From Propionibacteriaceae bacterium (lineage in GTDB: Bacteria; Actinomycetota; Actinomycetes; Propionibacteriales; Propionibacteriaceae): DNA of 44,743 nt. Below are positions 1-44,743 of the stretch, piece by piece (the first letter of the stretch is position 1; every line of letters starts with the position of its first letter). A program made the translations under genes and the position numbers. The stretch covers positions 1 to 44,743 of the forward strand of contig JADGPA010000076.1 in NCBI GenBank assembly GCA_017882685.1, given 5' to 3'. The notes below the pieces were generated by a model. That model was not told where the DNA came from and made no database searches. It was given only the letters and a program-made list of their open reading frames with translations.

Positions 1-457
1 ACGGCCGGTGCATCTTCAGGTGCGCCCAGATCAGTACCACGAACAGCGCGAACAGCAGCACCGAGTTGATGGCGAAGTACAGCCCGACCGCCTGCGACAC
101 CTCGGCAGCGCTGAGGCCGGGACGGCTCTGCCCGCCGAGAATGAGCAGGATCCGCCGGCTGAATTCCATGAAGCCGCCGGTGAGCACCGGGTACTCCACG
201 TCGGAATCCAGGTAAGGGATCTGGCCGTCCTTCAGCCCGCGCCAGTAGTACAGGACAGTGATGTCGGAGTAACACATCCGGGGGAACTTGTCTCCCTGGG
301 TGAGGCACGGAACCTGGCGCATCATCAGCACCAGCCACGACAGCGTCAGCGTGAGGAAGGCCCATGCTCCGGGGTTGAACCACACCCCTCCCGGCCGGGC
401 ATGCCGCCCGATGGCGCCGCCCAGGAAGGTGGACAGCGCCGGTGCCGTGTTACTCAC
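1..457 (-). CDS. GT87/DUF2029-like membrane glycosyltransferase, N-terminal part
   Basis: This is a partial gene: the window edge removes its 3' part, leaving about 152 residues. The start is GTG, 9 bases after the ponA stop codon. A hydrophobic segment near residues 27-40 is followed by a conserved stretch with MCYSDI, a tyrosine-rich YYWRGL and an acidic patch ending in VEYPV. A second hydrophobic segment lies near residues 128-145. This pattern is typical of actinobacterial polyprenyl-phosphate-mannose-dependent GT87 enzymes, which extend cell-envelope glycans on the outer face of the membrane. The homologous position next to ponA1 in Mycobacterium (Rv0051) carries the same kind of protein. 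The family call is from motif memory and synteny; the substrate cannot be told. Confidence 0.75.
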   Translation of the reverse strand, partial: MSNTAPALSTFLGGAIGRHARPGGVWFNPGAWAFLTLTLSWLVLMMRQVPCLTQGDKFPRMCYSDITVLYYWRGLKDGQIPYLDSDVEYPVLTGGFMEFSRRILLILGGQSRPGLSAAEVSQAVGLYFAINSVLLFALFVVLIWAHLKMHRP

Positions 458-466
458 TGCTAGATC

Positions 467-2626
467 CTAGGGTGCCTTGGGGGACCCCGTACCCGTCGGC
501 GGCGCCGTGGTCGGCGGATAAGTGCTCGGCGGAGCCGTGGGCGGCGGAGCCGTGGGCGGTGCAGTCACGGTGGGCCTGACGCTCACGCTCGGCGTCGCGG
601 TCACAGACGGCTTCGGCTTGGCCGTGGGCGTCTGGGTGGAGGTTCGGTTCGTCGGCGGGTCGAACGACTGCTGGTCCAAGCCGCGCATCGCCGCCTTCAT
701 GTAGTCAAGCCACGTGGACAGCGGGAAGCCGGACCCGAAGACATGGCCCAGATCGCCGGTGCCCTGATCGCCCTTCACGTACACGACGGCCGTGGTGATC
801 TGCTTCGTGTACCCGACGAACCAGATCGCTCTGGTCTCACGCACGATCGTCGTGATCGTCCGGTTGCCGATCTTCCTCTTGACCTTGACCGGGTAGCCGA
901 CCGTTCCGGTCTTGCCAGCTACCGGAAACCCGAGCTGGGATGCCCGGTAACCGGTGCCGTCCTGGGTCACCTTGGTGAGGGCGTAGGTGACGTCGGTGGC
1001 GACGGGGACGTCGATGGTCTGCTCGCCGCTGGTGTCGCCCTTGAACAGGCTCTTGCCGGTGATGTCGAAGACCTCGGCCACCACGTGGGGGTTGTGGCGG
1101 ACACCAAGGTTTGCAAAGGTCGCGTAGGCATTCGCCTGGTTCACCGGGCTGACCTCGGTGTTGCCCAGCGGGATGCGGTTGCTCAGATCCCAGTTGCTGT
1201 TCTCGGGCACGCCGGCGGCCTCCGCCATGCTCTGCACCTCGGAGGGCCCGTCGGGAATCTGGGTGACAAGGTCGACGAAGGCAGAGTTGATCGAGTGCGT
1301 GGTGGCCTGCTGCAGCGTGACCGTGCCGTGGTTGCCGTCGGCGTTGTGCACCGGAGCGGAATCACCCCTGGGCGTGAAGGAGTTGCCGTTCAGCTTGTCG
1401 TTCAGCGTCCAGTGGTTGCGAAGCGCAGCAGCAAGCGCATAAGGCTTGAAGGACGAGCCCGTCGGCCGAGGGTTGTTCGCCCAGTTCCACTGGCTCGCCA
1501 GGAAGTCCGGCCCGCCGTAGAGCGCCAGGATCCCTCCGGTGGCGTTGTCGATCGACGCCAGCCCCGCGTGTAGCTTCTTCGCGGCCTTCTTGTTCCCGGC
1601 TGCCGCCGCAAGGGTGTTCTTCTGCGCTGAGGCCACCGCCGCGTCCTGCGCGTCAGCGTTGAACGTGGTGACCACCTTCAACCCGCCACCGTTCACCTGC
1701 TCCTCGGTGAAGCCGTTGGCCAGCAGTTCGCGCTCCACCATGCTGAGCAGGAAGCCCTTCGGCCCCCCCAGCCGGGAGTCGTTGGACGCCTTGGGGAACT
1801 TCGGCAGCTTGGTGTAGATCGCGCTGCGCTCCGCGGCGGTGATGTTGCCGAGGTCGACCATGCCGTTCAGCGTGTACTGGTAGCGCTCGAGCAGGTCGGC
1901 GGCCTGTTGTTTGCCATTGGCGGGGTCGAGGTTGCCCGGGGAGTTCAGGATCGCTGCGAGGACGACCGACTGCGAGAGGGTCAGCTTGGACGACGGCACC
2001 TGGAAGTAGGCCTGCGCCGCCGCCTCGATGCCGTACGTGCCGCGTCCGAAGTAGACGGTGTTCAGGTAGCCGGCGAGGATCTTTTCCTTGCTGACCTCCT
2101 TTCCGATCTTGGCCGCGAGCAGGATCTCCTTCGCCTTGCGGGTGAAGCTCTTCTCCTGGGTGAGGTACATGACCTTGATGTACTGCTGGGTGATCGTGGA
2201 ACCACCGCCGGTCGCGGTCGCGTCCGCGGGGGCGAGGCCGACGAGTCCCAGGGTCGCCCGGAACAGGCCGGTCGCAGAGATGCCCGGGTCGGTCCAGAAG
2301 GTGCGGTTCTCCGCAGCGACGACCGCGTCCTTCACGTCCGCGGGGATCTTGTCGTAGTCGATCGACTGCCGGTTCTGCACCTGGAACGAGCCGATCTTCG
2401 TCTTGCCGTCAGCGAAGTAGACGAAGCTGGTGTTGGTCTGGAAGTCGGAGTTCGGGTCGGGCAGCTTGACCATCGAGTACGCGACCGCGATGGCACCGAC
2501 GGCGATCACGCCAAGGGAGAGCAGGATCGACACCACCCAGATCAGGGCACGCACCCAGGGGTTGGTCTTCTGCTTTCCCCCCTTGCGCACGTTCTTGGGT
2601 GCTACCGAACGCTTGGGGTCAGCCAT
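467..2626 (-). CDS. ponA: Class A penicillin-binding protein (transglycosylase/transpeptidase)
   Basis: The product is a 719-residue bifunctional peptidoglycan synthase that polymerises lipid II and crosslinks stem peptides outside the membrane. It has a short basic cytoplasmic N-terminus and one membrane anchor at about 25-50. The GT51 domain contains the catalytic Glu106 in AAENRTFW, GGSTITQQ at about 140-148 and the GYLNTVYFGRG motif near 186-196. The transpeptidase domain has S391-x-x-K394 (TGSSFK), S445-I-N and K571-T-G, so all three penicillin-binding motifs are intact. The last 70 or so residues are a Pro/Thr/Ser-rich tail, probably wall-spanning, as in mycobacterial PonA1. The ATG overlaps the end of the DUF5318 gene by 8 bp, which suggests translational coupling. 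The GT87 gene follows directly. Length and motifs are normal for the family. Confidence 0.95.
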   Translation of the reverse strand: MADPKRSVAPKNVRKGGKQKTNPWVRALIWVVSILLSLGVIAVGAIAVAYSMVKLPDPNSDFQTNTSFVYFADGKTKIGSFQVQNRQSIDYDKIPADVKDAVVAAENRTFWTDPGISATGLFRATLGLVGLAPADATATGGGSTITQQYIKVMYLTQEKSFTRKAKEILLAAKIGKEVSKEKILAGYLNTVYFGRGTYGIEAAAQAYFQVPSSKLTLSQSVVLAAILNSPGNLDPANGKQQAADLLERYQYTLNGMVDLGNITAAERSAIYTKLPKFPKASNDSRLGGPKGFLLSMVERELLANGFTEEQVNGGGLKVVTTFNADAQDAAVASAQKNTLAAAAGNKKAAKKLHAGLASIDNATGGILALYGGPDFLASQWNWANNPRPTGSSFKPYALAAALRNHWTLNDKLNGNSFTPRGDSAPVHNADGNHGTVTLQQATTHSINSAFVDLVTQIPDGPSEVQSMAEAAGVPENSNWDLSNRIPLGNTEVSPVNQANAYATFANLGVRHNPHVVAEVFDITGKSLFKGDTSGEQTIDVPVATDVTYALTKVTQDGTGYRASQLGFPVAGKTGTVGYPVKVKRKIGNRTITTIVRETRAIWFVGYTKQITTAVVYVKGDQGTGDLGHVFGSGFPLSTWLDYMKAAMRGLDQQSFDPPTNRTSTQTPTAKPKPSVTATPSVSVRPTVTAPPTAPPPTAPPSTYPPTTAPPTGTGSPKAP

Positions 2627-3038
2627 AAATGTCCTCTACGGTCTGTTGGCGGCGCGGCGGACGGCGGCGGACGCCGTCACCGAGCAGGTAGGAAGAGATC
2701 ATGTGGTTCCAGCCGCACTCGACGCACACCTCGACGACGCAGACCTTGAACTCGCCGAACTCGGACTGCATGTCCTCGAGTTCCGCGGTCGACTTGATCC
2801 GTCCGGAGTACTGGCCGAGCTGTTCGCCGAACACGTAGTTCAGGTTCAGCAGCCGCTTGGCCGGACACATCGGGCAATGCACGTCCGACTCCTCGCCGTG
2901 GTGCATCGCAGCCCGGACCAGGAGGGGGTCCGCGTCGCAGACGTCAGCCCCCTCGAGGGCGCGCTGAGGTCGCCGCAGAGCCTGCAGCGCATGACGACGC
3001 TGCAGGGCGTAGTCAACCTCTTCCCGCTTGGACCACAT
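2619..3038 (-). CDS. DUF5318 family protein
   Basis: This 139-residue soluble protein belongs to an actinobacterial family of unknown function. Two cysteine pairs, CPMC at about 75-78 and CVEC at about 105-108, look like one treble-clef or rubredoxin-like zinc site. It sits immediately before ponA, with which it overlaps by 8 bp, as Rv0049 precedes ponA1 in Mycobacterium. Conserved linkage suggests a role tied to peptidoglycan synthesis, but this is inference. The ATG at 3038 has no Shine-Dalgarno sequence. A TACCCT box at 3046-3051 on the minus strand ends 7 nt before it, so the mRNA is probably leaderless. Confidence 0.85.
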   Translation of the reverse strand: MWSKREEVDYALQRRHALQALRRPQRALEGADVCDADPLLVRAAMHHGEESDVHCPMCPAKRLLNLNYVFGEQLGQYSGRIKSTAELEDMQSEFGEFKVCVVEVCVECGWNHMISSYLLGDGVRRRPPRRQQTVEDIYG

Positions 3039-3045
3039 GGGTTCA

Positions 3046-3051
3046 AGGGTA
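3046..3051 (-). promoter_or_regulatory. -10 box of leaderless DUF5318-ponA-GT87 transcript
   Basis: TACCCT on the minus strand ends 7 nt before the ATG at 3038, and no ribosome-binding site intervenes. Transcription starting at the usual distance would begin on or next to the start codon. Confidence 0.5.
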
Positions 3052-3147
3052 GTTGGCGCCTTCCAATAGGTCGATTTCCGCGCTGCGCGCCCGCCTGAGC
3101 CGCCGGTTTGGGCAGGCCGCGGAGTGGATGCGAGAATGTCGCAGCGC

Positions 3148-3220
3148 GGGGCATTAGCTCAGTTGGTAGAGCGCAGCCTTTGCAAGGCTGATGTCAGGGG
3201 TTCGAGTCCCCTATGCTCCA
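3148..3220 (+). tRNA. alaT: tRNA-Ala(TGC)
   Basis: This is a 73-nt cloverleaf. The acceptor arm GGGGCAT pairs with ATGCTCC and includes the G3:U70 wobble pair that is the alanine identity element. The D-arm begins with GCTCAGTTGG. The anticodon stem CAGCC/GGCTG encloses the loop TTTGCAA with anticodon TGC. The T-arm AGGGG-TTCGAGT-CCCCT is complete and the discriminator is A. CCA is not encoded. In mycobacteria the Ala(TGC) tRNA lies in the gyrA region. Here an accessory-looking block begins directly downstream. Confidence 0.97.
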
Positions 3221-3545
3221 CTCCGTGGCAATTACCACCTGACTAGGTGCGGAACGTTCCGCCGACGACGCTGTCATGGGCGGCGTGCACCATACGTGCC
3301 CTTCCGTAACTGGAAGAACGGCTCGCCCAGGAGCTCCGCCAAGTCGCTGCGATGGGGCGCCGGGGCCCGCTGCGGCCAACTCATTGCGATGGCAGAGGAC
3401 CGGGAGTGCCGCTTCCCCCATGTCTGCACATTGTGTGTGTGCGTCGGGTGTTGTGGAGTTGTTGACGAGAGCGCTGAAGGTGGGCAGGCGGAGCGCGCAG
3501 CAGGGAGGGGAGGGGAGCAGGCGGTGAGGTTCGGCGGAGCGTTGG

Positions 3546-3659
3546 GTGAGATTCACCGCCAGTCCACCGTCGGAGCCGTTCGAACCCAATGCGAGCCAGC
3601 GACCAACCCCACTCCGCGCGGGCGGCGTCCAGGTCAGCAACCCAGACTTCAACGTTGAT
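3546..3659 (-). pseudogene. Remnant of a VOC/glyoxalase-family gene
   Basis: On the minus strand about 38 residues read FINVEVWVADLDAARAEWGW and then a stretch ending in GGESH. This strongly resembles the N-terminal beta-alpha unit of actinobacterial VOC (glyoxalase/bleomycin-resistance) proteins. No start codon is in place, and the reading turns to low-complexity proline- and arginine-rich sequence after GGESH. It therefore looks like a decayed fragment, truncated at both ends next to the higBA insertion. The rest of 3221-3690 shows no convincing gene. Confidence 0.5.
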
Positions 3660-3695
3660 GAATCCCTGCCAGCAGTCCATCCAGCAAAACGCTCT

Positions 3696-3714
3696 CGTAG
3701 CGTGTAACGCTACG
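3696..3714 (+). promoter_or_regulatory. Palindromic operator of higBA
   Basis: A perfect 7-bp inverted repeat, CGTAGCG and CGCTACG, is separated by TGTAA. It lies just upstream of the TACAAT -10 box (3718-3723), where the spacer and -35 element should be. It is the likely binding site of the HigA antitoxin for autorepression. Confidence 0.7.
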
Positions 3715-3717
3715 CGA

Positions 3718-3723
3718 TACAAT
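3718..3723 (+). promoter_or_regulatory. -10 box of higBA
   Basis: TACAAT is one mismatch from TATAAT and ends 6 nt before the GTG at 3730. This spacing implies a leaderless transcript beginning at the toxin start codon. Confidence 0.6.
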
Positions 3724-3729
3724 CAAGAC

Positions 3730-4008
3730 GTGATGGTCGGCTTCCGGCAAAAGGGCTTGGAGAGGCTGTATCGCGATGGTTCCAATAAGGGAGTGCAGGC
3801 TGACCACGTCCCGAAGCTGCTGCGCATCCTTTCGTTGCTCGACGTGGCCCAGGCTCCTGACGACCTCGCGATCCCGTCGTTCCAGACGCACCAGCTGAAA
3901 GGCGATCGCGTCGGCCACTGGTCGATCTGGGTGAACGGCAACTGGCGGATCACGTTCAGATTCGTGGATTGCGATGCCGAACTCGTCGACTATCAGGACT
4001 ACCACTGA
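3730..4008 (+). CDS. higB: HigB-family toxin (RelE superfamily mRNA interferase)
   Basis: A 92-residue (GTG) or 91-residue (ATG at 3733) protein of typical HigB size. The N-terminal FRQKGLERLY, the central QLKGDRVGHWSIWVNGNWRITFRF and the C-terminal VDYQDYH are hallmarks of the plasmid-maintenance HigB/RelE fold, including the conserved NWRITF core. Such toxins cleave mRNA on the ribosome. The GTG is chosen because TACAAT lies 6 nt upstream with no Shine-Dalgarno sequence; the ATG one codon later is equally possible. The gene precedes its antitoxin, the usual order for higBA, with 14 nt between them. No damage is visible, so the toxin is probably functional. Confidence 0.92.
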   Translation: MMVGFRQKGLERLYRDGSNKGVQADHVPKLLRILSLLDVAQAPDDLAIPSFQTHQLKGDRVGHWSIWVNGNWRITFRFVDCDAELVDYQDYH

Positions 4009-4022
4009 CGAAGGAGGGGAAC

Positions 4023-4310
4023 ATGGTGATGAAGAACCCGGTGCACCCCGGCGAGATCCTGCGCGAGGACGTCCTTGCCGACCTCGGGTTGAGCGTCGGT
4101 GAGGCGGCGTCCCGTCTGGGCATCTCGAGGGTCACGTTGAGCCGGGTCCTCCACGGCCATGCCCGGGTGAGCCCGAACCTGGCCGTCCGGCTGGAAGAGG
4201 CCGGCGTCGGCACCGCTCGCGCCTGGCTGGCGATGCAGTCCGCGCATGACCTCGCCGCCGAACGCGCCGCCGGCCTGCCCACGGTCCGCCAGCTACCGTC
4301 CGGCCGGTGA
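4023..4310 (+). CDS. higA: HigA-family antitoxin (XRE-type helix-turn-helix)
   Basis: A 95-residue protein that neutralises HigB and represses the operon. It opens with the family signature HPGEILREDVL (residues 7-17), followed by a helix-turn-helix SVGEAASRLGISRVTLSRVL at about 24-43. The C-terminal part includes the family motif AWLAMQSAHDL. A strong Shine-Dalgarno sequence, AAGGAGGGG, lies 3-4 nt before the ATG, unlike the toxin gene. This could give more antitoxin than toxin from one mRNA. The stop codon overlaps the start of the downstream glycosidase gene (GTGA, 4 bp), so the three genes probably form one transcript. Confidence 0.93.
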   Translation: MVMKNPVHPGEILREDVLADLGLSVGEAASRLGISRVTLSRVLHGHARVSPNLAVRLEEAGVGTARAWLAMQSAHDLAAERAAGLPTVRQLPSGR

Positions 4311-6406
4311 TCCAGCGGCTCCGCTGGGGCGAGATCCAGCAAGAGCGCCCGTCGGCGCCCGACACGATGTTCACAAACACCGGGCGCCGGCTCTACGTCA
4401 TCGGCGACATCGACGGCGCTTTTCGCCCGCGTACCAACCCGTATGACCTGCATCGCTACGGAAGGCCGCAGGAGGGCGACCCGCTCGCCAGCCGCTTGCA
4501 GGGTGTGTGGGCACAGCCCGTGAAGGCCCTGAACGGATATGCGTTCGTGGTCGAGAGCGGCGGCCTCCAATGGCCGCTGCTTGACGCGGAGCGCTTCACC
4601 CAGGCCTTCGCCGATGTGCAGTTCGAGTACCACCGGGGAGCACTGACGGCGAAACGGACAGACTTCGTCCCGGACGATCTCCCGGCCCACTTCACCAGCC
4701 TCACGCTGCGCAATGACGGTACCGAACCCGCGGACGCCCGAGTGACGTTTCTGGCCTACTTCGATCTGCGAGACGCGCAATTCACCACATTGACGGACCG
4801 GCCGAACCTTGGCGAGACGGTCCGGGTGGAGGGCGAGAAGCTGGTCGCCCGCTCGTGGCAGTTGCCCGACAAGTGGGCTGTGGCGATTGGGGGAGCGGCG
4901 ACTCCAGCGGACGTGCGGGTGATCGCCGGTGCGGACGGGCACCCGGTCGGGGTGCTGGAGTACGCGGTCCGGCTAGAGCCCGGGGCGGAGAGCCACTGGA
5001 CACTGGGGACGGTCGTGGAAGTCGAGTCGGGGGCCGCTGCCGCCGTGAAGAACCTCGACGACTGGCTTCCGCTGCGGGAGTCCCTGCTGATGGAAAAGCA
5101 GTCGCGGTATGCCAAGCTGCTGGGATCCGGCCCGCGCATGCACAGCCCGGACGCGCATTTCGACGACGCCTTTGACTTGGCGCGCGCGAACCTGGGACTG
5201 CTCGAGGCGGTGACGGGGGCGCTGGGGCCCTTCTTCCACGCGGGGTTGCAGGCCTTTCCGTTCTGGTTCAGCGCCGACGGCGGGTACGGCGCAGCGGGTT
5301 GGCTGGCCGCAGGGTTTGTGGCGACCGGTGAGAACCATCTTCTGATCGGGGCGACCCCCGACACGCTGGGCGGCGTGCCGCACCAACGCTCGCCATCAGG
5401 TGCGATCACGGCGACCGGCAATGCCGTCGAGACTCCCCTGTGGGTGATGAGCCTTTGGGATTCCTACCGCTGGACCGGCAACCGGGCCTTTCTCCAGGCT
5501 GTCTACCCGGCTGCGGTGCGCGGCCTGCTTGCGCACACCCTCGGCGACCTGGATCACGATCGAGACGGCTACCCATCCGGGCCGGGGATGATCGAGCGGG
5601 ACGACATGGCCGCCAAGAAGCTGGACACTGCGGCATACACGTGGGCGGCGTTGCGTGCCCTGGAGCAAATGGCGGGGGCTATGGGCGACACCGGGACCGC
5701 CGCCCGCGCTCGTGGTCGCGCTGACATGCTGGCGGCCGGGTTCGACGCCGCGTGGTGGGACCCGGAGGAAGCCATCTACGCCATGTCGCTGGATGGACCC
5801 GGCAACTCTCGGCGATCGGCACCCCACTGGGCGGTGATCGTACCGGTGGAGGTGGGGCTGGCCAGCCCGGAACGCGCGGCGGCCACCCTCGCCTCCATAA
5901 GATCGAACCATGTCGGCCGATGGGGGTTGAAGCACACGGTTGGCGATGATGAGCGCGTGTGGACGCTACCGACCGCCACGCTCAGCCGGGCCGCCTACCG
6001 ATCCGGGCAGGCGGATCTTGGGTTCCGGATGCTGCAGCTGTTGTCCGCCACGCTCGATCACGGCAGCATCGGCATGTATCACGAGCTGATTCCGGACGGG
6101 CTGAGCTTCCTGCAGCTGTGGTCCGGGTCAACCTTCTTGCGCGGAGCAGTCGAGGACCTGATGGGGGTTCAGGTTCGCGCCGATCTGCACGCGGTCAGGA
6201 TCAGTCCGCAGTTGCCCGCCGAGTGGGAGGCGGCCGAGCTGGAGCGGCTGAGCTTCGGTGGACACACGATCACCGTGCGTGTGACATGGACCGGCCTAAC
6301 GATTACCCACCTGGCTGGCCGGGAGCCACTGAACGTCACGTACGACGCCCCGGAGGGCAGTGAGCGGTCGGCGGTGGTGGACGTGGGCGCGATGGCGCAC
6401 TGGTAG
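4307..6406 (+). CDS. Six-hairpin (alpha/alpha)6 glycosidase, debranching-enzyme-like
   Basis: A 699-residue protein with no signal peptide. The first 240 or so residues form a beta-rich sugar-binding domain with sequence such as LYVIGDIDGAF and SLTLRNDGTEP. The remainder (about 275-640) has the repeated Trp/Tyr-rich helical hairpins of amylo-alpha-1,6-glucosidase and GH63-like enzymes, for example PLWVMSLWDSYRWTGN and DTAAYTWAALRALEQMA. A small beta domain closes the protein. It probably trims an intracellular or imported oligosaccharide; the substrate and catalytic acids are not identified. The GTG start overlaps the higA stop by 4 bp. An internal ATG near 4367 is an alternative start. Its linkage to a toxin-antitoxin pair is unusual. 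Confidence 0.7.
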   Translation: MIQRLRWGEIQQERPSAPDTMFTNTGRRLYVIGDIDGAFRPRTNPYDLHRYGRPQEGDPLASRLQGVWAQPVKALNGYAFVVESGGLQWPLLDAERFTQAFADVQFEYHRGALTAKRTDFVPDDLPAHFTSLTLRNDGTEPADARVTFLAYFDLRDAQFTTLTDRPNLGETVRVEGEKLVARSWQLPDKWAVAIGGAATPADVRVIAGADGHPVGVLEYAVRLEPGAESHWTLGTVVEVESGAAAAVKNLDDWLPLRESLLMEKQSRYAKLLGSGPRMHSPDAHFDDAFDLARANLGLLEAVTGALGPFFHAGLQAFPFWFSADGGYGAAGWLAAGFVATGENHLLIGATPDTLGGVPHQRSPSGAITATGNAVETPLWVMSLWDSYRWTGNRAFLQAVYPAAVRGLLAHTLGDLDHDRDGYPSGPGMIERDDMAAKKLDTAAYTWAALRALEQMAGAMGDTGTAARARGRADMLAAGFDAAWWDPEEAIYAMSLDGPGNSRRSAPHWAVIVPVEVGLASPERAAATLASIRSNHVGRWGLKHTVGDDERVWTLPTATLSRAAYRSGQADLGFRMLQLLSATLDHGSIGMYHELIPDGLSFLQLWSGSTFLRGAVEDLMGVQVRADLHAVRISPQLPAEWEAAELERLSFGGHTITVRVTWTGLTITHLAGREPLNVTYDAPEGSERSAVVDVGAMAHW

Positions 6407-6773
6407 GAACGCCGCGGTGCCTGGGACTTCGTATTCTTCGCTGGCCCCGGTTGGATCGTGGAATTAGACGTGATAGGTCGGCTGGGGGTCTTGCGAGTAT
6501 TGGTCCCGAGGATCGATGCGGGGGCCACCTGCACAATCCTGCCGCGCCGGAGCTGACGCGATCCGGTCAACTCCGAACGTCCGACTCTGCGCCATCGCGT
6601 GCGCGAATGTGGCCATCTCGGTCACGTATCCAAGCTACGGGCCAGCGCCGACAACCGGTTGCGCCAGAGCATCTCCTGATCGCTGCAGGCGACCCGCGCC
6701 GCCCGACCCTCATCGTCGCAACGACATCTGCGCGGTCCATGCCAGAGGGTGTCGGTGTTTGGGCCAGTCGAGG
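6407..6773. other. Gap with no recognisable gene
   Basis: These 367 bases follow the glycosidase and precede the end of the broken DUF4143 gene. Open frames exist on both strands, but none shows family motifs, a ribosome-binding site or credible codon use. The stretch is best read as decayed sequence within the accessory block. Confidence 0.5.
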
Positions 6774-8023
6774 TCAGGGGCCCAAGACGCCGGGTGGAAT
6801 GACGTGCACTCCCGTTGGCCGGGTGTAGGCGTACTGGGTTCCGGTGACGATCGCCAGGTAGGTGGGGGATCCGATCCGGTCTACGTCAACGCGGCTGTCG
6901 CGGAGTGCCAGGAGGCTCTTTTCGGCGTCGCTGATCCTTGAGGACCCGAGCTTCACTTCGATTGCGGCCCACCGTCCGTCCGGGTACTCGAGGACGGCAT
7001 CGACCTCTAGCCCCGTGTTGTCGCGGTAATGGTAGATGCGGCCCAGCTCCGCACTGGCGAGCGAGCGGAGGTCGCGGATCACCATCGCCTCGAACACCTG
7101 ACCGAAGAACTCAGGGTCACTCGCCAGGCGTTCGGCGCCGACGCCGAGCGCCGCGCAGGCGAGCGCCGGATCTACGAGATGCAGCTTCGGGCTCGTCCGG
7201 AGCCGCGACCGCGATCGGAGCGCGACGCTCCAGGCGGGCAGTTCCTCCAGGGCGAAGACTCTCGTCAGAGCGTCCAAGTATGTGCGCACGGTCTCGGGGT
7301 TGAGATGACCGCCATCGGCCGACACGTCCCTGGCGAGATTCTCCAGTGTCGCTTCGCCGGCGTTGTTGCGGGACACGGACTCCAGAAGTCGACGCATCCG
7401 GACGGAGTCGTGGCGGACGCCTGTTGCGAGCTGGATGTCTGAAGAGCACAGATCGTCGCAATAGGAACGATTGAACGTGACGGCATCCGAGGGTGTCGCG
7501 GAAAGGAGGGCGGGCCACCCACCTCGGACGGCTTCCACCGCGAGGTCGGCATAGCTCAGGCGGCTCGTGCCACTGACGTGAACGTCGTTGCCGAGCGTCG
7601 CCAAGGAAACCTCGGACGTTGAGCGCTGGCTCTCCGCCAGCGACATGGGCCTCATTCGCAAACGCGCGAAGCGCCCTGCGCCAGAGTGCCGGGTGACGTC
7701 GTCCGGCGGCGTGGCGGAACCCGACAGGATGAACTGACCCCGCAGTTGGCGGTCATCGATCTCGTGGCGGATCACGTTCCACAGCGTGGGCGCGAGTTGC
7801 CACTCGTCGATCAGCCGCGGCGACTCCCCTTCAGGAGTTCTGCCGGGTTCAGCGAAGCGAGTTCGATCAGCTGCGGGGAACTGTCCAGACGAAGCGAGTT
7901 GCGCGAGTGCTCCAGCCCCGTCGAGGTCTTGCCGCAGCCGCGCGCACCCTCGATGAGAACGGCGCCCATCCCGTGGAGGAGCCGTTCAAGAGCTTCGTCG
8001 ACAGCGCGAGCCAGATACGCCAC
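6774..8023 (-). pseudogene. DUF4143 AAA-family ATPase, broken by a frameshift
   Basis: The gene reads in two frames. The upstream part (about 8023 to 7830) starts at a GTG with VAYLARAVDEALERLL and carries the P-loop GARGCGKTS. The downstream part (to 6774) carries RLIDEWQLAP, FILSGSA (sensor-type motif) and the DUF4143 region. The latter ends with a PD-(D/E)XK-like signature, EVDAVLEY followed by AIEVK. The frames meet at the C4 run 7826-7829. One additional base there would restore KGESPRLIDEW, the sequence expected for the family. An alternative ATG at 8173 would add 50 residues that look non-family. Either the gene is inactive or the run is a sequencing error. Confidence 0.8.
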
Positions 8024-8339
8024 ATCTTCGCCATACGGGAAATCGCAATAGATCCGTATCGGACTCTGCAACTTTCTCAGCCCGGATCTCGCAATTCGTG
8101 GAGCGCCTTCACGCCCGGATTTCGAGGGGTGCCACAGCGCTCGGATACGTGCCAGCGATATCCGCGGGTCCAAGATGCACCGGGTGTGTGGCAGATGTGT
8201 GGCAGATGGTGTTCGTGGTGTCGGGGTGTTTTGCGAATGGCGTTCGGGAGTTGAGGTTGGTCTTCGAGGACGGCGAGGTCAGGCGAGGTTGGCTGCGCGG
8301 TGAGGCGGGTGACGGGCAGCAAGGAACGGGGCTCGTCGG
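8024..8339. other. Intergenic stretch with a short tandem repeat
   Basis: No convincing gene is present. The only structure noticed is an 11-bp tandem duplication at 8186-8207. Confidence 0.4.
8186..8207 (+). repeat. 11-bp unit in two perfect tandem copies
   Basis: GTGTGGCAGAT occurs twice in a row, at 8186-8196 and 8197-8207, in non-coding sequence between the broken ATPase and the ribbon-helix-helix gene. It could be a small duplication or part of a recombination or binding site. Confidence 0.6.
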
Positions 8340-8639
8340 TCAGGCCACAGTGGAGGCGAGTGCGTCGAGTTCGGCGCGGATGCGAGCGATCAGGGCCTTG
8401 GTCGAGGTGTCGGATGCCGCCAGCTGGCCCATGAGCAGATCGCGGGCCAGCGTCGACACCGGGACGCCGCGCCCCTCGGCCAGCGAGGTCAAGGCGGCGA
8501 GTTCGTCGTCGTTTAGCCTGATCTGCAAGGTCTTGGCTCGGCTGTGCCCGCGGGTGATCGTCGAGCCTGCCTTGATCGGCGCGTCCGGGTTCTGCTCGGA
8601 CGCGGCAGCCTCTGCGGCGATGAGGTCATTGATCGACAT
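8340..8639 (-). CDS. Ribbon-helix-helix/CopG-like antitoxin candidate
   Basis: A 99-residue protein. The stretch AKTLQIRLNDDELAALTSLA (about residues 35-54) fits the beta strand and first helix of a ribbon-helix-helix DNA-binding domain. It is followed by GVPVSTLARDLLM, the second helix. The first 30 residues are probably disordered and the C-terminus may fold over the toxin. It overlaps the upstream BrnT-like gene by 14 bp in toxin-first order, as in brnTA. The order and the toxin's likeness argue for an antitoxin and autorepressor; no operator was identified. Confidence 0.7.
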   Translation of the reverse strand: MSINDLIAAEAAASEQNPDAPIKAGSTITRGHSRAKTLQIRLNDDELAALTSLAEGRGVPVSTLARDLLMGQLAASDTSTKALIARIRAELDALASTVA

Positions 8640-8895
8640 CAGTGGGCTCCTGTCGGTATCGGCGTTGGTCAGTGGAGTTCGATGGCCAGGCGTTCACACC
8701 CCAGACGATGTCCCCATCGGGAAGCGCGATCACCGTGACCAGTCTGGCGAGAGTGATCGACCAGCCGACCACCCGGATAGTGCGGCCCGAAACTGAGGAC
8801 GGATCGGGATCGATAACGAGCCGGTTCGGGTCGCGCCAAGCTTCGTCGGCGAGGTCTGACGTCAACCCGTGCTTGGCGATGCGGCCATCTCCCAC
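8626..8895 (-). CDS. BrnT-like toxin candidate
   Basis: An 89-residue protein with a GTG start; an in-frame stop lies six codons upstream, so no longer form is possible. The sequence follows the BrnT pattern: IAKHGLTSDLADEAWRDP (compare KHGVSFEEA and DP), then a beta sheet with IRVVGWS and LVTVIAL, ending in NSTDQRRYRQ, which resembles the conserved terminal ARxATxxERRxYE. BrnT is a RelE-fold ribonuclease. The alignment is by eye and remote, and the usual SAR motif is replaced by NAW, so activity is uncertain. The 14-bp overlap with a ribbon-helix-helix gene supports a toxin-antitoxin pair. Confidence 0.55.
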   Translation of the reverse strand: MGDGRIAKHGLTSDLADEAWRDPNRLVIDPDPSSVSGRTIRVVGWSITLARLVTVIALPDGDIVWGVNAWPSNSTDQRRYRQEPTDVDQ

Positions 8896-9063
8896 TGTAC
8901 TACGTTTGCATTACACGATGAAGTCTCGGCGGCTCGCCGCGCCCGCGCGCGGCGCGGCATTAGAAGCGCGCGTTCGGGCCATTAGGATTCTGTCGCCCTG
9001 TTGGGGTCTTGGCGGCGCTCTTGGGTCGCCGAGGGATTGCCCTCTCCCGCTGGTGTGGCCCGA

Positions 9064-9069
9064 TAGCGT
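9064..9069 (+). promoter_or_regulatory. -10 box of a leaderless gene
   Basis: TAGCGT ends 6 nt before the ATG at 9076, and no ribosome-binding site is present. Confidence 0.45.
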
Positions 9070-9075
9070 TTGGCT

Positions 9076-9486
9076 ATGCAGATCCCGGACACCTATCCCG
9101 ACGCCCTCACCGACGAGTTGGCGCCCTACGGCTTCGAGTTCTCCTCTGTGTCTGCAGACGAGGAGGGCGGGGCCATCGTCGCGTTCCTGGCCGAGCCCGA
9201 GTCCTTCGTTCGCGCCAACCCCGGACTTGGCATCGCGGAGTCCTACGGCACGGCCTGGCCGCCGGCGAACCTGCGACTGCTGCTGTTGTTCGACCGCTTC
9301 GGCGACCCGTTCCACATCGACTTCGAGACCATCGACCTGATGTCTTGGGCCGCTGCTGCCGATCCCGGGCTGCACGCCCGGCTGAGCAGTATGGCCGATC
9401 CGGCGGACGAGGCCGCAGCCGTCGGTGAGGCGCTCGGGGCTGCACTGCACCCCGACCGCGCGGACGCCGACGAGTACCTCGAGTAG
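9076..9486 (+). CDS. Hypothetical acidic protein
   Basis: A 136-residue acidic soluble protein that I do not recognise. It has no signal peptide or membrane segment. The core (about 60-95) alternates hydrophobic strands and ends in LLLLFDRFGDPFHIDFETIDLM. The C-terminus is rich in Asp, Glu and Ala. The ATG is chosen over a TTG two codons upstream because TAGCGT stands 6 nt before it. It lies at the edge between the accessory block and the more conserved genes to the right. Confidence 0.75.
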   Translation: MQIPDTYPDALTDELAPYGFEFSSVSADEEGGAIVAFLAEPESFVRANPGLGIAESYGTAWPPANLRLLLLFDRFGDPFHIDFETIDLMSWAAAADPGLHARLSSMADPADEAAAVGEALGAALHPDRADADEYLE

Positions 9487-9497
9487 CGGATTCCCGG

Positions 9498-9623
9498 TCA
9501 GTCGATCCGGTCGGTGCCGGCCGCCCACGCGTCTGCGTTGGCCTGGTTGGCCGACTGCCAGTACCACCACGCAACCCCGACGGCTGTCACCAGCAGGACG
9601 ACGGATTGCAGCAGCCTCTTCAC
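9498..9623 (-). CDS. DLW-39-like small membrane peptide
   Basis: A 41-residue peptide starting at GTG: a basic N-terminus (VKRLLQS), one hydrophobic helix ending in VAWWYW, and an acidic tail with ADAWAAGTDRID. Size, architecture and the tail resemble the DLW-39 family of actinobacteria (consensus ending near DLWAEATD), which typically lies close to gyrA and tRNA-Ile/Ala genes. Function is unknown. TAGGCT at 9631-9636 on the minus strand ends 7 nt before the GTG, so it should be leaderless. It follows the LCP gene by 19 bp. The family match is by eye. Confidence 0.6.
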   Translation of the reverse strand: MKRLLQSVVLLVTAVGVAWWYWQSANQANADAWAAGTDRID

Positions 9624-9630
9624 AACGACG

Positions 9631-9636
9631 AGCCTA
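9631..9636 (-). promoter_or_regulatory. -10 box of the DLW-39-like gene
   Basis: TAGGCT on the minus strand ends 7 nt before the GTG at 9623, with no Shine-Dalgarno sequence between. Confidence 0.5.
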
Positions 9637-9642
9637 GCTGCG

Positions 9643-10554
9643 TCAGCGAGTGGGCTCGGGTGTCGGCAGCTGCGCCTGGCGCATGATCGTGTTCGCCGGC
9701 GGGAACGTGTCGCTGGCCAGCGCCTTGCGCAGCCCGTCCAGGGCGGTGGGGTCGGCGACCTCGCCGTCTGTCGTCCGCATCGTTGAGAGGGGCCAGGTGA
9801 CGATCTCGTTGGGCTGTACCCGGGATTCCATCATGGTGTCGCGGATCACCTCGGCGGTGAGCCCTGCATCGACCGTCACGCACGGCACGATCGCGTTCAT
9901 CACCTTGTCGAAGGTTCCGGGGTCGGTGAGCGCGGAGCCCATCGACGCCCGCTCGAGCGCTGCCCGCAACAGGGTGGCGGTGCGCTCCGAGCGTCCCTGC
10001 GGGTCGCCGGCCAGGTAATCGACCACCTGCGGTCCGGTCAGCCGTCCGCCGGGAACCTCCAGTCCGCCGATGGAGTCGACGACCGAGCTGAACCGCCTCG
10101 CGTCGAGGTGCACCTGGTGGTTCATCCGTGACCCGGTGAGCGTCTCGAGCGCCCGCGCCGTGCGCAGCGGATCGACCCGGTAGCTCGTGGTGAGACTTCC
10201 CGTCCCGTCGGAGGCCATCAGGTCGGGCGGAAGTGCGATCAGGGTGAGGTTGCGATGGGACGCCGACAGGTGCGCGATCAGCACCGATTCCAGCGTCCCG
10301 TCGTCATCGGTTGTCATGAGCAGGTAGTTGACGGACTCGACACCGTCGATGGCGACCGGTGCCGGGCGCCCCTCGTAGGACGGGAGTGGCTCCACCTTCT
10401 GCAGCACGGCCGCTGTGTCGCCGATCCGGTCGAGATAGACGGTGAGCAGGGTGACGCCACCGACGGAGACGGCAACGACGCCGACGAGCAGGACGATCGC
10501 CATCCGGTCGACGAGGCCACGCTTCCTGGCCGGCGGTTCCGTGATCGGCTGCAT
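9643..10554 (-). CDS. LCP (LytR-CpsA-Psr)-like membrane protein, atypical
   Basis: A 303-residue protein with a short cytoplasmic N-terminus, one transmembrane helix at about 20-42 and an extracytoplasmic domain. The LCP pattern is visible: VNYLLMTTDDDG, SVLIAHLS, LTLIALPPD, then RFSSVVDSIGGLEV and a GPQVVDYL segment. LCP enzymes transfer glycopolymers from lipid carriers to peptidoglycan. The usual (I/L)PRD arginine that contacts the pyrophosphate is replaced by proline (LPPD), and the protein ends soon after the core. It may be a diverged or non-catalytic member. ATG 10554 is chosen for its upstream GAAGGGGGTGGG. It is divergent from the gene at 10623. Confidence 0.75.
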   Translation of the reverse strand: MQPITEPPARKRGLVDRMAIVLLVGVVAVSVGGVTLLTVYLDRIGDTAAVLQKVEPLPSYEGRPAPVAIDGVESVNYLLMTTDDDGTLESVLIAHLSASHRNLTLIALPPDLMASDGTGSLTTSYRVDPLRTARALETLTGSRMNHQVHLDARRFSSVVDSIGGLEVPGGRLTGPQVVDYLAGDPQGRSERTATLLRAALERASMGSALTDPGTFDKVMNAIVPCVTVDAGLTAEVIRDTMMESRVQPNEIVTWPLSTMRTTDGEVADPTALDGLRKALASDTFPPANTIMRQAQLPTPEPTR

Positions 10555-10610
10555 CCCACCCCCTTCACTCCCAGCGCCCAGCCTAGAAGCCCCGGCCAAG
10601 GCCGCTCGAT

Positions 10611-10616
10611 TACTCT
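10611..10616 (+). promoter_or_regulatory. -10 box of a leaderless gene
   Basis: TACTCT, then GAGGTC, then ATG at 10623. The six-base spacing matches the other leaderless starts in the window. Confidence 0.45.
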
Positions 10617-10622
10617 GAGGTC

Positions 10623-11033
10623 ATGGCAGAGGATAGTCAGCGCCAGGCCGACGCCCGGCGGCGGCACGAGTTGGCCGCGCAGGCGGCCCAGGCCGAGGCG
10701 CAGGCGGCGCAGCAACAGCTGGACGTCTTCGTTGCCCGGCTGCGTGAACTCGGGGCCTCCCCCGAACCGCTGCAGGCCACCCTGCTGAACGGGTCACGGG
10801 TCAAGACCGACAGGAAAGGCTGGTACCTCAACAAGGCCCACACGCTGGCAGTCGCACCGGACGGCAGCTACTACCAGCTGGTCACCGCGGGCTCAGCGCT
10901 CGCGCGGTTCACCGGGGTGAAGGTACAGCCGAGCCCGCCAACCCTCGTGATCGGTCGGGGTGGCCGCGACGGCGAGACCGGTGACCTGGCCGACTTCCTC
11001 GCTCGTGCCCTCGACGGCTTCACCCGGCCCTGA
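10623..11033 (+). CDS. Hypothetical protein with N-terminal coiled coil
   Basis: A 136-residue soluble protein of unknown family. Residues 5-45 are an Ala/Gln/Glu-rich helix that should form a coiled coil. The rest looks like a small beta-rich domain with the conserved-looking KTDRKGWYLN and GSYYQLVTAGS. It has no signal sequence. The start is supported by TACTCT 6 nt upstream and by the absence of alternatives. It is divergent from the LCP gene. A GC-rich hairpin lies 21 bp after the stop codon. Confidence 0.75.
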   Translation: MAEDSQRQADARRRHELAAQAAQAEAQAAQQQLDVFVARLRELGASPEPLQATLLNGSRVKTDRKGWYLNKAHTLAVAPDGSYYQLVTAGSALARFTGVKVQPSPPTLVIGRGGRDGETGDLADFLARALDGFTRP

Positions 11034-11054
11034 CGCGGCACCCCTGACACGGCA

Positions 11055-11089
11055 CCAGGGGGCCGCTGGCTATTCGAGCGTCCCCCTGG
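11055..11089 (+). terminator. GC-rich hairpin downstream of the 10623 gene
   Basis: CCAGGGGG and CCCCCTGG form a perfect 8-bp stem around a 19-nt loop. There is no T-tract, so it would be an atypical actinobacterial terminator. Confidence 0.45.
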
Positions 11090-11290
11090 GCGAATCTGAT
11101 GACGGAACGGCCGTCAACCCCTTGAGATGAGTACGCATTCATGGTAGGAGACGCGCGCCCGGGTCAACCGATTTTTCACGCTTCGATGCCGGATTGTAAG
11201 AAACGTGCACGACCGCGTCTCGACCGCCGACAACAGTGCAGGCCCATCGGACAACACTTGCGGCAACACCGCCTGGCCAAAGTGCTCGCC

Positions 11291-11929
11291 ATGGCGGCGA
11301 GAATTCCGGCGCTGAGCGCCCTGAACAGTGAATGGCAGGCGCTGCTGCCCGAGTCCGCCGGGCAGCTCGCAGAGTGGACCATGAACGAGCCCGCCCTTGC
11401 CGACGCCGGCGACCTCGCCGGCGTGCTCGAACTGATCCGTCGAAATCCCGACGCCGTGCTGGCTGCGTTGCTGCGACTCGGTTCCGCCGGGCACCCCCTG
11501 GCGCACCGGGTCGTGCTGCAGACGATGCTCGGCATGGTGGTGCGGCTGTGCGCCGGTCGGCCTTCGCTGCTTCCCGAGGCGATCTCGGAACTCTGGCTTG
11601 CCGTCGTCGACTACCCGCTCGAGCGGCGTCCGCGCGCTATCGCCGCCAACCTGGCCTGGACGGTGCGCCGTAACCTCCGCACCGTGGCGCCGCCGGTGCC
11701 ACCGCCCGCGGAATCGGACGGCCCCGACGCCGCGTCCGTGCTCGCCGAGGCCCGGCGGCTCGGGCTGATCGATGAGGTCACCCACCGCACCCTGTGGACG
11801 GTCTACGTCGCCGGCCTCACCAGCCAGCAGGCCGCAGCCGTCCTCGGAACCACAGCAGGAGCCGTCCGTTGGCGCTGCAGCCACGCCCTCCGCCGACTGG
11901 CGAGAAGGGCCCGCTTGCTGGCTGCCTGA
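11291..11929 (+). CDS. Sigma-70 region 4-like regulatory protein
   Basis: From the ATG at 11291 the protein has 212 residues. The C-terminal 55 residues form a sigma region 4 helix-turn-helix: THRTLWTVYVAGLTSQQAAA, then VLGTTAGAVRWRCSHALRRL. The preceding helical part (AISELWLAVVDYPLERRPRAI) matches a class of actinobacterial sigma-like proteins in which region 2 is replaced by a different helical domain. It may be a phage-type or accessory regulator rather than a true sigma factor. Open reading extends to an ATG at 11141, with a GTG at 11282 also possible; the upstream portion looks non-family. No clear ribosome-binding site supports any start. Confidence 0.6.
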   Translation: MAARIPALSALNSEWQALLPESAGQLAEWTMNEPALADAGDLAGVLELIRRNPDAVLAALLRLGSAGHPLAHRVVLQTMLGMVVRLCAGRPSLLPEAISELWLAVVDYPLERRPRAIAANLAWTVRRNLRTVAPPVPPPAESDGPDAASVLAEARRLGLIDEVTHRTLWTVYVAGLTSQQAAAVLGTTAGAVRWRCSHALRRLARRARLLAA

Positions 11930-12020
11930 AACCGGAGAATCTTGACCAACGGTCCCCCAGTAGTCCCGACCGGGGTAAAGGTGCGTCACAATGGCGGACG
12001 GACACGAAGGAGAGCATCGG

Positions 12021-12863
12021 GTGACTGAGCCGGGGACCAATAGGTATTCCGCTGCTGCGCCGGCAGCCGCGCGCCTGGTCGCGCAGCACCTGGTCATGAA
12101 GCCATACATCTGGTCTGCGCTCTCCGTGCACACCCACGGCATGCGCAACCTCGACGGCCTCAAGCCGCCGTTCGTCGTTGTCGCCAACCACTCCAGCCAC
12201 CTCGACGCCCCGCTGATCTACGGCTCGCTGCCGCGTCGGTTGTCGAAGAACCTCGCCGCGGGCGCAGCGTCGGACTACTTCTTCGACTCCTGGTACAAGG
12301 CGTTGCCGACAGCGTTGTTCTTCAACTCGTTCCCCGTCGAGCGCCAGGGAATGCGCGGCCGACGCGGCATGGCCGGCGTGCTGCTGAACGAGGGCATCCC
12401 GCTGCTGCTGTTCCCCGAGGGCACCCGCTCACGTACGGGTGCGATGGCCAACTTCAAGCCGGGCGCTGCCGCCCTGAGCATCTCCCGCAACGTGCCGGTG
12501 CTGCCGATGGCCCTCGTCGGCTCGTACGCGGCCATGCCCTACGGTGCCACCGTGCCGGTGCCCGGACGCCCGCTTGTCCACGTGGTCTTCGGCCGCCCGC
12601 TACGCGCAGCCCCGGGCGAGATCGCTCACCAGTTCTCCGACCGGCTGCACCGCTACGTCGTGGAGATGCACGACACCACGGCACGCGCCTACGGCATGCC
12701 CACCCAGGCAGACTTCGCCCGCGCCGTCGCGCTGCGGGCGGCCGCAGCGCAGGCCGAGCGGGACGCCGACGCGCAGGTCTTCGAGCCGGTCGTCGAGCTC
12801 GTCGTCGAGCCGGTCGTCGAGCCCGAGCCGCCGGTGGCCGACGGGCACGCGCAGGCCAGCTGA
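12021..12863 (+). CDS. PlsC-type 1-acylglycerol-3-phosphate acyltransferase
   Basis: A 280-residue membrane-associated enzyme that acylates lysophosphatidic acid or a related glycerolipid. The catalytic NHSSHLD (NHx4D, about residues 55-61) and the substrate-binding PEGTRSRTG (about 133-141) are intact, with a third block VPVLPMALVGS. The C-terminal tail is a Val/Glu/Pro repeat made by a 12-bp tandem repeat. GTG 12021 is preferred to ATG 11991 because AAGGAG stands 8 nt before it. The stop codon is 1 bp from that of the convergent YhgE gene. Confidence 0.88.
   Translation: MTEPGTNRYSAAAPAAARLVAQHLVMKPYIWSALSVHTHGMRNLDGLKPPFVVVANHSSHLDAPLIYGSLPRRLSKNLAAGAASDYFFDSWYKALPTALFFNSFPVERQGMRGRRGMAGVLLNEGIPLLLFPEGTRSRTGAMANFKPGAAALSISRNVPVLPMALVGSYAAMPYGATVPVPGRPLVHVVFGRPLRAAPGEIAHQFSDRLHRYVVEMHDTTARAYGMPTQADFARAVALRAAAAQAERDADAQVFEPVVELVVEPVVEPEPPVADGHAQAS
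12783..12818 (+). repeat. 12-bp tandem repeat in the plsC tail
   Basis: Three 12-bp units (GAGCCGGTCGTC, then GAGCTCGTCGTC, then GAGCCGGTCGTC) encode EPVV/ELVV/EPVV in the acyltransferase C-terminus. Copy number may vary by slippage without a frameshift. Confidence 0.7.
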
Positions 12864-12864
12864 C

Positions 12865-14844
12865 TCAGCCGGCAGACAGCACCGCTGACAGGGTGGTTGT
12901 GCGCCGTCGCGCGACAGCGATCGAGCTGGCCAGCAGGGCCAGCAACAGCCACCCGACAAGGGTCAGGGTCGAGGTCACCGCACCCGAGGATTCGGTGACG
13001 ATCGCGCGGACGGCGTCCAGGGCCGGCGTCAACGGAGACAACGGACGCAGGGCTGCGAACACCCCGGGCGCGGAGCCGACAAGGGCCGCTGCAGCGGTCA
13101 GAACTGCGAACAGCACCGAGATCACGCGGCCGATTCCGCCCAGCCAGGCCACCAGCGCATGGTTGATGACAACGAACGTGAGCCCTGCCAGCAGCAGGAC
13201 GCCGGCGATGGCGAACCACTTCTGCGGCGAGAGGCTCAGCCCGAACTGGCCAAGGCCCGCCACGAGCAACGCCTGGACGGCGATCACGACAACGCCCGGC
13301 AGCAGCGAGCGTCCGATCAGCAGCACCGTCGGCTCCGAGGAGTTCAGCAGGCCGGCGCCGATCGCCTTCACCACGGCGTAGACCGCCAGTGCTCCCAGCC
13401 ACAGCGCGAGAATCAGGACAAGGCTGATCCAGCCCACATCCGGGTTGGCAAGGCCGTTCAGGTCGGACGTGTCGATGGGCGCTGCCACGACCGTCGACAG
13501 GTTCTCCCGGTCGGAGCTGGAGTAGCTGGGCAGCTTGTCCTTGCCCTCCGCGATGCCGTCGGCCATCTTCCGCATGCCGTCGGCCAGCTTCGCGCTTCCG
13601 GTGTGCGCGTCGATCAGGCCGGCGCCGAACTTGTCGACCCCCGTGGCCAGCTTGTCGGCGCCGGTGGCGAGCTGCTGGCCGCCGGACTTCAGCTTCTTCA
13701 GCTGGGCCGCGGCCTTCTTGTCCCTGCTTGCCTTAGTGAGCGCAGAAGACAGCTGGCCCACCCCGTCAGCCAGCGCCGCGGTGCCCGACTTCAGGCTCTG
13801 GCCGGTCTGCGGGTCCTTCTGGTCGAGACCGGCGGCAGCGCCGGCGAGCGCCTGCGAGCTCGCGGTGAGGGACGCAACGCAGAGGGGCCCATCCGTGCCG
13901 AGGGCTGCCGGGGTGGTGACGATCCCGCACGCCTGTTTGATGGCGGCGACAAGCTGCGCCGAGACATCCGCACCCTGCCCGAGCGCAGTCAGCAGAGCCG
14001 TGATGCCCTTGGCCCCGTCGGAGGCGTCCTTGGCGCTCTTCTCCAGGCTCGACTGGTAGGTGCCGAGCCCCCCGCTGACCCCCGCTGCGCCGTTGGACAG
14101 CTTGGCAACGTTCTTCGCCAGCACCTTCTGCGAGGACTGGCTCTTGTCGACGAGCTGCCCAACGCCGTCGGCGTACTGGCCGAGGCCGACGGCGAGCTGG
14201 CTGGCACCGGTGTAGAGCTGCTGGCTGCCGTCGGCTGCCTTCCCGATGCCGTCGGAGAGCTTCTCCGCGCCGTCGGCGAGCTGGCCAGAACCGTCGGCCA
14301 TGGTGGTGAACTGCTTGCCCATGTCGTTGAAGCCGATGTAGATCTGCTTCAGGTAGCTCTCCGTGAGGGTCTGGTTCAGCGTGACCGCCGCCTCGTTGGC
14401 CACCAGCTTGCCCAGGGTGGCGTCAGCCACCCCCGCGACCGGTGAGGTACTCACCTCGATGGTGGCCTGCTCGGCCTGGTCGGCGTCCTTGCTGAAGGAC
14501 GTGGCCGCTGCGGAGAAGTTCTGCGGTATCACGACCATGGCCGCGTAGGACCCAGTGCTCAGCCCGGCGCGGGCATTGGCTTCGCTCTCCAGCACCCACG
14601 TGAGGTTCTCCTGGCGGTTGGAGTCGACGAGGTTCGCGGTCAGCTGGCGTCCCAGGGGGCTGTACTGCCCGTTGATGGTAACCGGGTCGTCGAGGTTCAC
14701 CACGGCTGCGCGGACGGTGTGCGTCCGACTGTCCGCGTTCACGCCGGCCAGCAGGAAGCCGCCGGCCACGAGAAGCGGCACAAGGAGCAGGCCGACGAGG
14801 GTGTACCAGCGAGCCGGTGTCGAGTTCAGGTGCTCGAGGTTCAT
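12865..14844 (-). CDS. YhgE/Pip-family membrane protein
   Basis: A 659-residue protein with one N-terminal membrane helix at about 15-35 and a large extracytoplasmic region. This region includes the family's repeated ADG/SDG heptads between about 185 and 260 (ADGSGQLADGAEKLSDG and onward). Five or so C-terminal membrane helices form an ABC-2-like bundle from about 480. The family is the membrane part of exporters related to phage infection protein and type VII accessory proteins. Its ATG overlaps the MMPL stop codon (TGATG), so the two are translationally coupled and probably work together in envelope export. The stop is 1 bp from the convergent plsC stop. Confidence 0.9.
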   Translation of the reverse strand: MNLEHLNSTPARWYTLVGLLLVPLLVAGGFLLAGVNADSRTHTVRAAVVNLDDPVTINGQYSPLGRQLTANLVDSNRQENLTWVLESEANARAGLSTGSYAAMVVIPQNFSAAATSFSKDADQAEQATIEVSTSPVAGVADATLGKLVANEAAVTLNQTLTESYLKQIYIGFNDMGKQFTTMADGSGQLADGAEKLSDGIGKAADGSQQLYTGASQLAVGLGQYADGVGQLVDKSQSSQKVLAKNVAKLSNGAAGVSGGLGTYQSSLEKSAKDASDGAKGITALLTALGQGADVSAQLVAAIKQACGIVTTPAALGTDGPLCVASLTASSQALAGAAAGLDQKDPQTGQSLKSGTAALADGVGQLSSALTKASRDKKAAAQLKKLKSGGQQLATGADKLATGVDKFGAGLIDAHTGSAKLADGMRKMADGIAEGKDKLPSYSSSDRENLSTVVAAPIDTSDLNGLANPDVGWISLVLILALWLGALAVYAVVKAIGAGLLNSSEPTVLLIGRSLLPGVVVIAVQALLVAGLGQFGLSLSPQKWFAIAGVLLLAGLTFVVINHALVAWLGGIGRVISVLFAVLTAAAALVGSAPGVFAALRPLSPLTPALDAVRAIVTESSGAVTSTLTLVGWLLLALLASSIAVARRRTTTLSAVLSAG

Positions 14845-17528
14845 CAGATCGCTCCTTCCAGAACGAGGTGGGAGGGCAACCGGATGAGCTGGTAGGCCAC
14901 CGGCAACTGGGATTCGAGGTCGGACCCGGGCATCACGCCGAGCACCCAGGTGATCGGCGCATCGGCGTCCTGCGGCGCAGTGAGCGCGCGGCGCAACGAC
15001 CGGTCCTGCACATCCTTGAGCTCATCCGCGCTGTCGACGCAGACGAGGCCGCCCCGCTGGCGGCTGAGCACGCGTCCGAAGTGGGGCACGGACGGGCCGA
15101 GCATCGGGGCGAGGCCACGGACGACAGGAGCTTCCTCGGGCAGCACGTGGCCGAGCACCTTCAGGGTTCCCTCGGTGAGCTTCACCCGGCCGGCCAGGGC
15201 TAGCAGAAGCACCCGCCGCTGGGCGTGCTCGCCCTCGACGACCAGCACCTGCCCGGGCTGGACGCTGAGGTCGACTCCGCGGAACAGCGTCCGTCCTCCG
15301 GCTTCCGCAGTGAGCCCCTCGCCAGCGATGGCCGAGGTGTCCTCCGGGGACGGCCAGCTGGCAAGGTGCACCTGCCGGGTGAGCGATTCACCCTCGATGT
15401 CGAGGGACGGCAGCCGTGCGTCCAGCCACTTCGGCAGCCACCAGGCGTGCCGGCCGAGCAGCTTCATCACCGCCGGCACCAGCGTCATCCGGATCACGAA
15501 GGCGTCCAGCACGACGCCGACAGCCAAACTGAACGCGATCGGCTTGATCGCGCCCTCCCCGTTGGGCACGAAGAAGGCGAAGACGGCGAACATGATCAGT
15601 CCGGCGGCGACGACCACCTTCGCCGAGTGCGCGAACCCATCCTCGACGGAGCGCTCGGTGTTGCCGTGCACGAACTCCTCGCGCATCCGGGAGACGAGGA
15701 ACACCTCATAGTCCATGGCGAGGCCGAACAGGATGCCCATCAGGATGATCGGGAGGAAGCTGATCACCGGCCCGGTCTCCGGCAGGTTGATGACCTGCTT
15801 CGCCCAGCCCTTGTTGAACACCAGCGTTGTGGCGCCGAACGCTGCCGCGACGCTCAGCAGGTAGCCGAGCGCAGCCTTCAGAGGCACCCAGATCGAGCGG
15901 AACACGATGGTCAGGAGCACCAGCGACAGCCCGACGACAAAGATGCCGAACGGCAGCAGCGCTGCCTGCAGCTGGCTGGTCACGTCGATCTGGATCGCGG
16001 TGAAGCCGGTGACAGCCGTGGTCACGTCGTAGGCCTGTTTCCACTCGTCCGCGCGCTCGCGGAGGCGTTCGACGAGGTTGGCCGTTGCCGGGTCGTCAGG
16101 GCCGGTGGTGGGGATGATCTGCACCATGCCGGTGTCGACGTTGGCGTTGGGCGTGGCAGCGGCGACCAGCTGGACGCCTGGCATCTTCTGGATGTCGGCC
16201 TTGAGCCCGTCGAGGGCCTTCACGGGATCGTCGAGCTCGACGATGTCGACGGTCATGATCAGCGGGCCGTTGAAGCCGATGCCGAACTTGCTCGTGATCT
16301 CGTCGAAGGTCTCACGGTCCCGGGTGCCGGGCAGGGAGTGCCCCGAGGTCGGCAGCGCCATCGACAGGTCCTTCGCCGGATAGGCCAGTGCGCCGATGCC
16401 GACCAGCACGACCGCGATGGTGACCACCGGCCACGCCGTGACCACCTTGACCCACCACGCGCCGAAGCCGCCGCCGGCCGAGACCTTCGCCTTCCGCACC
16501 TTGCGGACCTTGGGACGCAGCCGCTCTCCGGCGAAGCCCATGAAGGCCGGCAGGAGGGTGAGTGCGAGGAGCACTTCGAACCCGACGGTGAGTGCCCCGA
16601 AGACGCCCATCACGGTGAGGAACGGAAGCCCGGCGATGCTCAGGCCGACGAGGGCAATGATCACGGTGAGGCCTGCGAACACGACGGCGGAGCCCGCGGT
16701 GCCCACGGCGCGTGCTGCCGATTCCTCCACCGCCATGCCGGTGGCCAGCTGGTCGCGGTGCCGGGAGATGATGAACAGGGCGTAGTCGATGCCGACGGCA
16801 AGGCCCAGCATGATGGCAAGCATCAGGGTGGTCGAGCTCACCGAGATCACACCCGCGGCAATCTGCACGCTGAGCACGCCGATGCCCACACCGGCAACAG
16901 CCGTGCCCACCGGCATCATCGATGCCACCAGCGAGCCGAGGGTGAGTACCAGCACGAGGATCGCGACGGCGAGGCCGAGCGCCTCGACGACGGTGATGTG
17001 CGGCACGTGGATGGAGAAGATCTCGCCGCCGATCAGCACCGTGGAGCCGGGCAGCGTGGTCTCGAGCGTGCTTGCAGCCTCGGTCAGCTGTTCGCGTTGC
17101 GCGTCGGTGATGGTGGAGGAGGTGCCCTGCACGCGGATCATGGCCCGCCCGCTGGCTCCGTCGTCACTGATCAGGCCGTCGACGTGTTCGTTGTAGGGGT
17201 CGATGACACCCTTCACGAACGGCACCTTCTCGAGGTCCTTCGACCAGTCGGCGATCGCGTCCTTGACCAACTTGTCCTCGAGCCTGGAACCCTTGGGGGC
17301 GTTGATCAGGACCGTCGCGGTCGCGTCGGCGGCCTCGGGGAAAGTGACCTTCAGCTGGTTCAGTGCCTTGGTCGAGCTGGCGCCGGGAACCTCGAAGACG
17401 TCGTTGAAGTGGCCACCGATCGTCAGGGCCAGGCCGGCGAACAGCACCAGCACCACGGTCCACGCGATCAGCACACGCCCGCGCAACCGGTAGCACGCAC
17501 GGCCAAGGCGATACAGGAACGATGACAA
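14844..17528 (-). CDS. MMPL-family RND exporter with C-terminal degenerate ABC-ATPase domain
   Basis: An 894-residue protein. Residues 1 to about 700 are a complete MMPL pump: MSSFLYRLGRACYR, one helix, a periplasmic loop, five helices with the proton-relay sequence GLAVGIDYALFIISRHRDQL, a second loop, and a second bundle with GLAMDYEVFLVSRMREE. Two catalytic-type Asp-Tyr pairs (IDYALF and MDYEVF) are intact, so proton-driven export is plausible. Residues from about 735 resemble an ABC nucleotide-binding domain (GGRTLFRGVDLSVQPGQVLV), but the Walker A is GEHAQRRVLL with no GK(S/T), no LSGGQ is present, and Walker B ends VDSAD without Glu. TTG 17528 is chosen because GGAAGGGAG lies 4 nt before it. 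The gene is divergent from tetR. Confidence 0.88.
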   Translation of the reverse strand: MSSFLYRLGRACYRLRGRVLIAWTVVLVLFAGLALTIGGHFNDVFEVPGASSTKALNQLKVTFPEAADATATVLINAPKGSRLEDKLVKDAIADWSKDLEKVPFVKGVIDPYNEHVDGLISDDGASGRAMIRVQGTSSTITDAQREQLTEAASTLETTLPGSTVLIGGEIFSIHVPHITVVEALGLAVAILVLVLTLGSLVASMMPVGTAVAGVGIGVLSVQIAAGVISVSSTTLMLAIMLGLAVGIDYALFIISRHRDQLATGMAVEESAARAVGTAGSAVVFAGLTVIIALVGLSIAGLPFLTVMGVFGALTVGFEVLLALTLLPAFMGFAGERLRPKVRKVRKAKVSAGGGFGAWWVKVVTAWPVVTIAVVLVGIGALAYPAKDLSMALPTSGHSLPGTRDRETFDEITSKFGIGFNGPLIMTVDIVELDDPVKALDGLKADIQKMPGVQLVAAATPNANVDTGMVQIIPTTGPDDPATANLVERLRERADEWKQAYDVTTAVTGFTAIQIDVTSQLQAALLPFGIFVVGLSLVLLTIVFRSIWVPLKAALGYLLSVAAAFGATTLVFNKGWAKQVINLPETGPVISFLPIILMGILFGLAMDYEVFLVSRMREEFVHGNTERSVEDGFAHSAKVVVAAGLIMFAVFAFFVPNGEGAIKPIAFSLAVGVVLDAFVIRMTLVPAVMKLLGRHAWWLPKWLDARLPSLDIEGESLTRQVHLASWPSPEDTSAIAGEGLTAEAGGRTLFRGVDLSVQPGQVLVVEGEHAQRRVLLLALAGRVKLTEGTLKVLGHVLPEEAPVVRGLAPMLGPSVPHFGRVLSRQRGGLVCVDSADELKDVQDRSLRRALTAPQDADAPITWVLGVMPGSDLESQLPVAYQLIRLPSHLVLEGAI

Positions 17529-17564
17529 GGGGCTCCCTTCCAGAGATGCCACCAACAGCGGTTC

Positions 17565-17615
17565 GATACAGTATCGTATTCAATACAGCATCGTATTCAA
17601 TACAGTTCCGTATTC
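17565..17615 (+). promoter_or_regulatory. Three tandem 17-bp repeats: probable TetR operator array
   Basis: The units are GATACAGTATCGTATTC (17565), AATACAGCATCGTATTC (17582) and AATACAGTTCCGTATTC (17599). Within them lie the perfect palindromes CGATACAGTATCG and two copies of GTATTCAATAC. The array fills most of the 105-bp space between MMPL and tetR and must include their -10 and -35 elements. It is the obvious candidate operator for the adjacent repressor. Confidence 0.85.
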
Positions 17616-17633
17616 AAACTGGAGGAAGGCGGC

Positions 17634-18275
17634 ATGGCCACCAACACTCTGACGCCTCGCCGCACCCAGACCCGCGAGAAGCTGATGGACGCAGCAACCT
17701 CGCTGTTCGCGCAGAAGGGCGTGCTCGCCGCAAGCGTCGAGGAGATCTGTGAACGGGCCGAGTTCACCCGCGGCGCGTTCTACTCCAACTTCGCCGACAA
17801 GGACGAGCTCTGCCTCGCCGTGCTGAACCGGCAGGCCGCTCGAGAGCTGCTCGCGACTCAGAAGGCGGTGGCCACCCTGAGTGGCGCCGTCCTGGCGGCC
17901 AACACCATCGACGGCCTTGTCGAGTTGGCCCTCAGCGTCTTCCTCGCCGCCCAGCCCCGCAGCAGCGAGGATCTCCTGGCCGCCATGGAACTGCGGCTGC
18001 ACGCGATCCGCAGTCCCGGCTTGCGGGCGTCGCTGCTGGCGCTCAACGAGGAGATGGTCGAGCAGATCGGAACCCAGCTGGTGACAGCGATCGGGCGGGT
18101 CGGGGCCACGCTGACCGTCCCCGTCGCCCAGGCGATCGACCTTCTGCACGCGGTGTACACCCACAGCGGCAGCACCGCCCTGCTGAACGGGCTGGAGCCT
18201 GACGACCAGTCCCGCCGGGCACAGCTCACGGCCCTGCTGAAATCGCTGGTGATCGAAAGTGGCACGCGTCGATAG
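17634..18275 (+). CDS. TetR-family transcriptional repressor
   Basis: A 213-residue regulator. The N-terminal helix-turn-helix is classical: RRTQTREKLMDAATSLFAQK, then ASVEEICERAEFTRGAFYSNF and DKDELCLAV. The C-terminal ligand domain is all-helical and not assignable to an inducer. A strong ribosome-binding site (GGAGGAAGG) precedes the ATG. It is divergent from the MMPL-YhgE operon across the 17-bp repeat array, so it should repress the exporter and itself until a substrate binds. Its TAG stop forms the first three bases of the ldh -10 box. Confidence 0.93.
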   Translation: MATNTLTPRRTQTREKLMDAATSLFAQKGVLAASVEEICERAEFTRGAFYSNFADKDELCLAVLNRQAARELLATQKAVATLSGAVLAANTIDGLVELALSVFLAAQPRSSEDLLAAMELRLHAIRSPGLRASLLALNEEMVEQIGTQLVTAIGRVGATLTVPVAQAIDLLHAVYTHSGSTALLNGLEPDDQSRRAQLTALLKSLVIESGTRR

Positions 18276-18278
18276 GCT
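18273..18278 (+). promoter_or_regulatory. -10 box of ldh, sharing bases with the tetR stop codon
   Basis: TAGGCT ends 6 nt before the ATG at 18285. Its TAG is also the stop codon of tetR (18273-18275). Confidence 0.5.
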
Positions 18279-18284
18279 TCTGCC

Positions 18285-19262
18285 ATGACTTCTGGGACCG
18301 TCGAAAGCGCCAACCTCGCCAATTCCAAGCTCAGCGTGGTGGGCGCCGGTTCGGTCGGCACGTCGATCGCCTACGCCTCCCTGATCCGCGGTTCCGCCCG
18401 TCAGATCGCGCTGTACGACATCGACACCAAGAAGGTGGATGCCGAGGTCCACGACCTCGCACACGGCACCCAATTCACCCCCACCTCGGTGGTGACCGGC
18501 GGTTCCGACATCTCGGTGGTGAAGGACTCCTCCGTGATCATCATCACCGCAGGCGCCCGCCAGAAGCCGGGCCAGACCCGCCTCGACCTGGCCGGGGTGA
18601 ACGCGGGCATCATGACCAAGCTGGTGCCCCAACTGCTCGAGCAGGCGCCCAACGCCGTCCTCGTGCTGGTGACCAACCCGTGCGACGTCCTCACCGTCGT
18701 CGCGCACAAGGTGAGCGACCTGCCCGTCAACCGGGTGCTCTCCACCGGGACGCTGCTCGACACCTCCCGGCTGCGCTGGGCGATCGCGCAGCGGGCAGGC
18801 GTTTCGCTCTCCAACGTGCACGCCGCCATGTTCGGCGAGCACGGCGACACCGAGTTCCCGATCTGGTCGTCCGCATCGATCGCGCAGATCCCGATCCGCG
18901 AGTGGACGGACCCGAGCGGCTTGCGCATCTTCACCGAGGAGGGCCTGGCCCAGATTGCGCACGACACCGTCCACGCCGCCTACTCGATCATCGAGGGCAA
19001 GGGAGCGACCAACTACGCGATCGGCCTTGCCGGCGCCCGTCTCGTGGAGGCCATCCTCGGCGACCAGCGCAAGATCTGGCCGCTGTCGAGCGTGCTCACC
19101 AACTATCGCGGCGTCTCCGGCGTCGCCCTGTCCGTGCCAAGCCTCGTCGGCCCTTCGGGCGTCCGGCGGACGTTCGAGTTCCCGATGGACGCACACGAGA
19201 TCGTCATGCTGAACAAGTCCGCCGCCGCCATCCGCGCAACCCTGAACGCGATCGGATACTGA
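18285..19262 (+). CDS. ldh: L-lactate dehydrogenase
   Basis: A 325-residue cytoplasmic enzyme that interconverts pyruvate and L-lactate with NAD(H). The Rossmann motif GAGSVGTS (about 21-28) is followed by the NAD-selecting Asp in LYDIDTKK. Active-site residues are visible in ARQKPGQTR (substrate loop with Gln, as in lactate rather than malate dehydrogenases), TNPCDVLT and the catalytic His in GEHGDTEF. The length is normal. There is no Shine-Dalgarno sequence; the TAGGCT box 6 nt upstream implies a leaderless mRNA with its own promoter, independent of tetR. The aminotransferase gene follows after 4 bp. Confidence 0.95.
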
Positions 19263-19266
19263 AGCG

Positions 19267-20514
19267 GTGACCGAGCTGACTGCAGCCAGGGCGGCGTACG
19301 GGGCGCTCGCCTCGGCCGGCCTCAAGCTCAACCTGCAGCGCGGCCAACCCTCGGACGCGGACCTCGACCTCTCGAACGACCTGCTCTGCGCCGCTGGTCC
19401 CTCCGACACCACGCTGGACGGGATCGACCTGCGCAACTATCCCGGCGGCGTCACCGGCCTGCCGAGTGCCCGGGCGCTGTTCGGGCGCTACCTCGGGGTG
19501 GACGCCGCCAATGTCGTGGTCTGGAACAATTCCTCCCTGGAGCTCCAGGCCCTCGTGCTCTCGTTCGCGCTGCTCCACGGCGTCCGGGGGTCGCAGCAGG
19601 GGTGGGTGCACGAGCGGCCGCGGATGATCGTCACCGTCCCCGGGTACGACCGGCACTTCCTGATGCTGGAGACACTCGGCTTCGAGCTGGTCGGGGTGGG
19701 CATGACGGCCGATGGCCCTGACGTGGACTCGATCGCAACCCTGGCCACGTCCGACCCGAGGGTGAAGGGCGTTCTGTTCGTGCCCACCTACGCCAATCCC
19801 GGCGGGGAGACCATCAGCGCTGAGGCAGCACAACGCCTCGCCGGAATGGATACGGCAGCTCCGGACTTCGCCATCTTCGCCGACGACGCCTATCGGGCCC
19901 ACCACCTGGGCGAACCGGTCGAGACCGTGAACTTCGTGGAGCTGTGCGCAACCGCCGGCCACCCGGACCGGGCGTTCGTCTTCGGTAGCACGAGCAAGAT
20001 CACCTTCGCGGGGGCAGGGCTGGGGTTCGTGGCCACGTCCGTGGACAACGTCAAGATGCTGGCGACCTACCTCGGGGCGCAGAGTATTGGCCCGAACAAG
20101 GTTGAGCAGGCGCGGCACGTCCGGTTCCTCGAGGCGTATCCGGGCGGAATCGATGGGCTGATGCGTGCCCACGCCGCGCTGGTCGCACCCAAGTTCGCTG
20201 CCGTTGACGAAGCGCTCGCAGCGGAACTGGGCACCGACGGCTCGTATGCCACCTGGACGACGCCCCGCGGCGGCTACTTCAGCTCACTGTTCACCACGGC
20301 TCCGATCGCGTCACGGGTGGTCGAACTCGCTGACGCCGCCGGAGTGAGCCTCACTCCTGCCGGAGCCACCTATCCGGGCGGAATCGACCCGGAGAACCGC
20401 AACATCCGGCTCGCGCCCACCCGTCCGCCGGTCGCGGAGGTGCGCACAGCCATGCAGGTGGCGGCTGCCTGCATCAGGCTCGCCACGGCCGAGTACCGGC
20501 TGCCCCGGGCCTGA
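19267..20514 (+). CDS. Aminotransferase, class Ic aspartate aminotransferase-like
   Basis: A 415-residue PLP enzyme. It resembles the MocR-like class Ic aspartate aminotransferases typical of actinobacteria (such as corynebacterial AspT). Features are LNLQRGQPSDADLDLS at the N-terminus, YPGGVTGLPSAR, NNSSLELQ, VPTYANPGGE in place of the usual NPTG, and the PLP lysine in GSTSKITFAGAGLGF. The conserved C-terminal arginine in NRNIRLAPTRP should bind the substrate carboxylate. The start is GTG. It is probably co-transcribed with ldh and the following kinase-like gene. Aspartate specificity is inferred from the subgroup. Confidence 0.85.
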   Translation: MTELTAARAAYGALASAGLKLNLQRGQPSDADLDLSNDLLCAAGPSDTTLDGIDLRNYPGGVTGLPSARALFGRYLGVDAANVVVWNNSSLELQALVLSFALLHGVRGSQQGWVHERPRMIVTVPGYDRHFLMLETLGFELVGVGMTADGPDVDSIATLATSDPRVKGVLFVPTYANPGGETISAEAAQRLAGMDTAAPDFAIFADDAYRAHHLGEPVETVNFVELCATAGHPDRAFVFGSTSKITFAGAGLGFVATSVDNVKMLATYLGAQSIGPNKVEQARHVRFLEAYPGGIDGLMRAHAALVAPKFAAVDEALAAELGTDGSYATWTTPRGGYFSSLFTTAPIASRVVELADAAGVSLTPAGATYPGGIDPENRNIRLAPTRPPVAEVRTAMQVAAACIRLATAEYRLPRA

Positions 20515-20516
20515 GC

Positions 20517-21251
20517 ATGGACGTCGAGGAGCCGTTGGCCGGCGGCAACATGGGGCCGGTGAGCCGGCGCGGTGACGAGGTCCTGCGAACGGCCGGTCCA
20601 TGGACGCCGAACGTGCACCGGCTGCTGCAGCTCTGTGCGGACAGCGGCATCGACAAGACACCGCGGCCGCTCGGCTACACCGAGGACGGCAGGGAGCGCC
20701 TGAGCTACCTGCCAGGGACCGTCCCCGCCTACCCGATGCCCGACTGGGTGTGGACGAACGAGGTCCTGGACGACGCCGCCCGCCTGCTGGGCCGCCTGCA
20801 CGACGCGTCCCTTCCGCTCGCCGGAGTGACCGAGGGCTGGCGGTCGCCGGCTCGGCAGCCCGCAGAGGTGGTCTGCCACAACGACTTTGCCCCGTACAAC
20901 CTCGTCTTCGACGACGGCCGTCTCACCGGGGTGATCGACTTCGACTACTGCTCCCCCGGATCACGACTCTGGGACATCGCTTACCTTGCGTACACCCTTG
21001 CGCCGCTGACCGGCGCCCTTGCCGAGGACCCGTTCACAGCACCCCAGCGAGCACAGCGAGCGATGGGGATCCTGGCGGCCTACGGATTGCCTGCCTCAAT
21101 GGAGGAGCTGTTGGCGATGGTGGTGCTGCGCCTGCACGACCTGGCCGACTTCAGCGACGAAGCCGCCGTCCGGCTCGCCAATCCTGAGCTGACCAGGCAC
21201 GCCGCCGGCTACCGCCAGGACGCCGAGAGGCTGGCCGACGGGCCTTCGTGA
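20517..21251 (+). CDS. Aminoglycoside phosphotransferase-fold kinase
   Basis: A 244-residue APH/choline-kinase-fold protein. The catalytic loop CHNDFAPYNLVF (about 120-131, HxDxxxxN) and the metal-binding GVIDFD (about 139-144) are intact. The N-lobe is short, and the usual lysine is probably in the first 40 residues. The substrate cannot be told; chromosomal members of this type are often not antibiotic resistance enzymes. The ATG is 2 bp after the aminotransferase stop codon, pointing to one operon with ldh. The gene ends at a short palindrome between it and glsA. Confidence 0.8.
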   Translation: MDVEEPLAGGNMGPVSRRGDEVLRTAGPWTPNVHRLLQLCADSGIDKTPRPLGYTEDGRERLSYLPGTVPAYPMPDWVWTNEVLDDAARLLGRLHDASLPLAGVTEGWRSPARQPAEVVCHNDFAPYNLVFDDGRLTGVIDFDYCSPGSRLWDIAYLAYTLAPLTGALAEDPFTAPQRAQRAMGILAAYGLPASMEELLAMVVLRLHDLADFSDEAAVRLANPELTRHAAGYRQDAERLADGPS

Positions 21252-21252
21252 C

Positions 21253-21275
21253 GCTTCGCTCGTGTCTCGCGAAGC
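21253..21275. terminator. Palindrome between convergent genes
   Basis: GCTTCGC and GCGAAGC form a 7-bp stem around a 9-nt loop, starting 1 bp after one stop codon and ending 3 bp before the other. It may act as a bidirectional terminator. The surrounding CTTCG/CGAAG sequence also resembles dispersed palindromic repeats of actinobacterial genomes. Confidence 0.5.
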
Positions 21276-21278
21276 TCC

Positions 21279-22256
21279 TCAGGCCGGACGGGAACTGAAC
21301 AACCCCAGCCCCAGCTCGGAGGCCAAACGGGTGGCAGCCAGTACTCCGCGGACGCTGTTGCCGGCCGCGTCCAGTCGCGGCGAGAAGCTGCCAAGGCCGG
21401 CCTTGCCCGGCGAGACCGTGAGCACCCCGCCGCCGATGCCCGATTTGCCGGGCAGCCCGACGTCGTAGAGCCAGTCGCCCGAACGCTCGTACATGCCGGC
21501 TGTGGCCATCACGGCCAGGACGGGTTGGCACAGTGCCTGGGCGATCACCCGTGTGCGGGTGACGGGGTTCACACCGCCGTCGGCCAGCGTCGCGCTCATC
21601 ACGGCCAGGTCGTGCGAGGTGGCCAGCACGTTGCTCTGCCGTGTGTACAGCTCCAGGGCCGCGTCCGGGTCGCCGGCCAGCGCCCCCTGCGCGTGCAGCG
21701 CAACGGTGATCTCCCGGTTGCGGAAGTTGGTTGCGCTGACCCCGGCGTACAACTCGTCGTCGATGGCCAGGTCGCGTCCGGCGAAGGCGGATAGGCCTGC
21801 CAGCAGGTGGCTCCACTGCTCTTCGACGTCGCTTCCGGGCAGCCGACTGCAGGTGGCGATGGCACCGGCGTTGACCATCGGGTTGGTGCGGCCGCCTGGG
21901 GCTGCCAGCACCGGGCCAACGGCGTTGAACGCCTGCCCGGTGGCGTTGGCGCCGAGCTCCGCGTGCGCCCGTCCAGCACCCAGGTGCGCGCAGACAAGGG
22001 CGAATGTGAACGGCTTGGCGACGCTCATCAGCGCGAACTGGTCGCCGGCGTCGCCGAAGTCGAACACCTGCCCGTCGGTACCGACAACACTCAACCCGAA
22101 CCGCTCGGGGTCGGCGGCTGCCAGCGCGGGATAGATCTGCGAGTTCTCACCGTCACTGACCTGCGACATCTCGGCATGGACGGCTGCGAGGATCCGTCGC
22201 ACCTCGGGCGCCGGCGCAAGGCGACCGGTGGATACGAAGGTGTCGGACTCGTTCAC
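21279..22256 (-). CDS. glsA: Glutaminase
   Basis: A 325-residue cytoplasmic serine-dependent beta-lactamase-fold glutaminase that hydrolyses glutamine to glutamate and ammonia. The Ser-Lys dyad is in MSVAKPFTFA. Substrate residues occur in NPMVNAGAI, in the central stretch DELYAGVSATNFRNREI and in GVNPVTRTRV. The late glycine-rich motif SGIGGGVLTVSPGKAGLG is also present. The GTG start is chosen because a TAACCT box lies 7 nt upstream and the next upstream sequence overlaps cobU. It is divergent from cobU, with only 27 bp between the start codons. Confidence 0.93.
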   Translation of the reverse strand: MNESDTFVSTGRLAPAPEVRRILAAVHAEMSQVSDGENSQIYPALAAADPERFGLSVVGTDGQVFDFGDAGDQFALMSVAKPFTFALVCAHLGAGRAHAELGANATGQAFNAVGPVLAAPGGRTNPMVNAGAIATCSRLPGSDVEEQWSHLLAGLSAFAGRDLAIDDELYAGVSATNFRNREITVALHAQGALAGDPDAALELYTRQSNVLATSHDLAVMSATLADGGVNPVTRTRVIAQALCQPVLAVMATAGMYERSGDWLYDVGLPGKSGIGGGVLTVSPGKAGLGSFSPRLDAAGNSVRGVLAATRLASELGLGLFSSRPA

Positions 22257-22263
22257 CCCGCTG

Positions 22264-22276
22264 AGGTTAGTAGGGT
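22264..22276. promoter_or_regulatory. Back-to-back -10 boxes of glsA and cobU
   Basis: TAACCT on the minus strand (22264-22269) serves glsA and TAGGGT on the plus strand (22271-22276) serves cobU, 1 bp apart. Each ends 7 nt before its start codon. Each promoter's -35 region must lie across or inside the other gene's first codons. Confidence 0.5.
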
Positions 22277-22283
22277 TCGGGCC

Positions 22284-22820
22284 ATGGCTCATGTCCTGGT
22301 CACCGGAGGGGTGCGCAGCGGCAAGTCCCGCTACGCCGAATCGCTGCTCTCCGTCGAGGATCCGGTGAGCTACCTCACCCCCGGCTACCCCGCTGAGCCG
22401 GGTGTGGACGCCGAATGGGCGGCGCGCGTCGCGGCGCACCGGCTGCGCCGTCCGACCGCGTGGCGGACGGTGGAAACCCTCGCCCTCGCCGATGCTGTCG
22501 CCCAGTCGTCCGGCCCGGTGCTGATCGACTGCCTCGGCACCTGGCTCACCCGGTTGTTCGACTCCTGGCAGGCCTGGGACGCCGAAGAACCGGAGTGGTC
22601 GCAGCGTCTGGCGATGGAAGCATCCTCCCTTGTCAGTGCTATAAAGGAGCATCACGGCGACGTGGTCGTCGTCACCAACGAGGTGGGCTGGGGAGTGGTG
22701 TCGGAGTTCCGGTCCGGACGGATGTTCGCCGACAACCTCGGCCGGCTCAACCAACAGGTCGCAGCTGCCTGCGACCACGTGGTGTTGATGGTGGCCGGAC
22801 GACCCCTCGACCTGGGCTGA
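22284..22820 (+). CDS. cobU: Adenosylcobinamide kinase/guanylyltransferase
   Basis: A 178-residue bifunctional enzyme that phosphorylates adenosylcobinamide and attaches GMP in the nucleotide-loop assembly of cobalamin. The P-loop GGVRSGKSRYAE opens the protein; the guanylylated His is in AAHRLRRP. The second motif DCLGTWLTRL and the conserved VTNEVGWGVV are present. The length is normal. The leaderless start is supported by TAGGGT 7 nt upstream. It is convergent with cobS, with 2 bp between stop codons, an unusual split of cobU from cobST. Confidence 0.95.
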   Translation: MAHVLVTGGVRSGKSRYAESLLSVEDPVSYLTPGYPAEPGVDAEWAARVAAHRLRRPTAWRTVETLALADAVAQSSGPVLIDCLGTWLTRLFDSWQAWDAEEPEWSQRLAMEASSLVSAIKEHHGDVVVVTNEVGWGVVSEFRSGRMFADNLGRLNQQVAAACDHVVLMVAGRPLDLG

Positions 22821-22822
22821 CC

Positions 22823-23602
22823 TCACCGGCCTGGAGGCCACGCCGTCGCGGCGACCAGCAGGACGGTCGCGCAGACTTCCACCAGCGCGCCGAGCACGTC
22901 GCCGGTCACGCCGCCGAGGCGTCGGACGCAGCGCACGATCAGCCAGATAGACGCCAGCACGGCGAGCGCAACGCCAACCCCCGGCGCCCAAAGAGGCTGG
23001 CCGGTGAGCGCGGCAACCCCTTGCGCCGCGGCGAGCCCGACCAGCCAGCTCACCACCGCCGCCGGTACGCCGACGCTGCCGGCAACCAGCGCCCCGAGCC
23101 CGTCCGGACGGGCCGCAGGCACCCCCTCGACGCACCCGAACAGCAGCGCTGCGCGCGAGAGGCAGACCAGCACCACCACCTGCAGCCAGCCGAACGGGCG
23201 GGTCAGGATGACCCCTGCCGCCACCGCCTGCAGCCCCACGGCAAGGACCAACGCAACCGTCCCCATCGGCCCTACATCGCCGCGTCGCATGATCTCCAGG
23301 GCCCGCTCGGCGTCCTGGCCGCTGCCGAGGCCGTCGGTGGTGTCCGCAAGCCCGTCCAGGTGCATCGCCCGCGTACCGAACGCCAGCACCGCCACGGCCA
23401 CAAGCCCGGCAACGATTCCGGGCACGCCCACCGCAACCAGACCCCAGCCGACGAGGCCTGCGCCCAGCGCGACCGGCAGCACGGCGAAGGGTGCCAGCAG
23501 CATCGCCGCGCGGGCCTCACGCCGTCCGATCGCCTCCGGCGGGCGCACCGGCACGATCGTCAGCAGCCCGACTGCGAGCCGCAGTCCGGCAAACCGGTTC
23601 AT
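22823..23602 (-). CDS. cobS: Adenosylcobinamide-GDP ribazoletransferase
   Basis: A 259-residue polytopic membrane enzyme that joins adenosylcobinamide-GDP to alpha-ribazole (phosphate) to give cobalamin. The metal- and substrate-binding motif HLDGLADTTDGLGSG is complete (about 69-83). The remainder alternates hydrophobic helices with few charges. Its ATG overlaps the cobT stop codon by 4 bp (ATGA), so the two are coupled. Confidence 0.95.
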   Translation of the reverse strand: MNRFAGLRLAVGLLTIVPVRPPEAIGRREARAAMLLAPFAVLPVALGAGLVGWGLVAVGVPGIVAGLVAVAVLAFGTRAMHLDGLADTTDGLGSGQDAERALEIMRRGDVGPMGTVALVLAVGLQAVAAGVILTRPFGWLQVVVLVCLSRAALLFGCVEGVPAARPDGLGALVAGSVGVPAAVVSWLVGLAAAQGVAALTGQPLWAPGVGVALAVLASIWLIVRCVRRLGGVTGDVLGALVEVCATVLLVAATAWPPGR

Positions 23603-24642
23603 GTCAGGTCGGAGAGCTGCGCGATCCCGTTGAGGGCAGCCACGGCTGAGCGCACCATCGGCACGGCGAGCACGGCCCCGCTGCCCTCACCGAGACGCAT
23701 CGAGAAGTCCACGAGCGGCTTGAGCCCGAGCCGGTCGAGCGCGAGGGCCTGGCCGGGTTCGGTGGAGCGGTGCCCCGCCTGCAGCCAGGCCTTCGTGCCG
23801 GGAGCGAGGTCCTCTGCCACCAGCGCCTCGGAGACGGCGATCACGCCGTCAAGGAGCACCGGGACGCCACGACGGGCAGCTCCGGTGATGAACCCGACGG
23901 CTGCAGCGAAGTCGGCCGCGCCGAGGGCTGCGAGGCGCTCGGTCGGGTCGGCGATGCGATCGCCTGCGCGGGCGATGGCCGCCTCGATCAGCGCCGTCTT
24001 GTGTGCAAGGGTGCCCTCGTCGATGCCGGTGCCACGACCGGTCACGGCTGCGGCCGGGACGCCGAGGCTTGCAGCGATCAGGGCGGCGGCGATGGTGGTG
24101 TTTCCGATGCCGAGGTCACCGGAGATCAGCAGCTGGGCGCCGTCGGCGATCTGCTCCGCGGCGATCTGGTCGCCGGCAGCGAGCGCCTGCTCAACTTCTT
24201 CGCGGGTGAGGGCGTCGGTGAGGTGGATCGCACCGGAGGACTGCCGCACCTTGAACCGGCTGATCTCTGCCGGCAGGTCGGGGAAGTCGACCGCTACGCC
24301 GAGGTCGTAGATCGAGACCCGGACGTCATTGGCCGCGGCGAGCGCGGACACCCCGGCGTGCCCACCGGCGATGCCGTACACCATCGCCGGGGTGATCTCT
24401 GTGGGGTAGGCGGACACCCCGTCCTGCGCGACGCCGTGGTCTCCGGCGAACACGATCACCCGCACGTCCTCGAGCTGCACCGGCGGGCACTGCCCTTGGC
24501 AGGCGGCCACCCAGGCGGCCAGCGTCTCGAGATCGCCGAGGGCGCCGAGCGGCTTGGCCTGCCCGTCGCTGTGGGCCCTTGCTGCGGCGTAGGCGGCGTT
24601 GCTGGGGGCCTGGACGGGGGTACTCAGGACGTACTGGATCAC
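23599..24642 (-). CDS. cobT: Nicotinate-nucleotide:dimethylbenzimidazole phosphoribosyltransferase
   Basis: A 347-residue cytoplasmic enzyme that makes alpha-ribazole phosphate, the lower-ligand nucleotide of cobalamin. It has VFAGDHGVAQDGVSAYP, GDLGIGNTTIAAAL and LQAGHRSTEPGQ. The catalytic Glu lies near the end, in LGEGSGAVLA. The GTG at 24642 is leaderless by pattern (TAGGGT at 24649-24654 on the minus strand, 6 nt upstream). There is therefore no room for a cobalamin riboswitch in the leader. It heads the cobT-cobS operon. Confidence 0.95.
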   Translation of the reverse strand: MIQYVLSTPVQAPSNAAYAAARAHSDGQAKPLGALGDLETLAAWVAACQGQCPPVQLEDVRVIVFAGDHGVAQDGVSAYPTEITPAMVYGIAGGHAGVSALAAANDVRVSIYDLGVAVDFPDLPAEISRFKVRQSSGAIHLTDALTREEVEQALAAGDQIAAEQIADGAQLLISGDLGIGNTTIAAALIAASLGVPAAAVTGRGTGIDEGTLAHKTALIEAAIARAGDRIADPTERLAALGAADFAAAVGFITGAARRGVPVLLDGVIAVSEALVAEDLAPGTKAWLQAGHRSTEPGQALALDRLGLKPLVDFSMRLGEGSGAVLAVPMVRSAVAALNGIAQLSDLT

Positions 24643-24648
24643 GCGTCC

Positions 24649-24654
24649 ACCCTA
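24649..24654 (-). promoter_or_regulatory. -10 box of cobT, sharing bases with the ATPase stop codon
   Basis: TAGGGT on the minus strand ends 6 nt before the GTG of cobT. Its TAG is the stop codon of the upstream P-type ATPase (24652-24654). Confidence 0.5.
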
Positions 24655-27474
24655 GCCACGACGAGCCCTGACAACGAGCTTGCGCGCTTCCTCGACCCAC
24701 AACACCGTCGATGCGCAGACGAAGCTGACCAACCACTGGGCCGGGCTGAGCGACGCCGTCTGGAACGCCACCTGCAGCCAGCCAACTTCCGTGATGGCCA
24801 CCTGCAGAAGGATCGCGAGGCCGGCGGCGGCCCACAGCCACTGGTTCGCGAACAGTCCGCTGAACACCGAGGCGGTCATGGAGCGGGAGTTGAAGGCGTT
24901 GAACAACTGGGCGAGCACGAGGGTGGTGAACCCGACGGTCCGCCCGACGGTCAAGGAAGCTGTGCCGGGGATCAGGCCGCCGGGAAGGCAGTAGTCGATG
25001 CTGACAAGGGTGACGGTCGCCATCACGACCCCGATCCAGATCACCCACGACCAGGTCGTGGCGTCGATGACCGGCGCCCCCGGACGGCGCGGCGGCCTCG
25101 CCATCACGTTGTCGGTCTCGGGGTCGACACCCATGGCAAGTGCCGGAGCGGAGTCCGTGACGAGGTTGATCCACAGGATCTGGGTGGCCAGCAGCGGCAA
25201 CGCGATCTCGTCCGGCCCGCCCGAGGTCAGGCCGAGCCAGCCGGCGAGCACCACCCCGCCGAACACCGTGCAGACCTCGCCGAGGTTGGAGGAGAGCAGG
25301 TACCGCAGGAACTTGCCGATGTTGTCGTAGATCAGCCGTCCCTCCCTCACGGCCGCCACGATCGTTGCGAAGTTGTCGTCGGCCAGCACCATGTCGGCGG
25401 CTTCCTTGCTCACCTCAGTGCCGGACCGGCCCATCGCCACCCCGATGTCCGCAGCCTTCAGTGCCGGAGCGTCGTTGACCCCGTCCCCGGTCATCGCGAC
25501 GACGTGCCCGCTGGCCTGCAGGGCCCGGACCAGGGCCAGCTTGTTGGCGGGCGCCACCCGGGCGTAGACCGAGGCCTCTGCCACCCGTGACTCCAGCCAT
25601 CGCTGGTCGCCGGCGTCCAGGTCGGCACCGGTGGTCACCGCACCGCCCGGCTCGCAGATCCCGAGGTCGGAGGCGATCCGCGTCGCCGTCGCAGGATGGT
25701 CGCCGGTGATCATCACCACGCGGATGCCCGCGCGCTGGGCCTCTGCGATGGCTGCCACCGCCTCCGCCCTGGGCGGGTCGATGATGCCGACCGCGCCGGC
25801 GTAGACGAGTCCGTGCTCGAGCCCTCCGGCGGTCTCGGTTCCCAGCCGCTCCAGCACCGAGTGTTGCTCGTCAGGAGGGAACCATGCGTAGCCGACCCCC
25901 AGCGTCCGGTAGGCGTCACCGGAAAGGCGCTCGATTCCGGCCAGGATCCGGGCGCGTTCGCCCGGGGTGAGGGGAACCGCCTCATCGCCGTGCTGGACGG
26001 CCACGCAGCGGCCGAGCAGCACGTCTGCTGCTCCCTTGGTGACGATCCCCAGGCGGGCCAGCGGACGGTGCCAGTGCACCGCTGACATCAGCCGACGCTC
26101 GGCGGTGAAGGGGATCTCGCCACGGCGTTCGAGCTGGGCCAGCCGCTCCTCCAGCCCGGCGACCTTGCGCGCCGCAACCAGGAACGCCGCCTCGGTCGGA
26201 TCGCCGTGCACCTCAACACCGTCCGCCGATTCGTTGACGACGGCGTTGTTGGCCAGCGCGCCACCCAGCGAGACCAACCCGACCTCGGCCACAAGGTCCG
26301 GGTCGTCCAGACTGCCCGCGACGGCAATCGGGGCGCCCTCCGCGCGATAGCCGGTGCCGGTCAGGCGCACCTCCCCCGAAGCTGTCAGCACCCGCTCGAC
26401 GGTCATCTCGTTGCGGGTGAGGGTGCCGGTCTTGTCAGAGGCGATCACCGTCGCGCAACCGAGGGTCTCCACCGAGTGCAGCCGCTTCACCACGGCCCCG
26501 CGCGCTGCCATGCGCTGCACCCCGATCGCGAGGACGACCGAAAGGATGGCCGGCAGCCCTTCCGGGACGGCGGCCACAGCCAGCGAAACCCCGAGCAGCA
26601 GGACGGTCACGGCGTCCGTGAGGGTGTGGACGTTGTTGGTGACAGCTGTGACCACCATCACCACCACGGCGATCGCTATCACGGTGAGTCCGAGCATCCG
26701 GGAGACGGCAGCCAGATCGCGTTCCAGCGGGCTGGGCTCTGCCACCGTCGACTCCAGTAGATCGGCGATCGTGCCGACCTCCGTCGCCATGCCGGTGGCC
26801 GTGACGAGGGCCCGCCCGGAGCCCTCCACCACCGCCGTGCCCCGGTGCACCATATCGAGGCGGTCCCCGATCCCGGCTGGAGCCGCCAGTGGCGCGGGGT
26901 CCTTCGCCACAGCCTCGCTCTCCCCGGTGAGCGCCGACTCCAGTACTCGAAGACCGCTCACGCTCACCAGTCGGGCGTCGGCGCCGACGGCGTCCCCCTC
27001 GGAGAGATGCAGCAAGTCCCCGGGCACAAGGTCGGCTGCCGGAACCTGCTCCAGCCGACCGTCGCGGACGACCGTGGCGCTCGCAGCTGTCAGCCTGGCG
27101 AGGGCTGCAACGGCGTCCTCCGCCCGACGCTCCTGGGCAAGCCCAATGGCGGCGTTCAGGACAAGGACCGCCACGATCACGAGGGCGTCCACCGGCAGCC
27201 CTTCCCCTCCTTCCATGACCCAGGCGATGACGGAGACCACCACGGCCACCAGCAGCAGGTAGACGAGCGGGTCAGCGAACTGGTGCAGCACCTTTCGCCA
27301 CCAGGGGGTCGGTGCACGTCTGACAAGGGCGTTCGGACCGTGGGAGGCCAGTCGTTGCGCAGCCTCCGAGCCGATCAGGCCGGCCTCGAGATCAGTGCCG
27401 AGCCGCTCGGCAACGGCTGCGGCCGGGATCGTCGTCGGATCCCAGTCGGCTGAATGGATCGGTGTCGCGGCCAC
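24652..27474 (-). CDS. P-type (P2, calcium/cation) ATPase
   Basis: A 940-residue cation pump of the SERCA/PMA1-like P2 type. In order it shows the actuator motif LTGESEAVAKD, the ion-binding PEGLPA in the fourth helix, the phosphorylation site DKTGTLTRNE, the ATP-binding VTKGAADVLL, then TGDHPATA and the hinge TGDGVNDAPALK. The C-terminal six-helix cation domain is complete. Helix four and six residues suggest calcium or a similar divalent cation, but the ion is not certain. GTG 27474 is preferred to GTG 27480 because GAGGTG stands 7 nt before it. The gene follows the DMT permease by 39 bp. Confidence 0.9.
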   Translation of the reverse strand: MAATPIHSADWDPTTIPAAAVAERLGTDLEAGLIGSEAAQRLASHGPNALVRRAPTPWWRKVLHQFADPLVYLLLVAVVVSVIAWVMEGGEGLPVDALVIVAVLVLNAAIGLAQERRAEDAVAALARLTAASATVVRDGRLEQVPAADLVPGDLLHLSEGDAVGADARLVSVSGLRVLESALTGESEAVAKDPAPLAAPAGIGDRLDMVHRGTAVVEGSGRALVTATGMATEVGTIADLLESTVAEPSPLERDLAAVSRMLGLTVIAIAVVVMVVTAVTNNVHTLTDAVTVLLLGVSLAVAAVPEGLPAILSVVLAIGVQRMAARGAVVKRLHSVETLGCATVIASDKTGTLTRNEMTVERVLTASGEVRLTGTGYRAEGAPIAVAGSLDDPDLVAEVGLVSLGGALANNAVVNESADGVEVHGDPTEAAFLVAARKVAGLEERLAQLERRGEIPFTAERRLMSAVHWHRPLARLGIVTKGAADVLLGRCVAVQHGDEAVPLTPGERARILAGIERLSGDAYRTLGVGYAWFPPDEQHSVLERLGTETAGGLEHGLVYAGAVGIIDPPRAEAVAAIAEAQRAGIRVVMITGDHPATATRIASDLGICEPGGAVTTGADLDAGDQRWLESRVAEASVYARVAPANKLALVRALQASGHVVAMTGDGVNDAPALKAADIGVAMGRSGTEVSKEAADMVLADDNFATIVAAVREGRLIYDNIGKFLRYLLSSNLGEVCTVFGGVVLAGWLGLTSGGPDEIALPLLATQILWINLVTDSAPALAMGVDPETDNVMARPPRRPGAPVIDATTWSWVIWIGVVMATVTLVSIDYCLPGGLIPGTASLTVGRTVGFTTLVLAQLFNAFNSRSMTASVFSGLFANQWLWAAAGLAILLQVAITEVGWLQVAFQTASLSPAQWLVSFVCASTVLWVEEARKLVVRARRG

Positions 27475-27513
27475 TATCACTCACCTCAGTGGGTTCCACT
27501 ATGCCCCCGCGGG

Positions 27514-28362
27514 TCACACCGCGAGCAGGACTGTTGCAATCAACCCCACCGCGAGCCCGACCCACTGGACCGGCGCGATCCGTTCCTTGAGCACGGTCGC
27601 GGCCAGCAGGATCGTGCCGGCCGGGTAGAGCGCTGTCAGCACGCCGATCACCGACAGGTCGCCGATCCGGACGCCGAGGAGCAGCAACGAGTTGGCGACC
27701 GCGTCCACTACGCCGCCGAGCATGGCCAGCCGGACGCCGCCGGTGCCAAGCGTCCGCCCGGTGCCACGGAAACGCACGGCGAGGAACCCCATCACGACCA
27801 GCATGATCAGGGCGTTGACGCCGCGGTTCATCAGCAGCGGCACGAGGCCGGAGTCGTCGGGCGCAAGGTCGATGAGCACGAGGAAGGCCCCGATCATGGC
27901 GCCGGAGCCGATCGCCATCAGCACGCCCGGCAACGTCGGCCGCACAGCGCCCAACTCCCGCACGAAGCCGACGAGCACCACCGCGACCAGCGCCAGGCCC
28001 AGGCCCACGAAGCCAGGGGTTCCGAGCTGCTCGCCCCTCGCGAGGCCGAAGCCCAGCGGCACGAGGGCGGAGATCACTGCGGTCAGCGGGGAGAGGATGC
28101 TCATCGGCCCGATCGCAAGGCACGCATACAGCAGCGCGATGGCGAGGCACCCGGTGACCCCGGAGAGTCCGCCCCAGAACACGGCTTCCGGCGACCAGCG
28201 TCCCGGCACGAAGGGCAGGAAGAGCAGGAGCACCCCCAGTCCGGTGGCCGCAACGATGGCGGTGACCAGCACCGGGTGGGAGCGCCGGGAAGACAGCCCG
28301 CCGAGAAAGTCGGCGGCGCCGAACACGAGCGCAGCGAACGTACCGAGGGCGGCAGTGAGCAC
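27514..28362 (-). CDS. DMT-superfamily (EamA-like) permease
   Basis: A 282-residue membrane protein with ten predicted helices in two EamA-type halves, the standard layout of drug/metabolite transporters. The second half carries the typical closing pattern AALYPAGTILLAATVLKERI followed by VQWVGLAVGLIATVLL. The substrate is unknown. The GTG at 28362 is used rather than an ATG 32 codons earlier. A TAGGGT box lies 7 nt before it, and the extra N-terminal residues are proline- and arginine-rich without family character. A LacI-type operator overlaps its -35 region. Confidence 0.85.
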   Translation of the reverse strand: MLTAALGTFAALVFGAADFLGGLSSRRSHPVLVTAIVAATGLGVLLLFLPFVPGRWSPEAVFWGGLSGVTGCLAIALLYACLAIGPMSILSPLTAVISALVPLGFGLARGEQLGTPGFVGLGLALVAVVLVGFVRELGAVRPTLPGVLMAIGSGAMIGAFLVLIDLAPDDSGLVPLLMNRGVNALIMLVVMGFLAVRFRGTGRTLGTGGVRLAMLGGVVDAVANSLLLLGVRIGDLSVIGVLTALYPAGTILLAATVLKERIAPVQWVGLAVGLIATVLLAV

Positions 28363-28369
28363 GATTTGA

Positions 28370-28375
28370 ACCCTA
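28370..28375 (-). promoter_or_regulatory. -10 box of the DMT permease gene
   Basis: TAGGGT on the minus strand ends 7 nt before the GTG at 28362. Confidence 0.5.
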
Positions 28376-28387
28376 CTGGGGGTCTGC

Positions 28388-28399
28388 GGAAGCGCTTTC
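28388..28399. promoter_or_regulatory. LacI-type operator near the DMT promoter
   Basis: GGAAGCGCTTTC is a near-perfect palindrome around CGCG-like AGCGCT, the core of LacI/GalR-family operators. It lies where the -35 element of the permease promoter should be, 177-140 bp upstream of the sigma gene, so it most likely controls the permease. Confidence 0.5.
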
Positions 28400-28538
28400 A
28401 GGGAATTGTTAAGGGGTGGCCGCCGATTGGGGACTCCGGGGCGTTGCGAAGAACGCACAAGTCTGCGAGTGTCAGAGTGTTAGAGCGGTCAAACCACGTG
28501 CCGACTCCGATGATCTGGCTCCCCAAAGGAGAAAGACG

Positions 28539-29336
28539 ATGGCACGTGGGAACTCCCCTGTCACCGACATCACCACCCGCGAACAGCGCACGGATGCGCT
28601 CCTCGCCCAGCTGGCCGGAACCGCTACGGGATCCGAGCGCGAGCCCATCACCGCCGAGCTCGTCGAGCTGAACCTCGGTCTGTGCGACGCACTTGCCCAC
28701 CGTTACGTCAATCGCGGCGCCGACCGTGACGACCTTGTCCAGGTTGCCCGGATGGCGCTCTTCATGGCCGTCGGACGCTTCCGTCCCGAAGCCGGCCGCT
28801 CGTTCGCAGCCTTCGCCGTTCCCACCATCACAGGGGAAATCAAGCGCTACTTCCGCGACCATTGCTGGGTGGTCCGCCCGCCGCGCCGCATCCAGGAGCT
28901 TCGCTCCCGGGTGAGCCGCCAGGGACAACGCCTCGAACAGTCCCTCGGACGCGCAGCGACCAATGCAGAACTCGTCGCAGAACTCGAGGTGGACGAGCGC
29001 CTGCTGCGCGAATCCCGGGTGGCCGACGGCAGTTTCCGTCCCTGGTCGCTGGACGCCCCCTTCGACGCCGACAGCGACGGCTCACTGGCCTCGACGCTGG
29101 CTGACGACGGCGAGGCCATCGACCGGCTGACCGATCGCCTTGCCATCCAGCGGGCGCTGTCGGGCATCAGCACGCGTGACCAGCTCGTGCTGCGGTGGCG
29201 CTTCGAGGAGGGGTGCACCCAGGGCGAGATCGGACGGCGCCTCGGCATCTCCCAGATGCAGGTGTCCCGGATCATCCGTCGCATCCTCGACAAGGCCCGC
29301 CGCTCTCTCACCGAGCCGGAGCCGCTGGCCGGCTGA
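28539..29336 (+). CDS. SigB/SigF-family stress sigma factor
   Basis: A 265-residue sigma-70 group 3 factor. Region 2 shows NLGLCDALAHRYVNRGADRDDLVQVA, with the core-binding and -10 recognition part FRPEAGRSFAAFAVPTITGEIKRYFRD. Region 3 follows at WVVRPPRRIQEL. Region 4 ends the protein with LRWRFEEGCTQGEIGRRLGISQMQVSRII. This pattern is that of SigB/SigF, not of ECF or housekeeping factors. The ribosome-binding site AAAGGAG stands 7 nt before the ATG. A SigF-type promoter lies 73 bp after the stop, before csbD. No anti-sigma (RsbW-like) gene is adjacent. Confidence 0.93.
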   Translation: MARGNSPVTDITTREQRTDALLAQLAGTATGSEREPITAELVELNLGLCDALAHRYVNRGADRDDLVQVARMALFMAVGRFRPEAGRSFAAFAVPTITGEIKRYFRDHCWVVRPPRRIQELRSRVSRQGQRLEQSLGRAATNAELVAELEVDERLLRESRVADGSFRPWSLDAPFDADSDGSLASTLADDGEAIDRLTDRLAIQRALSGISTRDQLVLRWRFEEGCTQGEIGRRLGISQMQVSRIIRRILDKARRSLTEPEPLAG

Positions 29337-29408
29337 GGCCGGTCAGGCGCTGTCGGGGTCCGACCCGGGTGCAGACCGCAGGTCGGAGGCCGCCTGGGCC
29401 ATGTCCAC

Positions 29409-29434
29409 GTTTGGTGCTCCTTCGCCACGGGTAG
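29409..29434 (+). promoter_or_regulatory. SigF/SigB-type promoter of csbD
   Basis: GTTT (29409-29412), 16 bp, then GGGTAG (29429-29434) matches the actinobacterial SigF consensus GTTT-N15-17-GGGTA. It is 39 bp upstream of csbD and just after the SigF-type gene, so the sigma factor probably drives its neighbour. Confidence 0.8.
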
Positions 29435-29472
29435 GTGATGGGGGTACGTATCAATCGAAGCAGGAGGATCAA

Positions 29473-29646
29473 ATGGGTATCGACGACAAGGCCAAGAATG
29501 CAGCCCAGGAGGCCAAGGGCAAGATCAAGGAGGGGTACGGCGACATGACCGACAACCCCGAACTGCAGGCGGAGGGCAAGGTCGACCAGGCCGCTGCCCA
29601 CGTCAAGCAGGCTGGCGAAGACACCAAGGACGCTTTCAGGAAGTAG
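29473..29646 (+). CDS. CsbD-family stress protein
   Basis: A 57-residue, highly charged, helical protein of the CsbD family (general stress response, sigma-B-controlled in Bacillus). The signature KNAAQEAKGKIKEGYGDMTD and the EGKVDQ repeat are clear. It has no membrane segment. A strong AGGAGG ribosome-binding site lies 5 nt before the ATG. The preceding SigF-type promoter fits the regulation known for the family. The GPGG-motif peptide follows after 18 bp. Confidence 0.9.
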   Translation: MGIDDKAKNAAQEAKGKIKEGYGDMTDNPELQAEGKVDQAAAHVKQAGEDTKDAFRK

Positions 29647-29664
29647 AACGAAAGGAACATCGGC

Positions 29665-29808
29665 ATGGCTGCCCTCTTGTGGGTTCTGGCCGCGGTCCTC
29701 GTGGTCTCCGGCGTGTTCGCGCTGGTGAGGGGTCAGATCCTCTGGGGCATCGTGCTCATCGTCGTGGGTCTGCTTGTCGGTCCCGGCGGGGTCAGCGTCT
29801 TCACCTGA
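29665..29808 (+). CDS. GPGG-motif small membrane protein
   Basis: A 47-residue peptide with two hydrophobic helices (LLWVLAAVLVVSGVFAL and ILWGIVLIVVGLLV) joined by a short VRGQ turn. It ends in GPGGVSVF, the motif that names an actinobacterial family of small membrane proteins. AAAGGAA precedes the ATG by 7 nt. It probably shares the SigF-type csbD transcript, which suggests a membrane-stress role. No function is established. Confidence 0.8.
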   Translation: MAALLWVLAAVLVVSGVFALVRGQILWGIVLIVVGLLVGPGGVSVFT

Positions 29809-29902
29809 TCCTTCGCAGTTTCACCCGCCGTCCGCTCTGGGGACCGCGGGTTCTGCATGTCTGCAGCGGTCGCAGAAGAAGACCGTGCGGGCCTCGGGGA
29901 AG

Positions 29903-30415
29903 TCATGAGGTGAGCGAGATTTCCACCATGATCTCGGCAGCCAACTCCTCGAGGTCGGCGCGGACGGCGGCCAGGTCTGCGTCCTGGGGCACCCGGGCGA
30001 CGACGCGTGCCTCGAACAGCCGTCCGCCGGCCATCGGCGCGTTCCTGGTCTCGCTGGAGAAGTCGTCGATGCTGATCAAGTGACGGCTGAGCACGGCCGA
30101 GATGTCGCGCACTATGCCGGGGTGATCATTGCCGAGCACGCCGAACGTCAGCTGGGCACGCTCGTCGGGCGCAGGTTCCGCTGCGCCGGCGTGGACGGTG
30201 ACCTTCAGCATGCCGTCCAGCAGGTCGAGGGACTCCCTCAGTGCTGCGACCCGGTCGTCGGGCACGGACACCACGACGATGCCGGCAAAGGTGCCGGCGA
30301 GCTCGGCGAGCTGGCTGTGCTCCCAGTTGCCGCCGTGGGCGGAGACGACTTCTGCGAGGGCTGTGACAAGGCCGGCGCGATCGTCGCCGACGACGGTGAG
30401 GACGAGACTGGACAC
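29903..30415 (-). CDS. Double ACT-domain protein (GcvR-like)
   Basis: A 170-residue protein made of two ACT domains: residues 1 to about 75 (LVLTVVGDDRAGLVTALAEV) and about 85-165 (LTFGVLGNDHPGIVRDISAV). ACT domains bind amino acids; this arrangement is typical of GcvR-like regulators and of unassigned actinobacterial proteins. No DNA-binding or catalytic domain is present. GTG 30415 is preferred to ATG 30424 because TAGCAT ends 7 nt upstream. It follows the epoxide hydrolase gene by 23 bp and may share its transcript as well. Confidence 0.85.
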   Translation of the reverse strand: MSSLVLTVVGDDRAGLVTALAEVVSAHGGNWEHSQLAELAGTFAGIVVVSVPDDRVAALRESLDLLDGMLKVTVHAGAAEPAPDERAQLTFGVLGNDHPGIVRDISAVLSRHLISIDDFSSETRNAPMAGGRLFEARVVARVPQDADLAAVRADLEELAAEIMVEISLTS

Positions 30416-30422
30416 GTTCGGC

Positions 30423-30428
30423 ATGCTA
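30423..30428 (-). promoter_or_regulatory. -10 box of the ACT-domain gene
   Basis: TAGCAT on the minus strand ends 7 nt before the GTG at 30415. The alternative ATG at 30424 would lie inside this box. Confidence 0.4.
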
Positions 30429-30438
30429 CCGGCAGAGG

Positions 30439-31563
30439 TCAGCCGATGGACCCGAGGAAGGCCCGGATATCAGCGGCAAGCAACTCGGGCTCCTCCATCG
30501 CGGCAAAGTGTCCGCCCCGGTCGTTCACCTCCGTCCAGTGGACGACGTCGTACTGTTGCTCGGCGAGGCGACGGATCCCGATGTCGTGGGCGAACATGAT
30601 CGCCCCGAGCGGCGCGGCGGGTCGTTCGGGCCGGACACCCCAGGCGCCGGACTCGGCCGCGTAGACCGTGAAGGCCGACGATGCTGCCGACCGTGTGAAC
30701 CAGTACAGCGCCACGTGGCCGAGGATCCGGTCCCTGCCGAGGCCGTCCTCAGCGGAGGCGTCGAAGGGGAAGGTCCAGTTGCGGAACTTGTCGAACATCC
30801 AGGCCAGCTGGGCAACGGGGCTGTCGGAGAGGAGCTCTCCGACGAGCTGGGGGCGGGTCGACTGGACCGAGACGTAGCCGATCTCGTGCTGCAGGAACTC
30901 GCCCACGCGGCGGTAGCGGTCCTTTTCGATGTCGGAGGACGCCGCCAGGTCCTCTTCGCCAGGCTCACTCATGGGTGCCCCCACCGAGCCGTTGACGTGC
31001 ACGGCGAAGCAGTGTGCGGGGTCGACACGCGCCAGTTCCGGAGCGACTGCGGCGCCGTAGTCGCCGCCCTGCGCCGCGTAGTGGTCGTAACCAAGGCGCG
31101 ACATCAGCTGCGCGAACGCTGCGGCAATCTTCGTCGTTGTCCAGTCGCGACCTGCGAGCGGGGTGGAGAACGCGAAGCCGGGGACGCTGGGGATGACGAG
31201 ATGGAAGTCCGCCAGCAGGGGGATGAGCCCTGTGAACTCGAGGAAGGAGCCGGGCCAGCCGTGGATGACGAGCAGCGGGACGGCGTCGGGGGAGGTTGAC
31301 TCGACGTGCAGGAAGTGGACCTGCTGGCCGTCGATCTCGGTGGTGTACTGGGGCAACTCGTTCACGCGGGCTTCGAGCGCACGCCAGTCGAAGGTGGTGG
31401 CCCAATAGTCGGCAAGGTCACGAAGCTCGCCCAGCGGGACGCCCACGGACCAGTCCTCAGCGGGCAGGGGCTCGGGGTACCGGGCGTGCGCGAGCCGGGT
31501 GGTGAGGTCCTGGAGTTCGGACTCAGGGATGTCGATGCGGAAGGGTCGGATGCGGTTGTCCAT
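30439..31563 (-). CDS. Epoxide hydrolase (microsomal EH-like alpha/beta hydrolase)
   Basis: A 374-residue enzyme. The N-terminal EHN domain begins IRPFRIDIPESELQDL; the alpha/beta core has the oxyanion motif HGWPGS, the nucleophile elbow QGGDYGA (Asp nucleophile) and the catalytic His in RGGHFAAMEEPE. A conserved VHWTEV precedes it. This is the microsomal/juvenile-hormone epoxide hydrolase subgroup; the natural epoxide is unknown. ATG 31563 is preferred to TTG 31575. It lies in a minus-strand run SRPBCC - epoxide hydrolase - ACT. Confidence 0.9.
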   Translation of the reverse strand: MDNRIRPFRIDIPESELQDLTTRLAHARYPEPLPAEDWSVGVPLGELRDLADYWATTFDWRALEARVNELPQYTTEIDGQQVHFLHVESTSPDAVPLLVIHGWPGSFLEFTGLIPLLADFHLVIPSVPGFAFSTPLAGRDWTTTKIAAAFAQLMSRLGYDHYAAQGGDYGAAVAPELARVDPAHCFAVHVNGSVGAPMSEPGEEDLAASSDIEKDRYRRVGEFLQHEIGYVSVQSTRPQLVGELLSDSPVAQLAWMFDKFRNWTFPFDASAEDGLGRDRILGHVALYWFTRSAASSAFTVYAAESGAWGVRPERPAAPLGAIMFAHDIGIRRLAEQQYDVVHWTEVNDRGGHFAAMEEPELLAADIRAFLGSIG

Positions 31564-31617
31564 GTGGCCAGTCAACGTCGGAACCCGGACAGGAACTGTC
31601 CGCGATGGTGCCCCGAC

Positions 31618-32265
31618 TTACGAAGTTTGACGCTCCGCGCGCTCCTTCAGGGTGAGCAGCATCTTGCGGGTCATGAGCCAGGTGATCGGAGCGCCGAGCG
31701 TCGTCGTCGCCCGCAGCGCGGCCTGCGCCAGCCCACGGTTGCGGTGTGTCCGCGTCCGGGAGATGAGTCGGCACAGGCCGGGACCGACCGGACGGATGGC
31801 GAAGGTCCACACCCCGTCCCACGGGTCGTGCGGGGGGCCCTGGCGAAGCACAAGGGTGTGCGGCGGGTCGACCATCGAGACCCGGAAGGCGTAGCCGTCA
31901 GGCAGGGGTCCCCAACCGGACGGGACGAGCCGGACGCTGTCGTCGGGCTCGAGATGCTGCCAGGCGGGGTTGATCGTCTCCGCGGATTGAATGTCGAGCC
32001 CGATGGCCTGCTCGAGCCGGTCGTAGCTGTACATGCCGCCGCGGTCCTGGCCGATCTGCACCAGCCAGCTCCAGATGACCTCGGCTGGCGCCGCGACGGT
32101 GGCGGCCATTGTGGTCTGGTCTGCGGGGGGATCAATTAGTTCGTCGCCGGGATAGCTCGCGGCGATCTCTTCATCACTGGCTCCCCAACGGCTCATCCAG
32201 CCGATCAGCCGGTAGCCGGCGATTCCCGCGGCTGTCGCTCCCATCAGCACTTTCGGCATGCGCAT
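31618..32265 (-). CDS. SRPBCC-fold (START-like) membrane-anchored protein
   Basis: A 215-residue protein with a weakly hydrophobic N-terminus, then an SRPBCC-like domain beginning MAATVAAPAEVIWSWLVQIGQDRGGMYSYDRLE. Further conserved features are WGPLPDGYAFRV and the C-terminal helix. It is of the family often annotated as polyketide cyclase/dehydrase or SRPBCC. A lipid or hydrophobic ligand is likely, but unproven. The ATG follows GGAAGGGAAGG. It lies 54 bp upstream of the epoxide hydrolase gene, with which it could share a substrate. Confidence 0.75.
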   Translation of the reverse strand: MRMPKVLMGATAAGIAGYRLIGWMSRWGASDEEIAASYPGDELIDPPADQTTMAATVAAPAEVIWSWLVQIGQDRGGMYSYDRLEQAIGLDIQSAETINPAWQHLEPDDSVRLVPSGWGPLPDGYAFRVSMVDPPHTLVLRQGPPHDPWDGVWTFAIRPVGPGLCRLISRTRTHRNRGLAQAALRATTTLGAPITWLMTRKMLLTLKERAERQTS

Positions 32266-32337
32266 CGGCGTCCTTCCCTTCCTTCGACGCCAACGCTAGC
32301 CTTCCGCGAGCGGCCCCGCTGGGTGCATCCTGAGGTC

Positions 32338-32577
32338 ATGACGGTGTCGCCGTTGCCGCGTGACGGCGCGACCCTCTCCGGCAGGGACCGGAAAGGTCGC
32401 ACCCTGCGGATTGCCCGCCATGCAGCCACGGAGAGGGTGGTGCTATCGGTGTGGCAGGACAGCTCGTGCCTGGCCACCGTCCGGCTGGCTCCCGAGGACG
32501 TCGTCGAAATGGTCGCCCAGCTCACCCGCACCCTGCTGCCTGCCGACGACGGGCATGCCGAGGCGATGATTAACTGA
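32338..32577 (+). CDS. Small hypothetical protein
   Basis: A 79-residue protein, probably an alpha/beta fold, with RTLRIARHAATERVVLSVWQ and a helical C-terminus. I do not recognise the family. CATCCT, then GAGGTC, then ATG parallels the leaderless start at 10623 but is not a strict TANNNT box. The MFS gene follows after 4 bp. Confidence 0.65.
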   Translation: MTVSPLPRDGATLSGRDRKGRTLRIARHAATERVVLSVWQDSSCLATVRLAPEDVVEMVAQLTRTLLPADDGHAEAMIN

Positions 32578-32581
32578 TCCG

Positions 32582-33868
32582 GTGCCACGCGTCCGGAGCC
32601 CCCTGCTGACCAGCATGCTGGGTCTTCGCGGCAACGGGCGCGCCTGCGTCTACACCGAGCCCATGTGGGGCCTCTCGATGATGCTGGTGCTGCCCTATGC
32701 GTCGGTGTTCATGCTTGCGCTCGGCCTGAAGGACCAGCAGATCGGGCTGCTGGCTACCGTCTCGATGCTTGCGCAGGTGGTGTTCGGCCTGCTCAGCGGG
32801 GTGATCACGGACAAGCTCGGCCGACGCCTCACCACCGCCGTCTTCGACGTGGTCGCGTGGTCGATCCCCTGCCTGATCTGGGCGTTTGCGCAGAACTTCT
32901 GGTGGTTCCTCATCGCATCGGTAATCAACGGCGCCTGGCAGGTGACCCAGAACTCCTGGGACTGCCTGCTGGTGGAGGACATCGACCGCGGGCAGATCAC
33001 CAAGGTGTACTCCCTGGTGAAGGTGGCCGGGGAGTTCTCCGCGCTGTTCGCACCGATCGCCGCGCTGCTCGTTTCGCAGTTCGGCCTGGTGCCGGCGGTG
33101 CGGGTGCTGTACCTCAATGCGTTCGTCATCATGAGCGCGAAGATCGTGCTGCTGTACCGCCTCACGACCGAGACGGCGATGGGGCGGCTTCGCATCGAGC
33201 AGACCCGGGGCGTGAGCGCCTGGAGACTCCTGGGCGAGTATCGCGGCGTGCTTCCGCTGATCGTGAAATCGAAGGGAACGATCTTCTCCCTTGCCATCGC
33301 TGCCGTCGTCGGAGCGGTCGCGCTCGTGAACGGCACTTTCTGGCAGGTGGTGATCAACCAGCACCTGGGTGTGCCCGACCCGCTGTTGCCGTTCTTCCCG
33401 ATGGTGCGGTCGGTGCTGTCAGTGGTGTTCTTCTTCACCGTGATTCCCTGGCTCACCCACGGCCGGCACCTGCAACGACCGACGCTGTGGGGCTTCCTGA
33501 GCTACCTCGGCGGGCAGGTTCTGCTGGTGCTCATCCCTGCGTCGGGCAGCGGACCGGCGTGGTCGACCTACGCCCTGCTGGGCGCGTGCCTGCTGCTGGA
33601 CGCCTTCGGCGCCAGCATCCTCTTCATGCTCGCCGAGTCCCTTGTTGCCCTCCACGTCGACCGCGAGGAGCGCTCGCGCGTGATGGCGATCCAGCGCACT
33701 GTTGTAATGCTGGTCACCGCTCCGTTCGGGTGGATCTCCGGCTGGCTGTCCGGCATGGACCGGACCTGGCCGTTCATCCTCACCTCCGTGCTACTCGCGC
33801 TGGGGATCGCCGTGGCGTCGCGGTTCTGGGTCACCACCCACTCCGACCCCGCCGACGTCGTGGTCTGA
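32582..33868 (+). CDS. MFS transporter
   Basis: A 428-residue, twelve-helix major facilitator carrier. The loop 2-3 motif is visible as GVITDKLGRRLTTAVFDVV, and the second half carries a long helix pair around EERSRVMAIQRTVVMLV. The substrate is unknown. The GTG start lies 4 bp after the preceding small gene. Its 3' end overlaps the broken DUF222 gene on the opposite strand by 78 bp. Confidence 0.85.
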   Translation: MPRVRSPLLTSMLGLRGNGRACVYTEPMWGLSMMLVLPYASVFMLALGLKDQQIGLLATVSMLAQVVFGLLSGVITDKLGRRLTTAVFDVVAWSIPCLIWAFAQNFWWFLIASVINGAWQVTQNSWDCLLVEDIDRGQITKVYSLVKVAGEFSALFAPIAALLVSQFGLVPAVRVLYLNAFVIMSAKIVLLYRLTTETAMGRLRIEQTRGVSAWRLLGEYRGVLPLIVKSKGTIFSLAIAAVVGAVALVNGTFWQVVINQHLGVPDPLLPFFPMVRSVLSVVFFFTVIPWLTHGRHLQRPTLWGFLSYLGGQVLLVLIPASGSGPAWSTYALLGACLLLDAFGASILFMLAESLVALHVDREERSRVMAIQRTVVMLVTAPFGWISGWLSGMDRTWPFILTSVLLALGIAVASRFWVTTHSDPADVVV

Positions 33869-35222
33869 GTTCCACAGGGCCTGTTCGAACGACGTGTGGC
33901 GGGGGTTGCGTCCGATGCGGATGGTGCCGTTCGGGCCGACCCGGTACCGCTGGCCGGTGGGTGTCTGCCACCAGAACACGCCGGGTGCGGGTTGTTCCAA
34001 CACCCACCCGGCGTGGGTCTTGGCCCGGTGGGACTTGCGGGACAGCGGGCCGAGGTTCGAGGCCCGGGTCTGGCCTTTGCCGCCGGGACAGTAGGGCACC
34101 GTGTGGTCAAGGTCGGCGGCGCGGGGAGGGCGGGAGGAGAACGGGAACACCTCGAAGGTGTCGCGCAGCAACACCTGGCGCCGGATCGGGTCAGGGATCT
34201 CGTAGGAGTCGGTGGCGACTTCGGCATAAGGGCGGACCACCGGAGTGAGCCGCACCCGGGAATGTCCCAGCAAGTGGCTTGAGCATCGCCGCCGGAAACG
34301 CCCCGACACCCTCGACCCGGGCCGGCCCGGCACCACGCAGCAGGGTCTCCTCCGCCACATGCACATACACCTGGGCCTGCGGCAGCAGCCGCGGATCGGT
34401 CGACCTGACCATCGACCCGGCCCCGGAGCCTTCCCTGCTCCCTGAGCCTTCCCTGGTCCCTGAGCCTGACGAAGGGCACACCGCCTCACTCAGTAGCAGC
34501 TGTGCCCGGGCCGGGGTGGCCAGGATGCCGATCGACTTCGCCCGCCGCACCTCCTTGGTGTCGGAGTCGCCGTTGGTGCCGAGGATGTCGGCGATCCTGT
34601 CGACCATGGCGTCGAAGAAGATCGCATCCGCAGTGTCGACCCGCGCCGAGATATAGGCCGTGGACGGATCGTCGGTGGGCACCTTCCGGACGAACCGGGC
34701 CGCGCGCGCCTCCTGCTGCAAAGCGGTGACCTTCCCGGCAGCCAGCTCGGTGATCAGCCCGCGCGCAAGCTGCAGCACCCGCCGCCACGGCAGGGTCGGC
34801 ACCTTCGGGGCCAGCCGCTCATCCAGGGCCCGCGCCTGCTCGACGGTGAGGTCGAACCGGGCCACCTCGGCGGCCAGCATGCAAGCGCGGAACATCGGGA
34901 TGAGGCCACGCGTCGCCTGGAACCACAACAACGGGTGGCGTGCCCTCAGGTTCACCACATCACGGATCAGCCACGTGGCCGAAGCGACCGAGATGCCCTT
35001 CAGCGTGGCGACCTCCAGCGGCAGGAACTCATCGACCAAAGCCGTACCGTCCGCCCCGATCCGCACCGGCCGGGTACCGATCACATCAAACGTCGCATCG
35101 GCGGTCCACTCGTGAGCTTCCGCAAGCTCCGCTATCGCGACGGCCTGTTCGACCTCTGCCCTCGTGAGCGCCTCGACGGCGGCACGCAGCCGGGCGCTCG
35201 CCACCACCTGCGATTCGTTCAT
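33791..35222 (-). pseudogene. DUF222/HNH endonuclease gene, broken by a frameshift
   Basis: The 5' part (35222 to about 34277) encodes the DUF222 domain, including ATWLIRDVVNLRARHPLLWF and TDDPSTAYISARVDTADAIF. The 3' part, in another frame, encodes LLGHSRVRLTPVV and the HNH nuclease core ADLDHTVPYCPGG - NLGPLSRKSHRAKTHAGW. Removing one C at 34276-34277 would join them as AAMLKHLLGHSRV, as expected for the family. The linker before the break holds a short repeated sequence. TAGAAT 7 nt before the ATG implies a leaderless mRNA. Either the gene is inactive or one base was miscalled. Confidence 0.85.
34440..34482 (-). repeat. Dispersed-type CTTCG/CTCAGG repeat inside DUF222 gene linker
   Basis: The plus strand carries CCCTGAGCCTTCCCTG, then GGTCCCTGAGCCTGACGAAG. 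The second closely resembles the actinobacterial dispersed repeat GGTCCCTGAGCCTGTCGAAG. Partial copies of the CCTGAGCCTTCCCTG type surround it. It falls in the linker between DUF222 and HNH domains, encoding SGSGTREGSGSREGSG. Confidence 0.6.
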
Positions 35223-35229
35223 GTGTTCT

Positions 35230-35235
35230 ATTCTA
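35230..35235 (-). promoter_or_regulatory. -10 box of the DUF222/HNH gene
   Basis: TAGAAT on the minus strand ends 7 nt before the ATG at 35222. Confidence 0.5.
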
Positions 35236-35363
35236 GAGAGGCCCTCCGACAGTACTCATGGCCTCCTCGACGTGAGCCTCGCGCCCAGAGGGCGTCTCAT
35301 CCGTCCCCCACAAGGACGCGGGCCGTATGCTCCCCCCACCAGCCGGGGACGGAGGAGGATCCG

Positions 35364-36167
35364 ATGCGCGTCGCACTCGTGCAGCTCACCAGTGGCCACG
35401 ACGTCGAGGCCAACCTGGCCAGGATCGCAGCCACGGCCCGCTCTGCCGCAGCGCAAGGGGCCGAGCTCCTGGTCTACCCGGAGGCAGCAATGTTTGCCTT
35501 CGGTGCGTCGCTTGCGGAGATCGCCGAACCGATCGACGGCCCTTTCGCCACCGCCGTCCTGGGCCTGGCCGGCGAGTTGGGCGTGACGATCATCGTCGGC
35601 ATGTTCACCCCCGCCGATGACGGCCGGGTCTTCAACACGCTCCTCGTCGCGGGCCCGGACGGGACGTCCGGCTACGACAAGATCCACCTGTTCGATGCCT
35701 TGGGTTTCCAGGAGTCACGGACGGTCGCCGCCGGCGAGCACCTGCGCCGGATCACGCTCGGCGATGCGACCATCGGCCTCGCCACCTGCTACGACGTGCG
35801 GTTCCCGTCGCTGTTCGTCGAGAACGCTGCGGCGGGCGCGCAGGTTGCTGTCGTCAGCGCTTCGTGGGGTGCGGGCCCGGGCAAGGTCGAACAGTGGGAG
35901 CTGCTGGTGCGTGCCCGCGCCAGCGACAGCACGGGCTTCGTGATCGCCTGCGACCAGGCCGACCCGGCAGGACAGGGCGTCGTCGCAGGTTCGGCACCGA
36001 CCGGGGTCGGGCACAGCATGGTGGTCTCGCCGTATGGCGAGGTCCTCGCTCGTCTCGGGACCGACGAGGACACCCTGGTCGTCGACCTCGATCTCGCGAC
36101 CGTCGCCGCAGCGCGGGAGGCGATCCCGGTGCTGCGCAACCGCCGGGTCCTTCGAGTCAGGCGGTGA
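35364..36167 (+). CDS. Carbon-nitrogen hydrolase (nitrilase superfamily amidase)
   Basis: A 267-residue cytoplasmic enzyme with the catalytic triad Glu-Lys-Cys in YPEAAM (about 40-45), YDKIHLFDAL (about 105) and ATCYDVRFP (about 140). It fits the omega-amidase/deaminated-glutathione amidase-like branch; the amide substrate is not known. GGAGGA stands 5 nt before the ATG. It overlaps the convergent DUF3048 gene by 11 bp at its 3' end. Confidence 0.9.
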   Translation: MRVALVQLTSGHDVEANLARIAATARSAAAQGAELLVYPEAAMFAFGASLAEIAEPIDGPFATAVLGLAGELGVTIIVGMFTPADDGRVFNTLLVAGPDGTSGYDKIHLFDALGFQESRTVAAGEHLRRITLGDATIGLATCYDVRFPSLFVENAAAGAQVAVVSASWGAGPGKVEQWELLVRARASDSTGFVIACDQADPAGQGVVAGSAPTGVGHSMVVSPYGEVLARLGTDEDTLVVDLDLATVAAAREAIPVLRNRRVLRVRR

Positions 36168-37263
36168 TCCAGACGTTCGCGTTGATCTGGGGAAGCTCCA
36201 TGAACGTGCGCCCGGGTGCGATCTTCAGCGGGCTGCCGTCATCCAGCGTGAACTGGAAGAGGTCGGTGATCGCACCCTTCGTCCAGGTGCCTTTCACGGA
36301 GGTGCCCTCGTGGAGGTAGAAGAAGGTGCCGTGGCCGTTGATGATGTCGACCACCGGATCCGGCGCGCCGCCGCCGGCGTAGATCTTGTCCATCTTCCAC
36401 TTCGCCCTCACGATGAGCACGTTGTCGGTAGTGACGCGATGGCCGTCCATCAGGATGTGTTTCCCGAACGGTTCATTGCGCAGGTAGCGCCCGCTGGATG
36501 GGTCGTAGACGTACCCGGTGTTGAAGGTGTCACCTGGGCCCCAGGGCACTGACACCGCCCGGGCCGGCTTGCCGGAGAGCGCGGTGGAGTCCTGTTCGTC
36601 TCCGGTCGCGAACGGCAGGTACGGCTGCATCGGCGGTGCGGTCATGCTGACGGCCAGCTTGCGCAACTCGTCGGGCCGGCAGAACACCGAATGCACCCGC
36701 GCCCGGTGCGGCATCGTGTGGTAGGCCTCTGTGCCGTGGACCCCCGCCTTGAACGAGTACAGGTTCTCGACGGTGTCGGCATGCGCAGCGACGTAGTTCA
36801 TGACCCACCGGGCAGCTGCGGTGTTGCCGAAGACCGGCCTCATCGGGCTGAGCAGCGGAACGTCTACGGGACGGATGGAGCGCACCGGCCCCACCAGCTC
36901 GGGGAACCTGCTGTGAAACACCGCGCACAGGCGGGTGTAGCTGATGCCGTTGGGCTCGACGAACACGATGTCGGCGGCGTTCACCCCGGCCTGGGGATGG
37001 GCGGACGCGACGTCGGACACCTTCACCGCTACCGCGGCCTGGTCCAGCGACGTCGAGCCGATGATCAATTGCCCCGTCAGGGGCGCGCGCGGACGGGCGT
37101 CGACGGTGGCTGTCGGCGACGGAGTCGGGGCGAGGGTGGGGGTCGGCGCGCCGGTCGCGACGACGTGCGCCTGCGAACCTTCCGGTGAGATCAGACCACA
37201 TCCGGACGTGGCTGCGCCGACCGCGCCCACCATCGCCACCAGTGCCGTTCGACGGCTAAGCAT
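36157..37263 (-). CDS. DUF3048 (YerB-like) lipoprotein
   Basis: A 368-residue exported lipoprotein. The signal peptide MLSRRTALVAMVGAVGAATSGC ends in the lipobox TSGC, with Cys22 as lipidation site. A Pro/Thr-rich spacer at about 40-60 is followed by DUF3048: VKVSDVASAHPQAGVNAADIVFVE, FHSRFPELVGPVRSIRPVD, then C-terminal DUF3048_C with DGHRVTTDNVLIV. The YerB family is of unknown function at the cell surface. An ATG 25 codons earlier is not used because it would bury the signal peptide. Confidence 0.92.
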   Translation of the reverse strand: MLSRRTALVAMVGAVGAATSGCGLISPEGSQAHVVATGAPTPTLAPTPSPTATVDARPRAPLTGQLIIGSTSLDQAAVAVKVSDVASAHPQAGVNAADIVFVEPNGISYTRLCAVFHSRFPELVGPVRSIRPVDVPLLSPMRPVFGNTAAARWVMNYVAAHADTVENLYSFKAGVHGTEAYHTMPHRARVHSVFCRPDELRKLAVSMTAPPMQPYLPFATGDEQDSTALSGKPARAVSVPWGPGDTFNTGYVYDPSSGRYLRNEPFGKHILMDGHRVTTDNVLIVRAKWKMDKIYAGGGAPDPVVDIINGHGTFFYLHEGTSVKGTWTKGAITDLFQFTLDDGSPLKIAPGRTFMELPQINANVWITA

Positions 37264-37377
37264 TGGCACAACCCCCAGACCTTCCGCGAGCCCCACCGCT
37301 CCCGGAACGCACGCTAGTGGAGCACCCGTGCGTCGCACGCAGAAAGTGCGGAATCCACAGGCGTTCGACAGGCCTGC

Positions 37378-39657
37378 TCAGCCCCGGACGGTGAGAACCA
37401 CGCTCTTCTCAGGACCAGTGACGCTGGACGAGCCGCCGACCCACACGTCGATCTCCGTGGCGTCCTGCACCCAGCCGCGGCTCGCAGCGCTCCAGTAGCG
37501 CAGCGAGTCTGGGCCGAGGTCGAACATGACCGTGCGGGTCTCCCCGCCGGCCAGCGTGACGCGCTCGAACCCCTTGAGCTCGCGGATCGGCCGGGTGGCT
37601 TCGCCGTGGCGCTGGTGGATGTAGAGCTGCACGACCTCGTCGGCGGTGACGCCGGAGCGGTTGGTGACCTCCACCGACACTGTCGTGCTGTCTCCGACGC
37701 CGATCGTCGCCGGCTCCAGTCGGATGTCGCCATAGCCGAACTCTGCGTAGGAGAGGCCGTGGCCGAACACGTACAGCGGGGTCGACTCCTCGTCCCAGTA
37801 GCGCTTGTCGCTGTTCTCGGGCTGGAAGGTACGGTAGTGGCTGTAGATCATCGGCACCTGCCCCACCGTGCGCGGCCAGGTGAACGGCAACCTGCCTCCG
37901 GGCGCCACATCGCCGAACAGCGCGGCGGCGACAGCGTCCCCGCCGCGGGTTCCGGGGTACCAGACCTGCAGGATGGACGGCACGTGAGCGGCAGCCCAGC
38001 GCAGGTCGAGCGGACGGCCCGACATCACCAGCGCGACCGTCGGCGTCCCGGTCTCGACGACGGCTTGCAGCAGTTCGAGCTGGCGCCCCGGCAGGTCGAG
38101 CGTCGAGCTTGAGGCGAACTCGCCGATCATGTTCTGGTTCTGGCCGATGACAACGACAGCAACCTCCGAGGCGCGGGCCAGTTCGACGGCCTTGGCCAGC
38201 TCGGCGTCGTCGTCGAAGTCGTCCGGAGTGAGGGGCAGGCCGTGGTCCATGCGGTCGAACATCGACTCATACACCCGGGTCCCTGTGCGGACGCCTGAGG
38301 CGTACTTCACCGTAATACCCGCGCCAGCCCGTGTGCGCACGCCGTCGAGGATGGTGACCGTCTCGTCGACGTCATGGTCGAAGACCCAGGGGCCGAGGGT
38401 GTCGCGCGGCGAGTCGGCCAGCTGGCCGATAACGGCGATGCTCTTCTGGCCGGCCAGCGGAAGCAGGCCACCGTCGTTCTTCAGCAGGACCAGTGTCTTC
38501 TCGGCAGCCTTGCGGGAGACCTCGCGGTGGGCGGCGTCGGAGAGGACGGCCGCCGTGGCGTCCTCATCGACGAAGGGGTGCTCGAACAGGCCTAGGCGGA
38601 ACTTGGCGAGCAGCACGCGGCGCACGGCCTGGTCGATGGTCGCCTCTTCCACGAGCCCGGCGGCGACGGCTTCCGGCAGGCGGCCGTAGGCCGGGTCGAA
38701 CATGCACATCTCCATGTCGAGCCCGGCGTTGAGCGCGCGGGCGCCGGCGTCGGTGAGGTCGCGGGCGAAGTGCTGGGCTTCCAGTGAGCGGACGGCGTTG
38801 GCGTCGCTGACCACCCAGCCGTCGAAGCCGAACTCATCGCGCAGGATGTCGGTGAGCAGCCAGCGGTTGCCGCTGGCCGGGACGCCGTTGAGGTCCATGT
38901 AGGCGCTCATGATGTTGCCCGCGCCTGCCTCGATGGCTGCGCGGAACGGCTTCAGGTAGACGTTGTGCAGCTCGGACTCGGAGATGTCGGAGTCCTCGTA
39001 GTCACGTCCACCGCGGGCAGCTCCGTAGCCGGCGAAGTGCTTCGGGCCGGAGATCACGCGGTCGGGAGCGCCGGCCTCACCCTGGAACCCACGCACCTGG
39101 GCAGCCGCCACCGCGGCTCCGAGGACGGGGTCCTCACCGGCGCCTTCGATGATGCGTCCCCAGCGGGGGTCGCGGGCGATGTCGACCATGGGGGCGAACG
39201 TCCAGTGGACGCCGACCGCTCGCGCCTCACGGGCAGCGACCGCCTGGGCATCGGTGGCCGTCGTCGGATCCCAGGACGCAGCCATGGCGATCGGCACCGG
39301 CATGATCGTGCGCAGGCCGTGGATGACATCGAAGCCGAAAATCAACGGGATGCCCAGGCGGCTGCCCTCGATGGCCTTGTGCTGCAGTCGGTTGTGCAGA
39401 ACGGGGTTCACCACGAAGAGCAATGAGCCGGCGTCGCCCCGCTCGAGCGCGTCCTCGACCTTCTTCGGCTGCATCATGAATTCCCGCGCCTCTTCTGGCA
39501 TGGCTGCGAGCCTCGCATCGTCCGGGAGGTCGCCGGTGCCGAAGTAGAAGTACTGGCTCAGCTGGCCGGCCTTCTCCTCCAGCGAGAGCCGGGCGAGCAG
39601 GTCGTCGGTGCGCTGTTCGGGGCTGAGGGCGGGATCCTGGAACGGCAGGGTGGTCAT
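37378..39657 (-). CDS. bglX: GH3 beta-glucosidase, cytoplasmic
   Basis: A 759-residue enzyme that hydrolyses beta-glucosides such as cellobiose. The N-terminal barrel has GKHFAGYG-type sequence (KHFAGYGAARGGRDYEDSDI) and the catalytic nucleophile Asp in GWVVSDANAVRSL. The C-terminal sandwich contributes the acid/base region, and a fibronectin-like domain closes the protein. The length is that of BglX, but no signal peptide is present, so it acts on imported sugar. It follows the SWEET-like transporter by 53 bp, downstream of a CelR-like operator. Confidence 0.93.
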   Translation of the reverse strand: MTTLPFQDPALSPEQRTDDLLARLSLEEKAGQLSQYFYFGTGDLPDDARLAAMPEEAREFMMQPKKVEDALERGDAGSLLFVVNPVLHNRLQHKAIEGSRLGIPLIFGFDVIHGLRTIMPVPIAMAASWDPTTATDAQAVAAREARAVGVHWTFAPMVDIARDPRWGRIIEGAGEDPVLGAAVAAAQVRGFQGEAGAPDRVISGPKHFAGYGAARGGRDYEDSDISESELHNVYLKPFRAAIEAGAGNIMSAYMDLNGVPASGNRWLLTDILRDEFGFDGWVVSDANAVRSLEAQHFARDLTDAGARALNAGLDMEMCMFDPAYGRLPEAVAAGLVEEATIDQAVRRVLLAKFRLGLFEHPFVDEDATAAVLSDAAHREVSRKAAEKTLVLLKNDGGLLPLAGQKSIAVIGQLADSPRDTLGPWVFDHDVDETVTILDGVRTRAGAGITVKYASGVRTGTRVYESMFDRMDHGLPLTPDDFDDDAELAKAVELARASEVAVVVIGQNQNMIGEFASSSTLDLPGRQLELLQAVVETGTPTVALVMSGRPLDLRWAAAHVPSILQVWYPGTRGGDAVAAALFGDVAPGGRLPFTWPRTVGQVPMIYSHYRTFQPENSDKRYWDEESTPLYVFGHGLSYAEFGYGDIRLEPATIGVGDSTTVSVEVTNRSGVTADEVVQLYIHQRHGEATRPIRELKGFERVTLAGGETRTVMFDLGPDSLRYWSAASRGWVQDATEIDVWVGGSSSVTGPEKSVVLTVRG

Positions 39658-39710
39658 CGTTGGCCTCTCTTCGTCGTACTTTTCAGGTTAGGACTCTTGG
39701 CATACATCGG

Positions 39711-40364
39711 CTACCTCTGGTCGCCAACCGTGACAGGGACGGGCACCGGTTCGAGCTCGACCAGCCGGAGGAAGAACGGACGCAGCCCGAGGCGGCGCAA
39801 CACGTACCAGACCACGTTGAACAACGCGAGGAACCAGGTGGTGGAGACCGCGATCATCGTCCCCGAGTCGTTCACCAGCGCAGCCCAGACCGCCCAGAGG
39901 GTGAGGTTGATGAAGCCCAGCGCCACCGAGACCGGCGAAACGCCTCGGACGTGCTCGGCGCGGACGAGCTCGACAGACTGCGCGGCGGTGATCGCGATGC
40001 CCGGGAAGATCGCGGCGATGCCGTAGGCGGCCGACCCGAGGAAGCCATCGATCGCGATCATGGTGGCGGCGACAGCGAAGCTCGGCAGCATCGTCGGCAG
40101 GACGCGGCGACCGAGCCTGCGCGACATCAGCACGAGAATCGGCACGGTGGTGAACAGTGCGAGCGAGCTGCTGAGGATCTGCGGCACCTGGCCGATGTTG
40201 ATGCCGTGCACGGTCCAGGCGATGTTGAGGACGAGGGCCGTCTGCCAGCCGACGAGGGAGAGGCCCTCGACATTGCGCGTCCGGGCGAGGCGGACGAGCT
40301 GGGGAGTGGCCAGGAACGCGCCAACGATGGTCGCAACCCAGCCGAGCACGTCGACAGGCGCCAT
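39711..40364 (-). CDS. SWEET-like PQ-loop sugar transporter, full length
   Basis: A 217-residue membrane protein with two PQ-loop triple-helix bundles and a linker helix, giving seven helices. The first bundle holds ATPQLVRLARTRNVEGLS, the second ITAAQSVELVRAEHVRGVSP. Most bacterial relatives (SemiSWEETs) have one three-helix bundle of about 90 residues, so this is the eukaryote-like 3-1-3 arrangement. It is upstream of and probably co-transcribed with GH3, suggesting uptake of a glucoside or glucose efflux. AGGAGGAAGGG precedes the ATG. Confidence 0.82.
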   Translation of the reverse strand: MAPVDVLGWVATIVGAFLATPQLVRLARTRNVEGLSLVGWQTALVLNIAWTVHGINIGQVPQILSSSLALFTTVPILVLMSRRLGRRVLPTMLPSFAVAATMIAIDGFLGSAAYGIAAIFPGIAITAAQSVELVRAEHVRGVSPVSVALGFINLTLWAVWAALVNDSGTMIAVSTTWFLALFNVVWYVLRRLGLRPFFLRLVELEPVPVPVTVGDQR

Positions 40365-40396
40365 CAGTTCCCTTCCTCCTCAGCGGGAACTCGATC

Positions 40397-40410
40397 TGGG
40401 AGCGCTCTCA
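40397..40410. promoter_or_regulatory. CelR-like LacI-family operator
   Basis: TGGGAGCGCTCTCA differs at one base from TGGGAGCGCTCCCA, the cellobiose regulator CelR site of Thermobifida. It is 33 bp before the SWEET-like gene and fits cellobiose induction of the transporter and beta-glucosidase. No LacI-family regulator gene lies in the window. Confidence 0.8.
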
Positions 40411-40512
40411 GCACGCTCCGGTGACATGGCCGTCCGCATTGGTTGTTGTGCGCCAAAGATTACGCGGTCCTGAGGCCCGATGTCGCCAGATGGACGATGT
40501 AGGTGAGGCGGC

Positions 40513-40857
40513 CTAGCGCGGGATCGGAGCCTGGAGCAGCGTGCTGAGTGACTGCAGCGCCGCCGGCTGGATCCAGTAGTGCACCCAGGTGCCTCGTCGC
40601 TCACAGTCGACAAGGCCGGCCTCGCGCAGGATCTTGAGGTGGTGGCTGATCGTCGGACCGGACAGTGCGAAGTGCGGGGTCAGGTCGCAGACGCAGATCT
40701 CGTCCTGGGCAGCGATCATGGCTGCGAGGCGCAACCGCACCGGGTCGCCGAGAGCCTTGAACATCGGGGCGATCCGGGCCGCCGCGGCGTCATCCATCGT
40801 CGTCGTTGCGAGCTGGCAGCACTCTCCGACGACACGGACGCTGAGTTCCTTGGGCAC
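40513..40857 (-). CDS. arsR: ArsR-family arsenic-responsive repressor
   Basis: A 114-residue winged-helix repressor. ICVCDLTPHFALSGPTISHH combines the metalloid-binding Cys-Val-Cys with the recognition helix, as in arsenic-sensing ArsR. An additional ECCQL lies in the N-terminal segment. The GTG start at 40857 is chosen because the upstream frame overlaps the operator. It is divergent from arsM, with an inverted repeat between them that it should bind, releasing on As(III). Confidence 0.92.
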   Translation of the reverse strand: MPKELSVRVVGECCQLATTTMDDAAAARIAPMFKALGDPVRLRLAAMIAAQDEICVCDLTPHFALSGPTISHHLKILREAGLVDCERRGTWVHYWIQPAALQSLSTLLQAPIPR

Positions 40858-40876
40858 TTTCCTATCTTGACATACT

Positions 40877-40905
40877 TCGAAACAGTGGAGAAGACTCTGT
40901 TTCGA
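40877..40905. promoter_or_regulatory. ArsR operator between arsR and arsM
   Basis: TCGAAACAG and CTGTTTCGA form a perfect 9-bp inverted repeat around 11 bp. It is central in the 73-bp divergent region and so can control both genes. Confidence 0.85.
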
Positions 40906-40930
40906 TGAACGTCTAGGCAAGGAGATCCTG

Positions 40931-41776
40931 ATGGCTGAACAGCTCGAACTCCGTGAAGCGGTCCGGGAGCGCTACGCGAGTGCGGCCCGCAACTCCCTGC
41001 AACTGGCCGACGGGGGCTGCTGCAGCACATCGTGTTGTGGGGACGGGTCAAGCGATCCTGTGGGCACCGGCTTGTATGACGAGGGCGACACGCCCTCGGC
41101 CGGCGCACTGGCCGCGTCCCTCGGGTGCGGCAACCCGACAGCGTTGATCGAGCTCCGGCCCGGGCAGGACGTGCTCGACCTGGGTTCGGGCGGCGGGCTG
41201 GACGTGCTGCTGTCGGCACGGCGGATCGCTCCGGACGGGATGGCCTTCGGCCTGGACATGACTGACGAAATGCTCGACCTCGCGGAACGGAACCGTGCCG
41301 AGGCCGGCATCAACAATGTGACCTTCATCAAGGGCACGATCGAGGACATCCCGCTGCCAGAAGCCAGCGTCGACGTGGTGATCTCCAACTGCGTGATCAA
41401 CCTCTCCACAGACAAGGACGCGGTGCTGCGCGAGGCGTTCCGCGTCCTGCGTCCCGGCGGGAAGTTCGCCGTCTCCGACATCGTTCTCCTGCGTCCGCTG
41501 GCACGGGAGTGGGTGTCTCTGGTGGGGCTGTGGACCGGGTGTATCGCGGGCGCCCTTGTCGACGCCGACTACCTCACCAAGCTCGAGAGTGCCGGGTTCA
41601 CCGACCCGGGCATCCAGGTCACCCGCACCTACACCCGCGACGACCTGACCGAAATGGCGCGCACCCTGCCGCCCGGCAGTCTCCCCGACGGCACCAGACC
41701 CGAGGAAGCGGTCGCCAGCCTGGACGGGGCGTTCGCCAGCGCCTTCATCCGTGCCCAGAAGTTGGCTCGCCCGTAG
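40931..41776 (+). CDS. arsM: Arsenite S-adenosylmethionine methyltransferase
   Basis: A 281-residue enzyme that methylates As(III) to volatile or pentavalent methylarsenicals. The SAM site DLGSGGGLDVLLSARR, the cysteines in SLGCGNP, SNCVINL and WTGCIAG (equivalent to the three catalytic cysteines of ArsM), and the N-terminal CCSTSCCG are present. AAGGAG stands 6 nt before the ATG. Regulation by ArsR is expected from the operator. The alpha/beta hydrolase gene follows by 19 bp. Confidence 0.95.
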   Translation: MAEQLELREAVRERYASAARNSLQLADGGCCSTSCCGDGSSDPVGTGLYDEGDTPSAGALAASLGCGNPTALIELRPGQDVLDLGSGGGLDVLLSARRIAPDGMAFGLDMTDEMLDLAERNRAEAGINNVTFIKGTIEDIPLPEASVDVVISNCVINLSTDKDAVLREAFRVLRPGGKFAVSDIVLLRPLAREWVSLVGLWTGCIAGALVDADYLTKLESAGFTDPGIQVTRTYTRDDLTEMARTLPPGSLPDGTRPEEAVASLDGAFASAFIRAQKLARP

Positions 41777-41795
41777 TTGCGAGTAAGAACCCGGG

Positions 41796-42587
41796 ATGCA
41801 CTACATCGAGCACGGGAAAGGCCGGCCAATGCTGGTCCTCCACGGCGCCGGCGTCGACCACCGGGAGGTGGAGGCGTGCTTCGAGCCGGCCTTCGCCGAC
41901 GTCGAGGGGCTGCACCGGATCTACCCGGACCTGCCCGGGATGGGGCGAACGCCGGCTCCGGACACGCTTCGCAGTGGTGATGACGTACTCGCCGCCCTGC
42001 TCGCTTTCGCCGAGGAGGTGGCGTGCGGGGAGGAGTACCTGCTGGTCGGCCACTCGCTGGGCGGGTACTACGCGCAGGCGATGGCTTCGAGGCAGCCTGC
42101 GCAGGTCGCTGGGCTGGCTCTGGTCTGTCCGTTACTGCAGGGAATCCGTGACGTCCCGGAGCATCGTGTCGTCACCGACACCGGTGGGCTCGGTGACGAC
42201 GTGTTCCGGGGCTACTTCGTGATCCACACGCCCGAGATGGTGGAGCGGTACAACCGTTGCGTCGCCCCGTCCGCGGAGCTCGTCGACCGGGCGGCGGCAG
42301 AGCGCATCGGGGAGCGGTGGGCGCTGACGCCCGCTCAAGCGGCGGCGTACAAAGGGCCGGTGTCGATCATCGCCGGACGGCTGGACTCGATGGTCGGGCA
42401 CGCCGCTGCGGTCGACCTACTCGACAACTATCCGCACGCGTCGCTCGCCGTGGTCGACGACGCCGGACACGCCCTGCCCCACGAGCAGCCCGAGCTTCTG
42501 CGGGCCCTGCTCAGGGAGTGGCTCGGCCGGGTGCGCGGCACCAGCAGCCCGGCGCCGATCGCCAGTTCGGCGACACCAGAGGCGTAG
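41796..42587 (+). CDS. Alpha/beta hydrolase
   Basis: A 263-residue hydrolase with a complete triad: Ser in GHSLGGYYAQ, Asp in GRLDSMVG and His in DAGHALPHEQPE. The N-terminal strand pair MHYIEHGKGRPMLVLHGAG is standard for the fold. Substrate unknown. It lies 19 bp after arsM on the same strand, probably in the arsenic-responsive transcript. TAAGAA stands 6 nt before the ATG and could also be a weak -10 box. Confidence 0.85.
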   Translation: MHYIEHGKGRPMLVLHGAGVDHREVEACFEPAFADVEGLHRIYPDLPGMGRTPAPDTLRSGDDVLAALLAFAEEVACGEEYLLVGHSLGGYYAQAMASRQPAQVAGLALVCPLLQGIRDVPEHRVVTDTGGLGDDVFRGYFVIHTPEMVERYNRCVAPSAELVDRAAAERIGERWALTPAQAAAYKGPVSIIAGRLDSMVGHAAAVDLLDNYPHASLAVVDDAGHALPHEQPELLRALLREWLGRVRGTSSPAPIASSATPEA

Positions 42588-42599
42588 GTCCGCCTGCGA

Positions 42600-43208
42600 C
42601 TACGAGCTGGTTGCATACTCCGGACGTCCGGCAGGCAGATAGGTCTGGATGGTGCTGCCCCGGGACGTGGTGCGCGAGCTCACCAGCTCGAGGGCAAGGT
42701 CTGGACCGGAATCGGGGAACAGTCGGGTGCCCTGGCCGACGACGACGGGACAGATGACCAGATCGAGCTGGTCGACGAGGTCGTTGGCCAGCAGCCATCG
42801 GACGACAACACCGCTGCCCGGCACGAGAAGGGTGCCGTCCTGCTGCGTCTTCAGATCACCGATGGCGGTGGCGAGGTCGCCGCGCAGGACCGTGGTGCCC
42901 ACCCATTGAGGCTCAGTGATGGTCGTCGACACCAGGTACTTGGGGCGGCTGTTCAGCGGGCCGGCGATCGGGTTGCCCGGATCGGTCACCGCTCCCCAAT
43001 AGGGAGCGAAGATGTCGTACGTCCGTCGCCCGAAGAGGAACGCGTCCGCGCCGCCGTAGACCTGGTTCAGGTAGTCGCTGGCTTCGACATCGACAAGCGG
43101 GAGGGCCCATCCGCCGCGCTCGAACCCCCCCCTGCGATCCTCATCAGGTCCTCCCAGCCCCTGCATCACGCCGTCCACCGAGAGGTAGGTGGTGGTGGTC
43201 AGCTTCAT
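42600..43208 (-). CDS. DHFR/RibD-C-fold reductase
   Basis: A 202-residue protein of the dihydrofolate reductase-like family (RibD C-terminal domain). Features are KLTTTTYLSVDGVMQGLGG at the N-terminus, GADAFLFGRRTYDIF and the NADPH-binding LLVPGSGVVVRWLL, with DLVDQLDLVICPVVVGQGTRLF near the end. These proteins are usually named dihydrofolate reductase family; the substrate is unknown. GAGGTGA lies 6 nt before the ATG. It is convergent with the alpha/beta hydrolase, with 12 bp between the stops. Confidence 0.9.
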   Translation of the reverse strand: MKLTTTTYLSVDGVMQGLGGPDEDRRGGFERGGWALPLVDVEASDYLNQVYGGADAFLFGRRTYDIFAPYWGAVTDPGNPIAGPLNSRPKYLVSTTITEPQWVGTTVLRGDLATAIGDLKTQQDGTLLVPGSGVVVRWLLANDLVDQLDLVICPVVVGQGTRLFPDSGPDLALELVSSRTTSRGSTIQTYLPAGRPEYATSS

Positions 43209-43345
43209 GTCGTCACCTCGCGGACAAGGCGCGGACCTGCTGTGGCTCCGCGCTCTCGTTCCAGACAAGCACACATCGTCCAATCGATCAGCGGGCAGTA
43301 TTGCGTCGCCTGAAGACATGCCACTCAGGCGACACGAGCGGGTCA

Positions 43346-43367
43346 AGTCCAGCGGGGTGGTGTACGG
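43346..43367 (+). repeat. Left terminal inverted repeat of the IS
   Basis: Begins AGTCCAGCGGGGTGG and ends GTACGG; its complement lies at 44716-44737 with mismatches at positions 9 and 11. Confidence 0.85.
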
Positions 43368-43381
43368 CTGATCCGTCGAGG

Positions 43382-44623
43382 TCAGGCGGTTAAGGCTTGC
43401 AGGATGGGCTGATCTGTCGCCTCCTCGATGGTCGCGGTGGCTTGGGACTTGGCGAGGACGTCGAGGCCGAGGTAACGCCGGGCTTCGGCCCATTCGTCGT
43501 GTTGTTCGGCGAGGACGGCTCCGACGAGCCGGATGATGCTGTTGCGGTCGGGGAAGATGCCGACAACGTCGGTGCGGCGCCGGATTTCGCGGTTGAGCCG
43601 TTCGTTGGGGTTGTTCGACCAGATCTGTCGCCACACCTCTTTGGGGAACGCTGTGAACGCGAGGATGTCGGCCCTGGCGGCTTCGAGGTGATCGGCCACG
43701 GCGGGCAGCTTCCCGGCGAGAGCGTCGACGATCCGGTCGAACTGTTCGTTGACCGCGGCCTTGTTGGGTTGGTCGTACACGCTGTGCAGGAGCGCTTTGA
43801 CCCAGGGCCAGCTGCTCTTGGGTGTGGCCGACATCAGGTTCGCCGCGTAATGGGTGCGGCAGCGTTGCCAGGACGCACCGGGCAGGGTTGCACTGATCGC
43901 GGCAACAAGGCCGGCGTGGGCATCGGAGGTGACCAGCCGGACTCCGGACAGGCCGCGGGCGACCAGGTCACGGAAGAACGCGAGCCAGCCGGCGCCGTCC
44001 TCACTGGTGGTGACCTGGATGCCCAACACCTGACGGTGGCCGTCGGCATCGACACCGGTAGCCACCAGGGCATGGACCGGCACGACCCGGCCACCTTCGC
44101 GGACCTTCAACACCAGCGCGTCAGCGGCCACGAACGTGAACGGCCCGGCATCGGCCAGTGATCGGTTGCGGAACTCTTCGACGTGGCCGTCGAGATCCTT
44201 GGCCATTTCCGACACCTGCGACTTCGACAACGTGGTGATCCCCAAGGATTGGACCAGCTTGTCCATCCGGCGGGTCGAGACGCCGAGCAGGTAGCAGGTC
44301 GCCACCACCGAGGTGAGGGCCCGCTCGGCCCGCTTACGGCGCTCGAGGAGCCACTCAGGGAAGTAGCTGCCGGTCCGCAGCTTCGGGATCTCCAGCTCCA
44401 GGGTGCCGGAACGGGTGTCGAAATCACGGCCCCGGTAGCCGTTGCGGCGGTTGATCCGCTCCGGTGAGCTGATGCCGTACGCCGCGCCGCAAACCGCGTC
44501 GGCCTCGGCCGACATCAACGTGTTGACGAAGGTGGTCAGCAGCTCCCGCAGCAGGTCGGGGCTGGACTGGGCGAGCTGTTCCTCGATCAGGCGTGCCGGG
44601 TCGATAATTGGAGAGACGGTCAT
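43382..44623 (-). CDS. IS256-family transposase
   Basis: A 413-residue Mutator/IS256 transposase that strongly resembles the IS1081 type. The DDE elements are visible: VAADALVLKV, then TSDAHAGLV, then the C-terminal block SNNPNERLNREIRRRTDVVGIFPDR. The zinc/helical insert CRTHYAANLM is present. The gene is full length, starting at ATG 44623, and shows no damage, so it may be active. Confidence 0.95.
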   Translation of the reverse strand: MTVSPIIDPARLIEEQLAQSSPDLLRELLTTFVNTLMSAEADAVCGAAYGISSPERINRRNGYRGRDFDTRSGTLELEIPKLRTGSYFPEWLLERRKRAERALTSVVATCYLLGVSTRRMDKLVQSLGITTLSKSQVSEMAKDLDGHVEEFRNRSLADAGPFTFVAADALVLKVREGGRVVPVHALVATGVDADGHRQVLGIQVTTSEDGAGWLAFFRDLVARGLSGVRLVTSDAHAGLVAAISATLPGASWQRCRTHYAANLMSATPKSSWPWVKALLHSVYDQPNKAAVNEQFDRIVDALAGKLPAVADHLEAARADILAFTAFPKEVWRQIWSNNPNERLNREIRRRTDVVGIFPDRNSIIRLVGAVLAEQHDEWAEARRYLGLDVLAKSQATATIEEATDQPILQALTA

Positions 44624-44715
44624 CGTGGTGCTCTTTCTTCGAGTCGTTGTGAGAGATCACTCGAAGGATCACGCGGTGACCGTCACCCGCTAAGGAGCGA
44701 CACGCTCACCGCTGT

Positions 44716-44737
44716 CCGTACACCACTCTGCTGGACT
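44716..44737 (-). repeat. Right terminal inverted repeat of the IS
   Basis: Complement of the left end with two mismatches, 6 bp from the window edge. Confidence 0.85.
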
Positions 44738-44743
44738 CCACTC

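Follow-up and report, generated by a model that had tools for sequence, protein, structure and literature searches.

ABC transporters, which run on ATP, and RND transporters, which run on protons, are usually treated apart. In the window analyzed here (the whole stretch of 44,743 nt, from a 3-Mb draft genome in 215 contigs), a piece of the first kind lies covalently inside a pump of the second kind. An exporter of the MMPL family ends there in the remains of an ABC nucleotide-binding domain (NBD), and its gene overlaps the gene for a YhgE family protein. What is an NBD doing at the end of a proton-driven pump, and to which of the two proteins does it belong? A preliminary description had read the locus as a complete pump fused to a dead ABC ATPase domain, captured from a separate ABC protein and possibly docking the YhgE subunit. 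The combination of MMPL pump and ABC remnant is confirmed in the window, and the relatives of both genes bear on the rest.

The Pump Gene and Its Neighbors

The pump gene is an ORF on the minus strand (14844..17528) that encodes an MMPL transporter (PF03176) with a C-terminal degenerate ABC domain, 894 aa in all. Its coding span is 14847-17528, with a TTG start at 17528 and a stop codon at 14844-14846; the start is backed by a methionine in the first column of a 22-row alignment (A3), shared by at least 90% of its rows. The MMPL/RND body comprises residues 1-711 (15396..17528, minus strand). It passes the Pfam gathering score for PF03176 with 286.2 bits (cut-off 20.5) in two matches across the body, and the pump before the tail is complete, as had been claimed. 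Each half carries an Asp-Tyr pair (Asp248-Tyr249 and Asp606-Tyr607) that is unchanged in all 22 rows of A3. From work on MmpL3, these pairs, placed in TM4 and TM10, are presumably the proton relay.

Like MmpL3 and other MMPL/RND pumps, the protein matches PF03176 twice, has the Asp-Tyr pairs in both halves and aligns with MmpL3 at the C-terminal edge of the membrane part. It differs from MmpL3 in scoring 156.3 bits against an NCBIfam MmpL3 cut-off of 1400, and in the NBD remnant that follows the body; to our knowledge, none of the known C-terminal tails of MmpL proteins is an ABC domain. The closest relatives among the best 80 of 587 confirmed stretches are 67-82% identical and come from genomes named Propionibacteriaceae bacterium or Actinomycetota bacterium.

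The neighboring gene (12865..14844, minus strand) encodes a 659-aa YhgE/Pip family protein with ABC-2-like membrane ends and heptad repeats. Its match to the ABC-2 membrane subunit model PF12698 (ABC2_membrane_3) reaches 50.9 bits (Pfam cut-off 31.6), and its match to the N-terminal family model TIGR03061 reaches 113.2 bits (cut-off 96.15). Among the other NCBIfam models, TIGR03057 matches too, and the C-terminal model TIGR03062 gives 66.4 bits (E 2.6e-18), short of its cut-off of 102.2. The predicted structure is of moderate quality (pLDDT 74.4, pTM 0.55). In a structure search, its top ranks are coiled-coil proteins; ABCA and ABCG proteins appear from rank 20, none at E<=0.001, and the likeness of the membrane part to ABCG2 is weak (probability 0.99 over 223 columns, but E 0.92). 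The sole match of YhgE in a library of defense systems is the coiled coil of ZorA, a marginal one (E 0.00095).

The two genes are packed tightly. The ATG of yhgE and the stop codon of the MMPL gene overlap by one base (TGATG), and a Shine-Dalgarno-like GGAAGGAG lies within the final MMPL codons (14852..14859, minus strand). A C-terminal LEGA is common among tails of the genus; the ribosome-site-like stretch for yhgE in its codons would explain this by a need other than that of the tail itself. On the other side of the pump gene, a divergent ORF (17634..18275, plus strand) was named a TetR-like regulator from reading its sequence; a homologue lies within the fetched stretch in 51 of the 64 tailed loci found among the best 80 of 587. 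A purpose-built model detected no canonical ABC ORF in the 44,743-nt window. This check covered the window alone, and an intact NBD may exist elsewhere in the genome.

The Tail Is a Remnant of an ABC NBD

The tail spans about residues 732-894 (14847..15335, minus strand), some 160 aa C-terminal to the MMPL body. Profiles, an AlphaFold2 model, Foldseek and alignments together describe it as a degenerate ABC NBD with its helical subdomain deleted. Taken by itself, the window tail has no match in Pfam, where the gathering score of ABC_tran is not reached. It matches the NCBIfam CcmA model at E 6e-5, well under that model's cut-off, and its best PDB match by phmmer has an E value of 0.006. The ABC assignment is weak from the single sequence, and it becomes firm once relatives are added. 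The tail part of a 49-row profile matches ABCA3 (E 6e-6), MlaF (8.8e-6) and HmuV (1.9e-5) in the PDB; the top matches of the whole profile are MmpL3 chains, found via its 26 initial MMPL columns. CcmA, MlaF, NosF and LptB are among the NBD profiles matched by the tail.

AlphaFold2, run on residues 712-894 with a 55-row alignment, predicts an ABC NBD fold with a RecA-like core at high confidence (pLDDT 94.1, pTM 0.89). Foldseek finds 877 PDB matches to this model at E<=0.001, the best being FtsE (E 8.8e-10), and nearly all of the 50 matches listed are ABC transporters or their ATPases by title, a few titles (7ekl and 8fed among them) being silent on this. The preliminary description had proposed just such a prediction and search and had seen an unrelated fold as the outcome that would speak against it. 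ABC NBDs came out on top, and the reading of the tail as an NBD remnant is borne out by the relatives' profile and the predicted fold alike.

The degree to which family models still recognize these tails varies. Pfam ABC_tran matches only 1 of the 49 aligned tail rows at E<=0.01. A second PF00005 scan took four chosen fused tails and six standalone relatives, which are described below. Three of the four fused tails pass the cut-off of 25 bits (L103 with 60.6, L161 with 28.7 and L108 with 27.3 bits), and the fourth, L075, falls below it with 23.6. Viral contigs, searched with a single-protein query, contained no relative of the tail.

Tailed MMPLs Form One Clade

The pump is widespread among relatives of the source organism. 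In a sample of its family, matches at E<=1e-40 occur in 129 of 147 genomes and in 28 of 29 genera, a count that refers to the whole protein and not to the tail by itself. In a sample of the order, E<=1e-120 is reached by 206 of 245 genomes, and many of the matches listed stop near residue 717 and are tailless. The tail was detected in 64 of the best 80 of the 587 confirmed stretches. Tailed proteins occur in genera that include Microbacterium, Agromyces, Leucobacter, Nocardioides, Amycolatopsis, Kutzneria, Saccharopolyspora, Bifidobacterium, Brevibacterium, Cutibacterium and Tessaracoccus. The tailed and tailless loci compared here are the best 80 of the 587 matches or picks from the family and order samples; they are not a random draw of MMPL proteins.

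A FastTree phylogeny of 131 MMPL bodies, made with the tail removed, has a branch with 99% support that parts 111 tailed rows from 18 tailless ones. Two more rows fall on the tailed side, one truncated by a contig end and the other with a broken frame. The tree omits L084, L086-L099, L122, L126, L158, L227, L228 and L277, all of them repeats, fragmentary or low in score. Two of these, L228 and L277, come from one genome (G180) and keep the P-loop, so that one P-loop row is absent from the 111. The simplest reading of this phylogeny is that MMPL proteins probably gained the degenerate NBD in one fusion event.

Loss of the Catalytic Motifs Is Graded

In the window, each of the three catalytic elements is damaged in the way originally described. 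Walker A is GEHAQRR (residues 766-772; 15213..15233, minus strand), with Arg771 at the Lys position and a P-loop one residue shorter than GxxxxGK[ST], a pattern it does not match. Walker B is reduced to LVCVDS (residues 828-833; 15030..15047, minus strand), where Asp832 is followed by Ser833 at the position of the catalytic Glu. From the Arg after Walker A to Walker B there are about 28 residues, as against about 77-106 in relatives with a helical region. The helical subdomain with its LSGGQ-like signature is absent both from the window tail and from its AlphaFold2 model, in which the strand and helix of the P-loop are still present. Within the genus, 27 rows from 26 of 30 genomes, the window's among them, match the tail along its full length or most of it, and GxxxxGK[ST] occurs in none of the 27.

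The wider clade is more varied. The Lys is kept in 16 of the 111 tailed rows of the tree and the full GxxxxGK[ST] in 14; L068 and L140 have the Lys in an incomplete pattern. (A separate motif tally, in which repeats are counted, has 117 fused rows, 19 of them with the Lys.) P-loop keepers belong to groups g31, g30 and g27 and include Amycolatopsis, Kutzneria, Diaminobutyricibacter, Myceligenerans and Arenivirga. A helical region is present in 21 of the 111 rows. The catalytic Glu of Walker B is replaced by Asp in all 16 Lys-bearing rows, and in further members the Lys position is occupied by Val, Ala, Thr, Ser or Gly. Mapped on the MMPL tree, the Lys state switches 6 times or more and the helical state 3 times or more. 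By its motifs, the window appears to be a late stage in a graded series of losses.

The word dead, therefore, holds for the window and its genus and not for the subfamily as a whole, given the 14 P-loops and 21 helical regions among the 111 rows. The preliminary description had allowed that relatives with intact Walker motifs in this tail would count against it, and in part such relatives exist, since those 14 fused tails retain a complete Walker A pattern.

The Tail Travels with yhgE

Whether tailed MMPLs always neighbor yhgE, a survey proposed in the preliminary description, was examined in 128 loci (the best 80 of the 587 plus 48 further ones; the tails of L066 and L126 are identical), with yhgE starts placed by alignment. 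In 104 of the 107 loci with a detected tail, yhgE starts between about -31 and +81 nt from the MMPL stop. Two of the other three lie at contig edges, and in the third (L062) a frameshifted read-through runs into yhgE. None of the 18 truly tailless MMPL loci has an adjacent yhgE. The count is likewise zero for all 21 loci without a detected tail, which are the 18 tailless ones, one cut by a contig end and two with broken frames. L158 and L172 were scored as tailless through frame breaks and have yhgE in the stretch; L170, L179 and L122 sit at contig ends. In this survey yhgE is thus adjacent in nearly every tailed locus and in no tailless one.

One genome, G039 (L041/L062), seemed to offer a fusion of MMPL and YhgE in a single frame of 1876 aa. 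The normal end of the tail and its stop codon are present there in another frame, and the long frame therefore reflects a frame change and not a gene fusion; it was given no weight as evidence.

Mirror-tree comparisons over 46 loci, conditioned on the MMPL body, gave a correlation of the tail with the membrane part of YhgE (r 0.353, reached by 0 of 2000 permutations) that exceeds those with the N-terminal part of YhgE (r 0.163, 39 of 2000) and with the TetR-like regulator (r 0.159, 49 of 2000). The regulator correlates almost equally well with the YhgE membrane part (r 0.322, 0 of 2000), however, and the comparison is therefore uninformative about contact between tail and YhgE.

yhgE Stands beside a Degenerate ABC Domain in Two Gene Architectures

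The reverse survey took YhgE as its starting point and covered 148 genomes of the class. It gave 57 matches, 37 of them above the family cut-off (the window's own YhgE is not counted); all 37 were inspected, together with 13 below the cut-off. Directly upstream of the 37 lie a standalone ABC-like ORF in 30 cases, an MMPL fusion in 6 and neither in 1 (L257). The separate ABC protein that had been expected next to YhgE elsewhere is thus the rule in this class-wide sample, and the stretches of 13-18 kb around these 30 standalone cases contain no MMPL match. Below the cut-off, L259 overlaps the frame of a tailed MMPL and L260 is preceded by an intact ABC ORF of canonical type, like an ordinary ABC-2 exporter; no ABC or MMPL partner was found for the remaining 11 of the 13 inspected.

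Assignment of the standalone partners drew on more than one source. The motif tally supplied 29 rows, and L239 was added from a 21-bit match to the canonical model and inspection by eye. The ABC-like model was seeded with the fused tails and 13 standalone rows; L236, L237, L241, L244 and L245 were missed by the canonical model and lie outside the seed set. Five of the six standalone proteins in the PF00005 scan pass the cut-off (among them L238 with 53.3, L243 with 51.2 and L231 with 41.1 bits), and L236 is unmatched.

The standalone partners retain the helical region, and none of the 30 has the Walker A Lys. Its position is taken by Arg in 21 (for example GPSGSGRT), by His in 3 and by other residues in 6. 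A tree of the domains sets 39 fused and 29 standalone members apart from 19 canonical ABC ATPases of the same loci with 99% support. Within it, fused and standalone members are separated with a support of only 55%, and two changes of the standalone label are required. In profile-profile comparison, the fused tails match the standalone partners more closely (E 1.5e-19) than they match canonical ABC proteins (E 8.8e-15).

These relationships uphold the claim that an ABC domain was captured by an MMPL protein, the fused and standalone domains standing together and the tailed MMPLs forming one group. The further claim, that the domain was reduced after its capture, stands in part. The fused tails have lost motifs, but the standalone partners are themselves degenerate, so that the loss is not due to capture alone. 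In the samples examined, the domain follows YhgE and not MMPL, since it stands next to YhgE whether or not an MMPL protein is present and tailless MMPLs lack an adjacent yhgE. From the sequences surveyed, the constant pair would be YhgE and a degenerate NBD, in two gene architectures.

What the Tail May Do

On balance, the tail is likely to be a nonhydrolyzing adaptor that docks the ABC-2-like YhgE protein onto the proton-driven MMPL pump. Because the domain follows YhgE, we infer that it is the cytosolic partner of YhgE, and the fusion would tie YhgE to the pump. The NBD of an actinobacterial YhgE system would have been joined, probably in a single event, to the C-terminal end of an MMPL protein; it would then have shed the helical/signature subdomain and, on repeated occasions, the Walker motifs. 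On the cytosolic face, this pseudo-NBD may retain its old contact with YhgE and thereby anchor YhgE to the pump. The tail is without the elements required to hydrolyze ATP and the Asp-Tyr pairs of the pump are kept, and the energy is therefore presumably supplied by protons through MMPL; export by the MMPL-YhgE pair would be powered by the proton motive force and not by ATP. The substrate might be a lipid or another hydrophobic compound, a guess from the MMPL family. It is possible, though doubtful, that these loci constitute a hybrid class in which a YhgE exporter with its ATPase switched off is moved by the proton force of MMPL, with the NBD as a mechanical linker.

In known ABC transporters, the helical subdomain forms half of the groove that grips the coupling helix. 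It is missing from the window tail, and the canonical docking site therefore cannot be intact there. We know of no need for an ABC partner in YhgE-type proteins from beyond the actinobacteria, for example B. subtilis YhgE and lactococcal Pip.

Expression data are available for one actinobacterium. Published RNA-seq of Saccharopolyspora hirsuta on cholesterol had a YhgE gene (F1721_04135) up 3.82x and an MMPL gene (F1721_04140) up 3.33x (PMC9782250). The locus tags adjoin, and the joint rise fits the proposed pairing. Tailed MMPLs were found in three other Saccharopolyspora (L146, L153, L157), with S. hirsuta not among them.

Retention of the P-loop in 14 of 111 fused tails is needless for a pure scaffold. 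Some members keep it, and room is therefore left for a nucleotide sensor, in which ATP or another nucleotide, bound without turnover, switches the pump or the MMPL-YhgE contact. P-loop members would bind in the ordinary way and others via the Arg at the Lys position, which is present in 21 of the 30 standalone partners and in the window and is, as Arg771, almost invariant in A3; the P-loop strand and helix kept in the tail model would suit such binding as well. Against this, the loop is one residue short and no genus row has the motif, Asp replaces the Walker B Glu in every Lys-bearing row, and the Lys position is taken in other members by the residues listed above. A sensor is accordingly unlikely, if the foremost of the alternatives to an adaptor.

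Less likely again is a module that serves MMPL only, stabilizing or regulating the pump while YhgE is merely coexpressed. The tail is, after all, covalently joined to MMPL, and tailless MMPLs exist that are presumably functional. But the same degenerate ABC family stands beside 30 YhgE genes of the class with no MMPL match in the 13-18 kb read, and none of the 18 tailless MMPLs lies beside yhgE; the domain goes with YhgE and not with the pump.

That the tail is an unusual working ATPase, either by itself or as the weak site in a heterodimer whose intact NBD comes from another locus, is very improbable. ABC exporters do often pair a degenerate with an intact NBD, and members of g31 combine GPSGSGKT with a helical region. 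Those same members read LxRLER in the signature region and have Asp for the Walker B Glu, however, and the window offers neither a signature subdomain in its tail nor a canonical ABC ORF. A functionless vestige on its way to loss is scarcely credible: the repeated changes of the Lys state and the quicker evolution of the tail relative to the body, seen in 5 of 6 comparisons, would suit one, but the confident fold, the retention in one large clade of many genera, the strict linkage to yhgE and purifying selection (tail dN/dS 0.08-0.52, below 1 in all six comparisons, with 0.13-0.31 for the body) speak against it. From the genus alignment and the dN/dS ratios, the tail is neither chance nor plain decay.

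Relation to Known Systems and Meaning

The adaptor proposed here brings together known families of components in a combination for which no description was found. Like ABC-2 exporters of the ABCG, Wzm-Wzt and CcmAB type, the locus places an ABC2_membrane_3 protein, YhgE, beside a protein of ABC NBD type. Unlike theirs, the window NBD lacks the Walker A Lys, the signature subdomain and the Walker B Glu and is a covalent part of an RND-type pump. No catalytically competent NBD was found for the window YhgE, the motifs of the tail being lost and the window having no canonical ABC ORF. In asymmetric ABC exporters, a pseudo-ATPase NBD is retained structurally and the second, intact NBD drives transport. 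The tail resembles the former as a degenerate NBD kept as a structural part, and the system differs in that the window yielded no intact NBD.

The window protein belongs with the YhgE/Pip family (phage infection protein; TC 9.B.74) by its TIGR03061 score above the cut-off and its heptad repeats. Homologues of the PIP family are said to include putative transporters of the ABC-2 superfamily (PMC3924187). In the open-licence literature, neither an obligate degenerate ABC partner nor an MMPL partner of YhgE/Pip was found described, and the same holds for an MMPL-ABC fusion and a YhgE mechanism; print sources may differ. Among 5.39 million open-licence papers, two bring up YhgE together with MMPL, neither of them apparently on such a locus.

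What the locus offers is an ABC piece that has been kept across many actinobacterial genera, tied strictly to an ABC-2-type membrane protein, and that has shed its catalytic parts in steps which living species still show. It gives both YhgE/Pip and a set of MMPL exporters a candidate partner and role. The members with and without a P-loop, and with and without a helical subdomain, form a natural series for studying an NBD that stops burning ATP. The pump and its ABC-2-type neighbor suggest that in many actinobacteria two types of transporter have been joined into one machine.

Walker A replacement in the standalone partners

The separate degenerate ABC-like proteins encoded directly upstream of yhgE show a consistent, not random, replacement of the Walker A lysine. 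Among the 30 sampled across the class, arginine takes its place in 21 and histidine in 3, and in many of these proteins the P-loop is otherwise well formed. The replacement is documented in the standalone partners at loci L231, L232, L262, and L270–L275 and further at L233–L235, L238, L242, L243, L245, L247, L248, L263, and L276.

Locus organization and regulation

In the window, a TetR-like regulator gene (17634–18275) lies divergent from the MMPL gene. When the best 80 of 587 confirmed stretches are considered, a TetR-like homologue is present in the fetched stretch at 51 of the 64 loci whose MMPL carries the C-terminal degenerate ABC domain (the tail) and at 1 of the 16 scored as tailless. 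None was found in the fetched stretches of the 12 named loci that keep the signature-bearing helical region of that domain.

One genome of the window's genus (G015) encodes two different tailed MMPL–YhgE pairs (L080 and L081), with MMPLs 61% and 55% identical to that of the window. Two MMPL paralogues in that genus, in L115 (5009–8434) and L116 (3847–7017), contain an internal match to the heptad-repeat part of YhgE; no separate YhgE gene was detected within either stretch, and these are possibly MMPLs with an internal YhgE-like coiled region. At L062 (4962–10592), a frame change shortly before the MMPL tail ends creates a single 1,876-residue frame that continues into YhgE; this is probably an error of sequencing or a mutation rather than a gene fusion. 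Elsewhere in the window, two overlapping minus-strand ORFs (22823–24642) read by eye like cobalamin synthase (CobS) and CobT, adjoined by a putative CobU-like ORF on the opposite strand.

Cholesterol response

In a published RNA-seq study of S. hirsuta, cholesterol induced the genes for YhgE and MMPL together (PMC9782250). This co-induction may help to identify the inducer or the class of substrate.
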